This document shows positions 1 to 64,000 of a DNA stretch of 64,000 nt, piece by piece; the first letter of the stretch is position 1; every line of letters begins with the position of its first letter. The position numbers were made by a program, and so were the translations under genes. The DNA comes from Undibacterium umbellatum (GTDB lineage: Bacteria > Pseudomonadota > Gammaproteobacteria > Burkholderiales > Burkholderiaceae_D), in NCBI RefSeq assembly GCF_014284125.1, contig NZ_JACOFX010000005.1, positions 248,001-312,000 on the forward strand. The letters run 5' to 3'. The notes beneath the pieces were generated by a model. That model was not told where the DNA came from and did not search any database. It saw only the letters and a program-made list of their open reading frames with translations.

Positions 1-1233
1 ACGCTGGCACTGGGTGCAGACTTGCACAGGGATACTACAGAGGATACCAAGACAGCGATCACATCGATTGTGACTTATGCTGCATCAGGCCCTTCACGTG
101 GCCAGGGTGCGCGAAATGTCGCAGCACTCTATGCTGAAATGGAAATTCCTGTGACCAAGGAATTAAATTTTAACGTGGCCGTACGTGACGATCATTTCAG
201 TGATTTTGGCAATACCATCAACCCCAAGGCCAGCTTTCGCTATCAACCGATGAAGGCCTTGATGTTCCGTGGCTCAGCCAATACCGGTTTCCGCGCACCG
301 ACTTTGTTCGATCGCTACGGTTACCGTGTCCCAGGCGCAAATACCACAACGTCATCGAAATGGGATGACCCAGTGCAATGCCCTGGCGGTACGCCCGGCA
401 TAGCAGGTACGGGTAAGGCTTTGCCAGGCCTGGTGGCTTCGGCGGTATGTAATGTTTCCCTGCCACGTCAGACAGGTAGTAACCCTGATCTGGTGCCAGA
501 AACTTCACGCGGCTTCACACTGGGGGCAGTGGTAGAGCCTCTGCAAAACCTGACTTTGTCTGCAGATTACTGGCATATAGAAATGAAGGACATGCTGGCA
601 AACTTGCCTGAGCAAGTCTACTTCCTGAATCCGACCAAATACGCAGACCTGTTCGTGCGCAATGCTGATGGCTCTCTGGCTTACATCAAAAATATCACGA
701 TGAATCTGGGTGGGCAAAAAGCTTCTGGTATTGATGTGACAGTTGCTTACGATATTCCCCGCACTTCCATAGGTAATTTCAAGTTTCAGTTGAATGGCAC
801 ATACCTGACGCAATTTGATAATCAATTGGAAAAAGACAGTGCCTACGTGTCCAATGTAGGTCGTTTCGGTGTGGCCAGCAATGGCACTACCAGCAGCTTG
901 CCCATCATTACCTTCCGCTGGAAACACACGCTGACCATGTCCTGGACCAAGGGTGACTGGAGTTCGCAACTGACACAAAACTACAATACTGGCTACCACG
1001 ATCAAAATCTGATTGCCGCCCAATATTTCAGGGATATCGAGCCGTACCAGGTATGGAATTTGACCGCAAGCTATCGCGGCTTTAAAAACCTGACCTTGTC
1101 CGCCGGTATCACCAATCTGTTGGATGCCAAACCACCGATTACCAATCACAGTGGCTACACCTATGGCTATCTGAGCAGTGCTGCCAGCCCCATAGGCCGC
1201 GCATTCAATGCACGTTTGTCTTACAACTTCTGA
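1..1233 (+). CDS. TonB-dependent receptor, C-terminal part (5' end outside window)
   Basis: The reading frame is open from base 1, so the signal peptide and plug domain lie upstream of the window. The visible ~410 residues are typical of an outer-membrane beta-barrel: alternating aromatic strands, a FRAPTLFDRYG-type segment near residues 97-107, and a terminal strand ending in LSYNF with a C-terminal Phe. This family imports large substrates across the outer membrane using TonB energy. It lies 38 bp before a GH28 gene on the same strand, so import of pectin oligosaccharides is a reasonable inference, but no residue proves the substrate. Confidence 0.9.
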   Translation, partial: TLALGADLHRDTTEDTKTAITSIVTYAASGPSRGQGARNVAALYAEMEIPVTKELNFNVAVRDDHFSDFGNTINPKASFRYQPMKALMFRGSANTGFRAPTLFDRYGYRVPGANTTTSSKWDDPVQCPGGTPGIAGTGKALPGLVASAVCNVSLPRQTGSNPDLVPETSRGFTLGAVVEPLQNLTLSADYWHIEMKDMLANLPEQVYFLNPTKYADLFVRNADGSLAYIKNITMNLGGQKASGIDVTVAYDIPRTSIGNFKFQLNGTYLTQFDNQLEKDSAYVSNVGRFGVASNGTTSSLPIITFRWKHTLTMSWTKGDWSSQLTQNYNTGYHDQNLIAAQYFRDIEPYQVWNLTASYRGFKNLTLSAGITNLLDAKPPITNHSGYTYGYLSSAASPIGRAFNARLSYNF

Positions 1234-1239
1234 AGAAAA

Positions 1240-1263
1240 GTCCCCCATGCGTACATGGGGGAC
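1240..1263 (+). repeat. strong hairpin between TonB receptor and GH28 gene
   Basis: A 10-bp perfect stem, GTCCCCCATG with its complement and a CGTA loop, sits 7 bp after the receptor stop codon and 8 bp before the GH28 start. There is no following T-run, so it is not a standard terminator. It may protect or process the mRNA, or lower downstream expression. The GGAG ribosome binding site of the next gene (around 1266-1269) lies just outside the stem. Confidence 0.6.
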
Positions 1264-1271
1264 GTGGAGCC

Positions 1272-3164
1272 ATGATGCAAAACAGTAATCTGAAAAACAG
1301 TTTGAATTTGAAACGCCGCAGTTTCTTGCAGGCCGCATCTGCCAGTGGTCTCTTGTTGGGCAGTGGCATCCCAGCAAGTGCTTTTGCCGCCGCAGGAAAA
1401 CAAGATCCCTGGAAGCAGGCACAGGACATCATCAATCGTTTTTCCAAGCCCATTCAGTTCCGCAAGGAAGATTTTCCCATCACCAGTTTTGGTGCGGAAA
1501 CCTGTCAGGTCGTGCCGACAGTTGCCTGGATTTCCTTTGTTGAAAAAGCCAATCTATCGACTCCGGCGAAAGGCTCCAAGGATTGCTACCCAGCAATTGC
1601 CGAAGCCATCGCCACATGTCATAAAGCAGGTGGTGGACGAGTCGTTATCCCGGCGGGTAACTGGTATTGCGCTGGGCCTATCGTATTGTTATCGAATGTC
1701 AATGTGCACTTGCAGGCTGGCGCGCATGTTTACTTCAGCAATAATCCGGCTGACTATGCAAAATACGGCAAATTCAATTGCGGCAAGAATGGCAATTTAT
1801 CCATGACGCGCTGGGAAGGCAATGACTGCCTGAACTTCTCGTCTATGGTTTATGCTTTTGGACAAAACAATATCGCTCTTACTGGCGATGACTGGACTGC
1901 CATACTCGATGGTCAGGCTGGTGTCGATTTCCCGGATAGTCCTTATTGCTGGTGGTCCTGGAAGGGTAGGGAAAAGCCAAATACCAGCGGCGATATCGCA
2001 GCGGGCAACAGCGGAAACTATGTCAAGCATGTCAAAGGTGAGACTGAAGTTTCTCTGAATCCGCTGAATCCCACTTCATTGCAGGAAGCCGCACCGCATC
2101 TGAGTGCACAAGAAGCCAGTTTCATCCAGGGTGAAGGAGACAAATGGCGTCGCGATTCCAATTATCTGCGTGCGCTGGCAGAAGCCAGAGTACCTGCAGA
2201 AAAACGTGTGTTCGGAATGGGGCACTTCTTGCGCCCGCATATGGTGCAATTCATCAGTTGCACGAATGTGCTGTTCCAGGGCTATCAAGTTACCAATACT
2301 CCATTCTGGCAACATAACCCTGTCAATTGCCGCAATGTGCATGTGAAGAATATCTATGCCAATAGCATAGGTCCGAACAGCGATGGTTTTGATCCTGAAT
2401 CCTGTGATCACGTTTTGATAGAAGATTCAACCTTTGATACTGGCGACGATTGCATCGCAGTTGATTCTGGCAAGGGGCCGGACATACAGTATGGTCCTTC
2501 ACAGAATATCGTGATCCAGAATTGCAAGATGCATAGTGGTCATGGTGCCATGACTTTTGGCAGCATAATGTCTGGTGGTATACAGAATGTATTTGCGCAA
2601 AACCTGGTATTTGAAAACAGCCATTGGAAAACTGATCCGCTGAATATCGCAATCAGGTTGAAGTCCAATATGAGCCGAGGCGGTTTCCTGCGCAATTTGC
2701 ATATACGCAATATTACGGTGCCGAATGGCATACGTACCACACCAGCGTTCTATTCCAGCTTACCTGGTTCTGCCATTCCTACCAAGTCAGTGGCGACCTC
2801 AGCTGGCGGCATTATCACCATCGATTGTGGTTACGACCCAATCAATGACAACGTGCGTACACGTCCGCCGGTGGTTTCCGATATTCATATCTCGAACGTC
2901 AAAGTGGCGAATGTCGATACCAAAGATGGCAAGTTCTCTTGCTATCAGGCGATAGTCATTCTGGGGCCAGTGGCCAGCGACTATAACGGCCCGGCAAAAC
3001 CGGCACCGCATATTGTTCCCGTCACGAATGTCACTATCACTGATTGTGATCTCGGTACACCAGCCAATGCTGCCAATCCGCTGTATCTATACAACGTCAA
3101 GGGCTTGACCTTGAAGAATGTCAGGATAGGTAACACCGTGCATAACAAGACATTGTCTGCCTAG
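1272..3164 (+). CDS. Tat-exported GH28 family glycoside hydrolase (exo-polygalacturonase-like), copy 1
   Basis: A 630-residue GH28 right-handed beta-helix protein, expected to cleave galacturonan or oligogalacturonides. The N-terminus carries a twin-arginine signal (KRRSFLQAAS, residues ~15-24) followed by a hydrophobic stretch, so export in the folded state is likely. GH28 catalytic motifs are present: NSDG (Asp371), GDD (Asp392/393), SGHG (His424) and RLK (Arg462/Lys464). It is a close paralogue of the gene at 6804-8687, but two positions differ from that paralogue and from the usual family pattern: the Lys of IAIK is Asp398 and the Glu of GSE is Ile432. Catalytic acids are kept, so it may have changed subsite binding rather than lost activity. 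It starts with ATGATG after a GGAG. Confidence 0.88.
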   Translation: MMQNSNLKNSLNLKRRSFLQAASASGLLLGSGIPASAFAAAGKQDPWKQAQDIINRFSKPIQFRKEDFPITSFGAETCQVVPTVAWISFVEKANLSTPAKGSKDCYPAIAEAIATCHKAGGGRVVIPAGNWYCAGPIVLLSNVNVHLQAGAHVYFSNNPADYAKYGKFNCGKNGNLSMTRWEGNDCLNFSSMVYAFGQNNIALTGDDWTAILDGQAGVDFPDSPYCWWSWKGREKPNTSGDIAAGNSGNYVKHVKGETEVSLNPLNPTSLQEAAPHLSAQEASFIQGEGDKWRRDSNYLRALAEARVPAEKRVFGMGHFLRPHMVQFISCTNVLFQGYQVTNTPFWQHNPVNCRNVHVKNIYANSIGPNSDGFDPESCDHVLIEDSTFDTGDDCIAVDSGKGPDIQYGPSQNIVIQNCKMHSGHGAMTFGSIMSGGIQNVFAQNLVFENSHWKTDPLNIAIRLKSNMSRGGFLRNLHIRNITVPNGIRTTPAFYSSLPGSAIPTKSVATSAGGIITIDCGYDPINDNVRTRPPVVSDIHISNVKVANVDTKDGKFSCYQAIVILGPVASDYNGPAKPAPHIVPVTNVTITDCDLGTPANAANPLYLYNVKGLTLKNVRIGNTVHNKTLSA

Positions 3165-3180
3165 ACTTGAGACGAACTTC

Positions 3181-3206
3181 GGGGTCTGCTTGCAGACCCC
3201 GTTTTT
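3181..3206 (+). terminator. rho-independent terminator after GH28 copy 1
   Basis: The stem GGGGTCTG/CAGACCCC with a CTTG loop is followed at once by GTTTTT. It lies 16 bp after the GH28 stop codon and 24 bp before the esterase start, so it should reduce read-through into the esterase/fusion pair. Confidence 0.85.
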
Positions 3207-3229
3207 ATCGAAAAGATCAAGAGTATCCT

Positions 3230-4039
3230 ATGAAATTATTTCTTCGCTCTGTCGCCTTGATGGTGATCAGTGCCATGCTGGTCTGCGCTTGCAGCCAGCC
3301 AAAACAAGTTGAGTCTGATGTTGGCAAACCTGTCCGCATCATCCTTGTGGGGGACTCCACGATGGCCACAAGAAGTGGCTATGGTGATGCCTTGTGCCAG
3401 CGTTTCAAACCTGACGTGACTTGTCTGAATCTTGCCAAAGGCGGGCGTAGCTCCGGCAGTTATCGCGCAGAAGGTTCGTGGGAAGTAGTACAGAAACTCA
3501 TAGCAAGCAATGCGCAATTCAGCCAGACCTTGGTCCTGATACAGTTCGGCCACAATGACCAGCCCGGCAAGCCCGGACGCTCGACTGACCTGGCGACAGA
3601 GTTCCCTGTCAATATGGCTGGTTATGTTGAGGAATTGCAGGCAGCCGGGGCACATGCCGTATTGCTGACTCCTTTGACCAGGCGCAGTTTCAAAGGCGCG
3701 CAATTACAAAATGATTTGCGTCCCTGGGCAGAAGCCAGCATCAAGGTGGCGACGAGCAAGCATGTGACTTTGATCGATTTAAATGCGATCAGTTATAAGG
3801 CTGTGCAAGCCATGGGCGAAGCTGAGGCTGATACCCTGGCAATGGCACCTCCGCCTGCTGTACTGCCGGTAGCAACTACAGACTTGTCCAAGATAGAAAA
3901 AGCAGGGGCTGCGAAGTCGGCTTTTGACCGTACCCACCTTGGTGGTAAGGGGGCAGCCTATTTTTCTTCTATGGTATTGAAAGAATTGCTGATAGTCGCC
4001 CCAGTTTTGCAATCGCATGTGAATGCAGAGACTAGATGA
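3230..4039 (+). CDS. rhamnogalacturonan acetylesterase-like SGNH hydrolase (CE12), lipoprotein
   Basis: A 269-residue SGNH/GDSL esterase. Block I is GDST (catalytic Ser), block III is GHND, and the C-terminal DRTH motif supplies the Asp-His pair, which matches the rhamnogalacturonan acetylesterase (CE12) pattern. It probably removes acetyl groups from pectin so that the neighbouring GH28 enzymes can act. The N-terminal hydrophobic segment ends in VCAC, a weak lipobox, so membrane anchoring is likely but not certain. I chose the ATG at 3230 because it gives a normal signal peptide; the frame extends further upstream but through the terminator. The stop overlaps the next gene as ATGA, which suggests translational coupling. 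Confidence 0.87.
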   Translation: MKLFLRSVALMVISAMLVCACSQPKQVESDVGKPVRIILVGDSTMATRSGYGDALCQRFKPDVTCLNLAKGGRSSGSYRAEGSWEVVQKLIASNAQFSQTLVLIQFGHNDQPGKPGRSTDLATEFPVNMAGYVEELQAAGAHAVLLTPLTRRSFKGAQLQNDLRPWAEASIKVATSKHVTLIDLNAISYKAVQAMGEAEADTLAMAPPPAVLPVATTDLSKIEKAGAAKSAFDRTHLGGKGAAYFSSMVLKELLIVAPVLQSHVNAETR

Positions 4040-6753
4040 TGAGTCAGCAAAAGATAATCTCCGCAACTTGGCTCACTCCAACAATCACGGCTTTGCTGCT
4101 TGCCAGCTCTGCATATGCTCAGGATAGCCGTCTCGTGAAGGAGCCGCAGACGCCAGCCGTCTGCAGTGTGCTGGCGGCACAACTGGAGAGTGGCAAGCAG
4201 GATACAACAAACCCGGCAAGCCGCGCACCAGATACCCAGCTTCTGCAAACGGCAATAGATGCCTGCCGCCCGGGACAGGCAGTACGCTTACGCAGCCGTA
4301 ATGACAAGGTCGCATTCGTATCCGGCGCTTTGCAATTGCGCAGCGGCGTTTCGCTTTTGATCGATGCTGGTGTTACGCTGTATGCATCTACTCACTCACT
4401 GGACTATGACCGTGGTGCTGGCACTTGTGGCACGAATGATGACAAGGGCAAAGGCTGTAAGCCTTTCATCACGATTGATCGCGCTAAAGGCAGTGGCATC
4501 TATGGTGAAGGAGTCATTGATGGCCAGGGCGGTGAGCGCATCAGTGGCAAGGAAGAAAGCTGGTGGCAAATTGCCCGCCGGGCGCAAAAAGAGAACAATC
4601 GCCAGAACGTACCCAGGCTGATAGAAGTCACGCAGTCGTATAACATTACTTTGCATAATATTACGCTGCGCAATTCGCCGAATTTCCATGTCACTCTCAA
4701 CCAGGTTGATGGCTTTACGGCCTGGGGTGTGCACATCGATACCCCAGCTAACGCCAGGAATACTGATGGCATAGACCCGATTTCTTCTCGCAATATCACG
4801 ATCTCCAATAGCTATATTCGTACCGGTGATGATAATGTCGCTATCAAGGCAGGTAACAACGGGCCAACAGAAAATATCACCATACGGAATAGCCATTTCT
4901 ACTCTGGTCATGGCATGTCCATAGGCAGTGAAACCAATGGTGGAGTAAACAATATCCTGATAGAAAATCTCAGTATGGATGGCACGACTTCAGGCTTGCG
5001 CATCAAGAGTGATATCTCACGTGGCGGGCTTGTGCAAAACATTAGCTATCGCAATGTCTGCATACGCAATGTCAAGGCACCTATTGATTTTGATACGCAT
5101 TATGGAAAAATTGCGGCTGGCGATCTGATACCTCAGTACCGCAATATCAAGCTTGAGCATGTGCAATCACTGACGCCAGGCAAGATCATATTGCGTGGCT
5201 ACGATGCTGCTCGTCCCATAGAGTTTGCATTGCAAGACGTCAGTGTGGCAGATAAAAGCAGTAGCCAGTTTGAATATGTACGATTGGCCGGTAGTGAGAA
5301 AGTCGTCTTTGACAGTATTCCGGCCAATCCTCAGCAATGTGAGCAGGCCTTTGCAGCCTATCCGGAATTGCTGCACCTTAGTAAGCGTCCGCAACTCGAT
5401 GCACAGACAGCCAAGTACTTTGCCTATGCCGAAGTATTGAAGTATGCTGGCTTGCCCGGCAATGAGCGTATATCACCCTGGGATCCCAAATCTGAACCCA
5501 TCGCTGCTGACCCGCAATTGACACCTGACTATATCGTCGATGCTAATGCTGTACCAGACGGTGTCAGGACATTCAGACAAGTACAGGCCGCTGTCAATCA
5601 GGCTGTTACCGATATGGATAAAGGCAAGACTGGCAGGCAGCGCATCCATATTTTCATCAAGCCCGGCACTTATCGTGAGCTGGTATATGTACCTGATACA
5701 GCCATCCCCATTACCCTGTATGGCAACGATGCAGCCACTACCCGCATTACTGCCAATCTGGATGCTGCGACCACTGGCAGCAACTACACTGCGCAGTTTT
5801 CTGCGCAGTTTTCTGGTATGCATCACAGGATCAATGCCATGCACGAGGGTTTGAAGGATAAGCCTACGCTAGGTACTTTTGGCACCGCAGTATTATGGGT
5901 CAAAAGCCCCGGTTTTCAGGCAAAGAATCTGACTATAGAAAATTCCTATAATAAGGATAAGGGTAATGCGCTGGCAGATTGCCAGCCCGGTAATTGTCCC
6001 GATGAAAATGGTATCTATGCGCGCAGCAAAATGGTGCATCATCAGGCTTTGGCAGTCATGCTGGATGGCGCTGATAAATCGCATTTCGACAGTGTGCGCA
6101 TGCTGGGTTTCCAGGATACCTTGTATATGAAGTCGGGCAAGGATGGCCAGACCGCGAGGCAATTTTTCCAGCGCTCTTACATTGAAGGCGATGTGGATTT
6201 TATTTTTGGTGATGCTACTGCTTATTTTTTCGAAACCGAAATCAAGACTCTCGGTGACCGCAACTCTGCTTATGTCGGTGCTCCCAATACCAATGTGAAA
6301 TCACGCTATGGTTTTGTGTTCGATCATTGCCGCTTTACCCATGATGGCAGCAGCAATGCCTTGGCGGGAAAATTCAGTTTGGCCCGACAATGGTTTTCGA
6401 ACGAACGCTGTACACCATACGCACCTGTGCCTGTCCCTGGCTATGACTGCCAGATAGGCGAAGTGGATCAATTCAATTCGCCAACAGGCACGATCAGAAA
6501 GCAGACACTGGAGTCGGTAGGCAAGATGGTAGTCATGAACTCCGTGATTGGCGCTCATATCAATAAAAAACAGCCTTGGTCAGACTGGAACAAGAAAGGT
6601 ACTTTGCCTTACCGCCCGGCTCAATTTTCCAGCGATGATTACTGGGCAAATCTGCTTGCTGCAAAAATCGACCCCGTAAAACAAATGGGCTACGTCGGAC
6701 CAATTTCTCCGGTACGCGTATTTCTTGCTGAATTCAATAATACAGACGAGTGA
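4036..6753 (+). CDS. bifunctional polygalacturonase (GH28) - pectin methylesterase (CE8) fusion
   Basis: A 905-residue secreted protein with two pectinase domains. A Sec signal peptide ending near AYAQ opens it. The N-terminal half (about 40-420) is GH28 with all motifs: NTDG (Asp244), GDD (Asp265/266), SGHG (His292) and RIK (Arg322/Lys324). The C-terminal half (about 490-890) is a CE8 methylesterase: GFQDTL (Gln693, Asp694), DFIFG (Asp721) and LARQW (Arg784; plant enzymes usually have LGRPW). Methylesterases expose free galacturonate, the substrate of polygalacturonases, so the two activities form one chain of events. The gene starts inside the stop of the acetylesterase gene. I am confident of both domains; activity is inferred from the motifs. 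Confidence 0.92.
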   Translation: MMSQQKIISATWLTPTITALLLASSAYAQDSRLVKEPQTPAVCSVLAAQLESGKQDTTNPASRAPDTQLLQTAIDACRPGQAVRLRSRNDKVAFVSGALQLRSGVSLLIDAGVTLYASTHSLDYDRGAGTCGTNDDKGKGCKPFITIDRAKGSGIYGEGVIDGQGGERISGKEESWWQIARRAQKENNRQNVPRLIEVTQSYNITLHNITLRNSPNFHVTLNQVDGFTAWGVHIDTPANARNTDGIDPISSRNITISNSYIRTGDDNVAIKAGNNGPTENITIRNSHFYSGHGMSIGSETNGGVNNILIENLSMDGTTSGLRIKSDISRGGLVQNISYRNVCIRNVKAPIDFDTHYGKIAAGDLIPQYRNIKLEHVQSLTPGKIILRGYDAARPIEFALQDVSVADKSSSQFEYVRLAGSEKVVFDSIPANPQQCEQAFAAYPELLHLSKRPQLDAQTAKYFAYAEVLKYAGLPGNERISPWDPKSEPIAADPQLTPDYIVDANAVPDGVRTFRQVQAAVNQAVTDMDKGKTGRQRIHIFIKPGTYRELVYVPDTAIPITLYGNDAATTRITANLDAATTGSNYTAQFSAQFSGMHHRINAMHEGLKDKPTLGTFGTAVLWVKSPGFQAKNLTIENSYNKDKGNALADCQPGNCPDENGIYARSKMVHHQALAVMLDGADKSHFDSVRMLGFQDTLYMKSGKDGQTARQFFQRSYIEGDVDFIFGDATAYFFETEIKTLGDRNSAYVGAPNTNVKSRYGFVFDHCRFTHDGSSNALAGKFSLARQWFSNERCTPYAPVPVPGYDCQIGEVDQFNSPTGTIRKQTLESVGKMVVMNSVIGAHINKKQPWSDWNKKGTLPYRPAQFSSDDYWANLLAAKIDPVKQMGYVGPISPVRVFLAEFNNTDE

Positions 6754-6803
6754 GCTGGTAGCAGGATTAAAAGTGCGATCGAAAAAAACACAAGAGAGAT
6801 AAT

Positions 6804-8687
6804 ATGAAACAGGAAAAACGAATTCAATCAAGCCAACCTGCACGTCGCAGTTTTATGAAAAAAGTGTCGCTAACGGGATTGTCCGTCACGACTGGCAGTG
6901 CGTTGCCAGTGAGCCAGGCACTTGCTGCGATCACGATAGACGATCCCTGGAAAAAAGCGCAGGATATCGTGGACCGCCTTTCCAGCCCTTTGAAATTTCG
7001 CAAGGCGGACTACCGCATCACGGATTTTGGCGCAGTCACTTGTGAATTGAAAAGTGTCAAAGCCTGGATATCGTATGAAGAGCAGGCTGCTGTGCAAACG
7101 CCGGTAGCAAATTCCATAGATATTTATCCAGCCATAACTCAAGCGATCAAGACTTGCCATGAAGCAGGTGGTGGCCGTGTGCTGGTTCCTGCCGGGAACT
7201 GGTATTGTGCCGGGCCTATCGTTTTATTATCGAACGTGAATGTGCATTTGCTCAAAGGCGCACACGTCTATTTCAGTAATGACCCGGAAGACTATGCAAA
7301 ATATGGCAGCTTTGATTGCGGGCCAAACGGCAAGTTGGTGATTTCGCGCTGGCAAAGCAATGACTGCCTGAACTTTTCACCCATGGTGTATGCCTATGGT
7401 CAGGATAATATTGCCCTGACCGGTGACGACTGGACCAGCATACTCGACGGCCAGGGTGGTGTTCCGTTTGATGAAAATGGTGATTGCTGGTGGACCTGGA
7501 AGGGCAAGCAAAAAACCATCAATTCAGTAGGCCAAAATACCAGCCCCAATTACAAGCATGGCAAGCGTTCGGAAAATACACCGAATGACTTGAATGCCAT
7601 CAGCCTGGAAAAAATCGCACCTCAAGTCGATGAAAAGCACAGGCTGCGCATACAAGGTGACAATGATAAGTGGCGAGCCGATGCGAATTACCTGCCATCG
7701 CTTTCTGAGGCTGGTGTTCCTTTGGGTAAGCGCATCTTCGGCTTGGGACATAATCTGCGCCCACCGATGATACAGTTCATCAGTTGTACGAATGTGCTGA
7801 TGCAAGGCTACCAGGTCAACCACACGCCGTTCTGGCAGCATCATCCTGTACATTGCCGCAATGTCGTGATACGCAATGTGCTGGCAAAAAGCCATGGCCC
7901 CAACAGCGATGGCTTTGATCCTGAAGCTTGTGACCATGTGCTGGTGGAATCATGCACCTTTGATTCTGGCGATGACTGTATCGCCATCAAGGCGGGCAAG
8001 AATCTCGATACGCATTTTGGTCCTTCGCAAAATATTGTTATCCAGAATTGCACCATGCAAAGTGGCCATGGTGCGGTGACACTGGGGAGTGAAATGGCGG
8101 GCGGTATACAGAATGTCTATGCGCAGAATCTCTTGTTTGAAAATATACACTGGGCCACTGATCCATTGAATACGGCGATACGTCTGAAGACGAATATGAA
8201 TCGGGGTGGTTACCTGAAAAATTTCTATGTACGTAATATCTCGATACCGAATGGGGTACAGACCAGTCCGTCTTTTTATACATCACTCCCTGGCTCACCC
8301 ATCCAGTCAAAGACGGTGGCCACCGCTGCCGGTGCCGTGATCACTTTTGATTGTGATTACGCACCTGTCAGTGACAATGTCAGGACCAGACCACCAGTGG
8401 TGACGAATGTGCATATCTCGAATGTCAAAGTGGGTAATGTCACGACCAAAAATGGCAAGTTCTCGTGCTTCCAGGCCATCGTCATTCTAGGACCAGTAGC
8501 GTCTGACTATAATGGGGACGATAAGAACCCAATGATCTTCCCGGTTACTAATGTCAGTATCAGTGATTGCCAGTTTGGGACGCCAGTGAATTCAGCCAGC
8601 CCTATGTATTTGTATAACGTACAGGGTCTGGAATTGAAGAATGTACAGATAGGTGACAAACTGCATAGTTCTGTATTGTCAGCATAA
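6804..8687 (+). CDS. Tat-exported GH28 family glycoside hydrolase, copy 2
   Basis: A 627-residue paralogue of the gene at 1272-3164, with the same architecture. It has a Tat signal (ARRSFMKK, residues ~13-20). Motifs are NSDG (Asp369), GDD (Asp390/391), SGHG (His422) and RLK (Arg460/Lys462). Unlike copy 1 it keeps the usual Lys396 in IAIK and Glu430 in GSE, so it is the more standard enzyme. The two paralogues bracket the esterase and the fusion gene, and probably arose by duplication. The expected role is release of galacturonate from pectic chains in the periplasm or outside the cell. A ribosome binding site (AGAGA) precedes the ATG. Confidence 0.9.
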   Translation: MKQEKRIQSSQPARRSFMKKVSLTGLSVTTGSALPVSQALAAITIDDPWKKAQDIVDRLSSPLKFRKADYRITDFGAVTCELKSVKAWISYEEQAAVQTPVANSIDIYPAITQAIKTCHEAGGGRVLVPAGNWYCAGPIVLLSNVNVHLLKGAHVYFSNDPEDYAKYGSFDCGPNGKLVISRWQSNDCLNFSPMVYAYGQDNIALTGDDWTSILDGQGGVPFDENGDCWWTWKGKQKTINSVGQNTSPNYKHGKRSENTPNDLNAISLEKIAPQVDEKHRLRIQGDNDKWRADANYLPSLSEAGVPLGKRIFGLGHNLRPPMIQFISCTNVLMQGYQVNHTPFWQHHPVHCRNVVIRNVLAKSHGPNSDGFDPEACDHVLVESCTFDSGDDCIAIKAGKNLDTHFGPSQNIVIQNCTMQSGHGAVTLGSEMAGGIQNVYAQNLLFENIHWATDPLNTAIRLKTNMNRGGYLKNFYVRNISIPNGVQTSPSFYTSLPGSPIQSKTVATAAGAVITFDCDYAPVSDNVRTRPPVVTNVHISNVKVGNVTTKNGKFSCFQAIVILGPVASDYNGDDKNPMIFPVTNVSISDCQFGTPVNSASPMYLYNVQGLELKNVQIGDKLHSSVLSA

Positions 8688-8701
8688 GTTCAAAATTAGT
8701 G

Positions 8702-8736
8702 AAAAAAAAGCGCATAAGAGAAAATCTCTTATGCGC
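8702..8736 (-). terminator. terminator of the galacturonate catabolic operon
   Basis: A 12-bp perfect stem (8710-8721 with 8725-8736, AAA loop) is followed on the minus strand by eight T residues. It therefore ends transcription of the SMP-30 gene. It also separates the converging pectinase and galacturonate operons; on the plus strand there is no T-run. Confidence 0.88.
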
Positions 8737-8763
8737 CCAAGTACCACTGCGCTTTCTACAAAA

Positions 8764-9666
8764 TTAATTTGCAAATCTTGTTTCTGCTACGCCTTCCACT
8801 CCTGGTCGGACGAGTACCAGGCTACCTGCCCACTGATCATGTTCTGCCTTGCCAGCTCCTATGGAGCTAACGAGCAGGGTGCTCATATCCGGGCCGCCAA
8901 AGGTACACATGGCGGGTTTGTTCATGGGCAGTGCAATAGTTCTGTCGAGTTTGCCGGCTGGTGTAAAGCGTAACAGACAGGCGCCATCATTACCGCATAT
9001 CCAGTAGCAGCCATCGACGTCCATGGCAGCACCATCAGGACGTCCAGCCATGGGTTTCATGTCAACGAAGACGCGCCTGTGATGCGGCATGCCTTCCGCC
9101 ACGTCATAGTCAAACGCCCAGATAGTCTGGCTGGCAGGGTGAGAGTCTGATAAATACATGGTCTTGCCATCGGGCGACCATGCCAGGCCATTCTGGGTCA
9201 ATAGGTTGTTGATCACAGGTGCAGACAAGCCCAGATCCGGGGTATAGCGATAAAGATTGCCAATCGCTTTGGCTGCAGCCATGTCCATAAACATGGTGCC
9301 GCTCCAGAAACGCCCTTGGCGGTCGCAACGACCGTCATTAAAGCGCATGCCAGTTCCCGATTCTGCCAGTTCGGCGGGTGTAGCCAAGCGGCTTTGCAAT
9401 GCACGTGGACCTTCGCCCAGATGCAGGTTGAAAATGCCACTTTCCATTCCTGCGATAAAATCACCATCCTGTTTCAGGGCAATGCATGCCACCATTTCTG
9501 TCGTTAGCCAGGATGTCAAGTGACCATTCCTGGCGTTCAGTTTCCATATGGTTTTTGCCGGTATATCGACCCAATACCAGGCAGACTGTTCAGCATGCCA
9601 TAAGGGACTTTCACCCACGATGCAATTCACAGCCGGTATTGATTCTATGTGAGAAAATTGAGTCAT
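8764..9666 (-). CDS. SMP-30/gluconolactonase family lactonase
   Basis: A 300-residue six-bladed propeller of the SMP-30/regucalcin/gluconolactonase family. It starts with the family's GESPLW segment (metal-binding Glu19), has the RFNDGRCD stretch and a LAWSPDGKTMYLSDS motif containing the expected Asn and Asp metal ligands. These enzymes hydrolyse aldonolactones. Because it is the last gene of a minus-strand run with an ExuT-type transporter and the 2-oxoglutarate-forming enzymes, the likely substrate is galactaro- or glucaro-lactone made by uronate dehydrogenase; that assignment is inferred from context. Other sugar lactones cannot be excluded. Confidence 0.85.
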   Translation of the reverse strand: MTQFSHIESIPAVNCIVGESPLWHAEQSAWYWVDIPAKTIWKLNARNGHLTSWLTTEMVACIALKQDGDFIAGMESGIFNLHLGEGPRALQSRLATPAELAESGTGMRFNDGRCDRQGRFWSGTMFMDMAAAKAIGNLYRYTPDLGLSAPVINNLLTQNGLAWSPDGKTMYLSDSHPASQTIWAFDYDVAEGMPHHRRVFVDMKPMAGRPDGAAMDVDGCYWICGNDGACLLRFTPAGKLDRTIALPMNKPAMCTFGGPDMSTLLVSSIGAGKAEHDQWAGSLVLVRPGVEGVAETRFAN

Positions 9667-9693
9667 GTTGCGATTAAATAAGCTTTAATAAAT

Positions 9694-11061
9694 TTACAGA
9701 TCAGTAATTTCTTTATGGGTGGGTACCAGGGTTTTCATCATGCCCCAGGCCAGTAAATAAGCCACTGCACAGAAAGTAAACATGATGGTATATCCAGTCT
9801 GGATCTGACCAAGCTGACCGTAGTAATCAAACAACCAGCCACCTACTTTGGACACCAGGACTCCACCCAGTCCACCGGCCATGCCGCCTATGCCCACGAT
9901 GGATGCGACCGATTTTTTCGGGAACATATCCGAAACAGTTGTGAACAGATTCGCTGACCAGGCCTGGTGAGCAGAAGTGCCTACACCGATCAGCAATACT
10001 GGTACCCAAAAACCGAGGTAGCCAAATGGCTGCGCCAGCAAAACGACAAGCGGAAACAGAGCAATGACCAGCATGGCCTTCATGCGGCCATTGTAAGCAC
10101 TGTCTCCTTTACGCATGAAGTAGCTTGGGAACCAGCCACCGCCGATGCTGCCTATCATGGTCATGCTGTACAAGATAGCCAGTGGCAGTACGATGTCGGT
10201 CTTTTGCATCTTATATTGCGCTTCCAGATATTTTGGCAACCAGAACAGGAAAAACCACCATACTCCATCGGTCATGAATTTTCCAGCGACAAAGGCCCAT
10301 GTTTGCTTGTAAGACAGCAGTTTAAACCAGGATATTTTTTGTGCAGGCTGAGTACTATTTTCTTCAATGACTTGGGTGTCGCCGCTATTGATATAAGCGA
10401 GCTCTGCAGCAGACAGGTATTTTTGCTTTTCTGGCTTTTCATAAAATAACTGCCAGAATATCATCCATAAAAAGCCTATTGCGCCGATGATGATGAACGC
10501 TGCCTGCCAGCCCCATAACTCAGCGATCAGCGGTACTGTCAACGGTGCCAGAATTGCACCTATATTGGCCCCGGAATTGAATATGCCGGTAGCTAAAGAG
10601 CGTTCATGTTTAGGGAAATATTCAGCAGTCGCCTTGATCGCTGCGGGGAAATTACCTGCCTCACCGAAAGCCAGCACAGCCCTGGATATCATGAAACCCG
10701 CCACGGATACGGGGATGACGGCCAGGCCGAGAGCGGTGAACAATGATGCCAGTCCTTCTCCCCAAAGTATGGAGTAGGCATGCATGATGGCACCGAAAGA
10801 CCAGACGGCAATCGCCAGAAAATAGGCTTGCTTGGTGCCTATCTTGTCGATAAGACGACCTGCAAACAGCATGGAGATCGCATACACGAATTGAAAGGCT
10901 GCGGTGATATTGGCGTAGTCGGTATTGGTCCAGCCAAATTCTTTGGACAGATCGGGAGCCAGCAGGCTTAGTACCTGTCTGTCGAGGTAGTTAACGGTGG
11001 TTGCGAAAAATAGCAGTGCACAAATCGTCCACCGGTATTTTCCTATAGATTGTTGGCTCAT
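9694..11061 (-). CDS. exuT: MFS hexuronate transporter of the ACS family (ExuT-like)
   Basis: A 455-residue, 12-helix major facilitator. The first helix carries NYLDRQVLS, which is characteristic of the anion:cation symporter group containing ExuT and GudP. It should import galacturonate or glucuronate with protons across the inner membrane. The frame is open back to 11142, but the ATG at 11061 has a GGAG eight bases upstream and begins MSQQSIGKYRW just before helix 1, so I take that start. It lies 27 bp before the lactonase gene, in the same operon. Uptake of aldarate or galactonate is the main alternative. Confidence 0.86.
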   Translation of the reverse strand: MSQQSIGKYRWTICALLFFATTVNYLDRQVLSLLAPDLSKEFGWTNTDYANITAAFQFVYAISMLFAGRLIDKIGTKQAYFLAIAVWSFGAIMHAYSILWGEGLASLFTALGLAVIPVSVAGFMISRAVLAFGEAGNFPAAIKATAEYFPKHERSLATGIFNSGANIGAILAPLTVPLIAELWGWQAAFIIIGAIGFLWMIFWQLFYEKPEKQKYLSAAELAYINSGDTQVIEENSTQPAQKISWFKLLSYKQTWAFVAGKFMTDGVWWFFLFWLPKYLEAQYKMQKTDIVLPLAILYSMTMIGSIGGGWFPSYFMRKGDSAYNGRMKAMLVIALFPLVVLLAQPFGYLGFWVPVLLIGVGTSAHQAWSANLFTTVSDMFPKKSVASIVGIGGMAGGLGGVLVSKVGGWLFDYYGQLGQIQTGYTIMFTFCAVAYLLAWGMMKTLVPTHKEITDL

Positions 11062-11161
11062 ACGAGCGTCTCCATTTTTGTAATTTGTTTGGTCATGCGA
11101 CACATCTATGTGTGTTTTTTGCATGAGTTTGGCTTGTATCACAAGCGGGTCATTCAGATGC

Positions 11162-12742
11162 TTACGATGCCAGCGTCAATTTGCCATCCATCATACGTGC
11201 GACTTGCAGTGGATTGTTATCTTGCAGCGCTGCTGGCAACAATTCTGCCGGAAAACCTTGGTAACAAACTGGCCGCAAGAAGCGCTCTATGGCTGCTGCG
11301 CCAACTGAAGTGCTGCGGCTATCTGAGGTCGCCGGGAATGGGCCGCCATGTACCATGGCATGGGCCACTTCCACTCCGGTCGGAAAGCCATTGAATAAGA
11401 TGCGCCCGGCTTTCTTTTCCAGCACTGGCAACAACTTCCTGGCATGTGCATGATCATCGGTTGTGGCATGCACGGTTGCTGTTAACTGACCTTCCAGCGA
11501 CGAAGCAACTGCGACGACTTCTTCAAAATCCTTGCACAAAATAGCGATCGAAGAGGGACCAAAAATTTCTTCCTGCAATGCTGGCGTGCTCAGGAAAGTA
11601 GCGCCAGAACAAACCGACAATACCGCCTGTGCCGCACATGCTGATTCTGCTTGCTGGCCTTTGGCGACCAGTTGCAACTGACTGATGTCGGCCAGGTGAG
11701 CCGTGCCTTTGACATAGGCTTGATGTATGCCCGGTGTCAGCATGGTCGCCGCATGTTTATCCTCAAGCGCCCTGGCTGCATCAGATAAAAACTGTCGCGC
11801 TGCTTCACTTTCTATGGCAATGACCAAGCCTGGATTGGTGCAGAACTGGCCAGCACCCAGAGTCAATGAATCGACAAAATTTTTCGCCAGTGTCGTAGTC
11901 TGTGATGTCAAAGCCTGATTCAATAAAAATACCGGATTGATGCTGCTCATCTCTGCATAGACCGGGATAGGCTCTTTCCTCTGGCCAGAGGCTGTTACCA
12001 GGGCCAAGCCACCGGAACGAGAACCTGTGAAACCCACAGCCTTGATTGCTGCGTGGGCAACCAGTTGCTGACCTACTTTGCTGCCTGCACCTACCAGCAT
12101 GGAGAATACACCTTCATGCAATGCGCAATCTGCCACTGCTCTTTGTATGACCCGGCCTACCAGTTCAGAAGTGCCAAGATGGGCATTATGCGCCTTGACG
12201 ATGACAGGACAGCCCGCAGCCAGTGCAGAGGCAGTATCACCACCAGCGACCGAAAACGCCAGGGGGAAATTGCTGGCGCCGAATACAGCAACCGGTCCCA
12301 AGGCGATTTTTTGCAAACGAAGGTCAGGGCGCGGTGGTGCACGTTCAGGCAATGCGCTATCTATGGTCGCATCCAGCCAGTGACCATCGCGCACTACATT
12401 GGCAAACAGGCGTAATTGATTGACGGTGCGGCCACGTTCGCCTTCGAGGCGGGCGACGGGCAAGCCGGTTTCCTGCGCCGCGCGTTCTATCAGAACAGGT
12501 CCCAAGTCCATGATGCCGGTGGCGATGGTTTCCAGAAAGCGTGCTCTTTGCTCCAGACCGGTGGTGCGATAACTATCGAAAGCTTGTTCTGCCAGCAGGC
12601 AAGCCTGCTCAACTTCATCTGTGGTGGCGAAGCCAAAAACAGGTTCGATTTCTTGATTGGTGGATGGGTCTATGGCTTTGGCATTGCCCGCCAGACCAAA
12701 TACGACTTTTTTACCGATCAGCATTTGCCCGGTGATTTGCAT
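11162..12742 (-). CDS. 2,5-dioxovalerate (alpha-ketoglutarate semialdehyde) dehydrogenase
   Basis: A 526-residue aldehyde dehydrogenase of the longer KGSADH type. Visible motifs are FGASNFP (Asn158), the nucleotide-binding FTGSRSGG (~238-245), the general base Glu264 in AEMSS, and the catalytic Cys301 in GAGQFCTNPG. It oxidises 2-oxoglutarate semialdehyde to 2-oxoglutarate with NAD(P), the last step of the oxidative uronate/aldarate route. It follows the dehydratase gene by 24 bp, exactly where that product is made. Length and motifs fit the family with no defects. Confidence 0.92.
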   Translation of the reverse strand: MQITGQMLIGKKVVFGLAGNAKAIDPSTNQEIEPVFGFATTDEVEQACLLAEQAFDSYRTTGLEQRARFLETIATGIMDLGPVLIERAAQETGLPVARLEGERGRTVNQLRLFANVVRDGHWLDATIDSALPERAPPRPDLRLQKIALGPVAVFGASNFPLAFSVAGGDTASALAAGCPVIVKAHNAHLGTSELVGRVIQRAVADCALHEGVFSMLVGAGSKVGQQLVAHAAIKAVGFTGSRSGGLALVTASGQRKEPIPVYAEMSSINPVFLLNQALTSQTTTLAKNFVDSLTLGAGQFCTNPGLVIAIESEAARQFLSDAARALEDKHAATMLTPGIHQAYVKGTAHLADISQLQLVAKGQQAESACAAQAVLSVCSGATFLSTPALQEEIFGPSSIAILCKDFEEVVAVASSLEGQLTATVHATTDDHAHARKLLPVLEKKAGRILFNGFPTGVEVAHAMVHGGPFPATSDSRSTSVGAAAIERFLRPVCYQGFPAELLPAALQDNNPLQVARMMDGKLTLAS

Positions 12743-12766
12743 ACAGTACTCCTTCTACTTCTGAAT

Positions 12767-13678
12767 TTATTGTGGGCCTTGTGCCAGGATTAGTTTTTGC
12801 AGCATGGCATCTTCTTCCTCCGTCAGGTCAGTCAGTGGTGCTCGCACTGGGCCTGCGCTATGGCCAACCAGGCGCGCGCCCGCTTTGACGATGCTGACGG
12901 CATAACCAGCTTTGCGGTTGCGGATTTCCAGATAAGGCAGGAAGAACTGATCGAGCAGGCGATTTGTTGTAGCATGGTCATCAGCAGCAATGGCATGGTA
13001 AAAATCCATCGCCAGTTTGGGCATGAAATTGAACACGGCAGAAGAATACACTGGTGTGCCCAAAGCCTTGTAGGCAGCGGCGTACACTTCAGCGGTAGGC
13101 AAGCCACCCAGATAACTGAAGCGATCTCCCATACGGCGCCAAATCGATACCATCAATTCGATATCGCCTATGCCGTCCTTGAATCCGATGAGGTTGGGGC
13201 AGCGTGCGGCCAGTTTTTCCAGTGAGTCAGCGGTAAGTCGACAATTGCCTCGGTTATACACAACCACACCAAATTTTACCGAAGCGCAGACTTCTTCGAC
13301 ATGACGGATCAGGCCATCCTGGCTGGCTTCAGTCAGGTAATGTGGCAATAACAAGATACCATGTGCGCCCAGACGTTCTGCTTCCTGTGCATAGGCTATC
13401 GCCTGACGAGTAGGGCCACCGGCACCAGCCAGGATAGGTACTTTGCCACGGCAAGTGTCTACCGCAGTCTTGATGATGTCGGAATATTCATTGCCTGTCA
13501 GCGAGAAAAATTCACCCGTGCCACCCGCCGCAAACAGGGCACTTGCACCGTAGGGCGCTAGCCACTCAAGGCGCTCAGCATACGTCCTGGCATTGAAGTC
13601 ACCAGCCGCATCAAAGTCAGTCAAGGGAAAGGACAGCAAGCCAGAGGACAGGATTTGTTTCAGTTCTTGAGGATGCAT
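12767..13678 (-). CDS. kdgD: 5-dehydro-4-deoxyglucarate dehydratase (KdgD)
   Basis: A 303-residue TIM-barrel of the DHDPS/NAL family. It has GTGEFF (53-58), the conserved Tyr141 in VVYNR and the Schiff-base Lys167 in GFKDG. KdgD dehydrates and decarboxylates 5-keto-4-deoxy-glucarate to 2-oxoglutarate semialdehyde, the substrate of the next gene. It is the first structural gene of the minus-strand operon; a palindromic operator candidate lies 86-109 bp upstream of its start. Confidence 0.92.
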
Positions 13679-13763
13679 GGTGGCTCCGGAAATGGCAACC
13701 TGGACAAGTTCATGGCCAGGTTTGATGGTTTTAAAAAGTGAGTGTTTGCGTCAACGCTAAATC

Positions 13764-13787
13764 AAGTCATACGTCATCGTACAACTT
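13764..13787. promoter_or_regulatory. candidate GntR/FadR-type operator upstream of kdgD
   Basis: A 24-bp imperfect palindrome: AAGTCATACG, a TCAT spacer, then CGTACAACTT, with 8 of 10 pairs matching. Each arm holds a GTNNNAC core (GTCATAC at 13766-13772, GTACAAC at 13779-13785), the pattern known for FadR-subfamily regulators. The same GTCATAC core recurs upstream of the gntR gene at 14865-14871. Confidence 0.5.
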
Positions 13788-13993
13788 AAAATAAGAGATC
13801 GCAAGAAAACTTTCCCAAAATGTGAAAATGCTGTGCTTTGGCAGGGGGGGGCGATCCAGGTATGACCCAGGCTTGGCCCTGTTCACTTCGGTTCGGGCTG
13901 GAGTATGTATGGAATCAGTCTGTCCTCTCTCATGGAACGGGTCTGATCTCAGCCCGGGACAGTTTTGCGGCAGGTGTGGCTAGTTTGAGACGG

Positions 13994-14015
13994 GCTAGAA
14001 ACAAGCTAGAAACAA
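13994..14015. repeat. two 11-bp tandem repeats in the kdgD-gntR gap
   Basis: The unit GCTAGAAACAA occurs twice in tandem, followed by GCTT. The rest of the 368-bp gap (13679-14046) holds the operator candidate at 13764, a run of G near 13845, and no credible gene. Confidence 0.6.
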
Positions 14016-14046
14016 GCTTGAGGGAACTGCTTGAACCATGCCAGGA

Positions 14047-14805
14047 TCATTCTGGTGTTGCCTCTATACGTTGTTGCGCCTGGCGCAATCTTTCGCGGCT
14101 GTTGCTAAGGTGGGTACGCATGGCGGCCCGGGCTGCTTCCTGGTCTTTGCGCAGGATGGCGAGGTAGATATCTTCATGCTCACGGTTGACTCTCTCCAGG
14201 TAATTGGTATTGCTGCTGCCATCCAGGGCCAGCATGGCAGACTTCAATCTGGCGCGCGGGATGATGGTCGTACCTAGATTGCTAAGAATATCCACAAAAT
14301 AACGGTTGCCGGTAGACTGCGCGATCAGGAGATGGAAGCGCACGTCGGCATTCACCGAGGCATTTTCTTCCGTTTTGTTGCTGAGGATATCCTCCAGTGC
14401 CTTGCCCAGCGCTGCCGCCTGCTCTTCGGTTCGGCGCGAAGCTGCCAGCCAGGCAGCTTCGGTTTCCAGGCTGATCCTGAGTTCCAGTATATCGAGTACA
14501 TCCCTGACGGTGACGATGGCTTCGCGCAACATGCCAGTTGGGGTCTGGCTCGGTTCGAGTATGAAAGTACCTATGCCATGGCGGGTTTGAACAAGCCCGG
14601 CAGCTTGCAGATGCGAGATAGCCTCCCGCACCACGGTGCGGCTGACATCATACAAGGCCATGATGGCCGATTCGGTAGGGAGCTTGTCACCTGGCTTCAG
14701 CGCACCACTCTTGACATTATTACTAATATTTTCAACGACCTCTTGGGACAGGCTTTTATGCCGTCTTTTGGTGGGGGGGGTGTTGGCGTAGTCTGGAATG
14801 TCCAT
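14047..14805 (-). CDS. GntR family (FadR subfamily) transcriptional regulator of the galacturonate operon
   Basis: A 252-residue regulator. The N-terminal winged helix (about 15-80) has the GntR pattern LKPGDKLPTES ... VSRTVVREAISHLQAAGLVQTRHGIGT (shown in two parts), and the C-terminal part is an alpha-helical FCD ligand domain. It lies just upstream of the kdgD operon on the same strand, so it probably controls kdgD, the aldehyde dehydrogenase, the transporter and lactonase, releasing DNA when an uronate or aldarate is bound. A GTCATAC site 58-68 bp upstream of its own start suggests autoregulation. The ligand is not visible from sequence. Confidence 0.88.
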   Translation of the reverse strand: MDIPDYANTPPTKRRHKSLSQEVVENISNNVKSGALKPGDKLPTESAIMALYDVSRTVVREAISHLQAAGLVQTRHGIGTFILEPSQTPTGMLREAIVTVRDVLDILELRISLETEAAWLAASRRTEEQAAALGKALEDILSNKTEENASVNADVRFHLLIAQSTGNRYFVDILSNLGTTIIPRARLKSAMLALDGSSNTNYLERVNREHEDIYLAILRKDQEAARAAMRTHLSNSRERLRQAQQRIEATPE

Positions 14806-14862
14806 GTTGTGGCTGTTTGCATGAGGGATTGGGGGAATTTTAACTCAAAACAAGTTAAATAG

Positions 14863-14873
14863 ATGTATGACAA
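14863..14873. promoter_or_regulatory. candidate autoregulatory operator of gntR
   Basis: On the minus strand the site reads TTGTCATACAT, close to the FadR-family pattern TNGTNNNACNA, and shares GTCATAC with the site upstream of kdgD. A second ATGACA follows ten bases later on the plus strand, one helical turn away. Confidence 0.4.
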
Positions 14874-14918
14874 CCTATGACATATTCTGGAAATTTATAA
14901 AAATTACCCGCCCTAACT

Positions 14919-16244
14919 TTATTGCGCAATCACATCGGCCACCAGTTCGCTTTTCAGGATCAGGCTGGATTGCCTGCCGTTCCCTAGCAAGAAGACACCA
15001 CGGCCATTTGAGTAAATGATGCTGCCATCAGTACGCATGTCATAGGCGACTACATTGGTGGCCAGGACAGTTTCAAGGCCCTGACGGTTGCGGCTTACCA
15101 ATTGCCATGAGGCTGGCACCAGCGACGGCACACCATTGACCATGTTCTCTTTTCGCAAGGCTTTTTCTGCATCGATACGTTTGCCTTTCAATATGATTTC
15201 CTTGAGGTCGGCATTCAAGGTCGGCCCAGACGCACTGGTCAAAGGCTTGCGGCTATACATCATGGAGAAAAAATTCAGGTAGTGAAACAGCGCACGCAAT
15301 AAACGAAATGGGAAGAGCAGGACATCCAGCAGGGCATTACTGGTTTCATACTTGGGTGCTTCATACGGGCGACGTATGAAATGCAGGTTGCCTTGTTGGC
15401 ATACCCTTGGATGCAGGTAATCATAAGCCGGGTCATCCAGTACAGGCGAAACCGAGCCAGTCTTCATATCCAGCATTTGTATGCTGGCATTCCCAAAGGC
15501 CAGGGCGACACCGCTTTGATTGCGGGCGATACCTGTGGATTGATACAGCACCTGTTTCTCTGCATCGGGTATCCAGCAGGGGCTGGTATCGAGAGTATCT
15601 CCACCGGTCAGTTCACGGTAATCATCACCTTCACGATTAAGCATGACGAGGTTGGCGATGCCGGTTTTGTTCATGGACGATGCCAGCAATTTGCCGCTAG
15701 CCTGATCGAGGTTCATGTCTGTCAATGCTAGGTTTTGTCTGTGCAGTATGCGCCTCTCTACACCCGTTTCCAGCTCATAAGAAAACAGTCCACCCATGCC
15801 TGCATCCTGCAAAAAATACAGTATCCTTCCCTGCTCATCAAATTGCATGGCGGTCGCATTGATATGCGCGCCATCGCCATCAAACTGACGCATCGCACCG
15901 GAAGCTGAGACGCCAAAACTGGTATTTTGTTTCCAGGCATTTCGCTCCCTATGCTTCTCCATTTTATCCAGCATCTCTTGCACATAAGGGCTGTGCAACT
16001 GTTTGACTTCACCATGGGCAGCGCGATAAAACAATTTGCCTTCTGAAATAAAAGCCACGGCCATGCCTGGCGCTTCATTATCCAGCCTGCTTTGCTGGGC
16101 GGGGTCATGCGGCGCATTTGGTAGGGCAGGGGCGGATGGCCCGGACTTGTCCTTTTGCATGGCCTGGTTCACCACATAGGCCAGACCCAGTAAGACGATG
16201 ATGAGAATGAGTATATGCACAGCCGGTATCTCCTGAATTTTCAA
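14919..16244 (-). CDS. membrane-anchored protein of unknown function, possible beta-propeller
   Basis: A 441-residue protein that I cannot assign to a named family. Residues 10-27 form one hydrophobic helix (HILILIIVLLGLAYVV), and a Pro/Asp-rich linker follows. The rest has repeated strand segments such as FDEQGRILYFLQDAG and SIIYSNGRGVFLL, which resemble TolB- or WD40-like propeller blades. A hydrophobic stretch around residues 305-330 (LLDVLLFPFRLLRALF) could be a second membrane contact. It is probably a periplasm-facing anchored protein. Genes on either side are in other transcription units, so context does not help. Confidence 0.6.
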   Translation of the reverse strand: MKIQEIPAVHILILIIVLLGLAYVVNQAMQKDKSGPSAPALPNAPHDPAQQSRLDNEAPGMAVAFISEGKLFYRAAHGEVKQLHSPYVQEMLDKMEKHRERNAWKQNTSFGVSASGAMRQFDGDGAHINATAMQFDEQGRILYFLQDAGMGGLFSYELETGVERRILHRQNLALTDMNLDQASGKLLASSMNKTGIANLVMLNREGDDYRELTGGDTLDTSPCWIPDAEKQVLYQSTGIARNQSGVALAFGNASIQMLDMKTGSVSPVLDDPAYDYLHPRVCQQGNLHFIRRPYEAPKYETSNALLDVLLFPFRLLRALFHYLNFFSMMYSRKPLTSASGPTLNADLKEIILKGKRIDAEKALRKENMVNGVPSLVPASWQLVSRNRQGLETVLATNVVAYDMRTDGSIIYSNGRGVFLLGNGRQSSLILKSELVADVIAQ

Positions 16245-16548
16245 GCTTCGCAGGTCGAAGCAAATCTATAGCAATGCGCCATTATGCATTGAAGCCTGCT
16301 GGCGCATGCTAATTGTGCTGTTTCAGGATGTAAATCAGAACGTAAAAACAGCAGGTCATACTGTCGCCAGGTTTGCAGAGTGGAATCAAGGTGTCTTGCT
16401 TCGCGGGCTATTTTTCGCCTGGGCCCGTCATTGGCCACTTGGCCATACCCGATTCCAAGCTTAGCGTCAGCATATGGCTACAGTTTGAAATAGACGCTCT
16501 AGGAAAGTTGCTGCAGAATTGGAGGCATACAAAAAATACGAAGACATT
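16245..16548. other. intergenic gap between divergent genes
   Basis: About 300 bp between the divergent propeller-like gene and the DUF2804 gene. It must contain both promoters, but I see no convincing operator, hairpin or small gene. Confidence 0.4.
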
Positions 16549-17571
16549 ATGCCAGCCAATTTCCTGCCGCCTGCCCCCGCGCAAATACTGAGCCCTGACG
16601 GACAGGTAAGATTTGGCAAATATACCGGTGCGCCCGATGTCATAGACTGGTCGAGCTTGGCATTGCCCTACAGGCGCGGCAAACTGTGGCAAGCCTTGCA
16701 TCACAAGCACTGGCATTATGTGGCACTGGCTACGGATGAAATATTTTGCGGCATTGCCATTGTCGATGTAGGCTGGACCAATACTGCCTTTGCCTATGTA
16801 TTTGACAGGCAGGAAGGCAAGCTCATCGCCAGCTATTCCCAGGATGGTTTGTCGGGGCTGACAGCAAAACTGAATCAGCATCCGGCCGTCGGGGCAGCCT
16901 CCCGATTCCACTTCCTTGGCAATAAAATTCGCTTTCAGCATTTGCCTGCCAGCGAACAAATGCAAGATCAATTTCAACTGCAACTCCAATGCGGCTCTTT
17001 TAGCATTGATACCTTGCTTGATGCCAGCCAGGCTGCACCCTCCTTATTGGCGATAGGTGAAGTGCGGGGCGGTACAGTACATGCCACTGTCAAGTCAGCA
17101 GGTATGCCGTTGGCAGGGGCGGTGAGGGTGGGTAGCCGCAGCTTCAAGCTGCAGGCAGGCACAGGCAGCTATGACCATAGCAATGGTTTTCTGGCGCGAG
17201 AAACCGGCTGGCGCTGGGCTTCGGCGCATGCGCTGGATGTGGGCTTCAATTTACAGGCAGGCTATTTTGGCAGCAATGAAAACTCCCTGTGGCTGGATGG
17301 CAAGTTGATCGGCCTGGGGGCCGCACAGTTTGACTTTGATGCCAGCCAGGCCATGGCTGACTGGCACATCTACACCGATGATGGCTTGCTGGATTTATAC
17401 TTCCGACCCGAAGGTTTTCGCGCAGAAAACAAAAATCTGATTATTGCCAGCAGCCGCTATCTGCAACCCATAGGCGTATTTAGCGGCTGGGTCAGGGCCA
17501 GTTTGGATAGCCCCAGGCGGCAGATAGAAAAAATGGTCGGCGTGACCGAAGACCATTTTTCCAAATGGTAG
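16549..17571 (+). CDS. DUF2804 family protein
   Basis: A 340-residue protein with the features I associate with DUF2804: an N-terminal LPYRRGKLWQALHHKHWHYVAL region and a central YDHSNGFLARETGWRWA segment (given in part). There is no signal peptide or membrane helix, so it should be cytoplasmic. The frame is open ten codons further up to a TTG, but the ATG at 16549 is the more likely start; no strong ribosome binding site is seen for either. DUF2804 has no established biochemical role that I can cite with confidence; it has the look of a lipocalin/tocopherol-cyclase-like beta fold. Confidence 0.75.
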   Translation: MPANFLPPAPAQILSPDGQVRFGKYTGAPDVIDWSSLALPYRRGKLWQALHHKHWHYVALATDEIFCGIAIVDVGWTNTAFAYVFDRQEGKLIASYSQDGLSGLTAKLNQHPAVGAASRFHFLGNKIRFQHLPASEQMQDQFQLQLQCGSFSIDTLLDASQAAPSLLAIGEVRGGTVHATVKSAGMPLAGAVRVGSRSFKLQAGTGSYDHSNGFLARETGWRWASAHALDVGFNLQAGYFGSNENSLWLDGKLIGLGAAQFDFDASQAMADWHIYTDDGLLDLYFRPEGFRAENKNLIIASSRYLQPIGVFSGWVRASLDSPRRQIEKMVGVTEDHFSKW

Positions 17572-17580
17572 GTAAAATTC

Positions 17581-18999
17581 TTATCGTCGGTGGCACACCA
17601 AGCGGTCGGCCTTGCCAGCATTGACCACCAGTTTGTTACCAGTAAATTCTTCAACGATGCCAGAAGCTTTACTGCCCATACTGAGTGATAGGGTTTTGCC
17701 GTCGAAAAGGTAATTGCCAGAAAACTTCTTGCCATTCATGGTACCGCTCATCCGGGAATCTCTCTCAAACATCACATCCATGCTGTAGCCAGTCAGGACG
17801 CCATAGCAATTCCAGGTCCCCAGAATTTTTGTGAGCGCTTGCTGGGCTGTTGAGGTTTGTGCATTGGCATACTGGTTGTTGTCCTTATTACCCTCTCTGT
17901 TTCCTTCTATGCTGTTCATGGTCAATGCGCGCAGACTTTCATTGCTAGCACGGCGTGAAGACATGGTGTTGATCCAGTCTGCAGGAACGGCAAAGTTCAG
18001 GTTTTGCGCCTGCCTGTGTTGGAGGTTGAAAGTGTTGATGCCTACCAGTTTGCCAGCAGCATCAAACAAGCCACCACCGCTGGAACCAGGTGAAATAGGC
18101 GCGGTGGTTTGTATGACCTTGCCTGTAGGCAGGGGGCGCAAAGCGGAAACGATACCATCACTGATCGTCAGGTCCAGGCCTAGTGGAGCACCAATGGCAA
18201 ACACTTTTTGGCCTATGCGCAGGCCGTCTGTGCTGCCCAGGGCCACTGCAGGCGCATTGGCACCGGGGACGCTGAGGCGACATAGATCATATTCTTCATC
18301 CGCCATGATGACCGTGGCTGCCAGTAATTGCTTGCCTATCCTGGCTTTATATTGCACGCCACTGCGCGTTACATGGCAATTCGTGATCAGGACTTCGGGC
18401 GCGATCATGACACCACTGCCCATAGACACCGGTGCGCCGGTTGGAGAAAACACCGTGATCAGGGCGATACTGGGAGAACGCAGCGCATAAATTTCTTCAG
18501 CAGTTTTACTGCCCTCTACATTATTGTTATTGGTGGCAGCGGGCTCTGCTATCTGGCTTGGTGGTGCTGGCACGACGGCGCGCAATGGCGGCTTTACTGG
18601 CGATGCAGGCGTGACTTTGCTATACACTGGCAATTCTTTTTGCCTGTCGCGTTCTTCCTTTTGATTGATAGACCACCACGTTGCTGCCGCTGCCAGCACT
18701 ACCATTAAGGCAATCAGGCTGAACCAGTTTTTGGGTTTGGCAGGTGCTGTTGGTTGCTGTTCCCTGGCTATGCTGGCTTGAGCCCGCAAGCTTTCCTGTC
18801 TGGCCAGGCGTGCATCATAGCTGGCACGTTTTTGTGGAGTGGTAAGTAATTCGTAAGCTTCGCGCAAGATGACTTTTTTATTGGGGTCGTGCTGCGCCGT
18901 GCTTTCCAGTTCGGACATGGCATGCTGGTACGCTGCTCGTATCTGTTCCGGAGTTGCGTCCGCTGGGACCGAGAGTATGTCGTAAAGAGTTTGTTTCAT
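17581..18999 (-). CDS. degenerate J-domain / transmembrane / trypsin-like serine protease protein
   Basis: A 472-residue three-part protein. Residues 1-65 resemble a J-domain (LYDILSVPADATPEQIRAAY ... AYELLTTPQKRASYD) but the essential HPD motif is missing; the only similar text is an HDP at 37-39. One transmembrane helix lies at about 92-108. After a Pro-rich linker the periplasmic part is an HtrA-like chymotrypsin-fold protease with His209 (TNCHV), Asp238 (EYDLC) and Ser307 (SPGSSGG). A C-terminal beta-rich region (about 390-472) is unassigned. No PDZ domain is visible. The lost HPD argues against DnaK stimulation, so the J-like part may only bind a partner. Confidence 0.82.
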   Translation of the reverse strand: MKQTLYDILSVPADATPEQIRAAYQHAMSELESTAQHDPNKKVILREAYELLTTPQKRASYDARLARQESLRAQASIAREQQPTAPAKPKNWFSLIALMVVLAAAATWWSINQKEERDRQKELPVYSKVTPASPVKPPLRAVVPAPPSQIAEPAATNNNNVEGSKTAEEIYALRSPSIALITVFSPTGAPVSMGSGVMIAPEVLITNCHVTRSGVQYKARIGKQLLAATVIMADEEYDLCRLSVPGANAPAVALGSTDGLRIGQKVFAIGAPLGLDLTISDGIVSALRPLPTGKVIQTTAPISPGSSGGGLFDAAGKLVGINTFNLQHRQAQNLNFAVPADWINTMSSRRASNESLRALTMNSIEGNREGNKDNNQYANAQTSTAQQALTKILGTWNCYGVLTGYSMDVMFERDSRMSGTMNGKKFSGNYLFDGKTLSLSMGSKASGIVEEFTGNKLVVNAGKADRLVCHRR

Positions 19000-19109
19000 T
19001 GCATGTCCAGAATGAAGGGCTTGCTTTTTTCCTTTGCGGGAACAAGTTTTTTCTGGAGATTGTAACTGAAGAGATGGCAGCTATACGAATTAGCCGCCAT
19101 AAGTGATCT

Positions 19110-19520
19110 TTAGCGCAAGCGACCTATATAAGTCTGGTCCACCATGGCGTTGTGATCCAGCACAGGCATGCCTGCCAGGGGATTTGTTTCTATCCTGCTA
19201 CTTACCAGCATACCGGATGCTGAACTGGATTTTTTGGAGATCAATCTGTTCAGCAAAGGATCTGCTGGCGGTGGAATGACGAACAAGCCAGCTTCACCAA
19301 AATAGATGTCTTCCAGCTTAAGACATATGTCGCGTAAGGCTTCGTTAGGCAATTCCATGGCCAGATCCAGTATGGCACGACAATAGCCAGGATTGATACG
19401 CATGTACTCAATATCAGTCACGCGGCCATTTTGGCGTCGCAAAATCACATGCAAACGCGCCATGAGTGAAAAAGCAAGATTATCTGACATCGCGTTTTGG
19501 ACTAAGCTGCTGGTACTCAT
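19110..19520 (-). CDS. hypothetical protein translationally coupled to amtB
   Basis: A 136-residue soluble protein that I do not recognise. It is predicted mainly alpha-helical in the first 85 residues (ARLHVILRRQNGRVTDIEYM, AILDLAMELPNEALRDICLK) and then has a low-complexity Ser-rich tail. Its ATG overlaps the amtB stop as ATGA, so the two are probably translated together. This position is usually taken by glnK or another PII gene, but the protein has no PII T-loop pattern. A role in ammonium transport or its control is only inferred from the coupling. Confidence 0.7.
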   Translation of the reverse strand: MSTSSLVQNAMSDNLAFSLMARLHVILRRQNGRVTDIEYMRINPGYCRAILDLAMELPNEALRDICLKLEDIYFGEAGLFVIPPPADPLLNRLISKKSSSASGMLVSSRIETNPLAGMPVLDHNAMVDQTYIGRLR

Positions 19521-20923
19521 AAGATATGCTCCCCGTGAAGTTCAAGATCAAGTCCTTCTCTTTCTTCTTCCTTGTTGACACGCAAACCGATGGAAACCTT
19601 GAGTAGCCATAAAATGATGGCAGTCACAGCACCGGAATAAATGACTGTGACGATGACACCAAAGGCCTGGGTAGCCAGGCTGCCATCGACACCGCCTATG
19701 CTCTTCAATGCGAAGACTCCGGTCAGTAACGCGCCGACTATGCCTCCTATGGCATGCACACCAAATACATCGAGTGAATCATCATAGCCACCCATGGATT
19801 TGAGTGAAGTCGAACCCCAGTAGCAAGCCACGCCAGCCACAGCACCAATGACTAAGGCACCCGTCAGATCGACAAAGCCGGAGGCCGGCGTAATGGCAAC
19901 CAGTCCGGCGACAGCACCGGAGACTATGCCAAGTACCGAGGGTTTGCCACGGCGCAGCCATTCCACGAACATCCAGGCCAGTGCAGACATCGCCGTTGCC
20001 ACCTGTGTCACCAGCATCGCCAGCCCTGCACGGCCATCTGCCGCGCCTGCTGAGCCAGCATTGAAACCAAACCAGCCTACCCATAACAATGAGGCACCAA
20101 TGGCTGTCAGCAAAAGATTGTGCGGTGGCATGGGTTCCTTGCCAAAGCCCAGGCGTGGCCCAACGATCAATGCGGCCACCAGGCCGGATACCCCGGCATT
20201 GATATGCACCACAGTCCCACCGGCAAAGTCGAGCACACCACGCGCTGCCAGCCAGCCCGCCGGTTCCCATACCCAGTGCGCAACCGGTACATACACCAGC
20301 AGGGACCACAAAGTGATGAACAGCAGCAGTGCAGAAAACTTCATGCGTTCGGCAAATGCACCGGTAATCAGTGCGGGGGTGATGATGGCGAACGTCATCT
20401 GGAACATCAGGAATACGCTTTCCGGTATCGTCGGCGCCAGTTGATGCACGCTGAGTTGCCCGGCTTCTTTCAAAAAGCTCACGCCATGCAGCATGAACCT
20501 GTCCATGCTACCCAGAAAAGGCGAGCCCGCTGTGAACACGAGGCTGTAACCCAGTACCACCCACAAGACTGTGACGATGCAGGTAGTTGCCAGGCTATGC
20601 GCCATCGTGCCCAGGGCATTTTTCTTGCGCACCATGCCAGTGTAGAACAGGGCCAGGCCGGGTATGGTCATCAGTAATACCAGTGCAGTCGATGTCATCA
20701 TCCAGGCGGTATCACCAGCACTAATCTTGTCTGCCGCGATCATCCCGGACTTGTTCATTGCAGAAGGCGCGGCCTCAGGTATAGCCGACGTGCTGGCTGG
20801 GGCTGAAGTGGCAGTTGCACCAGCTAAGACTGGCGACTCTGTCTGCGCACTGCAAGTGCTACTGAACATGGAAAAAATGAAGGTCAGGGACAGCAAGAAG
20901 CTGGAAAGCACGCGTATTTTCAT
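19517..20923 (-). CDS. amtB: ammonium transporter AmtB
   Basis: A 468-residue Amt/Rh channel protein. A cleaved signal sequence (MKIRVLSSFLLSLTFIFS) and a Ala/Ser/Thr-rich linker precede eleven membrane helices, as in Gram-negative AmtB. The paired pore histidines are seen in TVVHINAG and FGVHAIGG. It passes ammonium across the inner membrane and is normally gated by PII. The frame continues to 21013, but the ATG at 20923 starts a proper signal peptide and has AAGG upstream. The coupled downstream gene is not a recognisable PII protein. Confidence 0.94.
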   Translation of the reverse strand: MKIRVLSSFLLSLTFIFSMFSSTCSAQTESPVLAGATATSAPASTSAIPEAAPSAMNKSGMIAADKISAGDTAWMMTSTALVLLMTIPGLALFYTGMVRKKNALGTMAHSLATTCIVTVLWVVLGYSLVFTAGSPFLGSMDRFMLHGVSFLKEAGQLSVHQLAPTIPESVFLMFQMTFAIITPALITGAFAERMKFSALLLFITLWSLLVYVPVAHWVWEPAGWLAARGVLDFAGGTVVHINAGVSGLVAALIVGPRLGFGKEPMPPHNLLLTAIGASLLWVGWFGFNAGSAGAADGRAGLAMLVTQVATAMSALAWMFVEWLRRGKPSVLGIVSGAVAGLVAITPASGFVDLTGALVIGAVAGVACYWGSTSLKSMGGYDDSLDVFGVHAIGGIVGALLTGVFALKSIGGVDGSLATQAFGVIVTVIYSGAVTAIILWLLKVSIGLRVNKEEEREGLDLELHGEHIL

Positions 20924-21064
20924 CAAGCTAGCCTTTTCAAAAACATCGTCAATGACACACAAGCATGTTTGCGATGCAGCATTTTTCATGCCAAGGTTCA
21001 ACCAGGCATTCAAGGCTAACTAATGACTATTTCAGGGAGCTAACTTAGAACTGGTGCGTGGGAT

Positions 21065-21082
21065 GGACAATACTTGCACCAA
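21065..21082 (-). promoter_or_regulatory. weak sigma-54-like promoter upstream of amtB
   Basis: On the minus strand the site reads TTGGTGCAAGTATTGTCC, giving TGG and TTG elements at the correct 12-base interval, but the -12 element has GT instead of GC. Sigma-54 control is common for amtB. It is about 142 bp from the start codon. Treat it as a guess. Confidence 0.25.
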
Positions 21083-21127
21083 ATGTAAGCAATTATTGTT
21101 GGATGGCATGGTTTCGCTTACAAGCAT

Positions 21128-21163
21128 AAAAAACGCCGCTTAACTTGAAGGCTAAAGCGGCGT
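21128..21163 (-). terminator. terminator of the nitronate monooxygenase-like gene
   Basis: The stem ACGCCGCTT/AAGCGGCGT (21133-21141 and 21155-21163) is followed on the minus strand by six T residues. It lies 21 bp after the stop codon of the flavoprotein gene and upstream of amtB. Confidence 0.82.
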
Positions 21164-21183
21164 CATGCTTTCAGCTTGCCAGA

Positions 21184-22428
21184 TTACGCTGGCAAAGCAA
21201 TCTGATGATCAACACTGAATTGATAATCGCGGAATACATGTTCCGCACTCAGCAATTCATAATTACCATCCGGCAATTTGCGGGTCGTGTCTTTCAGGCG
21301 ATACGTCATTTGTCCACAAGTCCAGCAATTGAAGTTGCGCATATGGGTGCACAGGCAGGTCTTGTCCATGACAGAGACTTTCTTGGCATCGGGATGCGCT
21401 GCCACTTCACGGTTATAGGATGTGATGTAGGCGCAATTGCCATTGCCGTCCAGCAGATAGCCATAGGATTCGCAGCCAGGCCGTATGCCATCGCCTATCG
21501 CGGGTGTGTTCTTCAGCATGCGCATGGGGTAGCCGGTAGGCGAGATATTATTGACTTCGATATCGCTTTCGCTGGCCTTGAAGTACTCCTGTTTCACGCT
21601 GGCTGGCAAGCCGCATTCATTGGTGACGGTGAAGCGGGTTGCTACCTGCACCCCAGCTGCGCCGTTTTCCATGAAAGACACGGCATCGCTGCCTGTGAAT
21701 ATACCACCAGCGGCAATCAGCGGGATATCCAGGTTTTCTGCCTTCAGGTACTGAATGATTTCAGTAATGATGGACTGCAAGTCATATTCAGCCCAGTCCA
21801 TGCCAAAGCCCAGATGGCCACCAGCCAGTGGGCCTTCGACGATGACGTAATCAGGCAGACGGTTCAGGCGGGAATTCTTGCGCAGGAATAATTGTAATGC
21901 GCGTACTGAAGAAACGATGATGCCAAGCTTGGCATCGCGGAAGCGCGGGTGGTCCGCGATCAGGCCAAAAGAACCCAGATGCAGACCGGCACTCATGGTG
22001 ATGCCATCAATACCAGCATCGAGTGAAGATTCCAGGCGCACCTTCAAGGTTTCGCGTGGACCGTTCATGGTCAGCTTTTCCATGCAGTTGACAAAGATCA
22101 TGCCGGAACCCTGCTTGGCTTCCATGGTTTTGCCTACATGCAGTCGGGTAGCTTCGGCCAGTTGATCCAGGTTGAACTTGATGTCAGTCTTGTCGGAGTT
22201 GTTAATATTGTACTTGTAGAATTTGGTTTTTTCCTTGACAAAGCTGGTGTCGAAACGACGATCAGAGACATCCTGTACCATGGCATCAGAAATATGACCT
22301 ATACCACCGAGACGTGCAGCAACCAGAGCCAGTTCAGCAGTGGAAATATCGACGCCCATGCCACCGATCATGATAGGAACCAGCTCATCTTTGCCCAGTT
22401 TCAGGCGGAAATCATCTACACGTTTCAT
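21184..22428 (-). CDS. nitronate monooxygenase-like flavoprotein with Cys-rich tail
   Basis: A 414-residue FMN TIM-barrel of the nitronate monooxygenase / 2-nitropropane dioxygenase family. Family features are PIMIGGMGVDIS near the start, VEGPLAGGHLGFG, and IAAGGIFTGSDAV with GVQVATRF for phosphate binding. After the barrel a C-terminal extension holds four cysteines in CLCTHMRNFNCWTCGQ, which looks like a metal or cluster site and is not needed for the basic fold. A GTG start at 22443 is possible, but the ATG at 22428 has AGGA six bases upstream. The substrate could be a nitronate or an unrelated enoyl compound. Confidence 0.83.
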   Translation of the reverse strand: MKRVDDFRLKLGKDELVPIMIGGMGVDISTAELALVAARLGGIGHISDAMVQDVSDRRFDTSFVKEKTKFYKYNINNSDKTDIKFNLDQLAEATRLHVGKTMEAKQGSGMIFVNCMEKLTMNGPRETLKVRLESSLDAGIDGITMSAGLHLGSFGLIADHPRFRDAKLGIIVSSVRALQLFLRKNSRLNRLPDYVIVEGPLAGGHLGFGMDWAEYDLQSIITEIIQYLKAENLDIPLIAAGGIFTGSDAVSFMENGAAGVQVATRFTVTNECGLPASVKQEYFKASESDIEVNNISPTGYPMRMLKNTPAIGDGIRPGCESYGYLLDGNGNCAYITSYNREVAAHPDAKKVSVMDKTCLCTHMRNFNCWTCGQMTYRLKDTTRKLPDGNYELLSAEHVFRDYQFSVDHQIALPA

Positions 22429-22644
22429 TGTTATCCTTGACACATTTTGCTCAAAAGTAAATCACGCGACGCTATATTTAGTACTCACTCAATACGCTTA
22501 GTACTCTTACTCTACAGATACATATTGCCTACTTCTTGTTTATTCCGGGCTGCAAGCCAGCAGACGAACGAGATTGTAAGCCAGGGCTAGCTGCTATAGC
22601 TAAGATTATATTCTGTAAGGGCGGCAAATACCCAGGCGCAGGCT

Positions 22645-23640
22645 CTATCTCTTGCTATTTAACCAACGCAATTTAGCCCAGCCAGCTTGTTGGCTTGCAT
22701 TCAGGAAAGTCCAGGCTACCAGACGACTCTCTTTATTGCCCTGGCTCATGATAATGATTTTTTCATCATAGACCTTGACCTGCTTCAATGCCGCACGGAT
22801 TGCAGGCAAATTGGCGGACTTTGATACCAGAGTGGAAAACCATAAGACTTTTGTAGGTATGGTTGCGCTTTCCCTGATCATTTTATCAATAAATGCCAGT
22901 TCACCGCCTTCACACCAAAGCTCGGCGTCCCGGCCGCTGAAGTTCAGCACTGGCTTAGTTAGCCCTGGTTTGCCGGATTTGTTCAGGTTTTCCCATTTAC
23001 GCGCACTGCCCGCCCTTGCTTCTTCGGCTGAACCATGAAATGGCGGATTGCATAGACTGACATCAAACCATTCATCATCTGCAATTACGCCCTTGAACAA
23101 AGTTTGGGCACTAGCTTGAAGGCGCAGTTGTATCTGCTTGCCCAAGCCGGGATTGCGGTCGAGTATGGTTTGGGCATTGGCCAGCGAGGCGTCATTGATA
23201 TCACTGGCACAGAATGACCAGCCATATTCGCTGGCACCCAGCAAGGGGTAGATGCAACTGGCACCCGTACCTATGTCCAAAGCAAGTAACTGTTTGCCTT
23301 TTGGTATACGTCCCTGATTGCTGCCTGCCAGTAGGTCAGCCAGATAATGCAAATAGTCAGCTCGTCCAGGTACTGGTGGGCAAAGATTTTCTGCTGGGAT
23401 ATCCCATTCCAGCACGCCATAGCTGCTTTGCAGCAAAGCCTTGTTGAGCAGCTTGACTGCGATCGGTTCCGCAAAATCAATGGTCGCTTCGCCAGCCGGA
23501 TTCTCCATCAGGAATTTCTGCAGCGCTGGTTCTGCCTTGATCAGTGCAGGAAAGTCATAGCGACCTTGATGACGATTGCGTGGATGGAGCAATTGTCCGG
23601 CAGCTTGATTTCTTTTTTCCTTCTTGTTTTTGTTGCTCAT
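22645..23640 (-). CDS. rlmF: 23S rRNA (adenine(1618)-N6)-methyltransferase RlmF
   Basis: A 331-residue class I methyltransferase. It has the RlmF signature: basic N-terminus, LHPRNRHQGRYDF, SAM-binding LALDIGTGASCIYPLLG, and catalytic NPPF followed by HGS. The enzyme uses S-adenosylmethionine to methylate one adenine of 23S rRNA. It stands alone between other units. Length and motifs are normal. Confidence 0.93.
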   Translation of the reverse strand: MSNKNKKEKRNQAAGQLLHPRNRHQGRYDFPALIKAEPALQKFLMENPAGEATIDFAEPIAVKLLNKALLQSSYGVLEWDIPAENLCPPVPGRADYLHYLADLLAGSNQGRIPKGKQLLALDIGTGASCIYPLLGASEYGWSFCASDINDASLANAQTILDRNPGLGKQIQLRLQASAQTLFKGVIADDEWFDVSLCNPPFHGSAEEARAGSARKWENLNKSGKPGLTKPVLNFSGRDAELWCEGGELAFIDKMIRESATIPTKVLWFSTLVSKSANLPAIRAALKQVKVYDEKIIIMSQGNKESRLVAWTFLNASQQAGWAKLRWLNSKR

Positions 23641-24047
23641 GAAAGCTTATCCAATATGTCGCAGTACGCTAAATTCTAATGGCCAGATGCCGGGGCATAT
23701 TGTCCCACGACTTGTGGTCTGGCAGATGGCCCAGGAAGCTGCGGATTTGACCTGAGGCAATAGATTTCAGCCATACTTAAGTAGGGGCTTAATTGCGCAT
23801 GCTAAGGATGTAAAATTCGGTAAGTGTTTTATTCATCCTGAAACGCCATTGCTAAAATCTGGCGACTCAAAACTTGCAGCCCGCAGCAGTTCTTGATGGT
23901 CAGTGCATGCTAAGGTCCTGGAAAAGAATGCTCATGCAGGCCATTGATGCACAGCTCCACTCTCTGGACACTGGACATATCAAGCATGACCTCCTGGTGC
24001 TGCGCTGCCTTAGATCGCCTTGAACATCTTATTGAAAGGTATAACAC
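23641..24047. other. intergenic gap with one 11-bp direct repeat
   Basis: Gap of 407 bp between divergent rlmF and the DUF3455 gene. The sequence GCATGCTAAGG occurs at 23797-23807 and again at 23905-23915. No gene or clear terminator is visible. Confidence 0.4.
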
Positions 24048-24620
24048 ATGAAGAATATCGCCATTGCCAGTAGCATTGCTGCTGTCACTATCTTGTCGGC
24101 CTGTACAACTGCACCTGTAAAACAGTCTGTCCCTGCTGCTCCAGTCATGCAGACTGTGGGTGTGCCAGCTAATCTGAAAGCACCTGCAGGTGAAGTTCTA
24201 GCCTTCCAGATGGCAGCGACAGGCGTTCAAATTTATGATTGCAGGGCTAATAAAGATGCCGCCAAAAAATTTGAATGGGTATTCCGTGCACCGGAAGCAG
24301 AACTGTATGCCAGCCATGACAGCAGTAATGTCAAACTGGGCAAACACTATGCAGGCCCAAGCTGGGAAGCGAATGATGGCAGCAAGGTCGTCGCCGAAGT
24401 CGTCGCCAAAGCCGATAGCCCCGACACCAGTGCCATCCCGTGGTTATTGCTGAAAGCCAAATCCACTACTGGCTCAGGTACTTTTTCCAAAGTTACCAGC
24501 ATACAGCGTGTGGTAACGGTAGGTGGTAAGGCGCCTCTGAGTGGTTGCTCAGATTTCCAGTTGGGAGCAGAAACACGCACGCCTTATAAAGCAACGTATT
24601 ATTTCTTTACGGCAAATTAA
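24048..24620 (+). CDS. DUF3455 family lipoprotein
   Basis: A 190-residue secreted protein. The N-terminus is a lipoprotein signal with lipobox LSAC. The mature part matches the DUF3455 pattern: PAGEVLAFQMAATGVQIYDC, the tryptophan-rich WVFRAPEAELY, the GPSWEANDGS segment, and a C-terminal Cys in GCSD that could pair with the earlier one. No biochemical role is established for this family. It is followed by a large inverted repeat and then an Lrp gene. Confidence 0.82.
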   Translation: MKNIAIASSIAAVTILSACTTAPVKQSVPAAPVMQTVGVPANLKAPAGEVLAFQMAATGVQIYDCRANKDAAKKFEWVFRAPEAELYASHDSSNVKLGKHYAGPSWEANDGSKVVAEVVAKADSPDTSAIPWLLLKAKSTTGSGTFSKVTSIQRVVTVGGKAPLSGCSDFQLGAETRTPYKATYYFFTAN

Positions 24621-24636
24621 ATACCGCTTCTTGGGG

Positions 24637-24675
24637 ATATGAGTTCATAATAGGTTTCCCTCTATGAACTCATAT
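24637..24675. repeat. 13-bp perfect inverted repeat abutting the lrp start
   Basis: ATATGAGTTCATA (24637-24649) and its exact complement (24663-24675) are separated by 13 bases. The right arm ends 4 bp before the ATG of the Lrp-type gene, in place of a normal ribosome binding site. There is no T-run after it. It may be an autoregulatory operator or a translational control hairpin. Confidence 0.6.
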
Positions 24676-24679
24676 TGCA

Positions 24680-25138
24680 ATGATACTGGACGGTTTTGAT
24701 CTCGCCATCTTGCGCTATCTGCAACAGAATAGCCGCCATTCAGCCGAGCTGATAGGTGCAGACATCGGTTTGTCCGCCACCGCCGTTCAACGACGCATAC
24801 GCAAATTGCGGGACGAAGGCGTAATCAGGGCAGAGGTAGCGATCGTCTCACCTCATGCCGTAGGCTACCCCCTGACTGTCATGGTTGAGGTTGCGTTCAA
24901 AAAAGGTCTTGGTGATGTCATCGACAGTTTTAAGCAAGACATGCAAGCCCTGATTGAAGTCCAGCAATGCTTCTATCTTGCAGGTGAGTTTGACTTCATG
25001 CTCATCGTGCAAACCACAGACATGGCTGCCTACGAACGTTTTACCCGTGCCGTGCTTTTTATTAATGAGAATATCCTCAAATTCCGTACCACGGTCGTGA
25101 TGGATACCGTCAAGCAAAGTTATTGCCTGCCGATCTAA
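24680..25138 (+). CDS. Lrp/AsnC family transcriptional regulator
   Basis: A 152-residue regulator. The N-terminal helix-turn-helix (residues 5-60: ILRYLQQNSRHSAELIGADI, then LSATAVQRRIRKLRDEGVI) is followed by an RAM ligand-binding domain with VQQCFYLAGEFDFMLIV. These proteins form octamers and respond to amino acids. Its likely target is the small membrane protein gene that follows by 65 bp, or itself. There is no visible Shine-Dalgarno sequence because the inverted repeat fills that space. Confidence 0.9.
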   Translation: MILDGFDLAILRYLQQNSRHSAELIGADIGLSATAVQRRIRKLRDEGVIRAEVAIVSPHAVGYPLTVMVEVAFKKGLGDVIDSFKQDMQALIEVQQCFYLAGEFDFMLIVQTTDMAAYERFTRAVLFINENILKFRTTVVMDTVKQSYCLPI

Positions 25139-25203
25139 GCGAGCGCAAGTTTTACGGAAAAGTCATCGGCCGACGTTTTTTTTCAGCGTATTGGAGAATT
25201 ATC

Positions 25204-25593
25204 GTGTCTGGATTTAAGCTATCCGAAGTGCTGCAGGCCATGCTGTTCGCTTGCGCACTGGCAGGCATATTGACCGGAGTCCTGATACAGGAGATGGGGT
25301 TTGGATTGCTGATTTTCCTAATCGGCTTCGCGCACGCACTAGTGCTGGGTTTGCCAGCTTTTGTGTTGTTAAGCAGGGCAAAAAAAATCAATGTCTGGAC
25401 GACGGTAGCTTGTGGTTTCCTGATAGGTTTGATACCCGTTAGCGTGCTTAACTGGGATATAAAACTCCTGTATCTGATGTTTGCTGGAGTCGGCAGTGTA
25501 ATTGCCGGGCTGTTCTGGGTATGTTTGACATGGCTGATCGCCAGACACGATTCCCTGGCCAGCATTGACGCCAGGCCAGCCAGGAAAGCATAG
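25204..25593 (+). CDS. small integral membrane protein of unknown function
   Basis: A 129-residue protein with four hydrophobic helices and little else. It is in an open frame from 25123, but a GTG at 25204 with GGAG upstream (at 25192-25197) gives a compact membrane protein starting MSGFKLSEVLQAML. It sits directly after the Lrp gene. A possible link is amino-acid efflux, as Lrp regulators often control exporters next to them, but the helices do not match any family I can name. Confidence 0.6.
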   Translation: MSGFKLSEVLQAMLFACALAGILTGVLIQEMGFGLLIFLIGFAHALVLGLPAFVLLSRAKKINVWTTVACGFLIGLIPVSVLNWDIKLLYLMFAGVGSVIAGLFWVCLTWLIARHDSLASIDARPARKA

Positions 25594-25611
25594 ACTGCGT
25601 GCATTTGCTCC

Positions 25612-27006
25612 TTACAGATCAAAAGGATCACGGCAAAGTGCTTGCAAATGCAACTTGCTGTTATGAAAGATTTTGTGATGGTCACGGCATACCGTAATGC
25701 ACAAGTATTCTTCTTCCAGAGCCTGTATCGCCAGCACATAAACGGCAGACCTCGCTTGCGGATGAGCCTGGAGTCTGGCTGTAGCGACAGCCTCATAAAA
25801 CCGCACATAAGCTGCACGCGCGTTGAGCTGTGGTGCCTGTTTCTCGTAGACACCAAAAAATTGATCTGCATCATCATAGTCTTGTATCCAGCCACGGGCG
25901 ACGATGTCAAATTCACCGCTGTCAACAAATTCATAGACTTGCGCCGCATTTTTTGTGCGTATCAATTCACATTGGATGCCGCAAGCCTGCAGCACTTCAA
26001 TGCAGCCATCCAGGGCAGTAGTCAATGGCCCGCGTCCTGCCGCATAAATGATGCGGACTGCGACGTCAGAAAAATGCCCTGACCACCGCTGCTGGAATTC
26101 CGCCAGGCTGACATCGCTTGCTTGACGTGACGGCATGGTCAATATGTCGGCGGGAATAAAATCGGTATGGTAAAGCGCACCCAGTTTTTCACTGGCCCGT
26201 TTTTGAACCAGTGCGTGAAAATCCCTGCGCATATCCAGGTTGTTGAATATCCCTGCGGCATTTAATATCAGCATGCCCGACCAGCGATCACGCAGTGGTG
26301 TGGAAAGCATTCCTGGCATGGCATCCAACTTTAATTGATGTTTGCGCTCCAGTAGCACTGCACTCGTCGTTCCAGTTTGCAAGGACTGCAACACCCCGTC
26401 AAATTTATCATGTAGTTGCATGCAGATACTACCTGGTAACTGGCGTTGACCCGCATAAGCAGGATTGCGCACCAATTGTATTTCTGTATGGCTGGCAGAC
26501 AATACTGTCATCGGGCCTGAGCCTAAGATGCTACCCTCACCAGCCAGCAGGCATATCCCCATGGCGGGATGAGCAAGGATTTCCAGCAAGGCACAATATG
26601 GCCGCTGCAATTGCATGAACAAGCGATTCTCTTCATCATCAGCATACAGGCCAGCCGGTATGTCGCCTTCAGTACACGCGGCTGCGCCAACGATCAGTTC
26701 ACGCAATAGGTCTGCAAAGATGGAGGCAGAGGAAGGCCAGACATGCCGTGCCAGGCTACGCGCCACATGGCTGGCCAGGACAGGCTGGCCGTTCTGGAAA
26801 CTGGCTGGTGAAATGGCAAACGCCCATTTTTGATAGTCGGCAGAATGTGTCCAACTGCTGGCCAGATCGCCAACTGGTGTATCGGCAGAACGATTAATGC
26901 GTAACAAAGTCTGGTACAGCAACGAACTGAGCGGGTGACACACTGCATCCGTCTTGAGCGGGTCAATATGAAAGAGCTTGTTAAGGGTGGCAATGTGCAG
27001 AGTCAT
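25612..27006 (-). CDS. SBP_bac_5-type solute-binding-like protein without signal peptide (SgrR-like C-terminal domain)
   Basis: A 464-residue protein similar to oligopeptide-type extracellular solute-binding domains (family 5): LYQTLLRIN, ASSWTHSADYQKWAFAISPA and a late IVARGWIQDYDDADQFF segment. It has no signal peptide, and the in-frame sequence upstream meets a TGA seven codons before the ATG, so none is hidden. A cytoplasmic protein is therefore likely, like the sensor domain of SgrR but lacking its DNA-binding region. It lies downstream of a response regulator and histidine kinase on the same strand, which suggests a signalling accessory, an inference only. Confidence 0.7.
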   Translation of the reverse strand: MTLHIATLNKLFHIDPLKTDAVCHPLSSLLYQTLLRINRSADTPVGDLASSWTHSADYQKWAFAISPASFQNGQPVLASHVARSLARHVWPSSASIFADLLRELIVGAAACTEGDIPAGLYADDEENRLFMQLQRPYCALLEILAHPAMGICLLAGEGSILGSGPMTVLSASHTEIQLVRNPAYAGQRQLPGSICMQLHDKFDGVLQSLQTGTTSAVLLERKHQLKLDAMPGMLSTPLRDRWSGMLILNAAGIFNNLDMRRDFHALVQKRASEKLGALYHTDFIPADILTMPSRQASDVSLAEFQQRWSGHFSDVAVRIIYAAGRGPLTTALDGCIEVLQACGIQCELIRTKNAAQVYEFVDSGEFDIVARGWIQDYDDADQFFGVYEKQAPQLNARAAYVRFYEAVATARLQAHPQARSAVYVLAIQALEEEYLCITVCRDHHKIFHNSKLHLQALCRDPFDL

Positions 27007-27107
27007 GGGCGAACAGGATGGCAGTCAAAACACTATTTTCCTCTTTTGCTCATGCCGGCAAACGGCGTAATTCATCCTGAAAAGCCGCCGCGCAGCAATT
27101 TTGCACA

Positions 27108-27800
27108 TCAATTTGGCATTTCGAAGCGATACCCTACGCCATACACAGAATGCAGGCACTCATTGTCAGGCAGTTTGCTTTGTATTTTTTTGCGGATGTT
27201 CTTGATGTGCGTATCGACCGTCCTGTCATTGATATCTCGCTGGTCTTCATGGGCAAAATCAAGTAATTGCTGGCGTGAAAAAACCCGTTCGGGATGACTG
27301 ATGAACTCCGCCAGCAAACGATATTCTACCGGTGTCAAATTCAAAGGCTGCCCATCCACCAGTATGCGCAACTGTTGCCTGTCTATGGCAAAGCACGACT
27401 GCGCCACAGCGGGCTGCTGATCGTGACCAGCCATGCTGCGGCGCAAATGCACCTTGACACGCGCCACCACTTCACGTGGACTGAAAGGTTTGCAGACATA
27501 ATCGTCGGCCCCGGTTTCCAGACCCAGCAATCTATCAACTTCTTCCACCCTGGCGGTTAGCATGATGATGGGGAGCTGGCTGAACTTGCGCACTTCCCGG
27601 CAAATGCTAATACCATCAAGTTCAGGCAACATCAGATCCAGCAAGATCAGATCGGGCCGTGCGGACTTGACTTGCTCCAGCGCCAGCCTGCCATTGACTT
27701 CATGGCTGACCAGATAATCAGCCGACAGTAAATAGTCCCTGAGCAGGGCGGCAATTTTCAGATCATCTTCAACGATAAATATGTGAGCCTTGGTTTTCAT
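27108..27800 (-). CDS. OmpR-family response regulator (BaeR-like)
   Basis: A 230-residue two-domain regulator. The receiver domain has the acidic pocket EDD (11-13), the phospho-accepting Asp54 in LLDLMLPELDG, Thr in MLTAR and Lys in CKPF. The C-terminal winged helix contains PVEYRLLAEFISHPERVFSR and DRTVDTHIKNIRKKI (written separately). It is similar to BaeR, an envelope-stress regulator. It follows the kinase gene by nine bases, so the two are surely a pair. Confidence 0.92.
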   Translation of the reverse strand: MKTKAHIFIVEDDLKIAALLRDYLLSADYLVSHEVNGRLALEQVKSARPDLILLDLMLPELDGISICREVRKFSQLPIIMLTARVEEVDRLLGLETGADDYVCKPFSPREVVARVKVHLRRSMAGHDQQPAVAQSCFAIDRQQLRILVDGQPLNLTPVEYRLLAEFISHPERVFSRQQLLDFAHEDQRDINDRTVDTHIKNIRKKIQSKLPDNECLHSVYGVGYRFEMPN

Positions 27801-27809
27801 GGCAATAAT

Positions 27810-29324
27810 TTATGCTGTTTTGATGCAGGGTAATTGTATGCGTATTTTCACGCCACCCAATTGCGAAGGGGCAGCGCTGATTTGTCCACCATGGGCTTCC
27901 ACGATGACCTTGCAAATGGACAGACCAAGCCCACTGCCGCCATTGGCGCGACTGCGTGCATAATCGGCACGATACAGACGATCAAACAGCAAGGCGTGTT
28001 TGCCGTCAGCCACGCCTGGGGCACTATCTTCCAGGCTCAATTCCATTAATTCGCCATTCCTTACCAGGCTACATACAATCACGCCACCACGGTCAGTATA
28101 GCGTATGCAGTTTTCCAGCAGATTGCCCAGTACCTGGGTAAGGCGGCCACCATCGGCCGTGGTCCAGGCAGGCGTGTCGCCGATCTGGCTTTCCAGGCGC
28201 AAGCCAGCCTGTTCTATACGTAAGGCAAAGCGTTGCAGCAAGTCTGCCAGCAAGAGACGCAAGTCCATGTCCACAAATTGATAGTGCAGGTCACCACTAT
28301 CGGCCAGCGTCAACTGGCGGATATCGTCGACCAGCTTATTCAGATGACGCACTTCTGCATGTAGGGACTCCATTGCCGCTGGTGTGATATGGCGCACACC
28401 ATCCATCAGTGCTTCTATCTCCCCCTGAATGACAGTTAGCGGAGTGCGCAATTCATGAGAGATGTCGGCCAGCATCCGGCTTCTTTGCGCCTCATTTCTT
28501 TCCAGGTTCTGCGCCATGCTGTTGATGTCGCGTGCCAGGTCGCCGAGTTCGTCCTGGCTGATCATTTCGGCCCTGGCATCCAGCTGGCCCTTGGAAATCT
28601 TTGCTGTGACCTTATGCAAGGATTTTAAAGGACGTAATAAATGCCTCGCTAGCCACAGTGAGAACGCCAGCGATATCACGATCAATGCCAGCGCCAGCCA
28701 TAAGGTATGACGTATTTGCACACTGACAAAATCGACCGCACTGGCATTCGAAATTTGCCGCAAGGGGGCCAGTCTGAGCATCCCTATTTTTTCATTATCC
28801 AGCATGATAGGCACGGTGCTGCCACCTGGCGCATCGCCTGGACCGATCAGCGGCTGGCCATGCTTGTCTATCAGTGACAATCTTTGTCCAAAGTTCATTG
28901 GATCCATCGGCGGCCTTTGTTCAGGCGGAGCGTCCCGGGGTGGCCTGTCCTGGGATCGAGGGGGAGGTGGCGGACGTTCTGCATGATGATCTTCAGCTCC
29001 TCCTTCACGTTCCGGGTCGCGCCTGCGCGGCGGAGGGGGTGGCCGGGCATTTTCATTCTCGGGACGTGGCTTGCTGCGTATCTGATCCAGCAAATCCCGC
29101 ATGGGCCGGCGGTTGGCCTGGAAACGATCAAAATTGCCATTTTGACGATAGTCCTCTGCCAGCAAATTGCTGAGCCTGACCAGGTCTTGCTTTTCCAGGT
29201 CGCTGAGATAAGCAATAAAGCCACTTTTCAGGTTTTGGCTGGTCACCCAGGCCAGTGTGCCTATGCTGATGATCACAATTGCCGTAATGGCCAGAGCGAG
29301 CTTGCGGGCGATCGTCAGACGCAT
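27810..29324 (-). CDS. sensor histidine kinase, BaeS-like, with Pro/Arg/His-rich sensor loop
   Basis: A 504-residue membrane kinase. Helix 1 is at about 9-28 and helix 2 at about 205-227; a HAMP follows, then the dimerisation box with His290 (DISHELRTPLT) and ATPase motifs ending in GGSGLGLSICK. The periplasmic sensor between the helices carries an unusual low-complexity insert (about residues 84-142) rich in Pro and Arg, with HH and four runs of Pro or PP. Such a loop is reminiscent of metal- or cell-wall-sensing kinases but no ligand is proven. It is the first gene of the kinase-regulator-solute-binding run. Confidence 0.9.
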   Translation of the reverse strand: MRLTIARKLALAITAIVIISIGTLAWVTSQNLKSGFIAYLSDLEKQDLVRLSNLLAEDYRQNGNFDRFQANRRPMRDLLDQIRSKPRPENENARPPPPPRRRDPEREGGAEDHHAERPPPPPRSQDRPPRDAPPEQRPPMDPMNFGQRLSLIDKHGQPLIGPGDAPGGSTVPIMLDNEKIGMLRLAPLRQISNASAVDFVSVQIRHTLWLALALIVISLAFSLWLARHLLRPLKSLHKVTAKISKGQLDARAEMISQDELGDLARDINSMAQNLERNEAQRSRMLADISHELRTPLTVIQGEIEALMDGVRHITPAAMESLHAEVRHLNKLVDDIRQLTLADSGDLHYQFVDMDLRLLLADLLQRFALRIEQAGLRLESQIGDTPAWTTADGGRLTQVLGNLLENCIRYTDRGGVIVCSLVRNGELMELSLEDSAPGVADGKHALLFDRLYRADYARSRANGGSGLGLSICKVIVEAHGGQISAAPSQLGGVKIRIQLPCIKTA

Positions 29325-29424
29325 ACTTGATTGCTCCAGTGTAAATAGTGAATAACGATGCCATTCAATTATGGAGGAATCATGAAGTAAACACGATGAT
29401 CTGTGAATAAATATTTCCCTGCAA

Positions 29425-29449
29425 TTTTTTCCTCAAGATGGGGAAAAAA
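29425..29449. repeat. A/T-rich inverted repeat in divergent promoter region
   Basis: TTTTTTCC at 29425-29432 pairs with GGAAAAAA at 29442-29449. Further on, CATTCAG is repeated at 29473 and 29491, 18 bp apart, which could be a response-regulator site. Both lie between the kinase operon and the di-haem lipoprotein gene. Confidence 0.3.
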
Positions 29450-29566
29450 TCTGGATCTTCATTTTTTCTTCACATTCAGGAGACATCCTGCATTCAGTCT
29501 CAGATCCTGGATATGGGTATGTCCGGTTCTTGAGTAGGAAAAATGACACTCTTAGGGAGACTCAAC

Positions 29567-31165
29567 ATGAATTTATCTGCACAATTACAGTGGCTGCCCA
29601 GCAAACGCAGGGCGCAAATTTCCATTGCCATATTCACTTTGTTGAATCTGGCTGCCTGCGGAGGCAATAGTACGACAGGATCGACTGACAATGCTGCCGA
29701 GCAAGCTGTACCGCCAGACACAATGTTAACGGCACTGAACGCGCCCGGTTCGGCTCCCGGTTCGGCTGCGCCACCAGCGGACCAAGCCACATTGATACCT
29801 TTTGCCAATGAAGAGGGTGCCGCTTTGACGGTGTCAACCACGGGTAGTATAGACAAGAACAATGCTTTTTTTAAAGCTTTTGGCAATGGCCGCAGTTGCG
29901 CTACCTGTCATCAGGAAAGCCAGGGTTGGAGTATCAGTCCGGACTCTTTGCAGGTGAGATTTGCACAAAGCAATGGCGACGATCCGGTTTTCAGGCTGGT
30001 GGACGGGGCAAACTCACCCAATGCCCTAGTGGCTAGCATAGATCAAAAGCGCCTGGCCTATAGCATGCTGCTGACCAAGGGGTTAATCCGGGTCGGTTTG
30101 GCTGTGCCTGCCGATGCTGAATTTACTCTGGTCAAGGCGGATGACCCTTATGGCTATGCCAGCGCAAAAGAACTGTCCTTGTTTCGCAGACCGATGCCGA
30201 CTACCAATCTGAAATTTCTGAGCACAGTAATGTGGGATGGTCGTGAAACTTTTGCTGACGCCAGGTCTAATCTCTGCATACGCAATAGCCGGCCTTTGCA
30301 GTGTTTTTCCAGCACCGATTTCGACTTGCTGCATCAGTCGAACAGCGCCGTTACTGGACATGCACAAGCAGCACAAGGTTTGACGGCTGCAGAACAGCGA
30401 AGCATAGTCGATTTTGAAAAGACGCTATTCACTGCTCAAGTCAGCAGCCTGGTTGCCGGTAATCTGACCGATGCTGGAGCAAGAGGTGGCCCTGCAGAAC
30501 TCGCAAAGAACAATTTTTATTTCGGTATCAATGATCTCGATGTCGGTGATTATGTCACGGGTGCGCCATTTGATCGCAACGTCATGAACATGTTTACGAA
30601 CTGGCGTGGACTTGACAGGCCAACACCACCAAATCCACCTGTGCAAGGACGTCCGCAGCAGCCACCACAGCCGCCAACAGCGATCAATATTGTCAGGGCA
30701 TCCATCGCCAGGGGCGAGCAGATTTTCAATAACAAGCCTTTCAATATCAGAGGAGTAGCTGGCTTCAATGATGAGTTGCGTTTGCCTTTGCAGCGCGCAA
30801 CTTGCGCCAGTTGCCATAGCGTAGGCAATGTGGGCTCGCATTCAGTGCCCCGCCTGTTCAATACCGGCGTATCAGATGCCAGTTTGCGCACCCCTGACAT
30901 GCCCTTGTACACACTCAGGAATAAACTGACTGGTGAAACTGTAGAAACGACTGATCCAGGCAGTGCCATGGCGACAGGTAAATGGAAGGATATAGGCCGC
31001 TTCAAAGTGCCTAGTTTGCGTGCCATAGAATCCCGTTCACCGTATTTTCATAATGGCGGCATGGTCGAAATAAGCGACGTCGTCAGGTTCTATGACAGGC
31101 GTTTCAATATGGGTTTGACGCCGCAGGAAATTATTGATTTGACTGAGTTTTTGAAGGTGCTGTAA
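29567..31165 (+). CDS. di-haem cytochrome c peroxidase-like lipoprotein (MauG/CcpA family)
   Basis: A 532-residue periplasmic protein. The N-terminus is a lipoprotein signal with LAAC (Cys31). Two haem c sites are present: CATCH at 111-115 and CASCH at 413-417. The C-terminal SRSPYFHNGGMVEISDVVRFYD segment is typical of bacterial di-haem peroxidases, which reduce peroxide or modify proteins. A Pro-rich linker of about 15 residues lies around 355-370. I took the ATG at 29567 because AGGGAG is placed nine bases upstream; eight extra codons are possible. It is divergent from the BaeSR-like operon. Confidence 0.88.
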   Translation: MNLSAQLQWLPSKRRAQISIAIFTLLNLAACGGNSTTGSTDNAAEQAVPPDTMLTALNAPGSAPGSAAPPADQATLIPFANEEGAALTVSTTGSIDKNNAFFKAFGNGRSCATCHQESQGWSISPDSLQVRFAQSNGDDPVFRLVDGANSPNALVASIDQKRLAYSMLLTKGLIRVGLAVPADAEFTLVKADDPYGYASAKELSLFRRPMPTTNLKFLSTVMWDGRETFADARSNLCIRNSRPLQCFSSTDFDLLHQSNSAVTGHAQAAQGLTAAEQRSIVDFEKTLFTAQVSSLVAGNLTDAGARGGPAELAKNNFYFGINDLDVGDYVTGAPFDRNVMNMFTNWRGLDRPTPPNPPVQGRPQQPPQPPTAINIVRASIARGEQIFNNKPFNIRGVAGFNDELRLPLQRATCASCHSVGNVGSHSVPRLFNTGVSDASLRTPDMPLYTLRNKLTGETVETTDPGSAMATGKWKDIGRFKVPSLRAIESRSPYFHNGGMVEISDVVRFYDRRFNMGLTPQEIIDLTEFLKVL

Positions 31166-31183
31166 AGCGCAGTAGAAGAGTAG

Positions 31184-31216
31184 AAAAAGAGCAGGCTGAT
31201 GGCCTGCTCTCTTTCT
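31184..31216. terminator. bidirectional terminator between the di-haem gene and tdk
   Basis: AGAGCAGGC and GCCTGCTCT (31188-31196 and 31202-31210) form a nine-bp stem with a five-base loop. A T-rich tract follows on the plus strand (CTCTTTCT) and five T follow on the minus strand. It serves two converging genes and slightly overlaps the tdk stop codon region. Confidence 0.8.
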
Positions 31217-31766
31217 ATCCGGCGTAAAAACAACGGCCGCACACATGCTGATAGCGTTCATTTCCGCCAATATCAATTTGCTCGCCAGATTTCATGCGCC
31301 GACCATTTTCATCGACACGAATATTCATCGTTGCCTTCTTGCCACAGGCGCAGATGTTTTTCAGTTCTTCGATATCATCGGCCAGTGCCAGTAGATAAGT
31401 AGAGCCAGTAAATGGCTCACCCAGGAAGTCGCTGCGCAAGCCGTAGCAAATCACCGGCACGCCGTGTACTTGCGCCAACTGATGCAATTGCCTTACCTGA
31501 TCAGCCGACAGGAACTGCGCCTCATCCACCAGCACGCAACTTACTTTCGGCGCTTCTGCCAGAAAATCAAAATGGGTATCAAAAACTTCGGCCTGCCTTT
31601 GCGGCCCCAGACGGGAAGTGACTTTGCCTGCGCCATATCGGTTATCGATGGCAGCGGTGTAGAGACGGACTTTTTGTCCCTGCTCTTCGTAATTGTGTGC
31701 CACTTGCAAAAGTGCCGTGGATTTTCCTGCGTTCATTGCTGAATATCTGAAGTAAAGCTTGGCCAT
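31215..31766 (-). CDS. tdk: thymidine kinase
   Basis: A 183-residue type II thymidine kinase. The P-loop is SAMNAGKST (9-17), the lid and catalytic part contains VLVDEAQFLS, and the zinc site is made by CACGK and CGRCF. It phosphorylates thymidine with ATP for DNA salvage. It is a single gene with a ribosome-binding-like GGAAACAGG upstream. No irregularity is seen. Confidence 0.96.
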   Translation of the reverse strand: MAKLYFRYSAMNAGKSTALLQVAHNYEEQGQKVRLYTAAIDNRYGAGKVTSRLGPQRQAEVFDTHFDFLAEAPKVSCVLVDEAQFLSADQVRQLHQLAQVHGVPVICYGLRSDFLGEPFTGSTYLLALADDIEELKNICACGKKATMNIRVDENGRRMKSGEQIDIGGNERYQHVCGRCFYAG

Positions 31767-31892
31767 ACCTGTTTCCTGTTGGTTCTTGCCGACTGTTGCA
31801 CATGTTGCTGGTGAGAACAGTCGCCTATTTTTTTCGCTTAGTTGTCAATTTATTGTCGATTTTATTGAAGTGAAAAAATTTGATATTGGGGT

Positions 31893-31920
31893 CTTGAAAC
31901 TATGTAAGCCAGCGCCATTT
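31893..31920 (+). promoter_or_regulatory. sigma-32 heat-shock promoter of the Hsp20 gene
   Basis: The -35 box CTTGAAA (31893-31899) is an exact match to the sigma-32 consensus. After exactly 13 bases comes CGCCATTT (31913-31920), against consensus CCCCATNT. Transcription would start near 31927, leaving a leader of about 108 bases before the start codon. Confidence 0.82.
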
Positions 31921-32005
31921 TCTACTCAGCAGATGCTCGAAGCTGAGGTCTGCTGAAGAAAGTAAGCAGTAGTAGTTTTAAGAAAAGTTTCCAAACATTT
32001 AATTT

Positions 32006-32030
32006 ATATCGCTTCAATTTATAAGGATAT
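32006..32030 (+). promoter_or_regulatory. ROSE-like RNA thermometer covering the Hsp20 ribosome binding site
   Basis: The sequence ATATCGCTT (32006-32014) pairs with AAGGATAT (32023-32030), leaving one bulged G and an 8-base loop. This hides the Shine-Dalgarno AAGGA five bases before the ATG. The upstream strand contains UCGCU, matching the conserved UYGCU of ROSE elements, where the G is unpaired or mismatched. This is a known design in leaders of small heat-shock genes. Confidence 0.7.
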
Positions 32031-32034
32031 TATC

Positions 32035-32505
32035 ATGCGTAATTTTGACTTCGCTCCTCTGTATCGTTCCGCTATCGGTTTTGACCGTCTCGCACAGTTG
32101 TTTGATGATGCACAACGTACTGAAGCTGCACCCAGCTATCCCCCCTATAATATCGAGCTGATTGCAGAAGATAAATATGCAATCACCATGGCAGTTGCAG
32201 GCTTTGACCGCAGCGAAATCGACATAGAAACCGAACGTGACACCTTGAAAATTGTTGGTCGCCGCCAGAAAGCAGAAGGCACGCGCAATTTCCTGCACCG
32301 TGGCATTGCCTCACGTGATTTTGAACATCGTTTCCGCCTGGCCGATCACGTCAAAGTCGTCAGTGCGCGTCTTGACAATGGCTTGCTGAATATCGAACTG
32401 GTGCGTGAAATTCCAGAAGCGCACAAACCGCGCCGCATCCTGATTGATGGCGATAATCTGCAACTGGTTGAGTCGCAAAATCAATTACAACGCCAGGTCG
32501 CTTAA
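32035..32505 (+). CDS. small heat shock protein Hsp20/IbpA
   Basis: A 156-residue alpha-crystallin chaperone. The core contains ITMAVAGFDRSEIDI and the GxL element NGLLNIEL, and the C-terminus holds an IxI-type motif (RRILID). It binds unfolding proteins during heat stress without ATP, forming large oligomers. The sigma-32 promoter and thermometer predict strong control by temperature at both transcription and translation. Length is normal for the IbpA group. Confidence 0.94.
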   Translation: MRNFDFAPLYRSAIGFDRLAQLFDDAQRTEAAPSYPPYNIELIAEDKYAITMAVAGFDRSEIDIETERDTLKIVGRRQKAEGTRNFLHRGIASRDFEHRFRLADHVKVVSARLDNGLLNIELVREIPEAHKPRRILIDGDNLQLVESQNQLQRQVA

Positions 32506-32565
32506 GTGAAAACTTAGACAATGAAGAGTGCCCATGAAAATTCATGGGTCCGATCACCATAAATA

Positions 32566-32596
32566 GAAAAAAGCATGGGCAAGCCCATGCTTTTTT
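32566..32596 (+). terminator. terminator of the Hsp20 gene
   Basis: GCATGGGC and GCCCATGC (32573-32580 and 32583-32590) with an A-run before and six T after make a strong symmetrical terminator. A second hairpin with CCCATGAA and its complement lies at 32531-32548, just upstream. Confidence 0.88.
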
Positions 32597-32742
32597 ATCT
32601 TCTGCAGCTCAAAAATTTCAAAGGAAAAGCTATTTTTTGAGTAGAATGGGGCTGAAAGTCTGCAAATGGCTCACATCTCATATGAACGAAAAAACATATT
32701 TTTGTGACTCGCTGATGAATTTTATATTTTATAGAGCTGCCT

Positions 32743-34020
32743 ATGAGAAAGACCCTGAAGTCTGGCATTTTCTCGCTGGGACTGCTGCTATGTCTCAACT
32801 GTGCCTTTCATATCTCCGCTCATGCAGAAGATGACGGCAGAGACTTGAATCTGACTACCCTCACAGGCGACTGGAATGGCCAACGCCAGACCTGGCTGGA
32901 TCGGGGTATCAGTCTGGATTTCACACATCGTAGCGACATCGTCCGCAACCAAGATGGTGGTATCGCCACTGGTACCAAATGGCTATCATATACCGATTCC
33001 AGGATACGTCTCGAACTGAACAAACTGATGGGATGGGACGGCTGGACTGCCTATGCTCAATTTCATAGCGAACTGGGCGGCAAACCAAATATACAAAAAG
33101 TTGGTAGCTTCATCGGTGTTGATAATATTGAAGTCAATACCAATACCGCCCAGTTTTCTGCATTGTGGCTGGAAAAGAATATTCTTGACGACAGGCTGGC
33201 AGTATTGCTTGGCATGTATGCAATTGATACTGAATTTTATGTGACTGATAGCTCGGGTGTATTTTTGCAACCAGCCATGGGCATGAATATTTCAGTTGCA
33301 CAAACTGGCAAGAATGGCCCACCTATCTATCCCATGGCATCATTTGCTACACGTGTCCGTTACAAATCTGTGGACAAGAACACTTATCTTCAAGTAGCCG
33401 TACTTGATGGCGTGCCGGGTGACCCAGAAAATCCGCGTGGTACCCACGTCAAGTTTGCCAAGGGGGATGGTGTCTTGCTGATAGCAGAGGCCGGACATTT
33501 TGGTGAAAAGCCGGGCGGTGATGACAAGGCACTCAACAAGACTGCCATAGGCATATGGCGCTATAGCAGTCATTTTGATGAGATCAGCAGCCCGGATGAA
33601 AATGGCAAGCCTTTGCAACGCAAGAATTTCGGCTGGTATATCCTGACTGAACGCACGTTGCTGCCAAAAGCCGGTCATCCCGGCCAGGGGCTGCAAGGCT
33701 TCTTGCGTTTTGGTACCGCACAAAAAGATATTAACCAGTCTGACTGGTCAGTGAATCTTGGCTTGAATTATGTAGGTTTTTTCGACGGGCGTGCTGAGGA
33801 TCAGCTTGCTTTGGGTATGACCTATGCCCATGCCAGTGAAAAATACCGCAAGCTCAACCATGCAGATAATTTTGAAGCTGTTGCAGAGGCCACTTATAAA
33901 ATGCAGGTTCGCCCCTGGCTGGTGGTACAGCCAGCGGTGCAATGCGTTTTTAATCCCAATATGGATGCCAGTCTGAAGAAAGCCTGGGTAGTCAGTGTTA
34001 GAACGGAAATAGCATTCTGA
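32743..34020 (+). CDS. OprB-family carbohydrate-selective porin
   Basis: A 425-residue outer-membrane beta-barrel. It has a signal peptide ending at SAHA, and the family's N-terminal LTTLTGDWNGQRQTWLDRGI segment and central FYVTDSSGVFLQPAMGMN motif. The C-terminus ends in aromatic IAF, as expected for assembly. Such porins allow diffusion of sugars. The gene ends four bases before the stop of the converging FMN dehydrogenase gene. Confidence 0.9.
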   Translation: MRKTLKSGIFSLGLLLCLNCAFHISAHAEDDGRDLNLTTLTGDWNGQRQTWLDRGISLDFTHRSDIVRNQDGGIATGTKWLSYTDSRIRLELNKLMGWDGWTAYAQFHSELGGKPNIQKVGSFIGVDNIEVNTNTAQFSALWLEKNILDDRLAVLLGMYAIDTEFYVTDSSGVFLQPAMGMNISVAQTGKNGPPIYPMASFATRVRYKSVDKNTYLQVAVLDGVPGDPENPRGTHVKFAKGDGVLLIAEAGHFGEKPGGDDKALNKTAIGIWRYSSHFDEISSPDENGKPLQRKNFGWYILTERTLLPKAGHPGQGLQGFLRFGTAQKDINQSDWSVNLGLNYVGFFDGRAEDQLALGMTYAHASEKYRKLNHADNFEAVAEATYKMQVRPWLVVQPAVQCVFNPNMDASLKKAWVVSVRTEIAF

Positions 34021-34024
34021 AAAT

Positions 34025-35161
34025 TTAAGAACCTATGATATTGGATGCGTTTACTTCACGAATATCCTTGGTGCCTGTCAAGGCCATGCTGACATCGAGT
34101 TCTTTTTGCAAAATTTCCAGCATCTTGGTGACACCCGCTTCACCCATGGCGCCCAGACCATACAAAAAGGCACGGCCTATCATGCTGCCTTTGGCACCCA
34201 GCGCAGTGGCCTTCAATATGTCTTGCCCAGTGCGTATTCCACCATCAAACCAGACTTCAGTCTGATGACCTACCGCATCGACAATTGCCGGCAGAGCCTG
34301 TATTGAGGACATAGCACCATCAAGCTGGCGGCCACCATGATTGCTGACGACAATGGCATCGGCACCTGCTGCTACCGCCAGCCTGGCATCTTCAACATCC
34401 AGTATGCCTTTCAATATCAGCTTGCCACCCCATTCTTTTTTGATCCAGGCCACGTCGTCCCAGCTCAAGGTAGGGTCGAACTGGCTGGCAGTCCATTGGC
34501 TCAGTGTGACTATGCCGTCTCCGCCTTTGACATGACCAACCAGATTGCCAAAGGTCTTGCGGCCAGTTAAGGCACGCAAGGCCCAGCCTGGCTTGGTGGC
34601 CAGGTCGATGACATTCGCTAGTGTAAGCTTGGGTGGCACGGACATGCCATTTTTCAAGTCTTTATGACGCTGCCCCAGAATCTGCAAATCCAGGGTGAGC
34701 ACAAGGGCTGAGCATTTGGCATTTCTTGCCCTTTGTATGAGTTCCTTGACAAAACCGCGGTCACGCATGACATACAACTGGAACCAGAAAGGCTTGGTAG
34801 TCACGCTGGCCACATCTTCTATAGAGCAGATGCTCATGGTCGACAGCGTGAAGGGGATGCCAAATTTTTCTGCCGCAATCGCCCCCAGCATTTCACCATT
34901 GGCCCACTGCATGCCGGTCAAGCCGGTCGGTGCTATTGCCACCGGCATGGCAACTTCCTGGCCTATCATTGTCGTGCGGGTCGTGCGGTGTTCTACATTG
35001 ATGGCAACCCGCTGCCTGAGCTTGATGGCTGCCAAGTCACTGGTATTGGCCTTGTAAGTCGATTCTGTGTAAGAGCCGCTGTCAGCATAATCATAAAATG
35101 CTTTAGGGACACGTTTTTGTGCCAGCAGGCGTAAGTCTTCTACACAGGTGATGACGGGCAT
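34025..35161 (-). CDS. FMN-dependent alpha-hydroxy-acid dehydrogenase (L-lactate dehydrogenase-like)
   Basis: A 378-residue TIM barrel of the lactate dehydrogenase/glycolate oxidase family. FMN and substrate motifs are APTGLTGM, FQLYV, ILKGI (Lys), and the active-site SNHGGRQLD (catalytic His, substrate-binding Arg). It oxidises an L-2-hydroxy acid, most often lactate, passing electrons to the respiratory chain. The neighbouring homogentisate genes raise the option of mandelate-type substrates, but the sequence does not decide. The C-terminal tail is short. Confidence 0.88.
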   Translation of the reverse strand: MPVITCVEDLRLLAQKRVPKAFYDYADSGSYTESTYKANTSDLAAIKLRQRVAINVEHRTTRTTMIGQEVAMPVAIAPTGLTGMQWANGEMLGAIAAEKFGIPFTLSTMSICSIEDVASVTTKPFWFQLYVMRDRGFVKELIQRARNAKCSALVLTLDLQILGQRHKDLKNGMSVPPKLTLANVIDLATKPGWALRALTGRKTFGNLVGHVKGGDGIVTLSQWTASQFDPTLSWDDVAWIKKEWGGKLILKGILDVEDARLAVAAGADAIVVSNHGGRQLDGAMSSIQALPAIVDAVGHQTEVWFDGGIRTGQDILKATALGAKGSMIGRAFLYGLGAMGEAGVTKMLEILQKELDVSMALTGTKDIREVNASNIIGS

Positions 35162-35269
35162 GAGGGACTCCAGCTAATTAAGTAGTAAGACTAGTGTATG
35201 AGATAAGCGTCAAGGCATGGCAGAAAAGCTTTCAGACTTTGCATGAAGGAATTTCAGCAATGCCAGGCT

Positions 35270-36175
35270 TTATTCAAGAAACCGCGCAGAGATCAGCCCG
35301 CGCAGCCACTGATTGCCGGCATCCTGATTGTAGCGTCTGTGCCAGAACATATTGGTTTGCAGGGCTGGTAAGCGTAACGGCGATTTGACATAGCACAGGC
35401 CAAAAGGGGCGGCAGCACGCTCGGCCAGTTTTTGCGGCACGGTCACCAGCAAATCATTGCAACTGACGATGTACGGCACAGCAACAAAATGCGGCACGCG
35501 TAAATGAGCGGAGGCAATGACCCCCGCTTTTTCCAGGCTTTGGTTGACCTTGGCATAAGGACTTTCTTTTGAGTCAACAATTAAATGGCGCGCGGCCTGA
35601 AAATCCTTCATCTCCAGCTTGTCGGCCGCCAGCGGGTGGCTTTGCCGGAACATGCAGACATAGTTTTGCTTGAACAGGCGGCGCTGGTACCAGGCATCTG
35701 ATAAATGATCAAATGCCCCTATGGCAAGATCTACCCGGCCCGACTCCATTTCTGTTTTTAAATCAATATCACTGGCGCGCACTGTCGATAACTGTACCTG
35801 AGGTGCCTGGCTATGCAGATATTCCGCCAATATAGGCATGAAATACACTTCACCGACATCGGTCATGGCAATCGTGAAATGGCGCTTGCTGCTGGCGGGG
35901 TCAAAATTTTCCTGGCGGTTCAGGGCCTGGGTGATATGGGTCAAGGCCAGCGCCACAGGTTCTGCCAGTCGTTCTGCCAGCGCCGTGGGTTGCATGCCTG
36001 TTGCCGTACGCACAAATAATTCATCATCAAAGCTGCGTCGCAGCCTGGCCAGGGCATTGCTGACTGCGGGCTGCGACAAGCCAAGCTTGCGGGCGACAGA
36101 AGATATCTGGCGGTCTTGATAGACTTCCTGGAATACCACCAGCAAGTTCAGGTCTATGTCTTTAGGTTCCAGCAT
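35270..36175 (-). CDS. LysR family transcriptional regulator, divergent from hmgA
   Basis: A 301-residue LysR regulator. The N-terminal helix-turn-helix (DIDLNLLVVFQEVYQDRQIS ... LGLSQPAVSNALARLRRSFDD; fragments) and a substrate-binding domain with a VGEVYFMPILAEYL strand are present. The divergent arrangement with hmgA and a symmetrical site between them suggests that it controls homogentisate breakdown in response to an aromatic intermediate. The ligand is not known. Confidence 0.92.
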   Translation of the reverse strand: MLEPKDIDLNLLVVFQEVYQDRQISSVARKLGLSQPAVSNALARLRRSFDDELFVRTATGMQPTALAERLAEPVALALTHITQALNRQENFDPASSKRHFTIAMTDVGEVYFMPILAEYLHSQAPQVQLSTVRASDIDLKTEMESGRVDLAIGAFDHLSDAWYQRRLFKQNYVCMFRQSHPLAADKLEMKDFQAARHLIVDSKESPYAKVNQSLEKAGVIASAHLRVPHFVAVPYIVSCNDLLVTVPQKLAERAAAPFGLCYVKSPLRLPALQTNMFWHRRYNQDAGNQWLRGLISARFLE

Positions 36176-36201
36176 GGCGCTCCACTATTATTGATTTCGT
36201 G

Positions 36202-36214
36202 AATGTAGTACATT
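36202..36214. promoter_or_regulatory. candidate LysR operator between lysR and hmgA
   Basis: AATGTAGTACATT is a perfect 13-base palindrome around a central G, in the gap between the two divergent genes (27 bp before the regulator start). It fits the T-N11-A layout that LysR proteins bind. Confidence 0.4.
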
Positions 36215-36289
36215 TTTGTATTTATATCGTAAAACAGGAGACTTTGCATTAAAGTGCACCTGTACAAAACTCACATTGCAGGAAACGCC

Positions 36290-37609
36290 ATGAGCAAGCA
36301 CGACGCAAGAGAAGTCCAACTTCAGTACCAGACCGGTTTTGCCAATGAATTCGCCAGCGAGGCATTGCCAGATGCCTTGCCCAGGAGCCAGAATTCTCCA
36401 CAGAAATGCGCCTACGGCTTGTATGCCGAACAAATTTCCGGCACTGCCTTTACGGCCCCGCGCCATGCCAATCGCCGTTCCTGGTTTTATCGCATACGTC
36501 CAGCTGCCATGCACCAGCCGTTTAAGCAAGTCAGCAATGGCCGTATGACGAATGATTTTGCTGCAACGCCCAGCACGCCAAATCAGTTGCGCTGGGATCC
36601 CATGCCCATGCCCGCTGAGGCCACCGACTTTATCGATGGCTGGCTGACGATGGCAGGCAATGGTTCAGCCGATGGCCAGACTGGTTGCGCCATCCATATC
36701 TACACGGCCAACCGTGACATGACGACGCGGTTTTACTACAACGCCGATGCTGAATTGCTCATCATCCCCCAGCAAGGCCGCTTGCATATTCGTACTGAAA
36801 TGGGTTTGCTCGATATAGAGCCGCAAGAAATCGCTGTGATACCGCGTGGCGTGCGCTTCCAGGTGCAATTACCAGATGGTGAGGCATGTGGTTATGTTTG
36901 TGAAAACTTTGGTTCCATGCTGAAACTTCCTGACTTGGGCGTCATAGGTTCCAACGGCCTGGCCAATCCGCGTGATTTTCAAATTCCGGTTGCCTGGTAT
37001 GAAGACAAGGAAGGTGAATTTGAATTGCTGGCCAAGTTCAGTGGTAATCTGTGGTCGGCAAAAATAGGTCATTCACCACTGGATGTGGTCGCCTGGCACG
37101 GCAATTTTGCGCCTTACAAATATGATTTGCGCCACTTCAATACCATAGGCTCTATCAGTTACGATCATCCAGACCCATCGATCTTCCTGGTCTTGCAGGC
37201 AGTCAGTGATACGCCAGGCGTGGACACCATAGACTTTGTGATCTTCCCGCCACGCTGGCTGGCGGCAGAAAATACTTTCCGCCCACCCTGGTTCCACCGC
37301 AATATCGCCAGTGAATTCATGGGCCTCATCCACGGTCAGTATGATGCCAAGTCGACCGGCTTCCGTCCTGGTGGTTGCAGTTTGCATAATTGCATGAGCG
37401 GCCATGGACCGGATGCGCCGACGTTTGACAAGGCATCCTCGGCAGATACCAGCAAACCACATAAAGTCGATGATACGATGGCCTTTATGATAGAAACGCG
37501 TAATATCATCAAACCTACCCGCGCAGCCATGGAAGCCGCGCAATTGCAGGCTGACTATTACCAGTGCTGGCAAGGTATCAAGAAGAATTTTAATCCGGAG
37601 CAAAAATAA
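36290..37609 (+). CDS. hmgA: homogentisate 1,2-dioxygenase
   Basis: A 439-residue ring-cleaving enzyme of tyrosine and phenylalanine catabolism. It uses non-haem iron and oxygen to open homogentisate to maleylacetoacetate. The conserved C-terminal iron-binding region includes [10 protein letters not shown] and [15 protein letters not shown] (fragments). The frame starts at 36254, but the ATG at 36290 has AGGA at the right distance, and [10 protein letters not shown] leads into the usual [13 protein letters not shown]. It is immediately followed by fahA. Maleylacetoacetate isomerase is not in the window. Confidence 0.96.
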
Positions 37610-38941
37610 ATGACGGTACAACCTAACGAAACCCATGATGTCAGCTTGCGTAGCTGGGTCGCCTCGGCTAATCAGACTGGCACCGATTTCCCTCTGCAAA
37701 ACCTGCCATATGGCGTGTTCCGTCGCCAGGGCAGCAACCAGGCATTTCGAATCGGTGTTGCCATCGGAGACCAGGTGCTGGATCTGGCAGCCGCCCATGC
37801 AGCCCACGCCTTTGCTGGTTACACAGAATTGCAGGGTGGGCATTTCACCAATGCCGTCAATGCCAGTAACCTGAATGCCCTGATGGGCTTGGGTGCGCCG
37901 GTCTGGTCCGCATTACGGCTGGCTTTGTCACGCGTTCTGCGCGAAGGAGCAAGTCAGCAAGGTGCGTTGCAAGCCTGCCTGCTGGCGCAAGGCGCAGCTG
38001 AATTTGCCTTGCCTGCGCAGATTGGTGATTACACCGATTTTTATACCTCCGTCCATCATGCGACGGCTGTCGGTAAATTGTTCCGCCCGGATAATCCTCT
38101 GCTGCCGAATTACAAGTGGGTGCCTATTGGCTACCATGGCCGTGCATCGTCCATAGGCGTATCAGGGCAGCAATTCCGCCGCCCGGTGGGCCAGACCAAG
38201 CCACCTACTTCTGATACTCCGGTGTTTGGCCCTGCCAAGCGCATGGATTATGAAATGGAAATCGGCATCTTCGTCGGCCCCGGCAATGCCCTGGGCGATG
38301 TCATCAACATGGACAAGGCAGAATCCCATATTTTTGGCCTATGCCTGTTGAATGACTGGTCAGCCCGTGATGTGCAGGCCTGGGAATATCAGCCCTTGGG
38401 CCCATTCCTGGCAAAGAATTTTGCTTCTACTATTTCTCCCTGGGTAGTGACGCTGGAAGCCCTGGCACCATATCGTCATGCCTGGACGCGCGACGCAGAA
38501 GACCCGCAACCCATGGCTTATCTGGATACACCAGATTTGCGTGAAAGCGGTGCCTTCGATATACAACTCGAAGTCTTGTTGCAGACAGAAAAAATGCGCT
38601 CTGACGGTGCACCGGCAGAGCGCTTGTCTCTGTCTAATTTCCGCCATTCATACTGGACGATAGCGCAACTGGTCACCCATCATACGGTCAACGGTTGTAA
38701 TCTCAATCCTGGTGATTTACTGGGGTCGGGTACGCAATCTGGGCCATTGGCAGAAGAGGCAGGTTCTTTATTGGAACTCACTGAAGGTGGCAAGAAGGCG
38801 CTGACCTTTAGCAATGGCGAGCAACGCATATTTATGGAAGATGGAGATGCCATCATCATGCGCGGCTGGGCGCAGAAAGAGGGTTGTGCGCGGATAGGCT
38901 TTGGTGAGGTGGTGGGGACTTTGTTGCCAGCCAGGACTTGA
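37610..38941 (+). CDS. fahA: fumarylacetoacetase
   Basis: A 443-residue FAH-family hydrolase that splits fumarylacetoacetate into fumarate and acetoacetate, ending tyrosine breakdown. Conserved segments are DFYTSVHHATAVG, YHGRASSIGVSG and LLNDWSARDVQAWEYQPLGP, with metal-binding acids nearby. It starts at the base after the hmgA stop, so the two are one operon. The protein is of typical length. Confidence 0.96.
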   Translation: MTVQPNETHDVSLRSWVASANQTGTDFPLQNLPYGVFRRQGSNQAFRIGVAIGDQVLDLAAAHAAHAFAGYTELQGGHFTNAVNASNLNALMGLGAPVWSALRLALSRVLREGASQQGALQACLLAQGAAEFALPAQIGDYTDFYTSVHHATAVGKLFRPDNPLLPNYKWVPIGYHGRASSIGVSGQQFRRPVGQTKPPTSDTPVFGPAKRMDYEMEIGIFVGPGNALGDVINMDKAESHIFGLCLLNDWSARDVQAWEYQPLGPFLAKNFASTISPWVVTLEALAPYRHAWTRDAEDPQPMAYLDTPDLRESGAFDIQLEVLLQTEKMRSDGAPAERLSLSNFRHSYWTIAQLVTHHTVNGCNLNPGDLLGSGTQSGPLAEEAGSLLELTEGGKKALTFSNGEQRIFMEDGDAIIMRGWAQKEGCARIGFGEVVGTLLPART

Positions 38942-38993
38942 TAGTCGTTTTTTAATCAGCGCTCGGTGATTGAGACTGGCCGTCGATAGAAAA

Positions 38994-39330
38994 ACCGTGT
39001 TCTTATTAACGTCGTTCCAGCGTACTTGTGGCTGGAACACAGTGGCGTTTGTTGCATCTCCGTACTCTGATTAATGCGATTACTCTCTGTGGATACAAGC
39101 CGGGTCTCGGCCCGGCAGCCGAGATACTTTCTTTTGCTTCGCCAAAATAAAGTATCCAAAGAAAAGGCGACCGAGGCGTCGCTGCCCCTAACGGGGTTCC
39201 CTTTGCTGCAAGTCAAAAAATGGGAAATCCCCGAAACTCGCTTCGCTCAAACACGGGTATTTCTTCATCCATTTTCCGCCTCGCATCAAAGGCATCGACA
39301 CATCGGAATTCGACGTCAAAATCAACTGCA
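38994..39330. repeat. structured dispersed repeat, family A copy 1
   Basis: About 340 bp downstream of fahA is similar along its length to 50301-50715. It contains several hairpins: GTTCCAGC/GCTGGAAC (39014-39021, 39031-39038), GCCGGG/CCCGGC, and a 14-bp stem with one mismatch (39123-39136 with 39143-39156). Shared text includes GGATACAAGCCGGGTCTCGG. Stem bases differ between copies while pairing is kept. No gene is visible in this 482-bp gap (38942-39423). Confidence 0.8.
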
Positions 39331-39423
39331 AAGCAACTGCAACGTCATCGCGACCGATATTTATATTTCTCAAGGACTCAGTTATACATCCCTTCAGTAA
39401 AGGCCGCGATGCCATTCTTCCCT

Positions 39424-40158
39424 TTAAATCTGCACCCAGTTACCTTTAAAGATAATCGGCCCAGACGGTTTCTCAGGATTGCCCGATCCACCTTTGGGTT
39501 CCAGCGTCACCGCCAGCAAAGGGACGCTGTCTGCGGTCATGTCTTTAGGCATGGGCAGAGTGATGATGCCCTTGTCGGCCACCAGGCCCAGGGATTTGAC
39601 TTTACCGTCTTTACCCACTGCCCACAGTTCCAGGCTCTTGTCAGCAGCGATGTTTTGCGCCGTCACCATGCGTATCTGTAACTGGCCGCGTTTGGTGTCG
39701 CCGGTAATTACAGCGATAGCCTGTGCTTTTTCATCTGACAGAGTGGCGACATAGTTGGTTTGTGGCGTCGCCTGCTGATCCGCCTGTTTGCTGAGCAAGA
39801 CGGAGACCAGTACCACAGCGGCAGTGGTTGAGAACATGCCCAGGCCGCGCCAGAAAGCCAGGTCTTCGCGCAATTTACCCCAGTTGCGCCAGTAGGCCCA
39901 TGGGTCTTTGGTGGTGCTCAGGTTCAGGCGTTTTTCCAGTGCTGGCCAGACTGTTGCCGGTGCTGTGACGGCAGGTGCAAATTCAGCCATGGGTATCAGA
40001 TGCGCTTCCCATTGGCCTACCACCTGGCGCAAGGCTGCATCCTGTTTCAGCCAGGCTTCAAATCGGCGGCGTGCGCCACCGCGCAGGGTGCCCAGTACAT
40101 ATTCAGAGGCCAGTTTTTCTTGCAAAGCCGGGTTGTTTTTGAGTTGTAGTAAATTCAT
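39424..40158 (-). CDS. anti-sigma factor, RskA type
   Basis: A 244-residue one-helix membrane protein. The N-terminal cytoplasmic domain (ASEYVLGTLRGGARRRFEAW) is the sigma-binding part, the membrane helix is at about 108-125, and the periplasmic RskA domain follows (LELWAVGKDGKVKSLGLV). It holds its sigma factor at the membrane until a signal triggers release or proteolysis. Its ATG overlaps the sigma gene stop by one base, the usual pair arrangement. There is no clear zinc motif. Confidence 0.88.
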   Translation of the reverse strand: MNLLQLKNNPALQEKLASEYVLGTLRGGARRRFEAWLKQDAALRQVVGQWEAHLIPMAEFAPAVTAPATVWPALEKRLNLSTTKDPWAYWRNWGKLREDLAFWRGLGMFSTTAAVVLVSVLLSKQADQQATPQTNYVATLSDEKAQAIAVITGDTKRGQLQIRMVTAQNIAADKSLELWAVGKDGKVKSLGLVADKGIITLPMPKDMTADSVPLLAVTLEPKGGSGNPEKPSGPIIFKGNWVQI

Positions 40159-40751
40159 TATGCCTCCAGACGTGTGAGGCAGGTGCGCAGCTTGTCGAGT
40201 CCGCGTCTGATCCAGGTTTTCACTGTCCCTATCGGCAATTTCATGTGTTCTGCTACTTCGCTATGCGACAGATCATGGAAAAATGCCATCGCCATCGCCT
40301 GCCTGTGCAAACCTTCCAGACGTGACAGGCAGGATGCCAGTGCTTTGGCATCCTGTGTCAATTCCAGCGTCTGCGCTGGTGTCGGTTCAGTGCTTTCCAT
40401 GGCTTGCATGATTCCCATATCAAAATTATCAGCATCGATTTCTACATCGTGATCAACACGGCGCAAGAGATCGAAAGCGCGATTGCGTACTATCGTTGTC
40501 ATCCAGGTCATGGGTGCTGCCAATCCAGTCTGATAACTGCCCGCGTTATTCCAGATGTTGACAAAACTCTCTTGTAAAACCTCTTCTGCCAACTCACGCT
40601 TAACTAATATACGCAGCGCGAAGCCAAACAGTTTCGCTGAAGTGGCGTCATACAGTAATTTAAATGCCTGCGCGTCTTTGCGGGCGACGGCGGCTAGCCA
40701 GTTTTGTAGCTGGCTGGTATCCAGGGCGGCAGTGGGCAATTGCTTATCCAA
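40158..40751 (-). CDS. ECF RNA polymerase sigma factor (SigK-like)
   Basis: A 197-residue ECF sigma factor. Region 2 (AKLFGFALRILVKRELAEEV, then LQESFVNIWNNAGSY) and region 4 (HSEVAEHMKLPIGTVKTWIR) are clear, joined by a short linker. It recognises promoters for a stress response and is held inactive by the next gene. I do not see its own target promoter in the flanking DNA. Confidence 0.92.
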   Translation of the reverse strand: MDKQLPTAALDTSQLQNWLAAVARKDAQAFKLLYDATSAKLFGFALRILVKRELAEEVLQESFVNIWNNAGSYQTGLAAPMTWMTTIVRNRAFDLLRRVDHDVEIDADNFDMGIMQAMESTEPTPAQTLELTQDAKALASCLSRLEGLHRQAMAMAFFHDLSHSEVAEHMKLPIGTVKTWIRRGLDKLRTCLTRLEA

Positions 40752-40831
40752 TCTTGGCTGTCGTTATAGTGTAGACATGGGTAGAGGTGCGCTGATTTTA
40801 GTCTATTTTTACTTCACACACAGACCACGTA

Positions 40832-41749
40832 TCAGGATTTCTTGCTTTCTGTATGCATAAACAGGGAGGGGTGTTGCTCGGCATATTCACGCAAGAGATT
40901 CCAGACCACACGCACTCTTTGCAGGCGGTACAAGTCACTGGGTGCAGCCAGCCAGTAAGAACGCTCGGTAAAGAAACTGTCTTGCAAAACCGGTACCAGA
41001 GTACCGCTAGCCGGGATGGCATATGGCGGTGCCATGATCAGGCCCATGCCAGCCGCAGCGGCTTCACATTGCGCCATCATGCCTGTGCAGCACAAGCGCC
41101 TTTTTGGCGTAAAGCCCAGCTTGTCGAGAAAGTTGAGTTCATTACTGGCCAGGCGATCTTGTACATAATCGACAAACTCATGCTCGGCCAGGTCGGCCTC
41201 ACTCAGGATGGGTGGATGGCGTGCCAAATAATCTGGTGATGCATATAAATTCAAACGAAAGGTAGCCAGACGAGTAAAAACATAGCGTCCGGTATTGGGT
41301 GGGTCCAGCATGACACCCAGGTCTGCCTCGCGCGTAGCCAGGTTGGCGAAACGCGGTTGTACCAATAAATCCACACTCAGCTCAGGATGGTCTTTCAGCA
41401 GATGTACCAATAAGGGGGCGATGACCAGAGTGCCAAACATTTCAGGCACGCCCAGACGTACTACGCCATGGGCGGAGACACTGGCTGCACCCAATTGATC
41501 GGTGGCAGTCAGGGCCGCGCTTTCCATGGCTTCGGCGTGGGGTAGCAGGGCGTGACCCATCTCGGTCAGCTCATATCCTTCACGGCTGCGGTCAAACAGG
41601 GTGGAGCCCAGTTGGGTCTCCAGCCGATCTATTCGACGTGCCACTGTCGTATGTTCCACCCCCAGGCGGCGTGATGCGCCGGACAGCGTGCCAGCACGGG
41701 CAAGCTCCAGGAAGTAACGCAGGTCAGTCCATTCAGGCATGCTATTCAT
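40832..41749 (-). CDS. LysR family transcriptional regulator
   Basis: A 305-residue LysR protein. The winged helix starts MPEWTDLRYFLELARAGTLS and includes GASRRLGVEHTTVARRIDRL; the C-terminal half is a periplasmic-binding-like domain. I used the ATG at 41749. It is divergent from the TonB receptor gene, 403 bp away, so it may control the receptor, hydrolase and ABC transporter operon. The inducer is not known. Confidence 0.88.
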   Translation of the reverse strand: MNSMPEWTDLRYFLELARAGTLSGASRRLGVEHTTVARRIDRLETQLGSTLFDRSREGYELTEMGHALLPHAEAMESAALTATDQLGAASVSAHGVVRLGVPEMFGTLVIAPLLVHLLKDHPELSVDLLVQPRFANLATREADLGVMLDPPNTGRYVFTRLATFRLNLYASPDYLARHPPILSEADLAEHEFVDYVQDRLASNELNFLDKLGFTPKRRLCCTGMMAQCEAAAAGMGLIMAPPYAIPASGTLVPVLQDSFFTERSYWLAAPSDLYRLQRVRVVWNLLREYAEQHPSLFMHTESKKS

Positions 41750-41966
41750 GGGGCTAATTGTGCGGCAAAGCACATACAGCAGCAAGGTTTAATCCATTTC
41801 TTCTTTGCAATAATGAAAGAATTGGGGATTTTGCACAACAAGTGGGCAGTTTTAATAGCACTGTCTTCACTCTGATGTGCATTTATGCACAAAGGGTGGG
41901 CGTGCATACGCTTTCTAGGATTTTTCTTTCCGTGCACACTGGCTGCCATGCGACATACAACATGTA

Positions 41967-42120
41967 AGAACGTGTTTGCGATCTTACTGCGCGAGCGTGA
42001 TCGGGGCTCATGCGCTGCTCAAAATGCTCATGTACTTAAGTACATACCGCTTTTTGCGCTGCGTTTTTGTTACCCCCGACCCCGCTGACGCTCGCTCGCT
42101 ACAGATCGTAAACGCGTTCT
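41967..42120. repeat. long inverted repeat with nested palindrome, upstream of TonB receptor
   Basis: AGAACGTGTTTGCGATCT (41967-41984) and AGATCGTAAACGCGTTCT (42103-42120) pair in 16 of 18 positions. Inside are pairing CGAGCG/CGCTCG stretches and a 16-bp perfect palindrome ATGTACTTAAGTACAT (42030-42045). The right arm ends 32 bp before the receptor start, so the structure probably lies in the promoter or mRNA leader. The related GTACTWWAGTAC core recurs at 54946 and 55818. Confidence 0.75.
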
Positions 42121-42152
42121 AAAAGGCGCACATAAAAATACAGGAGACAGAA

Positions 42153-44447
42153 ATGAACCAGAGCAAGAGAAAGCAGAAATTCTTACGTCGGTCCGCTGCA
42201 GCATTGTTGGTCGCATCAGGAACCGTTGCAGGTAGCGGTATCAGCCAGGCACAAACAGTAACAGCTCCAGCAAGCACTGAAGCCAGCAATGCCGAACCGA
42301 GCACGGTACTGGTAACTGCCCGTCGTCGTGAAGAATCCCTGCAGGATGTGCCGGTCTCCGTCACTGCTTACTCTGCCGAACAACTCTCCAAAACAGCGGT
42401 TCCTGACATTATCGGCCTGGTACAAAGCTTGCCTAACACCACCATGAAAGCTTCGAGGGCCACCAACTCTACTTTGACGGCCTTCATCCGTGGTGTCGGC
42501 CAACAAGACCCACTGGCCGGTTTTGAAGCAGGTGTAGGTATTTATCTGGATGATGTCTACATCGCCCGTCCGCAAGGCGCGGTGTCTGACATCTATGACG
42601 TAGAACGCATAGAAGTATTGCGCGGTCCTCAGGGGACTTTGTATGGCCGCAATACCATAGGCGGTGCCGTCAAATATGTGACGCGCAAACTGAGGCCGGA
42701 AACCGATGTGCGCCTGAAAGCAACGGTAGGTACCTATGGTCAGACCGATGCAGTGCTGACAGCCAGTTTGCCGGTATCTGAAACCCTGCGGGTTGGTGCA
42801 TCACTGGCAAAATTCAAGCGTAATGGTTATGGCAAGAACTTGCTCACGGGTGCCGATAACTATGACAAGGATGTCACCGCTGCCCGCCTGAGCGCAGAGT
42901 TTACACCGTCCTCAAATTTATTCATTCGTGTATCGGCGGATACCAGCCAGGATGATTCCAGCCCCAAGAATGGCCATCGCCTGACCGTCAGCAATGCCAG
43001 CAAGGCACCGATACTCGACAATGTATTTGATACCCGCGCCAATCTGACGACAGCACTGGGCCATTTGCAGCAAGTAAAACAAAGCGGTGGTTCTGCCCTG
43101 ATTGAATGGCAGATCAATAATGAGCTGACCTTCAAATCCATCACCGCCAGCCGCCGCGATACATCTTATGCGCCTATCGATTTTGATTCTCTGCCTGTAG
43201 TTGATCTGGAAGCACCAGCCGTCTACAAAAACCGCCAGTTCAGCCAGGAATTACAACTCAGCTATAGCGGCAAGACCATACAGGGCGTGGCCGGTGTGTA
43301 TTACATTGACGCCAATGCCTATAATAAATTCGATACTCTCCTGAATGGTGCCTTGCCCTTGTCTGTGTTTACCATGGGTGACGTTGACACCAAGGCCTGG
43401 GCCGTGTTTGCTGATGGCAGCATGAGCTTGTCGGACACTATCAGCGTTTCTGCCGGTGGCCGTTATACCTCGGACACGCGCCAGGCCGCAGTTTTGCGTC
43501 AACTATATCTGGGTACCAAGAGTTCACCAGAAATGGGTAACCCAAGTGCAATACTGTTCCGTACTGACACCAATCTGACCAAGAGCGATCTTGATCGTAC
43601 CGATACCAAGTTCACCCCGCGCCTGTCATTGAACTGGAAAGCCAATGCCGATAACAATGTGTACGCTTCCTGGTCGCAAGGCTTCAAGGGTGGTGGTTTT
43701 GATCCGCGCATGAATGTGGTTGGCACCAAGATCAGCCTGGAAAAGGCAAAAATGGGTTACGAGCCGGAGGAAATCGAAACCGTGGAACTGGGTTTGAAGT
43801 CGCAATTCGACAAGGGTCGCATCATGACCAATGCTGCACTGTTCTTCAGTAATTACAAAAACGTGCAGATACCTGGCTCGGTCGCGGTGGATACCAATGG
43901 TGACGGCAAGGATGATAATTTCGCCGGCGTCACCACAAATGCCGGCAAGGCGCGCATCAAGGGTTTTGAACTGGAAGCGACGGCACGTATAACCGATGCC
44001 TTCCGCCTGTCTGGCATGTTCAGCTATATCGATGCGAAGTACACGCAATTTATCGTCGCTGGTGTGGATGTCGCTAGTCAAAAAGTATTCCAGAATACAC
44101 CCAAGCAATCGGCCAACCTGACTGGTAGCTATGACTGGCCGTTGAACCTGGTTGGCAGGAACGGTACGCTGTCGCTGATCTCCAGCTATTCCTATCGCGC
44201 TGCGACCAACCAGTTTGAAACACCAAATGCACTGCTGGATCAGGAAGCTTATTCGCTGTGGGATGCCAGCCTGGTCTGGACTAGCACAGACAAGCGCCTG
44301 CGTGCTGGCTTGCATGGCAAGAACCTCAGCAATACCAAGTACAAGGTCGCAGGTTATCTGTTCCCAACGCTGGGCCTCGAAGGCAGCACCACAGCCTTCT
44401 ATGGCAATCCAAGAACAGTCTCAGCCACGGTGGAATACCGTTTCTAG
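42153..44447 (+). CDS. TonB-dependent receptor
   Basis: A 764-residue outer-membrane receptor, complete. The signal peptide ends near ISQAQ. The plug starts with STVLVTARRREESLQDVPVS and contains GTLYGRNTIGGAVKYVT; the barrel ends VSATVEYRF. It should bring in a compound too large for porins. The gene is followed closely by a hydrolase (24 bp) and a full ABC transporter, which suggests a complete uptake route. AGGAGACAGAAATG is a very good ribosome binding site. Confidence 0.94.
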   Translation: MNQSKRKQKFLRRSAAALLVASGTVAGSGISQAQTVTAPASTEASNAEPSTVLVTARRREESLQDVPVSVTAYSAEQLSKTAVPDIIGLVQSLPNTTMKASRATNSTLTAFIRGVGQQDPLAGFEAGVGIYLDDVYIARPQGAVSDIYDVERIEVLRGPQGTLYGRNTIGGAVKYVTRKLRPETDVRLKATVGTYGQTDAVLTASLPVSETLRVGASLAKFKRNGYGKNLLTGADNYDKDVTAARLSAEFTPSSNLFIRVSADTSQDDSSPKNGHRLTVSNASKAPILDNVFDTRANLTTALGHLQQVKQSGGSALIEWQINNELTFKSITASRRDTSYAPIDFDSLPVVDLEAPAVYKNRQFSQELQLSYSGKTIQGVAGVYYIDANAYNKFDTLLNGALPLSVFTMGDVDTKAWAVFADGSMSLSDTISVSAGGRYTSDTRQAAVLRQLYLGTKSSPEMGNPSAILFRTDTNLTKSDLDRTDTKFTPRLSLNWKANADNNVYASWSQGFKGGGFDPRMNVVGTKISLEKAKMGYEPEEIETVELGLKSQFDKGRIMTNAALFFSNYKNVQIPGSVAVDTNGDGKDDNFAGVTTNAGKARIKGFELEATARITDAFRLSGMFSYIDAKYTQFIVAGVDVASQKVFQNTPKQSANLTGSYDWPLNLVGRNGTLSLISSYSYRAATNQFETPNALLDQEAYSLWDASLVWTSTDKRLRAGLHGKNLSNTKYKVAGYLFPTLGLEGSTTAFYGNPRTVSATVEYRF

Positions 44448-44471
44448 TCTGTGACACCGAGAGGATATTGC

Positions 44472-45344
44472 GTGACTACTTTCACTGACATCAGCTTTAC
44501 CAGTAGCGATGGCCTGCAATTGTATGCGCGGGATTATGCATCGCGTGGTGGGCCGGCCAAATGTCCAGTCATCTGCATTCATGGCCTGACCCGCAACTCT
44601 GGCGATTTTGAAGAGCTGGCACCGTGGATAGCAGAACAGGGCAGGCGTGTGATTGCGGTAGATGTCAGGGGACGCGGGCGTTCCCAGCACGATGCCGACC
44701 CTGATCATTACAATTCAGTCGTGTACGCGAATGATGTCATCAAGCTCGCCCGCGACCTGGGTATCGGCCGAGCAGTGTTCATAGGTACTTCTATGGGTGG
44801 CCTCATCACCATGACGGTGGCGGCGCGCAAATTGAATTTGATCACTGCTGCCATTCTCAATGATGTAGGCCCCGCCTTGTCGGCAAAGGGCTTGGGACGC
44901 ATAGCCGGGTTTGCTGGCAAGACTGTTGAAGTGAATGACTGGGACGAGGCGACGCACTACATACGACAGGTCAACCTGTCTGCTTTTCCTGGTAATAGCA
45001 TGGAAGAATGGGGCAAGTGGGCCAGGCGGGCTTTCGCCGAGAATGTCGATGGAAAGCTGGCACTGCAATATGACTCTAATATTGCCAGGCCCTTGCAAAC
45101 CGGGCAGTTAAAAAGCAAATCCTGGGTCGCCAATTTTGCTTTCCGCCGTTTGGCCAGAAACCGCCCTACACTCTTGATACGCGGTGACCTGTCTGACCTG
45201 GTGGAGCATGAACAACTCGCCTATATGAAAGACCTGGCACCCGACCTGCAATATGCCGAAGTGAGTGGCGTGGGCCATGCCCCCATGCTGATGGAAGCGC
45301 AGGCACAAAAAGCCATCAGGGAATTTTTAGCCTCAGTGGATTAG
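44472..45344 (+). CDS. alpha/beta-fold hydrolase
   Basis: A 290-residue soluble hydrolase. The oxyanion region is CIHGLTRNSGDF, the nucleophile is in GTSMGG (Ser), an Asp is seen in RGDLSDLV and the His in VSGVGHAPML. It is likely an esterase or C-C hydrolase acting in the cytoplasm. I chose the GTG at 44472, which has AGAGGA eight bases upstream; an earlier GTG (44451) is less well placed. Its position between the TonB receptor and the ABC transporter suggests that it acts on the imported molecule. Confidence 0.88.
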   Translation: MTTFTDISFTSSDGLQLYARDYASRGGPAKCPVICIHGLTRNSGDFEELAPWIAEQGRRVIAVDVRGRGRSQHDADPDHYNSVVYANDVIKLARDLGIGRAVFIGTSMGGLITMTVAARKLNLITAAILNDVGPALSAKGLGRIAGFAGKTVEVNDWDEATHYIRQVNLSAFPGNSMEEWGKWARRAFAENVDGKLALQYDSNIARPLQTGQLKSKSWVANFAFRRLARNRPTLLIRGDLSDLVEHEQLAYMKDLAPDLQYAEVSGVGHAPMLMEAQAQKAIREFLASVD

Positions 45345-45442
45345 ACGAATTGCAGTATGCTTATGTGCATTGTCAACAATGCGTAAAAAATATCGCTGAC
45401 AAAATGCATGTTTACCACAACGTAAAACTAGCAGGAGACAAA

Positions 45443-46642
45443 ATGCAACACAAAAACAGCTTTAAACTCATCTGTCTGAGTCTGGCCCTGAGCAGCGTAT
45501 TCGCCTCAGCCAGCAGCCTTGCACAGGATTTGAAAATTGCCCTGATTGCAGGCAAGACTGGTGCCCTGGAAGCTTATGCCAAGGAAACTGAAACCGGCTT
45601 CATGATGGGACTGGAATACCTGACCGGTGGCAAGATGGAAATCAATGGCCGCAAGATCAAGGTCCTTGTCAAGGATGACCAAAGCAAACCTGACCTGGGC
45701 CGCACCGCGCTGGCTGAAGCCTTTGGTGACGACAAGGTCGACATCGCAGTTGGCACCAGTTCCTCTGGTTCGGCGATTGCCATGCTGCCAGTGGCCGAAG
45801 AATACAAAAAAATACTGATCGTCGAGCCTGCTGTGGCTGATGCAATCACCGGCGAAAAATGGAATCGCTACATCTTCCGCACCAGCCGCAATTCCATGCA
45901 GGACGGGCTGGCTGCTGCCAGCACGATCAAGTCTGGCGGCAGTATCGCCTTCCTGGCGCAGGATTATGCCTTTGGCCGCGATGGCGTGAAAGCAGCCAAG
46001 GATGCTCTGGGTGCAGTTGGTGCCAAAGCCAAGATAGTCCACGAAGAGTATGCTGCCCAAAATACCACCGATTTCACCGCGGCAGCCCAGCGTATTTTCG
46101 ATGTGTTGAAAGACAAGCCAGAACCGCGCGTCTTGCAAATCATCTGGGCCGGCCCCAATCCCATGAACAAGCTGGCCGATATGAAGCCAGAGCGCTTTGG
46201 TATAACCCTGGCACCCGGTGGCAATATCCTGCCTGTCATGAAAAACTGGAAAACCTATGTAGGTACCCAGGGTACGATTTATTATTACTACGACTTCCCA
46301 AAAAACAAGATGAATGACTGGCTGGTCGCTGAACACACCAAACGTTTCAAGTCGCCACCAGATTTCTTTACTGCCGGTGGTTTTGCCGCAGCCAGCGCAG
46401 TGTACACAGCCATCAGCAAAGCCAAATCTACCGACACTGAAAAACTCATCACTGCGATGGAAGGCATGGAATTTGATACGCCAAAAGGCAAGATGAATTT
46501 CCGCAAGGAAGACCATCAGGCCTTGCAATCCATGTACCATTTCAAAATCAAGAAAGACCAGAAAAATGAATGGGACTTACTGGAACTGGTCAGGGAAATA
46601 CCTGCCAGCGAATTGCCAGTCCCAGTCAAGAACAAGCGTTGA
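45443..46642 (+). CDS. branched-chain-type (HAAT) ABC transporter substrate-binding protein
   Basis: A 399-residue periplasmic binding protein of the type I, Leu/Ile/Val family. The signal peptide is MQHKNSFKLICLSLALSSVF, and the mature part has KIALIAGKTGALEAYAKETE and the GTSSSGSAIAM region. The ATG at 45443 follows AGGAGACAAA; the open frame reaches back to 45350. It captures a small amide or acid for LivGFHM-type transporters encoded right after it. The ligand is unknown; the receptor and hydrolase nearby argue against simple leucine uptake. Confidence 0.9.
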   Translation: MQHKNSFKLICLSLALSSVFASASSLAQDLKIALIAGKTGALEAYAKETETGFMMGLEYLTGGKMEINGRKIKVLVKDDQSKPDLGRTALAEAFGDDKVDIAVGTSSSGSAIAMLPVAEEYKKILIVEPAVADAITGEKWNRYIFRTSRNSMQDGLAAASTIKSGGSIAFLAQDYAFGRDGVKAAKDALGAVGAKAKIVHEEYAAQNTTDFTAAAQRIFDVLKDKPEPRVLQIIWAGPNPMNKLADMKPERFGITLAPGGNILPVMKNWKTYVGTQGTIYYYYDFPKNKMNDWLVAEHTKRFKSPPDFFTAGGFAAASAVYTAISKAKSTDTEKLITAMEGMEFDTPKGKMNFRKEDHQALQSMYHFKIKKDQKNEWDLLELVREIPASELPVPVKNKR

Positions 46643-46659
46643 TGACGGCAGGTGGAAAA

Positions 46660-47442
46660 ATGAGTGTCTCACCCTCGCTATCGACGCGTAATCTCAGTAT
46701 ACGGTTTGGCGGCCATGTGGCCGTCAATCAGGTGACTGCAGACTTTTATCCCGGTACTTTGACTGTCATCGTAGGCCCGAATGGCGCTGGTAAAACCACT
46801 TACTTCAACCTGATGTCTGGGCAATTGGCCGCCAGCGCAGGCAGTGTACATTTGTTTGGTGTGGACATCACAAGCAAGGGTGCAGCTGAACGCACGCGCA
46901 GGGGTATAGGCAGGGCGTTTCAACTGACCAATCTCTTCCCTAATTTGTCTGTCATCGAAAATGTGCGGCTGGCTGTGCAAAGCAAGGCAGGCCAGGGTTT
47001 GAACATTTTTTCCTTATGGTCTTCCCATGCCAGTCTGTTGAAGCGGGCAGAACATTACCTGCACAAAGTTGCACTGGCAGACCGCAAGTCGGACAAAGTC
47101 TCAGCACTGTCACACGGTGACAAGCGCAAACTCGAAGTTGCCATCTTGCTGGCGCTGGAGCCAGAAGTCATGATGTTTGATGAGCCCACGGCAGGCATGA
47201 GTGTCGATGAAGTGCCAGTGGTGCTGGACCTGATCCACCAGGTCAAGGCCGAACGCAAGAAAACCATCTTGCTGGTTGAGCATAAGATGGACGTAGTGCG
47301 TTCACTTGCTGACCGCATCATCGTCTTGCATAACGGTGCGCTGGTGGCAGATGGTGAACCTGTCAGCGTCATGGCGTCTGCCATCGTGCAGGAAGCTTAT
47401 CTGGGCGTTGCCCCTGAAACCACGGGAGAGCAACATGTCTGA
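46660..47442 (+). CDS. livG: ABC transporter ATP-binding protein, LivG type
   Basis: A 260-residue ATPase. Walker A is GPNGAGKTT, the signature is ALSHGDKRKLEVAI (a degenerate LSGGQ, common in LivG), and Walker B is VMMFDEPTAG. It powers the transporter with the partner ATPase that overlaps its end. A start at 46642, overlapping the preceding stop, is possible, but the ATG at 46660 has AGGTGG before it. The symbol shows family only. Confidence 0.92.
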   Translation: MSVSPSLSTRNLSIRFGGHVAVNQVTADFYPGTLTVIVGPNGAGKTTYFNLMSGQLAASAGSVHLFGVDITSKGAAERTRRGIGRAFQLTNLFPNLSVIENVRLAVQSKAGQGLNIFSLWSSHASLLKRAEHYLHKVALADRKSDKVSALSHGDKRKLEVAILLALEPEVMMFDEPTAGMSVDEVPVVLDLIHQVKAERKKTILLVEHKMDVVRSLADRIIVLHNGALVADGEPVSVMASAIVQEAYLGVAPETTGEQHV

Positions 47443-48160
47443 AGCCATACTGACACTGGCCGGTGTGCATACCCATATCGGCGAATACCATATCCTGCAA
47501 GGCGTGGACATGCAGGTGCCACGTGGCGGTCTTTCGGTTTTGCTGGGTCGTAATGGCGCAGGCAAGACCACGACCCTGCGTACCATCATGGGCTTGTGGA
47601 AAGCCAGCCAGGGCAAGATACATTTTGATGGCCGCGATATCACCGCCATGGCAACGCCAGACATCGCACAGCTAGGCATTGCCTATGTGCCAGAAAGCAT
47701 GGCGATATTCTCTGACCTGACAGTCAAAGAAAACCTGCTGCTGGCAGCACGTAATGGCCCGCTCGATAGCAGCCGAGTCGAATGGATATGCGGCTTCTTT
47801 CCTGCATTGAAAAAGTTTTGGAATTACCCGGCAGGCAATCTGTCCGGCGGTCAAAAACAAATGGTTGCGATCGCCCGCGCCATCGTTGAGCCGCGCAAAC
47901 TGATACTGGTGGATGAACCGACCAAGGGTCTGGCACCTGCCATCATCCTTAGCTTGATGGCTGCCTTCAATGAGCTGAAGGCTAGCGACACCACCATTTT
48001 GCTGGTGGAACAGAATTTCAATTTCGTACGCAAGCTGGGGGACACGGTAGCCGTCATGGATGATGGCCGTGTCGTACATACCGGCAGCATGCAGGCACTG
48101 GCTGAAGACAATGACTTGCAACAGCATTTGCTGGGTTTGTCACTGGCTGCGCATCAATAA
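47435..48160 (+). CDS. livF: ABC transporter ATP-binding protein, LivF type
   Basis: A 241-residue ATPase. Walker A is GRNGAGKTT, the signature is LSGGQKQM and Walker B is LILVDEPTKG. Its start overlaps the livG stop by eight bases, which favours coupled translation and equal amounts. It forms the second nucleotide-binding subunit. Confidence 0.93.
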   Translation: MSEAILTLAGVHTHIGEYHILQGVDMQVPRGGLSVLLGRNGAGKTTTLRTIMGLWKASQGKIHFDGRDITAMATPDIAQLGIAYVPESMAIFSDLTVKENLLLAARNGPLDSSRVEWICGFFPALKKFWNYPAGNLSGGQKQMVAIARAIVEPRKLILVDEPTKGLAPAIILSLMAAFNELKASDTTILLVEQNFNFVRKLGDTVAVMDDGRVVHTGSMQALAEDNDLQQHLLGLSLAAHQ

Positions 48161-48176
48161 AGCAAGAGGAAGAATA

Positions 48177-49208
48177 ATGACAGATACTGTTCTTGATAAT
48201 ACTGCCAAGCCAGAAGTTGCCAGCCTGCCGACAGCGCCACGCGATATCTGGCCGTTGATCCTGGTGCCAGCCCTGGCACTGCTGATGCTGCCACTGGTGG
48301 GAAGCTTCCCCACCTGGATCACCCTGACCGTCGCAGGCCTGGCCATGGGCATGATGATCTTTATCATGGCCAGCGGCCTGACCCTGATCTTTGGCTTGAT
48401 GGATGTATTGAATTTTGGCCACGGCGCTTTTGTTTCCGTCGGTGCCTTCGTCGCTACCCTGGTTTTGTTGCCCATGCATGGCTGGATGGAAGCGGATTCG
48501 CTATTGATGAACCTGACTGCACTGGGCCTGGCTATCCTGCTGGCGATGCTGGCAACCGGCTTGCTGGGCTGGGCGTTCGAACGCATCATCATCATGCCTG
48601 TCTACGGGCAGCATCTGAAACAAATCCTCATCACCATGGGCGGCATGATCGTTGCCGAACAGATGATCAATGTCATCTGGGGTGCAGAGCAAATCCCGCT
48701 ACCGCTGCCGACCAGCTTGCGCGGTTCCATCCTGCTGGGTGATGCTGCCATAGAGAAATACCGCCTGATCGCAGTCGTGGTTGGCTTGCTGGTATTCGTT
48801 GCCATGTTCCTGGTGCTGAACCGCAGCAAGCTGGGTTTGCTGATACGGGCTGGTGTAGAAAATGGCGAAATGGTGGAAGCACTTGGCTACCGCATACGCC
48901 GCCTGTTCGTGCTGGTGTTTGCTGCCGGTTCGGCATTGGCTGGCCTGGGTGGTGTCATGTGGGGGCTGTACAAGGAAAGCCTGACCGCAGCCATGGGCGG
49001 TGACATCATGGTCATGGTGTTCATCGTCATCATCATCGGTGGTCTGGGTTCTGTCGGCGGTTGTTTTATCGGTGCCCTGCTGATGGCACTGGTTGCCAAT
49101 TACGCCGGTTTCCTGGCACCCAAGCTGGCACTGGTGTCCAACATCTTGCTGATGATCGCCGTGCTGCTCTGGCGTCCGACTGGCTTGTACACCGTGGTAA
49201 GGCGTTAA
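48177..49208 (+). CDS. livH: branched-chain-type ABC transporter permease, LivH type
   Basis: A 343-residue inner-membrane protein with eight or nine helices. It includes the LivH signature LIFGLMDVLNFGHGAFVSVG and VIIIGGLGSVGGCFIGA. The first 30 residues are soluble and longer than usual. It forms the channel with LivM. The ATG at 48177 follows AAGAGGAAGA. Confidence 0.93.
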   Translation: MTDTVLDNTAKPEVASLPTAPRDIWPLILVPALALLMLPLVGSFPTWITLTVAGLAMGMMIFIMASGLTLIFGLMDVLNFGHGAFVSVGAFVATLVLLPMHGWMEADSLLMNLTALGLAILLAMLATGLLGWAFERIIIMPVYGQHLKQILITMGGMIVAEQMINVIWGAEQIPLPLPTSLRGSILLGDAAIEKYRLIAVVVGLLVFVAMFLVLNRSKLGLLIRAGVENGEMVEALGYRIRRLFVLVFAAGSALAGLGGVMWGLYKESLTAAMGGDIMVMVFIVIIIGGLGSVGGCFIGALLMALVANYAGFLAPKLALVSNILLMIAVLLWRPTGLYTVVRR

Positions 49209-49211
49209 GAC

Positions 49212-50285
49212 ATGAATGCAATGAAACAAATCCTGTCGGATGATTTTCCACGTAACCGCTGGCTGGCGCTGATCCTTGTGGCGATATTTTTGGGCCTGGC
49301 CTGTGCGCCCTTTATCACCAGCGGAGCCCGGCCTTTGAACACTGCTGCCACCATCTGCGTGTATATCGTGCTGGTTGCTTCGTATGACCTGTTGCTGGGC
49401 TATACCGGCATCGTCTCCTTTGCTCACACCATGTTTTTTGGCATAGGTGCATACGGTATAGGTCTGGCGCTGGCCGGCGGCACGCCAACCTGGGGACTGG
49501 CCGCTATGGGTTTGCTGGCGGCATTGCTGGTGACACTGGTGCTGGCCCTGATCGTTGGTCTTTTTGCCTTGCGTGTGCGCGCAATTTTCTATGCCATGAT
49601 CACGCTGGCGGTAGCGTCTTCCTTTGCTGTGCTGGCATCGCAATTGTCGGATTTTACCGGCGGCGAGGATGGCAAGACTTTTAGTGTTCCGGCTCTCTTG
49701 TCGCCTGCTTATCGCCTGTTTGAGGCAGAGATATTTGGCCGTGTGGTGGATGGCAAGGTGATTACCTATTACATAGTATTTATTGGTAGTGCCCTGTTAT
49801 TCCTGTTCTTGTTGCGGGTCGTCAATTCGCCTTTTGGCCGGGTCTTGCAGGCAATACGCGAAAATGATTTCCGTGCCGAGGCACTTGGTTATCGCACCGT
49901 GTATTACCGCATCTTGGCGAATTGCATTGCGGCCCTGGTTGCAGCCATGGCGGGGGCGTTGATGGCTTTGTGGCTGCGCTATGTCGGGCCCAAGACCATG
50001 CTGAGTTTTGAAGTCATGACAGATATTTTGTTGATCGTGGTGATAGGTGGCATGGGGACGATGTATGGGGCGGTAGTTGGTGCGACCCTGTTCATACTGG
50101 CGCAGAATTATTTGAAGAGTCTGATGGGCGTGGCCTCGTCGTCTTTGGCTGACGTGCCGCTGCTGGCGAGTGCTTTGCATCCGGACAGATGGATGTTGTG
50201 GCTGGGGGTATTGTTTGTGGTGTCTATTTATTTTTTTCCAGCGGGTATAGTTGGGAAATTGAGGGGGGCAACTAAGGCTGGTTGA
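49212..50285 (+). CDS. livM: branched-chain-type ABC transporter permease, LivM type
   Basis: A 357-residue membrane protein. The signature is YDLLLGYTGIVSFAHTMFFG and the cytoplasmic loop has AIRENDFRAEALGYRTVYY. It pairs with LivH and ends the operon that begins with the TonB receptor. No defect is visible. The 585-bp gap after it holds repeats. Confidence 0.93.
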   Translation: MNAMKQILSDDFPRNRWLALILVAIFLGLACAPFITSGARPLNTAATICVYIVLVASYDLLLGYTGIVSFAHTMFFGIGAYGIGLALAGGTPTWGLAAMGLLAALLVTLVLALIVGLFALRVRAIFYAMITLAVASSFAVLASQLSDFTGGEDGKTFSVPALLSPAYRLFEAEIFGRVVDGKVITYYIVFIGSALLFLFLLRVVNSPFGRVLQAIRENDFRAEALGYRTVYYRILANCIAALVAAMAGALMALWLRYVGPKTMLSFEVMTDILLIVVIGGMGTMYGAVVGATLFILAQNYLKSLMGVASSSLADVPLLASALHPDRWMLWLGVLFVVSIYFFPAGIVGKLRGATKAG

Positions 50286-50300
50286 TTTGGTTATGAAATA

Positions 50301-50715
50301 ACCGTGTCCTTTATTTAAGTCTCTCCAGCGTAGGCTGGAGGTTACCGAGCTGGCGCCCCAGTGGTGCTCGTTGCATACTTGAGTTTTTAATAAAGAGATT
50401 GCCCTTCGTGGATACAAGCCGGGTCTCGGCCCGGCGGCCGAAATTCTTTCTTTGCGTCGCCAAAGAAAGAATTCAAAGAAAGGCGACCCAGGCGTAGCCG
50501 CCCCTGCGGGGTGCCCGTTTGTGCAGTACAAAAAATGGGAAATGCCCGAAACTCGCTCCCCTTGCAGGGCGCGCAATCGCTTGCAAGCGATTGCCGTTGC
50601 GCTGGCGAGGTGCATGCACCTCGAAACCCCAGCTACACCTCAAACATGGGCATTTTTTATCCATTTTCTGTACTGCACAAACGGCGTCTACACATGGGAA
50701 CTGCGAAAAGTCAAA
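50301..50715. repeat. structured dispersed repeat, family A copy 2 with inserted hairpin module
   Basis: Similar to 38994-39330. Stems are CTCCAGC/GCTGGAG (50323-50329, 50334-50340), a 13-bp perfect stem (50442-50454 with 50461-50473), and an outer stem of about 27 bp (50521-50547 with 50648-50678). An extra block of about 85 bp inside the outer stem has two perfect palindromes, of 22 bp (50573-50594) and 18 bp (50606-50623), followed by AAACCCCAGCTACACC. Copy 1 lacks this block, which resembles part of 55693-55886. Confidence 0.82.
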
Positions 50716-50769
50716 AGCAACGTCAAACCCAACAGCAACGTCAAACCCAACAGCAACGTCAAACCCAAA
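50716..50769. repeat. three 18-bp tandem repeats
   Basis: The unit AGCAACGTCAAACCCAAC occurs three times in direct contact, the last with one change. It sits at the edge of repeat copy 2. Copy 1 has a less regular CAACTGCAAAGCAACTGC at the same place. It is not a CRISPR array because there are no spacers. Confidence 0.85.
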
Positions 50770-50870
50770 AGCAACACCAACGATTCACGTGATTTTGTCC
50801 CTTAGCTTTTTGCAAGCGGCAGGCCATCCGCGTACTCCCCCTACAAAGCCTGGCCTGTCGTTCCTGCAAA

Positions 50871-51440
50871 TCAGCGGCTATCCTGTAATGAACCAAACTC
50901 CCTGTCCAGTAAGGAATAGCATTTAAGATCAACATAGCGGCCATGCTTGTATTCGCATTCACGCAGTACACCTTCTAGCCTGAACCCTAGTTTTTCTATC
51001 AAGCGCCAGCTGGCGATATTCTCTGGCTCTACCATGGCTTGCAAGCGGTGCAGGCCGAGGTGTTTAAAGCAGTGATTAATGATGACGTTCATGCATTCCG
51101 GTATAACAGCCTTGCCCCAGTGGACGGGCGAAAGCCAGAAACCGGTTTCGGCGCAATGGTGTTCCTGTTCCCATTCGTGCAGGCCGCAAGTGCCTATTAA
51201 TTGTTCAGGTTCCTCTTTATTACAAATACCCCACCACAGGCCTGTGCCGTCCAGCCAGACCTGTTCATACCAGTCCATCTGCTCCTGGCTTGATGCCAGG
51301 GTGTCATAGCTGATGCCATAATATTCAGTGACGCGCGGGTCGGACAATCCGCGAAAAACGGCGGGCATATCGGTAGCGACGATGCGGCGCAGTTGATAGT
51401 TTGGTGTCTGTAGTACGGGGAAGGGTTTGGTTTCAGACAT
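50871..51440 (-). CDS. GNAT family N-acetyltransferase (RimJ/RimL-like)
   Basis: A 189-residue acetyltransferase. Acetyl-CoA-binding parts are ETGFWLSPVHWGKAVIPEC and VEPENIASWRLIEKLGFRLEG (partly shown), typical of the RimJ/RimL ribosomal-protein and antibiotic acetyltransferases. The start MSETKPFPVL is chosen at 51440; the frame extends 18 codons further. The substrate is unknown. It stands alone. Confidence 0.86.
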   Translation of the reverse strand: MSETKPFPVLQTPNYQLRRIVATDMPAVFRGLSDPRVTEYYGISYDTLASSQEQMDWYEQVWLDGTGLWWGICNKEEPEQLIGTCGLHEWEQEHHCAETGFWLSPVHWGKAVIPECMNVIINHCFKHLGLHRLQAMVEPENIASWRLIEKLGFRLEGVLRECEYKHGRYVDLKCYSLLDREFGSLQDSR

Positions 51441-51593
51441 ATAAGCTTTGCAAAAACAGGTAACAATTAGACATTCTAATGCCTGTAGAGGCATGGAGTC
51501 GCGCTGTTCTGTAACTCCTTAACAGCGCAAAATCTGGGATAATCCGTCTGCTCGTTATCAGCGAGTGAATTGATTAACAATATTGAAGAAATA

Positions 51594-52241
51594 ATGAGCC
51601 CAGAGCAACGCAAAGAAGCTTCCGAACTGGAATTGCATAAACGTGGTATCCGCATCAATGTGCAATTGCATGTGATTGAGTCCGATGAAGAAGTGGAACT
51701 GCGCACGCCTGAAGAATTGATGCAGCGCATGCTGGCCTTGTGGATGGTGACTTCAGTAGCGGCTGGCGGTGATGTGGCACGCTATCGTTCGTATCTAGAA
51801 ACGCACGGTTTGGCTGCTTGTTTGTCAGTGCAGGAACAGGCATTTCTGTTTTCGGATGAAATCACTGAAGAATTGCGTACGCAATTTGTACAAAGACAGG
51901 AATCCCTGTATTTCCTGGCCTGGGCAGCGGGTTTGACAGACAAGCTGGCTGTTCCTACGCAAGCCGCAAACGTCAAGCAAGTCCTTAAATTGTTCCCGCA
52001 TGCGATGGAAGCACCTGATCGTTTGCAGGCAGCCCTGAAGCCGCGCCGCAAAGGGCAGGTGCTGGACTGGTCGGACTTATTGTACCGCCTGCACTGGGCT
52101 GTTCGTCACGCACATATTACTGGCCGTGATGCGCCGGGTAATTTGAATGCAGATGCAGTGCGCGAATGGCATCAGGCCGTGAACTGGCTTTGCCAGTATG
52201 AAGAAGAAAATGACTGGGACAAGGTCAGTACAGAGACTTGA
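51594..52241 (+). CDS. DUF4272 domain-containing protein
   Basis: A 215-residue soluble protein. The layout fits DUF4272: an N-terminal RKEASELELHKRGIRIN part, the LRTPEELMQRMLALWMVTS helix, VQEQAFLF and an ESLYFLAWAAGLTDKL helix. It is all alpha-helical with no catalytic motif I can see. No function is established. A hairpin GCGCTGTT/AACAGCGC lies upstream at 51501-51528. The next gene, a LysR regulator, converges on it. Confidence 0.68.
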   Translation: MSPEQRKEASELELHKRGIRINVQLHVIESDEEVELRTPEELMQRMLALWMVTSVAAGGDVARYRSYLETHGLAACLSVQEQAFLFSDEITEELRTQFVQRQESLYFLAWAAGLTDKLAVPTQAANVKQVLKLFPHAMEAPDRLQAALKPRRKGQVLDWSDLLYRLHWAVRHAHITGRDAPGNLNADAVREWHQAVNWLCQYEEENDWDKVSTET

Positions 52242-52262
52242 TCACATTACAAGCAGGGATCT

Positions 52263-53225
52263 TCAAAATGCCTTCAAGGTTCGTCGTTCAGACTTACAGG
52301 CATTGATCTGATCCTGGATTTTCAAGCAGCGCGGACCTGAAAATTCTTCTTGCAAGGCATCCAGAAATACACGAGTACGTGCCGGCATCAGACGGCGGCC
52401 AGGGAATACTGCCCAGACGTTCACATCCGGCAGTTTCCAGTCTTCCAGTATAGGTACCAGGGCACCACTGCGTACATGGTGATCGGCAAAGTGGTCAGAC
52501 AGCATGATGATGCCCTTGCCGCGCACTGCCAGTCGTGTCAGCAGCTCAGGTGAATTGGCGCTGGCGCGACCTGGTGGGATACCTTCCCAAAAGGCACCAT
52601 CTTTCTCCATGCGCCATATTGTAAGCTCGCCATTACGTGCAGTCAGGCGCAAGCAGTCATGTTCCATCAGGGCTTCTGGTTCTGCTGGCGTGCCATGTGA
52701 CTTCAGATAGCTGGGTGCGGCATACATGCCTATGCTAAACCGTACCAGGCCCCGAGCCGCCAGCGAGGCATCATCAGGCAAATCGCCCACACGGATTGCG
52801 ACATCAAAATTTTCTCCTATTAGGTCCACCCGCCTTGGTGACAGGTCCAGTTCAATGTTGACGGATGGATATTTGCTCATGAAGTCGGACAATAGCTCAC
52901 TCATTTCATGCGTGGCGAAATCGGCTGGCATCGACACTTTCAATTTGCCGGTCGGCTCTGCCTGCCTGTGCTGAGTGAGCGCCAGCGTGGCATCTACTTC
53001 TTCCTGCACGTGTTGAGCATGGAGCAAGACACTCTGTCCCAGGTCAGTCACGGTCAGTTTGCGGGTGGTGCGCAAGATCAGACGTTCGCCTAGCTGGGCT
53101 TCAAGGGCGGATATGCGACGGGATAAGGTTGATTTGGGTACCCCCAGTTTTTCTGCAGCCTTACTGAAACTGCCTTCTTCGACCACACGGGCAAATAGCA
53201 AAAGGTCATTGGCTTCCAGAGTCAT
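52263..53225 (-). CDS. LysR family transcriptional regulator, divergent from azoreductase
   Basis: A 320-residue regulator. The DNA-binding head is VVEEGSFSKAAEKLGVPKST followed by LSRRISALEAQLGERLI; the rest is the ligand domain, of the CrgA/aromatic-responsive type. It is divergent from azoR with 121 bp between and probably regulates the azoreductase, pirin and DoxX group. A pair of direct repeats TTGGAACRAT (53255 and 53296) in the gap may be its site. Confidence 0.9.
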   Translation of the reverse strand: MTLEANDLLLFARVVEEGSFSKAAEKLGVPKSTLSRRISALEAQLGERLILRTTRKLTVTDLGQSVLLHAQHVQEEVDATLALTQHRQAEPTGKLKVSMPADFATHEMSELLSDFMSKYPSVNIELDLSPRRVDLIGENFDVAIRVGDLPDDASLAARGLVRFSIGMYAAPSYLKSHGTPAEPEALMEHDCLRLTARNGELTIWRMEKDGAFWEGIPPGRASANSPELLTRLAVRGKGIIMLSDHFADHHVRSGALVPILEDWKLPDVNVWAVFPGRRLMPARTRVFLDALQEEFSGPRCLKIQDQINACKSERRTLKAF

Positions 53226-53254
53226 GATTGCGCTTCCATTCTATTTTCCTATAT

Positions 53255-53305
53255 TTGGAACAATGATATCCATTTTAACGTCTTCCGGATTGTTTTTGGA
53301 ACGAT
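53255..53305. promoter_or_regulatory. direct repeats in the lysR-azoR promoter region
   Basis: TTGGAACAAT (53255-53264) and TTGGAACGAT (53296-53305) are 41 bp apart, about four helical turns. They lie between the two divergent starts and may be contact points for the LysR protein. Confidence 0.35.
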
Positions 53306-53346
53306 TAAAGTGCGTCCATCAACTCTTTATCTGAAAGGAACACAAA

Positions 53347-53949
53347 ATGAACATCCTGCAAATCAACTCCAGCGCCCGTGCTCAAGCTTCTCATTCCACC
53401 CAACTGGCGAATAGCCTGGTTGAGGCTTTACTGGAAACATCTTCTGGTGCGACCGTGAATGTACGTGACCTGGGTAGCAATCCTCCCCCCATGCTTGATG
53501 AAACAGCATTGCAAGCCCTGTTCACACCGGCAGAGCAGCGCACCGCAGAACAGCAAGCCCGCGTCGCCCTCGATGATGCCCTGATCGCAGAAATCCAGGC
53601 CGCAGACGTAGTCGTGTTGGGCGCGCCCATGTATAACTTTGGTATCTCTGCCCAATTGAAAAACTGGATAGATGCGATTTCCCGCGCCCAGGTGACTTTC
53701 CGTTACACCGCCAATGGCCCTGAAGGTTTATTGACTGGCAAGAAAGTCTATGTGGTACTGACACGTGGTGGTCTGTACCGTAATACGCCAAATGACACAC
53801 AGATGCCTTACCTTAAAACCTTCTTCGGTTTCCTGGGTATGACCGATGTGGAGTTTGTCTACGCAGAGGGTCTGGCTATGGGCCCGGATGCCGAGAAAGC
53901 GGCGCTGGCGTCGGCTCACCAACAAATTAATGATTTTCTGCCTGCTTAA
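53347..53949 (+). CDS. azoR: FMN-dependent NADH azoreductase
   Basis: A 200-residue flavodoxin-like quinone/azo reductase. It has [14 protein letters not shown] for FMN phosphate binding, [20 protein letters not shown] and LTRGGLY. It reduces quinones and azo compounds by two electrons and protects against electrophile stress. It is the first gene of a plus-strand run with pirin and DoxX. Confidence 0.93.
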
Positions 53950-54003
53950 TTAATCAACAGGAAAAATTAACTGGAACACAGACACAGACAAGGACGAAGA
54001 ATC

Positions 54004-54909
54004 ATGGAAACGACAGATGTAGTTGTAAGCAATGCAGCAGTTCAACAAGCGGAAAGCGTAACAACTTCACGCGTTGTGGAACAACTGGTCGCCGGGCAAC
54101 CTACTTCAGATGGTGCTGGTGTCAAGCTGACACGGGTATTGACACAGCCACTGCAATACCGGCTGGACCCCTTCCTCATGCTGGATGCTTTCGGTAGTGA
54201 TGAGGCAGGTGACTACATCGCCGGTTTCCCCAGTCATCCGCACCGTGGTTTTGAAACCATCACCTATATGCTAGCGGGTCGCATGCGCCATCGCGACAGT
54301 GCCGGTAATGAAGGCTTGTTGCAAAACGGCGGCGTGCAATGGATGACGGCTGGTCGTGGCGTGATTCATTCAGAAATGCCGGAACAGGAAGAAGGCCGCA
54401 TGGCAGGCTTCCAGCTCTGGCTGAATCTGCCAGCGAAAGACAAGATGACAGCGCCCTGGTACCGCGATATCCAGAGCGATACCATCCCTGAATTGCTGAC
54501 AGCCGCCGGTGTCAAGGTACGCATCATCGCCGGTAGTAGCCATGGCGTGGCAGGTGCCGTACAGCGTGAAGTGACCCAGCCGTTGTATCTGGATATACAT
54601 ATGCCAGCCGGCAGCAGTTTTAGTCATACCCTGCCTGCCGGTTTCAATGCCTTTATATATGTCTATGAGGGTGACATTCAGATAGGCGAGCGAGAGGTGC
54701 CTGTACAGCGCATGGCGATACTGAAAAAATCGCCGGATGCGGATGGCGTTGTGATTGATGCCAAAGTCGATAGCCGCCTTTTGCTGATTGCGGGTCAGCC
54801 TTTGGGTGAAACCATCGTTCAGTATGGGCCGTTTGTGATGAATAGTCAGGCGGAGATATTTAAGGCGATCAGTGATTTTCGCGAAGGCAAACTGGTGAGC
54901 GCTGATTGA
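54004..54909 (+). CDS. pirin family protein
   Basis: A 301-residue double-cupin protein. The metal-binding pattern FPSHPHRGFETITYMLAG (His, His, then Glu) and the VQWMTAGRGVIHSEMP stretch are present. Pirins may act as quercetin dioxygenases or redox sensors. It follows the azoreductase by 54 bp, which suggests a common response to quinones or flavonoids. Confidence 0.92.
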   Translation: METTDVVVSNAAVQQAESVTTSRVVEQLVAGQPTSDGAGVKLTRVLTQPLQYRLDPFLMLDAFGSDEAGDYIAGFPSHPHRGFETITYMLAGRMRHRDSAGNEGLLQNGGVQWMTAGRGVIHSEMPEQEEGRMAGFQLWLNLPAKDKMTAPWYRDIQSDTIPELLTAAGVKVRIIAGSSHGVAGAVQREVTQPLYLDIHMPAGSSFSHTLPAGFNAFIYVYEGDIQIGEREVPVQRMAILKKSPDADGVVIDAKVDSRLLLIAGQPLGETIVQYGPFVMNSQAEIFKAISDFREGKLVSAD

Positions 54910-54917
54910 GCTACTGC

Positions 54918-54991
54918 GCGGCGCGATTTTGAGCCTGGGATGCTCGTCGTACTAAAGTACGACTGCGCGTCTTAACTCAAACTAGCGCCGC
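54918..54991. repeat. hairpin repeat with GTACTAAAGTAC core
   Basis: GCGGCGCGATTTTGAG (54918-54933) pairs with CTCAAACTAGCGCCGC (54976-54991), 14 of 16. A smaller hairpin GTCGTACT/AGTACGAC (54946-54963) sits inside. The layout is the same as at 41967-42120, only shorter. It starts just 8 bp after the pirin stop codon. Confidence 0.72.
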
Positions 54992-55050
54992 TCGCTACGC
55001 TCACTCAGCACTCACGGGGCTATAGATATTTAGAGAACGAAAAATCAATT

Positions 55051-55167
55051 GTAGGTTGGGCTACGCCTTATCAGCCCAACACTCGGCCTCGAAGCAACGT
55101 ATACGTTTATTAAACGCCCAGTGTTGGGCTGGTAAATCGTAGCCTAGCGAGGCCCGGCCCAACCTAC
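55051..55167. repeat. GTAGGTTGGGC long inverted repeat
   Basis: Outer arms GTAGGTTGGGC (55051-55061) and GCCCAACCTAC (55157-55167) and inner arms AGCCCAACACT (55073-55083) and AGTGTTGGGCT (55120-55130) form a nested, four-part structure. Similar GTAGGTTGGG motifs occur as dispersed repeats in many proteobacteria. It lies between pirin and DoxX genes. Confidence 0.75.
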
Positions 55168-55202
55168 GACATTACCAAAAAAAACTATTTAAGGAAAACG
55201 AA

Positions 55203-55619
55203 ATGAAACAAACAGAAACTCTAGGACCCGTCTTCGGTTCCTTCATCGCCCGCGTTTTGATCGCCCTGATCTTCGTGGCATCCGGCGCCAGCAAGATATC
55301 TGGCTTTGAACAGACCGTAGGTTATATCACCAGCAAGGGCCTGCCTTTGCCAGCCTTGGGAGCGATAGCAGCTATCGTAGTGGAGCTAGGCGGCGGCCTC
55401 ATGGTCATTATAGGTTGGCGTGCACGCTGGGCTGCAGCGGCAATGATCTTGTTCACGTTGGCAGCGGCTTTCATCTTCCATAATTTCTGGGGCGTGCCAG
55501 CAGATGTGGCGCAAAACCAGATGATACATTTCATGAAGAATATCTCCATGGCAGGTGGCCTGCTGTATGTCTTGATACATGGCAGCGGTGGCTGGAGTCT
55601 GGATGGCCGTAAAGCCTGA
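55203..55619 (+). CDS. DoxX family membrane protein
   Basis: A 138-residue protein with four membrane helices. The family segment IARVLIALIFVASGASKISG (residues 15-34) is clear. DoxX proteins link to thiol redox and quinone systems. It fits the azoreductase/pirin group but is separated from pirin by 293 bp of repeats, so it may have its own promoter. AAGGAAAACGAAATG gives a good start. Confidence 0.9.
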   Translation: MKQTETLGPVFGSFIARVLIALIFVASGASKISGFEQTVGYITSKGLPLPALGAIAAIVVELGGGLMVIIGWRARWAAAAMILFTLAAAFIFHNFWGVPADVAQNQMIHFMKNISMAGGLLYVLIHGSGGWSLDGRKA

Positions 55620-55692
55620 TCAGGAATATCTTGCTCAATTTCAATAGTTGAAACAGCGGATTTGTCTGACGGCAAATTCGCTGTTTTCTTTC

Positions 55693-55886
55693 AGGGCTTA
55701 CGAAAAATTGTCCCAGCAAGGCTAATGCTTCAGGAAACCTCCCTTGCAAGGGAGGTTCGTTTCGTTGGCAGACAACATGTTGTCTGAAACCCCAACTACA
55801 CCGCGGCGACGAAGACAGTACTTTAGTACCGAATTTTACTAACTACTGGGGCTGCAACGCAGCTGGGGTATTTTTTCGTAAGCCCT
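55693..55886. repeat. mosaic hairpin repeat between doxX and phnC
   Basis: Outer arms of 25 bp (55693-55717 and 55862-55886) pair with about four mismatches. Inside are the 18-bp palindromes CCTCCCTTGCAAGGGAGG (55738-55755) and CAGACAACATGTTGTCTG (55769-55786), then AAACCCCAACTACACC, then a GTACTTTAGTAC palindrome (55818-55829). The two-palindrome-plus-AAACCCC block also occurs in 50573-50639 with different stem sequences. Confidence 0.8.
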
Positions 55887-55903
55887 GTCGTCGTTTCATC
55901 ATG

Positions 55904-55932
55904 CTGTAATCAAACCTTCATACGCCTGACAT
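55904..55932 (+). promoter_or_regulatory. phnC: Pho box upstream of phnC (three units)
   Basis: CTGTAAT, CCTTCAT and CTGACAT begin at 55904, 55915 and 55926, exactly 11 bp apart, as PhoB half-sites do (consensus CTGTCAT). This is 56 bp upstream of the phnC start. It predicts induction under phosphate starvation. The site follows the repeat at 55693-55886 by 17 bp. Confidence 0.65.
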
Positions 55933-55987
55933 ATTTTTGTCCAATACTCCCGTGGATTAGCTCAATTGTCCAGGCGGGGTAAATGCG

Positions 55988-56842
55988 ATGAAGATAGAAA
56001 TCAACGGGATTTCCAAAACCTTTAAAGGTGGCTATCAGGCATTGGATAATATTGCGCTGACTTTCAAGCCCGGTGAAATGGTCGCGCTCATCGGTGCATC
56101 CGGTTCTGGCAAGTCGACTTTGTTGCGTCATATCTCTGGGTTGATTACGGCCAATGTCGAAAAGAATGATATCCGCCTCGGTGAACAGATTGTGCAGGCC
56201 AATGGGGTAGTCGGCAAGCAGATACGTCACCTGCGCTCGCAAATTGGTTTTGTCTTCCAGCAATTCAATCTGGTCGGGCGCCTGCCTGTGCTGACCAATG
56301 TTCTTACAGGTGGCATCGCACGCATCCCTTTGTGGCGCAGTTGTTTCCGCCTCTTTACCAAAGAAGAAAAAGCTTTGGGCCTGGCTGCGCTGGCACGTGT
56401 GGGTATTGCTGAACATGCTTATAAACGTGCATCAGCCTTGTCTGGCGGTCAACAACAACGGGCGGCAATTGCCCGCACCATCGTGCAGCAAGCCAAGGTC
56501 ATCCTGGCAGACGAACCTATAGCCTCGCTGGACCCTGAATCCGCACGTCGCGTCATGCAGACCCTGTCTGATCTGAATCGCCAGGATGGCACGACCGTCG
56601 TGGTCTCTTTGCACCAGGTCGATGTAGCCCTGCGTTTTTGCCCACGCACGGTGGCGCTCTCGCGCGGTCGAGTCGTCTATGACGGCCCGTCCAGCGAACT
56701 GACAGTGACCATGTTGCGCGAGCTGTATGGCGCAGAGGCAGAAGAGCTGCTTAATCCCGCACCAGCAAATGCAGCCAGTATAGCCAATACAGCGCCTGTC
56801 ATTGATACCCTCACTTTACCCACTCTGGCGGCTGCCGCCTGA
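55988..56842 (+). CDS. phnC: phosphonate ABC transporter ATP-binding protein PhnC
   Basis: A 284-residue ATPase. Walker A is GASGSGKST, the signature is [12 protein letters not shown] and Walker B is [13 protein letters not shown]. It drives phosphonate import with PhnD and PhnE, encoded next. The C-terminal 30 residues are Ala/Pro-rich and longer than in many PhnC. It starts ATG after GTAAATGCG with no strong Shine-Dalgarno. Confidence 0.94.
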
Positions 56843-56869
56843 GTTTCTTTACCCTTCAGGAGTATTTCC

Positions 56870-57850
56870 ATGTTTCGTCAATTCGTGCGCAGTTTTACCC
56901 TGGGCCTGGTGATGGCAGCGTCCGCTACTGCTGTTATGGCAGAAGATGCAGTCAAGACCTTGAACTTCGGCATCATCTCTACCGAGTCTTCGCAAAACCT
57001 GAAACAAGACTGGCAGCCAGTGCTGGATGACATGAGCAAAAAGCTGGGCATCAAGATCAATGCCTTCTTCGCTCCAGACTATGCTGGTGTGATTGAAGGC
57101 ATGCGTTTCAATAAAGTGCAGTTCGCCTGGGTAGGCAATAAGTCGGCGATCGAAGCTGTCGATCGTGCCAATTCTGAAGTGTTTGCACAAACCGTGAACG
57201 CCGATGGTACTCTGGGTTATTACAGCATGATCAGCGTGCATAAAGACAGCCCGTATCAAACTGTGGAAGATGTCTTAAAAAATGCCAAGAACCTTAATTT
57301 TGGCATAGGCGATCCTAATTCCACTTCTGGCTTCCTGGTGCCAAGCTATTATGTGTTCGCGCAAAACAATGTGAATCCCAAGACAGCTTTCAAAACTGTG
57401 CGCGGCGCCAATCATGAAACCAATATCCTGGCCGTGGCCAATAAGCAGGTAGATGCAGCAGTCCATAGTTCTGACGTACTTGACCGTATCAAGGCACGCC
57501 AGGCAGAAACAGCCAGCCAATTGCGTCAAATCTGGAAATCACCTCTGATCGCCGCTGACCCTTTGGTATGGCGTAAAGACTTGCCAGCAGATCTCAAAAA
57601 CAAGATCAAGGATTTCTTTATCAGCTATGGCAAAAATGGACCAGATGCAGCACGTGAAAAAGCACAGTTGAACAAGCTGACTTTGGGTGGTTTCCAGGAT
57701 TCCAGTAATGCCCAATTGAAGCCAATACGCCAGCTTGAATTGTTCAAGGAAAAAGTCAAGATAGAAGCAGACGTAGCACTGAATGCGGATGAAAAGAAAG
57801 TCAAGCTTGACGACATCAATCGTAAACTGAACGACATCGCCAAGTCTTGA
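56870..57850 (+). CDS. phnD: phosphonate ABC transporter substrate-binding protein PhnD
   Basis: A 326-residue periplasmic protein. The signal peptide ends at VMAED. The family core includes LNFGIISTESSQNLKQDWQP and FAPDYAGVIEGMRFNKVQFA, and a late region GDPNSTSGFLVPSYYVF. It binds phosphonates, often 2-aminoethylphosphonate, and delivers them to PhnE. It follows phnC by 27 bp with AGGAG upstream. Confidence 0.95.
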   Translation: MFRQFVRSFTLGLVMAASATAVMAEDAVKTLNFGIISTESSQNLKQDWQPVLDDMSKKLGIKINAFFAPDYAGVIEGMRFNKVQFAWVGNKSAIEAVDRANSEVFAQTVNADGTLGYYSMISVHKDSPYQTVEDVLKNAKNLNFGIGDPNSTSGFLVPSYYVFAQNNVNPKTAFKTVRGANHETNILAVANKQVDAAVHSSDVLDRIKARQAETASQLRQIWKSPLIAADPLVWRKDLPADLKNKIKDFFISYGKNGPDAAREKAQLNKLTLGGFQDSSNAQLKPIRQLELFKEKVKIEADVALNADEKKVKLDDINRKLNDIAKS

Positions 57851-57854
57851 TAGC

Positions 57855-58665
57855 ATGAACAGTACACCAACAGCCCACCCGCAAGTCGTCATGAGTTTGC
57901 CGGAAGCACCCAAGCGTGATACCGGCAAGTTACTGGTCTGGGGCATAGTCCTCGCCATCCTTGCCATGTCCTGGCAGGGCGCCGATATGCGCCCGCTGGA
58001 ATTGCTGCGCGACAGCGGCAATATGCTGACTTATGCCGCCAGTTTTTTTTCCGCCAGATTTTCATGAATGGCGCATCTACTTGCAAGAGCTGTTGGTGAC
58101 TTTGCAGATTGCGGCCTGGGGTACGGCTCTGGCCGTAGTGTGTGCCATCCCCCTGGGTTTACTGAGTTCCTCAAATATCGCGCCAGCCTGGGTTTGCCAG
58201 CCCGTGCGTCGTTTGATGGATGCAGCGCGTGCCATCAATGAAATGGTGTTTGCCATGCTGTTTGTGGTGGCTGTTGGCCTCGGCCCTTTTGCTGGTGTAC
58301 TGGCCCTGTTCGTGCACACGACAGGCATCTTGTCCAAGCTGTTTTCTGAAGCAGTCGAAGCCATCGATCCGCAACCGGTAGAAGGCATACGTGCCACTGG
58401 TGCCCATGCGCTGGAAGAAATTGTCTATGGTGTTTTGCCGCAAGTCATGCCGCTGTGGGTATCCTTCGCCCTGTACCGCTTTGAATCGAATGTGCGGTCT
58501 GCGACCGTAGTCGGCATGGTCGGTGCTGGTGGCATAGGCGTGATTTTATGGGAAGTCATACGTGCTTTCCAGTATGCGCAAACTTGCGCAGTTTTATTGA
58601 TGATCGTGCTGACTGTCAGCGTGATCGATGTTATTTCTTCTCGTCTCAGAAAAGTCTTTATCTGA
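57855..58665 (+). pseudogene. phnE: phosphonate ABC permease phnE, frameshifted at a T8 run
   Basis: Two overlapping frames together make a normal PhnE of about 269 residues. The first starts at 57855 (MNSTPTAHPQVV) and stops at 58067 after reading SFFSARFS; the second contains [20 protein letters not shown] and runs to 58665. The change of frame is at eight T residues (58043-58050); with seven T the reading is [10 protein letters not shown], as in intact PhnE. The second part holds the permease region ([20 protein letters not shown]). The cause may be a sequencing error, slippage mutation, or polymerase slippage that restores the frame. All neighbours are intact, so the system is probably functional. 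Confidence 0.85.
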
Positions 58666-58666
58666 T

Positions 58667-59254
58667 ATGCCTGATATGCAAACACAGAACCGTCAATTTG
58701 TCCGGGGCATCACCCTCCCGCAAGTCATAGACTGGTTGCAAAACCGCGCCGGCGGTTTGTACGGTGGCGAAGCCATCACCCAACTGGAGCATGCCCTGCA
58801 ATGTGCCAGCCTGGCTATGCAGGAGGGTGCAAGCGATGCCCTGGTGATCGCGGCCTTGCTGCATGACCTGGCGCATATGGCAGATGATGAAACCGATGAG
58901 ACTTTTCCGCATGGCGAGTTGGCGGCCTTATTGCTGGCTGAATTGTTTGATAAGGATGTCACTGAACCCATACGCATGCATGTTGACGCCAAGCGTTACT
59001 TGTGTGCAGCAGATCCTCTGTACTGGTCTGGTCTTTCGCATGCATCACAGCGCAGTCTGATCTGGCAGGGCGGCCCGTTCTCAGTGACGCAAGCGACTGA
59101 ATTCATAGATCAGGATTATGCAGAAGACGCTGTGAGCTTACGTCAATGGGATGACATGGCTAAAGTAGTCGGAGCAAGGACGGTAGACTTGCAAGTGTTC
59201 ATCGCCATGATGGAAAAGCTGAGTCTGGAATTTGCCCAGGCAGAAACAGTATAA
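58667..59254 (+). CDS. HD-domain protein of phosphonate loci, PhnZ-like oxygenase candidate
   Basis: A 195-residue HD-domain protein. Metal ligands appear as His42, HD at 66-67 (LLHDLAHM) and His82. A YxxE motif (Tyr32-Gly-Gly-Glu35) precedes His42, as in PhnZ, the mixed-valent di-iron oxygenase that cleaves a hydroxyphosphonate. It starts one base after the phnE stop. No PhnY/TmpA hydroxylase partner is in the window. An alternative is a phosphohydrolase; the motif favours oxygenase. Confidence 0.82.
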   Translation: MPDMQTQNRQFVRGITLPQVIDWLQNRAGGLYGGEAITQLEHALQCASLAMQEGASDALVIAALLHDLAHMADDETDETFPHGELAALLLAELFDKDVTEPIRMHVDAKRYLCAADPLYWSGLSHASQRSLIWQGGPFSVTQATEFIDQDYAEDAVSLRQWDDMAKVVGARTVDLQVFIAMMEKLSLEFAQAETV

Positions 59255-59257
59255 GAC

Positions 59258-59295
59258 AATACTAAGGCAGTGTCTGCTGATTGCCTTGTAGTATT
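59258..59295. terminator. possible bidirectional hairpin between HD gene and phnN fusion
   Basis: AATACTAAGGCA (59258-59269) pairs with TGCCTTGTAGTATT (59282-59295), leaving a two-base bulge. It sits between two converging genes; there is no strong T-run. Confidence 0.45.
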
Positions 59296-59302
59296 CCTTG
59301 CA

Positions 59303-60568
59303 CTATTCTTTAGTAAATATTTTTAGCAGCTTCTGTCCCGCCACATGTATCGGCCCGCTATTGTCTATGCAGATAATATCATGGTCATCTGGTACAGAAA
59401 ATTTCAAACCCCGGTCAAGGCGGTTCAACAAGGCTGCACCAGATTCACGCTGGCGCTTTTCCATACGCTGCCTGATTTGCTCAGGATCAGCCATGATCCA
59501 GATGATACGTGCATCCGGGAATAAATGACGTAGTTGTGGCAGGTATTCACGCGAGCCATTGACGATGACATCCTGGCCGCATTTGAGCTTGGCTTCGACA
59601 TCCCTGCGTATGCCATAGCATAGGCCATTGGCTTGCCACTGCATGCAAAAATGACCAGCGGCAGCGGCTTGCCAATAAGCTTCCTGATTCATGGCTTCAT
59701 GCGCTTCACTATCGTGGGCGGGGCGAGTGATCGCTCTTTGCGCAAATTCCAGTGCTGCATTGGCGGGCAGGTTTTCTTTTACCCAGTGCAGCAGGGTATC
59801 CTTGCCAGCGCCTGAGGGACCGACAACAAAGTAAAGTTGGCCTGCTGCAGGCAGGGATTTTTGTTGCACTTTGGCCTGGAAAGGGAAACGCATCCAGAAA
59901 CTCAAAGCCGCACCAGGGCGTTCTTCACGGAAGATAGTCAGTGCATCAATGTCCAGCGGTGTGTTGTCGAGCAAGCGTGAAAATTGCTGTTCCGCTGCCT
60001 TGCGCAGGGCATATTGTGCATCTGCATCTACATCCAGCAAATCGTCGCTCAGCGTCAGATGAAAACGGTATTCTTCTTCGGTATAGGGATAACCCCATTG
60101 CTGCAAGAGAGCTTCCTGTCTGGCACTCAGCCCCACATGGCGGCGCTTGGCCAGATAAGCTGCATCAGGTGCGCGGCGTAACAAGTCAAAATAACTGACG
60201 CAACGCATGGCCAGGGCATTGATTTCTGCTTCCTGGCCATGCGGACGCAATGCCAGGAAGTTGCCCATCATGCGTACCTGCATTTCCCTGATGCTGATGA
60301 CAGGCTGGACCTGGGCAAAGGCACTGGCCATCTGTATCAGGTCAGCTTCCTGGAAACCTTCGAGCAAATTGAACGGTGCTTTCAACGTCGCATGAAAACC
60401 ATAGCGCCTGGCTTCACTGGTGAGTTGGCTGAGCAGAATATCCGGTACACCCGGAATATGGGTTTGCTGTACTTTTCCAGCATGCATGGGGTCTCGGCCC
60501 AGCCAGTTGGCACCAGCTTGCCACCACGGGCTATCCGGCGCAGGGGAAAAGTAGAGAGCGTAGCGCAT
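59303..60568 (-). CDS. phnN: DUF1045 (2H phosphoesterase) - PhnN ribose bisphosphokinase fusion
   Basis: A 421-residue fusion. Residues 1-235 are DUF1045, a 2H-type domain with HATL (His59) and HLTL (His170). Residues 243-421 are PhnN, with the P-loop GPSGAGKDT (250-258) and ITRPAHDSEAHEAMNQEAYW. PhnN turns ribose 1,5-bisphosphate into PRPP in the C-P lyase route; DUF1045 may be a phosphoesterase for a cyclic ribose phosphate. In many bacteria these are separate genes. Its ATG overlaps the phnM stop by one base (TGATG). Confidence 0.88.
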   Translation of the reverse strand: MRYALYFSPAPDSPWWQAGANWLGRDPMHAGKVQQTHIPGVPDILLSQLTSEARRYGFHATLKAPFNLLEGFQEADLIQMASAFAQVQPVISIREMQVRMMGNFLALRPHGQEAEINALAMRCVSYFDLLRRAPDAAYLAKRRHVGLSARQEALLQQWGYPYTEEEYRFHLTLSDDLLDVDADAQYALRKAAEQQFSRLLDNTPLDIDALTIFREERPGAALSFWMRFPFQAKVQQKSLPAAGQLYFVVGPSGAGKDTLLHWVKENLPANAALEFAQRAITRPAHDSEAHEAMNQEAYWQAAAAGHFCMQWQANGLCYGIRRDVEAKLKCGQDVIVNGSREYLPQLRHLFPDARIIWIMADPEQIRQRMEKRQRESGAALLNRLDRGLKFSVPDDHDIICIDNSGPIHVAGQKLLKIFTKE

Positions 60569-61776
60569 CAGGCTGCCAGCTCCAGGGGCTGCTGATATTG
60601 CAGGCGTTGCGGATCGGCGCAGAATACCAGCTTGCCCGCAGCGATGGTGGCAATCAGGCGCGGGCTGCCATCCGCCTGTTTCTCTATCATGATGACGTCG
60701 GCGCGTTGCCCTGCTGCTATCTGCCCCCGGTCATGCAAGCCAAGTACGCGCGCTGGGTTCAGCGACACCAGTTGCCAGGCTTGTGCCAGACTGCAGACAT
60801 CTTCTTGCTCCAGACGGAATGGCGCGTGCAGCAAGGCAGGATAGTAATAATCCGATGCCAGCGTGTCGCACAGACCACGACGCACAGCATCGCTGGCGGA
60901 CAAGCCGCCGCAATGGCTGCCACCGAGCAAGACATTCGGCGCACCCATGACGACATGGTTGCCCAGTGCCCTGGCGGCTTGCAAAGCTTCTTCCGTCTTG
61001 GGAAATTCACTGACGCTCACGCCCAGTTCTTGGAAGCGCTCCCGGTCCATGCGGGTTTCATCATCATGCGATGCCATGGCAATGCCGCGCTGGCGGCAAG
61101 CCGCAGCCAACTGGCTGATCGCCTGGGCCACTTTGGGTGAACGCGACTGCGCCTTGTGCAGACGCTCCAGGAATCCGGCAACATCGCAACGCGCACGCTC
61201 GGCATAGGCCACCAGTTTTTCTGGTGACGCACTTTTCTTAAGGATGGACGGCAGGTGCTCATTGAAGGCAAAGAAGGCAATCAGACCAGACTCTATCCAG
61301 TTCAATGCATCATGCAAGCCATCCAGATGGTGGTTTTCAAAACGCAGATGTATCAGGTGATCGGCATGCACACGGGATTTTTGCGCTGCCACTTGCTCTA
61401 TCGTGGCAAGGGCTGCTTCACGTCCGCGCAAGCCACCTTCCCACGAAAATGTCAGGCCATGGCAGGCGGTGGTAATACCATTGCTGATGAGCTGCATGTC
61501 AGTATCGGCAAAGGCGATATCGTAAGCAAAACTGGTTGCAGGACGCGGCTGTAATTGACGTTCAAAAGCATCGCCATGGATGTCGACCAAGCCTGGTAAT
61601 ACCAGTAAGCCCGTGGCATCAAAAAACTGTTGCTTGCCATTGTGCGTGAAGTTATTGCCGCCGATGCTGGCAATATTCAGACCATGCAGATGTACGCAGT
61701 CTTCAGACCAGTCAGCATGACCGTTCTGGTCTTGATGCAGATGCCTGCCACCCTGTATTGTGATATGCGTTTCCAT
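60568..61776 (-). CDS. phnM: alpha-D-ribose 1-methylphosphonate 5-triphosphate diphosphatase PhnM
   Basis: A 402-residue amidohydrolase-fold enzyme of the C-P lyase pathway. It removes pyrophosphate from the triphosphate product of PhnGHIL. Features are VLPGLVDIHGDAFERQLQPR (metal site), the H-x-R-F-E segment IHLRFENHH, the SHDDET segment and a late SLNPARVLGLHDRGQIAAGQ. It starts a minus-strand pair with the phnN fusion. A Pho-like site (61819-61836) is 43 bp upstream. Confidence 0.95.
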   Translation of the reverse strand: METHITIQGGRHLHQDQNGHADWSEDCVHLHGLNIASIGGNNFTHNGKQQFFDATGLLVLPGLVDIHGDAFERQLQPRPATSFAYDIAFADTDMQLISNGITTACHGLTFSWEGGLRGREAALATIEQVAAQKSRVHADHLIHLRFENHHLDGLHDALNWIESGLIAFFAFNEHLPSILKKSASPEKLVAYAERARCDVAGFLERLHKAQSRSPKVAQAISQLAAACRQRGIAMASHDDETRMDRERFQELGVSVSEFPKTEEALQAARALGNHVVMGAPNVLLGGSHCGGLSASDAVRRGLCDTLASDYYYPALLHAPFRLEQEDVCSLAQAWQLVSLNPARVLGLHDRGQIAAGQRADVIMIEKQADGSPRLIATIAAGKLVFCADPQRLQYQQPLELAA

Positions 61777-61818
61777 CTTGATCCCCTTGCTCGCGATAGC
61801 AAATCATAAGCCCGAAAT

Positions 61819-61836
61819 GTGACTGCAAATTGACAT
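61819..61836 (-). promoter_or_regulatory. phnM: candidate Pho box for phnM
   Basis: On the minus strand the site reads ATGTCAATTTGCAGTCAC: half-sites ATGTCAA and CAGTCAC 11 bp apart, 12 of 18 bases matching the PhoB consensus. It is 43-60 bp before the phnM start. Confidence 0.5.
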
Positions 61837-61852
61837 GAAGATTTGCAGATAT

Positions 61853-61870
61853 ATGTCATCAAGACTTCAT
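61853..61870 (+). promoter_or_regulatory. phnG: candidate Pho box for phnG
   Basis: Half-sites ATGTCAT and ACTTCAT are 11 bp apart on the plus strand, 25 bp before the phnG start. A TGTAAT sequence at 61881-61886 is placed as a -10 box. If used, the leader before ATG (61895) would be very short; the GGGG at 61888-61891 could still act as a ribosome binding site if the start is farther upstream. Confidence 0.5.
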
Positions 61871-61894
61871 GTAAGCCTGCTGTAATGTGGGGCT

Positions 61895-62362
61895 ATGAAT
61901 GCTGATCAAACCCTTAACTCTACCCAGCAAGAGCGCGCCCGCTGGATGTCCATACTGGCGAAAGCACCCGCTGCTGAACTCGCTGCCAGCGTGCAGCAAT
62001 TTGGCGAACTGCCCTCGTATCTATGGTTAAGAAAACCTGAGACCGGTCTCGCCATGGTGCGGGCCAGAACGGGGGGCAGTGGCAGCCAGTTCAACCTCGG
62101 TGAAATGTCAGTGACGCGCTGCGCCTTGCGTCTGGCAACGGGAGAAACTGGTGTGGCCTATGTGGCTGGCCGTGACCAGCGTCATGCAGAATGGGCAGCG
62201 ATTTTTGATGCGTTGATGCAAGGCGAACACGGGCCTGCCGTCGAAACAAATATCATCAAGCCACTGGAAGCATTGTTGCAACAGAAGCGTGAACAATTGC
62301 AGGCTGAAGCACAAGCCACCAGGGTGGAATTCATGACCATGGTCAGAGGAGAGGATGCATGA
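61895..62362 (+). CDS. phnG: C-P lyase subunit PhnG
   Basis: A 155-residue subunit of the C-P lyase core. Features are RARWMSILAKAPAAEL, a central GGSGSQFNLGEMSVTRCALR and VAYVAGRDQRHAEWAAIFDA. Together with PhnH, PhnI and PhnL it joins a phosphonate to ATP-derived ribose. It overlaps phnH by four bases. The divergent phnM is 118 bp away. Confidence 0.95.
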   Translation: MNADQTLNSTQQERARWMSILAKAPAAELAASVQQFGELPSYLWLRKPETGLAMVRARTGGSGSQFNLGEMSVTRCALRLATGETGVAYVAGRDQRHAEWAAIFDALMQGEHGPAVETNIIKPLEALLQQKREQLQAEAQATRVEFMTMVRGEDA

Positions 62363-63006
62363 CATATTCACCGGATACTAAAGCTTCATCCATGCAGCAA
62401 CTTTTGCCAGCATGGGAAGACACGGTGCATGATGCGCAGACAGTTTTCCGTAGCTTGTTGAAAGCCCTCTCCGAGCCGGGCACTATCCAGCGTCTCAGAG
62501 TAAACCTGCAAGCACCTGCACCTTTGCATATGGCGACAGCCGCTGCCTGCCTGGCCCTGATGGACTATGAAACTACGGCCTGGCTGGCAGATGAACTTGA
62601 TAACGATGCAGTGCGCACTTATCTGCGTTTTCATTGCGGCCTGCCGCTGGTACATGAAAAATCCTCAGCGAATTTTGCAGTATTGGGCAGCTCACTGCAG
62701 CAATTGGATCTGCAGGCCTTTGCCCAGGGCAGCATCACCTATCCAGACAAGTCCGCGACCTTGCTTATGCAAGTCGATGACTTGGCGAATGGCCCTGAGT
62801 ACCAACTCACAGGTCCAGGCATCAATAACAAGCGCAGTATATATGTCAGCGGCCTGCCGGCTGACTTTGTCAGCAAGTGGCAAGTCAATCATTCCGCCTT
62901 CCCGCAAGGTGTGGATGTGATTTTTTGCAGCGGTGACGCGGTACTGGGCTTGCCGCGTACGAGCAAGATCAAAGCGGTGCAGTCTGCGGAGTTGCCATGT
63001 ACGTAG
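62359..63006 (+). CDS. phnH: C-P lyase subunit PhnH
   Basis: A 215-residue C-P lyase subunit. Features are QTVFRSLLKALSEPGTIQRL, LMDYETTAWL and a late SGDAVLGLPRTSKI, all typical of PhnH. It forms the core complex with PhnG, PhnI and PhnJ. It overlaps both neighbours (4 bp with phnG, 10 bp with phnI), so the set is tightly coupled. Confidence 0.95.
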   Translation: MTYSPDTKASSMQQLLPAWEDTVHDAQTVFRSLLKALSEPGTIQRLRVNLQAPAPLHMATAAACLALMDYETTAWLADELDNDAVRTYLRFHCGLPLVHEKSSANFAVLGSSLQQLDLQAFAQGSITYPDKSATLLMQVDDLANGPEYQLTGPGINNKRSIYVSGLPADFVSKWQVNHSAFPQGVDVIFCSGDAVLGLPRTSKIKAVQSAELPCT

Positions 63007-64000
63007 CCGTTAAAGGTGGTGAAAAAGCCATCGCCCAGTCGTATGAAGCGCTGGCGAAAATGCGTCGTGGAGATACTGCTGTGCCAGAACTCAGCATAGC
63101 CCAGATACGTGAGCAAATGTCACTGGCTGTGGCCCGCGTCATGGGTGAGGCTTCGCTGTATGATCAAGATCTCGCTGCACTCGCCATCAAGCAAGCCAGT
63201 GGTGATTTGATAGAAGCCATCTTCCTGCTGCGCGCCTACCGTACGACCTTGCCGCGCCTGATGGCAACTATGCCAGTGGATACCGCCAATATGCTGATAC
63301 AAAGACGCATTTCTGCGACCTTCAAGGACGTACCGGGTGGCCAGGTGTTGGGCGCAACTTATGACTATACCCAGCGTCTGCTGGATTTTTCACTGGCTGC
63401 TGAAGCCATTAGCAGTGCTACTGAGCCGCTTACCCAGGAAAATGCAACAGCAGAAGCCTGTCCCCGCGTGCTCGACTTTTTGAATGCAGAAGGCTTGATA
63501 GAGCCTGAACTGATACCTGAAGGTGACCCCGAACCTTTTGACCTGACGCGTGAACCTCTGCAGTTCCCTGCCAGCCGCGCCCTGCGCCTGCAAAGCCTGG
63601 CACGCGGTGATGAAGGCTTCCTGCTTGCGCTCGCCTATTCCACCCAGCGCGGTTACGCCCGTAACCATCCCTTTGCAGGTGAGATACGTTATGGCAAGGT
63701 CAGTGTGCAAGTTGTTCCTGAAGAGCTGGGTTTTGCCATAGACATCGGTGAGATAGATATCACTGAATGCCAGATGGTGAACCAATTTGTCGGCTCGCAA
63801 AACGAAGCGCCGAAATTTACTCGTGGTTATGGCCTGGGCTTTGGTCATTGCGAACGCAAGACCATGGCCATGGGCGTAGTAGATCGCGCCCTGCGCGCCA
63901 GCGAATTGAAAGAAGAAATTACGGCACCAGCACAAATGGAAGAATTCGTGCTTTACCATGCCGACAATGTTGAAGCATCCGGCTTTTTACAGCATCTCAA
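62997..64000 (+). CDS. phnI: C-P lyase subunit PhnI (3' end outside window)
   Basis: The frame is open from ATG 62997, inside the end of phnH, to the window edge, covering 334 residues. The start MYVAVKGGEKAIAQSYEAL and the LAVARVMGEASLYDQDLAAL region are diagnostic for PhnI, and DLTREPLQFPASRALRLQSL and GYGLGFGHCERKTMAMGVVD (about residues 278-297) support it. It releases adenine from ATP and attaches phosphonate to ribose. The missing end and phnJKL are expected just beyond. Confidence 0.95.
   Translation, partial: MYVAVKGGEKAIAQSYEALAKMRRGDTAVPELSIAQIREQMSLAVARVMGEASLYDQDLAALAIKQASGDLIEAIFLLRAYRTTLPRLMATMPVDTANMLIQRRISATFKDVPGGQVLGATYDYTQRLLDFSLAAEAISSATEPLTQENATAEACPRVLDFLNAEGLIEPELIPEGDPEPFDLTREPLQFPASRALRLQSLARGDEGFLLALAYSTQRGYARNHPFAGEIRYGKVSVQVVPEELGFAIDIGEIDITECQMVNQFVGSQNEAPKFTRGYGLGFGHCERKTMAMGVVDRALRASELKEEITAPAQMEEFVLYHADNVEASGFLQHL

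What the first reader, a model, noticed from the sequence alone, without database searches (positions are those of the whole stretch)
38994..50715. Two copies of a ~340-415 bp structured repeat keep their hairpins through compensatory changes
The elements at 38994-39330 and 50301-50715 align over most of their length, yet stem bases differ while pairing survives. In the main stem (39123-39156 against 50442-50473), counting from the loop, at least five pairs changed on both sides (for example T-A to C-G, C-G to T-A, A-T to T-A). The first stem also went from GTTCCAGC/GCTGGAAC to CTCCAGC/GCTGGAG. Such covariation suggests selection for structure, as a mobile non-coding element, a structured RNA or a protein-binding cruciform.
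Basis: seen in the sequence. Interest (0 to 1): 0.75.

Follow-up and report, generated by a model that had tools for sequence, protein, structure and literature searches.

The report
Triple-helix RNA arms of mobile cassettes
The two repeats are copies of a family that has no match in the RNA catalogue Rfam and recurs dozens of times in this genome and in many other proteobacteria; base changes across copies preserve a fold that includes a predicted triple helix, the working molecule is likely RNA, and because in several genomes copies face outward in pairs around a gene they are likely the arms of a new kind of mobile gene cassette.

Summary
The window's genome has 39 strong matches. A model built from 51 copies finds the family in 52 of 150 genomes of the order, 54 of 274 of the class and 51 of 398 of the phylum (samples overlap). 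No Rfam match to the element.

Covariation is overwhelming. G.U wobbles mark the minus strand as the selected one, hence likely RNA (86 against 5; hairpin 2 in distant lineages 32 against 0, but the lower stem D there is neutral, 39 against 44). The finding's main stem is half of a pseudoknot whose second helix pairs in many different sequences, and a pyrimidine loop follows triple-helix rules (T.AT, C.GC, G.TA), as in telomerase RNA (recalled).

In 27 chosen genomes, neighbours under 2,500 nt are 98 divergent, 3 convergent and 9 tandem. Of 25 wide pairs that I examined, 21 enclose an ORF, such as Mrr, GmrSD, HNH or RES. I read the repeats as arms of a non-autonomous mobile cassette; the window holds two solo arms. 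Enzyme, transcription, ends and target site are unknown. Defence enrichment was not shown.

The parts
39095..39370 (-). Copy 1: structured element, selected strand is minus (5' side near 39370, hairpin 1 at the 3' side); model match 39098-39291
   Evidence: CM match G000:C59:287098-287291 minus, 174 bits; sequence
39099..39116 (-). Copy 1 hairpin 1 (GCCGGG/CCCGGC); its loop is also complementary to the flank at 39119-39122 (alternative pairing)
39123..39156 (-). Copy 1 hairpin 2, the finding's main stem = long helix of the predicted pseudoknot
39139..39143 (-). Copy 1 TCGCC: loop side of the second pseudoknot helix
   Evidence: complementary to 39166-39170; covariation across lineages
39158..39165 (-). 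Copy 1 third strand (AAAGAAAA on plus, TTTTCTTT on minus), mirror image of the hairpin-2 purine arm
39166..39170 (-). Copy 1 GGCGA: partner of the hairpin-2 loop
39185..39196 (-). Copy 1 hairpin 3 (CCCC/GGGG)
39201..39291 (-). Copy 1 long stem D with conserved apex (GCTTCGC at 39240-39246)
39300..39370 (-). Copy 1 leader: degenerate GTTGNN hexamers (on minus), length variable between copies
39014..39038 (.). Copy 1 hairpin GTTCCAGC/GCTGGAAC (the finding's first stem), a separate module
50400..50775 (-). Copy 2: same element; model match 50417-50683, selected strand minus
   Evidence: CM match G000:C59:298417-298683 minus, 160 bits
50418..50435 (-). Copy 2 hairpin 1
50442..50473 (-). Copy 2 hairpin 2 (main stem of the finding)
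   Evidence: family covariation
50457..50461 (-). Copy 2 TCGCC, complementary to GGCGA at 50482-50486
   Evidence: family covariation
50475..50481 (-). Copy 2 third strand (AAAGAAA on plus)
50516..50683 (-). Copy 2 long stem D with an extra ~80-nt module in the apical loop (also in L040 and L043)
50690..50775 (-). Copy 2 leader of GTTGNN hexamers

Best explanation
Both repeats are copies of one dispersed family whose minus strand keeps, by compensating base changes, a fold with a predicted triple-helix pseudoknot, and which is likely transcribed into RNA and likely forms the arms of a non-autonomous mobile gene cassette. Shown by comparison: nested stems; a pseudoknot helix between the hairpin-2 loop and a downstream segment; a loop strand that follows pyrimidine triple-helix rules against the hairpin-2 purine arm; and G.U wobbles on one strand of hairpin 2. 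Also shown, in the genomes I chose: neighbouring copies mostly lie back to back with their 5' ends inward, and most wide pairs enclose a gene. Inferred: the RNA is made, the arms mark the mobile unit, an enzyme supplied in trans recognises the folded RNA, and the gene between the arms travels as cargo. Solo copies, such as the two in the window, would be single arms left after loss of a partner or inserted alone. Untested: the enzyme, the ends, the target site and whether mobility is still active.
For: Structure: (51 copies; 27 of 55 pairs doubly changed; 312 double-change cells against 101 +- 7, 0 of 500). (third arm is the mirror image of the purine arm: 455 of 560 matches against 370 +- 7 shuffled, 0 of 2000; direct-repeat model 312 against 317). 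One search, on an alignment whose model held this region unpaired: second helix of 5 or more pairs in 59 of 82 rows against 14.4 +- 3.0; triplets 379 of 432 against 298 +- 7, and 62 of 89 at non-A positions against 20.6 +- 3.6, 0 of 1000 each. Strand: 86 against 5; hairpin 2, 32 against 0. Dispersal: 39 matches of 124 bits or more in the own genome; 36 of 92, 47 of 222 and 31 of 213 genera; exact-pattern stretches in named genomes. Pairing: (98 divergent, 3 convergent, 9 tandem under 2,500 nt; 27 chosen genomes, 380 matches). Cargo: six pairs of G062 share one inner frame around six unrelated ORFs; others. A convergent pair (L238) encloses what read as ordinary cobalamin-type genes instead (named by eye).
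Against: No transcript was seen. No empty site or target duplication was found: one genome per species is held, and the search with copy 2's flanks gave no usable site (judged from its table). No enzyme is linked: no enclosed ORF matched a transposase or recombinase family (many match no family), and reverse transcriptase occurs in 5 of 10 element-bearing and 2 of 5 genomes without a match. All 3 close pairs of G096 are convergent, as is one of G049, and at 2,500-4,000 nt there are 4 convergent, 3 tandem and 0 divergent, so 'outward arms' is not universal. Many copies are solo. The wobble asymmetry is absent in the lower stem D of distant lineages (39 against 44) and weak in hairpin 1 (5 against 3). 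For the alternative pairing of hairpin 1 two of five measures do not exceed shuffles. PADLOC hits at E<=1e-15 fall in 4 of 20 cargo pairs tested and in 2 of 10 outer neighbours, so defence enrichment is not shown. The wide pair of the window's own genome encloses an ordinary enoyl-CoA hydratase gene.
Confidence: 0.5

Rival explanations
1. A 3'-end RNA element: the repeats spread singly and act at the ends of genes, with the triple helix shielding or ending transcripts; pairs arise because both sides of an intergenic gap receive one.
For: In the own genome the single copies lie downstream of a same-strand gene in 26 of 31 rows, 23 of 28 after removing three double-counted copies (genes called by a home-made codon score). 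Some leaders directly follow terminator-like hairpins, and hairpin 1 is followed by GTTTTG in several copies of one lineage (by eye).
Against: It does not explain a shared inner frame around six unrelated genes in G062, nor 14 divergent against 0 convergent pairs at 600-2,500 nt.
Confidence: 0.25
2. A guide-type RNA: the arm is the scaffold of an RNA-guided nuclease or recombinase (as omega RNA or bridge RNA), read outward across the element's end.
For: Outward reading, a large pseudoknotted fold, and mobility-like distribution.
Against: No Rfam match. No enclosed ORF matched a TnpB, IscB or recombinase family; genes elsewhere were not searched. In the own genus the sequence beyond hairpin 1 looks conserved for about 100 nt rather than variable (by eye).
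Confidence: 0.1
3. A DNA element of REP, BIME or MITE type whose hairpins act as DNA (cruciform or single strand).
For: Dispersed copies, inverted pairs, composite hairpins, GNA apex loops that are also stable in DNA (recalled); neutral wobble counts for the lower stem D of distant lineages (39 against 44).
Against: One-sided wobble pairs: 86 against 5 and 32 against 0 for hairpin 2 in distant lineages. A DNA hairpin would tolerate both kinds alike.
Confidence: 0.1
4. Old sequence debris whose resemblance between copies reflects common descent and gene conversion, without present function.
For: Related copies share changes, and the shuffles do not remove relatedness.
Against: Many different sequences of the pseudoknot helix keep pairing, and triplet rules hold at changed positions.
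Confidence: 0.05

Closest known systems
Telomerase RNA pseudoknot with pyrimidine-motif triple helix (K. lactis type; recalled, papers seen only as listing and abstract starts)
   Same: Same predicted topology: short helix, pyrimidine loop in the major groove of the long helix, U.A-U triplets with an embedded C.G-C; here also G.T-A.
   Different: No linked reverse transcriptase; bacterial, dispersed, ~190-nt core; homology not claimed.
Mobile insertion cassettes, MITEs and TIMEs (passenger genes between transposon ends; PMC4133298 and PMC3281130 seen as listing and abstract starts)
   Same: Non-autonomous, inverted ends, passenger gene inside, presumed mobilisation in trans.
   Different: Ends are ~200-nt structured sequences likely selected as RNA; no parent transposon known and no target duplication found.
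IS200/IS605 and omega RNA (HEARO) elements (recalled)
   Same: RNA read outward across the end of a mobile element.
   Different: No TnpB or IscB among the enclosed ORFs scanned, no Rfam match, and an RNA at both ends.
REP/BIME and Neisseria intergenic mosaic repeats (dRS3; recalled, papers seen as listing)
   Same: Intergenic, palindromic, often in inverted pairs; a hairpin like dRS3 (recalled) lies next to own-genus copies.
   Different: Far larger, with one-sided wobbles, a predicted triple helix and enclosed genes.
BRE, the betaproteobacterial repeat (PMC3110155; passages and section 14 read)
   Same: Repeat in Betaproteobacteria, suspected mobile, linked to a small RNA.
   Different: About 90 bp, often in tandem and variable in number; its sequence is not in the text read, so overlap could not be tested.

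Membership tests
Rfam families (any) | Score at or above a family's gathering cut-off | tested here: not met
   Window: no match; copy 1 region at relaxed threshold: two hits far below cut-off, E 0.15 and 4.7; 20 loci from other lineages: only an SRP RNA near one pair
MITE / mobile insertion cassette | Inverted ends around non-autonomous or passenger DNA | tested here: met
   98 divergent against 3 convergent neighbours in 27 chosen genomes; enclosed genes
MITE / mobile insertion cassette | Ends match an autonomous transposon | not tested
   No IS library was searched; no enclosed ORF matched a transposase family
MITE / mobile insertion cassette | Target-site duplication | tested here: inconclusive
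   Outer ends of several pairs read by eye; no clear duplication, and no empty site
REP/BIME | Short (20-40 nt, recalled) palindrome acting as DNA | tested here: not met
   ~190-nt core with one-sided wobbles
HEARO / omega RNA | Match to the RNA family | tested here: not met
HEARO / omega RNA | Adjacent TnpB/IscB gene | tested here: inconclusive
   No enclosed ORF scanned and 96 matches such a family; the genomes were not searched for them
Telomerase-like triple-helix pseudoknot (works like) | Pseudoknot helix plus pyrimidine-motif triplets | tested here: met
   By covariation only:
Telomerase-like triple-helix pseudoknot (works like) | Associated reverse transcriptase | tested here: not met
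   RVT_1 in 5 of 10 bearing genomes and 2 of 5 without a match
Integron gene cassette | attC site and arrays beside an integrase | not tested
   Copies are dispersed; attC models and integrase were not searched
BRE repeat | Sequence identity to BRE | not testable with these tools
   Sequence not in the text read

The most novel reading that the evidence does not exclude
A widespread, previously unrecognised class of mobile gene cassettes in proteobacteria, with a fragment also on a Fusobacteriota plasmid, whose two ends each encode an outward-reading RNA built on a telomerase-like triple-helix pseudoknot; an enzyme supplied in trans recognises this RNA and moves the unit together with whatever gene lies between the arms, several of them nucleases or toxin-like genes.
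Probability: 0.35. Interest if true: 0.95.

Novelty: categorically new. Interest (0 to 1): 0.85.

Why it matters
If right, a large family of structured RNAs has been missed although it lies in tens of copies in some sequenced genomes, and it marks a route by which single accessory genes spread without carrying their own transposase. The triple-helix pseudoknot would be a bacterial counterpart of a fold best known from telomerase (recalled), supported here by sequence covariation including G.T-A triplets. Even if mobility is disproved, a new RNA family with a covariation-supported triple helix is testable at once by probing and RNA-seq.

Tried and rejected
Direct repeat of the purine arm pairing alternatively with the 5' arm: rejected. 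DNA cruciform: disfavoured, not excluded. Plasmid or phage origin: no blastn match for copy 1; one viral contig with one exact common pattern; the only plasmid record matched by a pair of another lineage is one of Ilyobacter, over 52 bases of the query. E. coli: no match for one pair of another lineage. Reverse transcriptase as required partner: no correlation. Defence enrichment of cargo: not demonstrated (control). Clean enclosure of the TIR gene in L126: dropped, because a third copy lies beside it. Empty-site comparison for copy 2: not usable. A first own-genome alignment with long flanks and three extraction scripts were unusable or incomplete and replaced. One search, a loose search for the pseudoknot in all loci, crashed after partial output; it is not used and one search replaced it.

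Choices and dropped rows. One search used 82 of 86 rows (region or loop too short or long); its 26 helix strings are those of 72 rows with 4 or more pairs, and some are trimmed forms of each other. One search used only copies whose stems matched the extraction patterns (56, 48 and 40 distinct stems); the set is the own genome and relatives, nearly all of one genus. One search dropped stems with under 70% pairs. double-counts three copies with split matches. A3 used 51 of the 59 copies offered. The 27 genomes were chosen because they had matches, several because pairs were visible. The 25 wide pairs are those I fetched, not a random draw: the 14 divergent pairs at 600-2,500 nt plus L125, L126, L171, L217, L221, L236, L239, L259, L261, L263 and L278; no clear ORF in L172, L221 and L263; L126 dropped; in L317 the ORF runs into the right arm and is the least certain. 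A seventh G062 pair with a weak second arm (L341, 23 bits) was not counted.
Full report
What was checked. The window is part of G000:C59 (6.46 Mb, 103 contigs, organism not named). Both elements are where the finding puts them, align over most of their length and, folded as plus-strand RNA, beat 100 shuffles each. Ungapped, the main stem shows five double changes; allowing for the one-pair length difference leaves two, plus one unpaired C.T in copy 1. So the two copies alone were modest evidence.

A multicopy family. Blastn with either copy finds tens of further places in the own genome, and a covariance model (R1; built from 51 distinct copies, alignment A3) finds 39 matches of 124 bits or more. 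With R1, 52 of 150 genomes of the order (36 of 92 genera), 54 of 274 of the class (47 of 222) and 51 of 398 of the phylum (31 of 213) have a match. These samples overlap and include the own genome; only 17, 9 and 6 candidates per genome were scored, so the figures are lower bounds. One exact pattern occurs in 112 stretches of named genomes, among them Methylobacter, Thiobacillus, Sideroxydans, Gallionella, Silvimonas and Comamonadaceae. A plasmid of Ilyobacter polytropus (Fusobacteriota) has six blastn places; the one I read carries the pseudoknot stretch. Rfam has no match on the element.

Which strand, and RNA or DNA. Stem mismatches were classed with an aligner that treats both wobble types alike. 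In the own genome and relatives, those that are G.U on the minus strand number 86 and those that are G.U on the plus strand 5 (hairpin 2: 43 to 2; lower stem D: 36 to 3; upper stem D: 7 to 0). In distant lineages hairpin 2 gives 32 to 0, the lower stem D 39 to 44 and hairpin 1 5 to 3. The one-sided pattern in hairpin 2 is what selection on an RNA gives; the neutral result for stem D in distant lineages is against a blanket claim, and that alignment is noisy (172 other mismatches).

Anatomy, 5' to 3' on the minus strand: a leader of degenerate GTTGNN hexamers of variable length in the own genome; long stem D with a conserved apex; hairpin 3; the pseudoknot; hairpin 1, whose loop can also pair with its flank. 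For that alternative pairing, cells paired, double-change cells and covariation score exceed all 500 shuffles, but the numbers of doubly changed pairs and of pair types do not. Own-genus copies add about 100 nt and a dRS3-like hairpin (name recalled).

The pseudoknot and its third strand. The loop of hairpin 2 is complementary to a segment downstream (TCGCC/GGCGA in the window). Between them lies a tract that is the mirror image of the hairpin-2 purine arm, not a direct copy. Read on the minus strand this is a pyrimidine loop that would lie parallel to the purine strand, as in telomerase RNA (recalled; listing). On 82 of 86 matches from 62 loci, aligned with a model that held this region unpaired, 59 have 5 or more pairs (shuffled 14.4 +- 3.0, maximum 23) and 72 have 4 or more (22.4 +- 3.5), in 26 helix strings, some of them trimmed forms of each other. 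Opposite purine-strand A the third strand has T in 317 of 343 positions, opposite G it has C in 54 of 71, and opposite T it has G in 8 of 12. The last is the natural triplet known for T-A inversions (recalled). These are predictions from covariation; no probing was done, and C.G-C triplets usually need protonation (recalled).

Arrangement. In 27 genomes chosen because they carry the family (380 matches; lists), neighbouring copies less than 2,500 nt apart are divergent in 98 cases, convergent in 3 and tandem in 9; at 600-2,500 nt 14 divergent, 0 convergent, 3 tandem; at 2,500-4,000 nt 0 divergent, 4 convergent, 3 tandem. The three close convergent pairs are all in G096; G049 of the same family has one as well. 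In the own genome most copies are solo and most single ones lie downstream of a same-strand gene (26 of 31 rows), as both window copies do.

Enclosed genes. Of 25 wide divergent pairs examined, 21 enclose an ORF or, in four (L123, L334, L335, L259), two. In G062 six pairs share an inner frame that ends in ATCGCGAAGCRATC around six unrelated ORFs, the strongest sign of a cassette. Families found: Mrr type IV restriction enzyme (L321), GmrSD plus Schlafen (L336), HNH (L337, L239), DUF6988/PDC-S52 (L125), Macro (L318), methyltransferase (L320), ADP-ribosyltransferase fold (L335), RES (L261), RraB (L278), DUF2441 (L236), GIY-YIG with an unknown ORF (L259), ABM plus an unknown ORF (L334), enoyl-CoA hydratase (L122, own genome); none for L123, L124, L171, L217, L316, L317 and L319. 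PADLOC at E<=1e-15 hits 4 of the 20 pairs tested, L125, L321, L336 and L337 (L317 was not given to PADLOC). Of ten outer neighbours taken as control, two reach E<=1e-15 through helicase and ABC domains; by Pfam seven are enzymes, transporters or helicase and three match nothing. Defence enrichment is therefore not shown. A convergent pair in L238 encloses what read as ordinary cobalamin-type genes.

Reading. A structured RNA that is dispersed, paired outward and wrapped around exchangeable genes is best explained as the arm of a non-autonomous mobile unit whose enzyme acts in trans on the RNA. Comparative structure is shown; transcription, mobility and the enzyme are inferred. The main rival is a 3'-end RNA element.

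Literature. The library holds open-licence papers only. Seen: listings and abstract starts; for PMC3110155 passages and section 14.

Noticed in passing
L004:592-1452 (G000:C37): A retron type VI reverse transcriptase (PADLOC RT_VI, E 1e-86) ends about 100 nt upstream of one own-genome copy, in sense.
   Followed up: partly
L126 and L342: In two genomes (G092, G136) copies flank what reads as nrdB together with an accessory gene (a CAP12-type TIR protein and a GHKL-type ATPase), suggesting a recurrent site.
   Followed up: partly
L014:2155-2346 and its leader: The hexamer leader of this copy is a run of TTGGGG repeats, and L056 and L055 carry long GTTGCT-type runs; leaders behave like microsatellites.
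   Followed up: no
window 50516-50683, L040, L043: Three own-genome copies have an extra ~80-nt palindromic module inside the apical loop of stem D.
   Followed up: no
L332 and L333: Copies start immediately after terminator-like hairpins with T-runs (by eye), as group IIC introns do (recalled).
   Followed up: no
L136:1251-1349: A copy pair lies just beside an SRP RNA gene.
   Followed up: no
L311: Pseudoknot stretch on plasmid pILYOP01 of Ilyobacter polytropus, outside the proteobacteria; six blastn places, one read.
   Followed up: partly
L179: Only one stretch of the viral contig collection carries one exact common pattern.
   Followed up: no
all copies, minus strand: Translated, the selected strand gives junk peptides such as FFGYFLLAKQKKVT, familiar from annotations (recalled); a literature search with four such peptide words gave no relevant paper.
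   Followed up: partly
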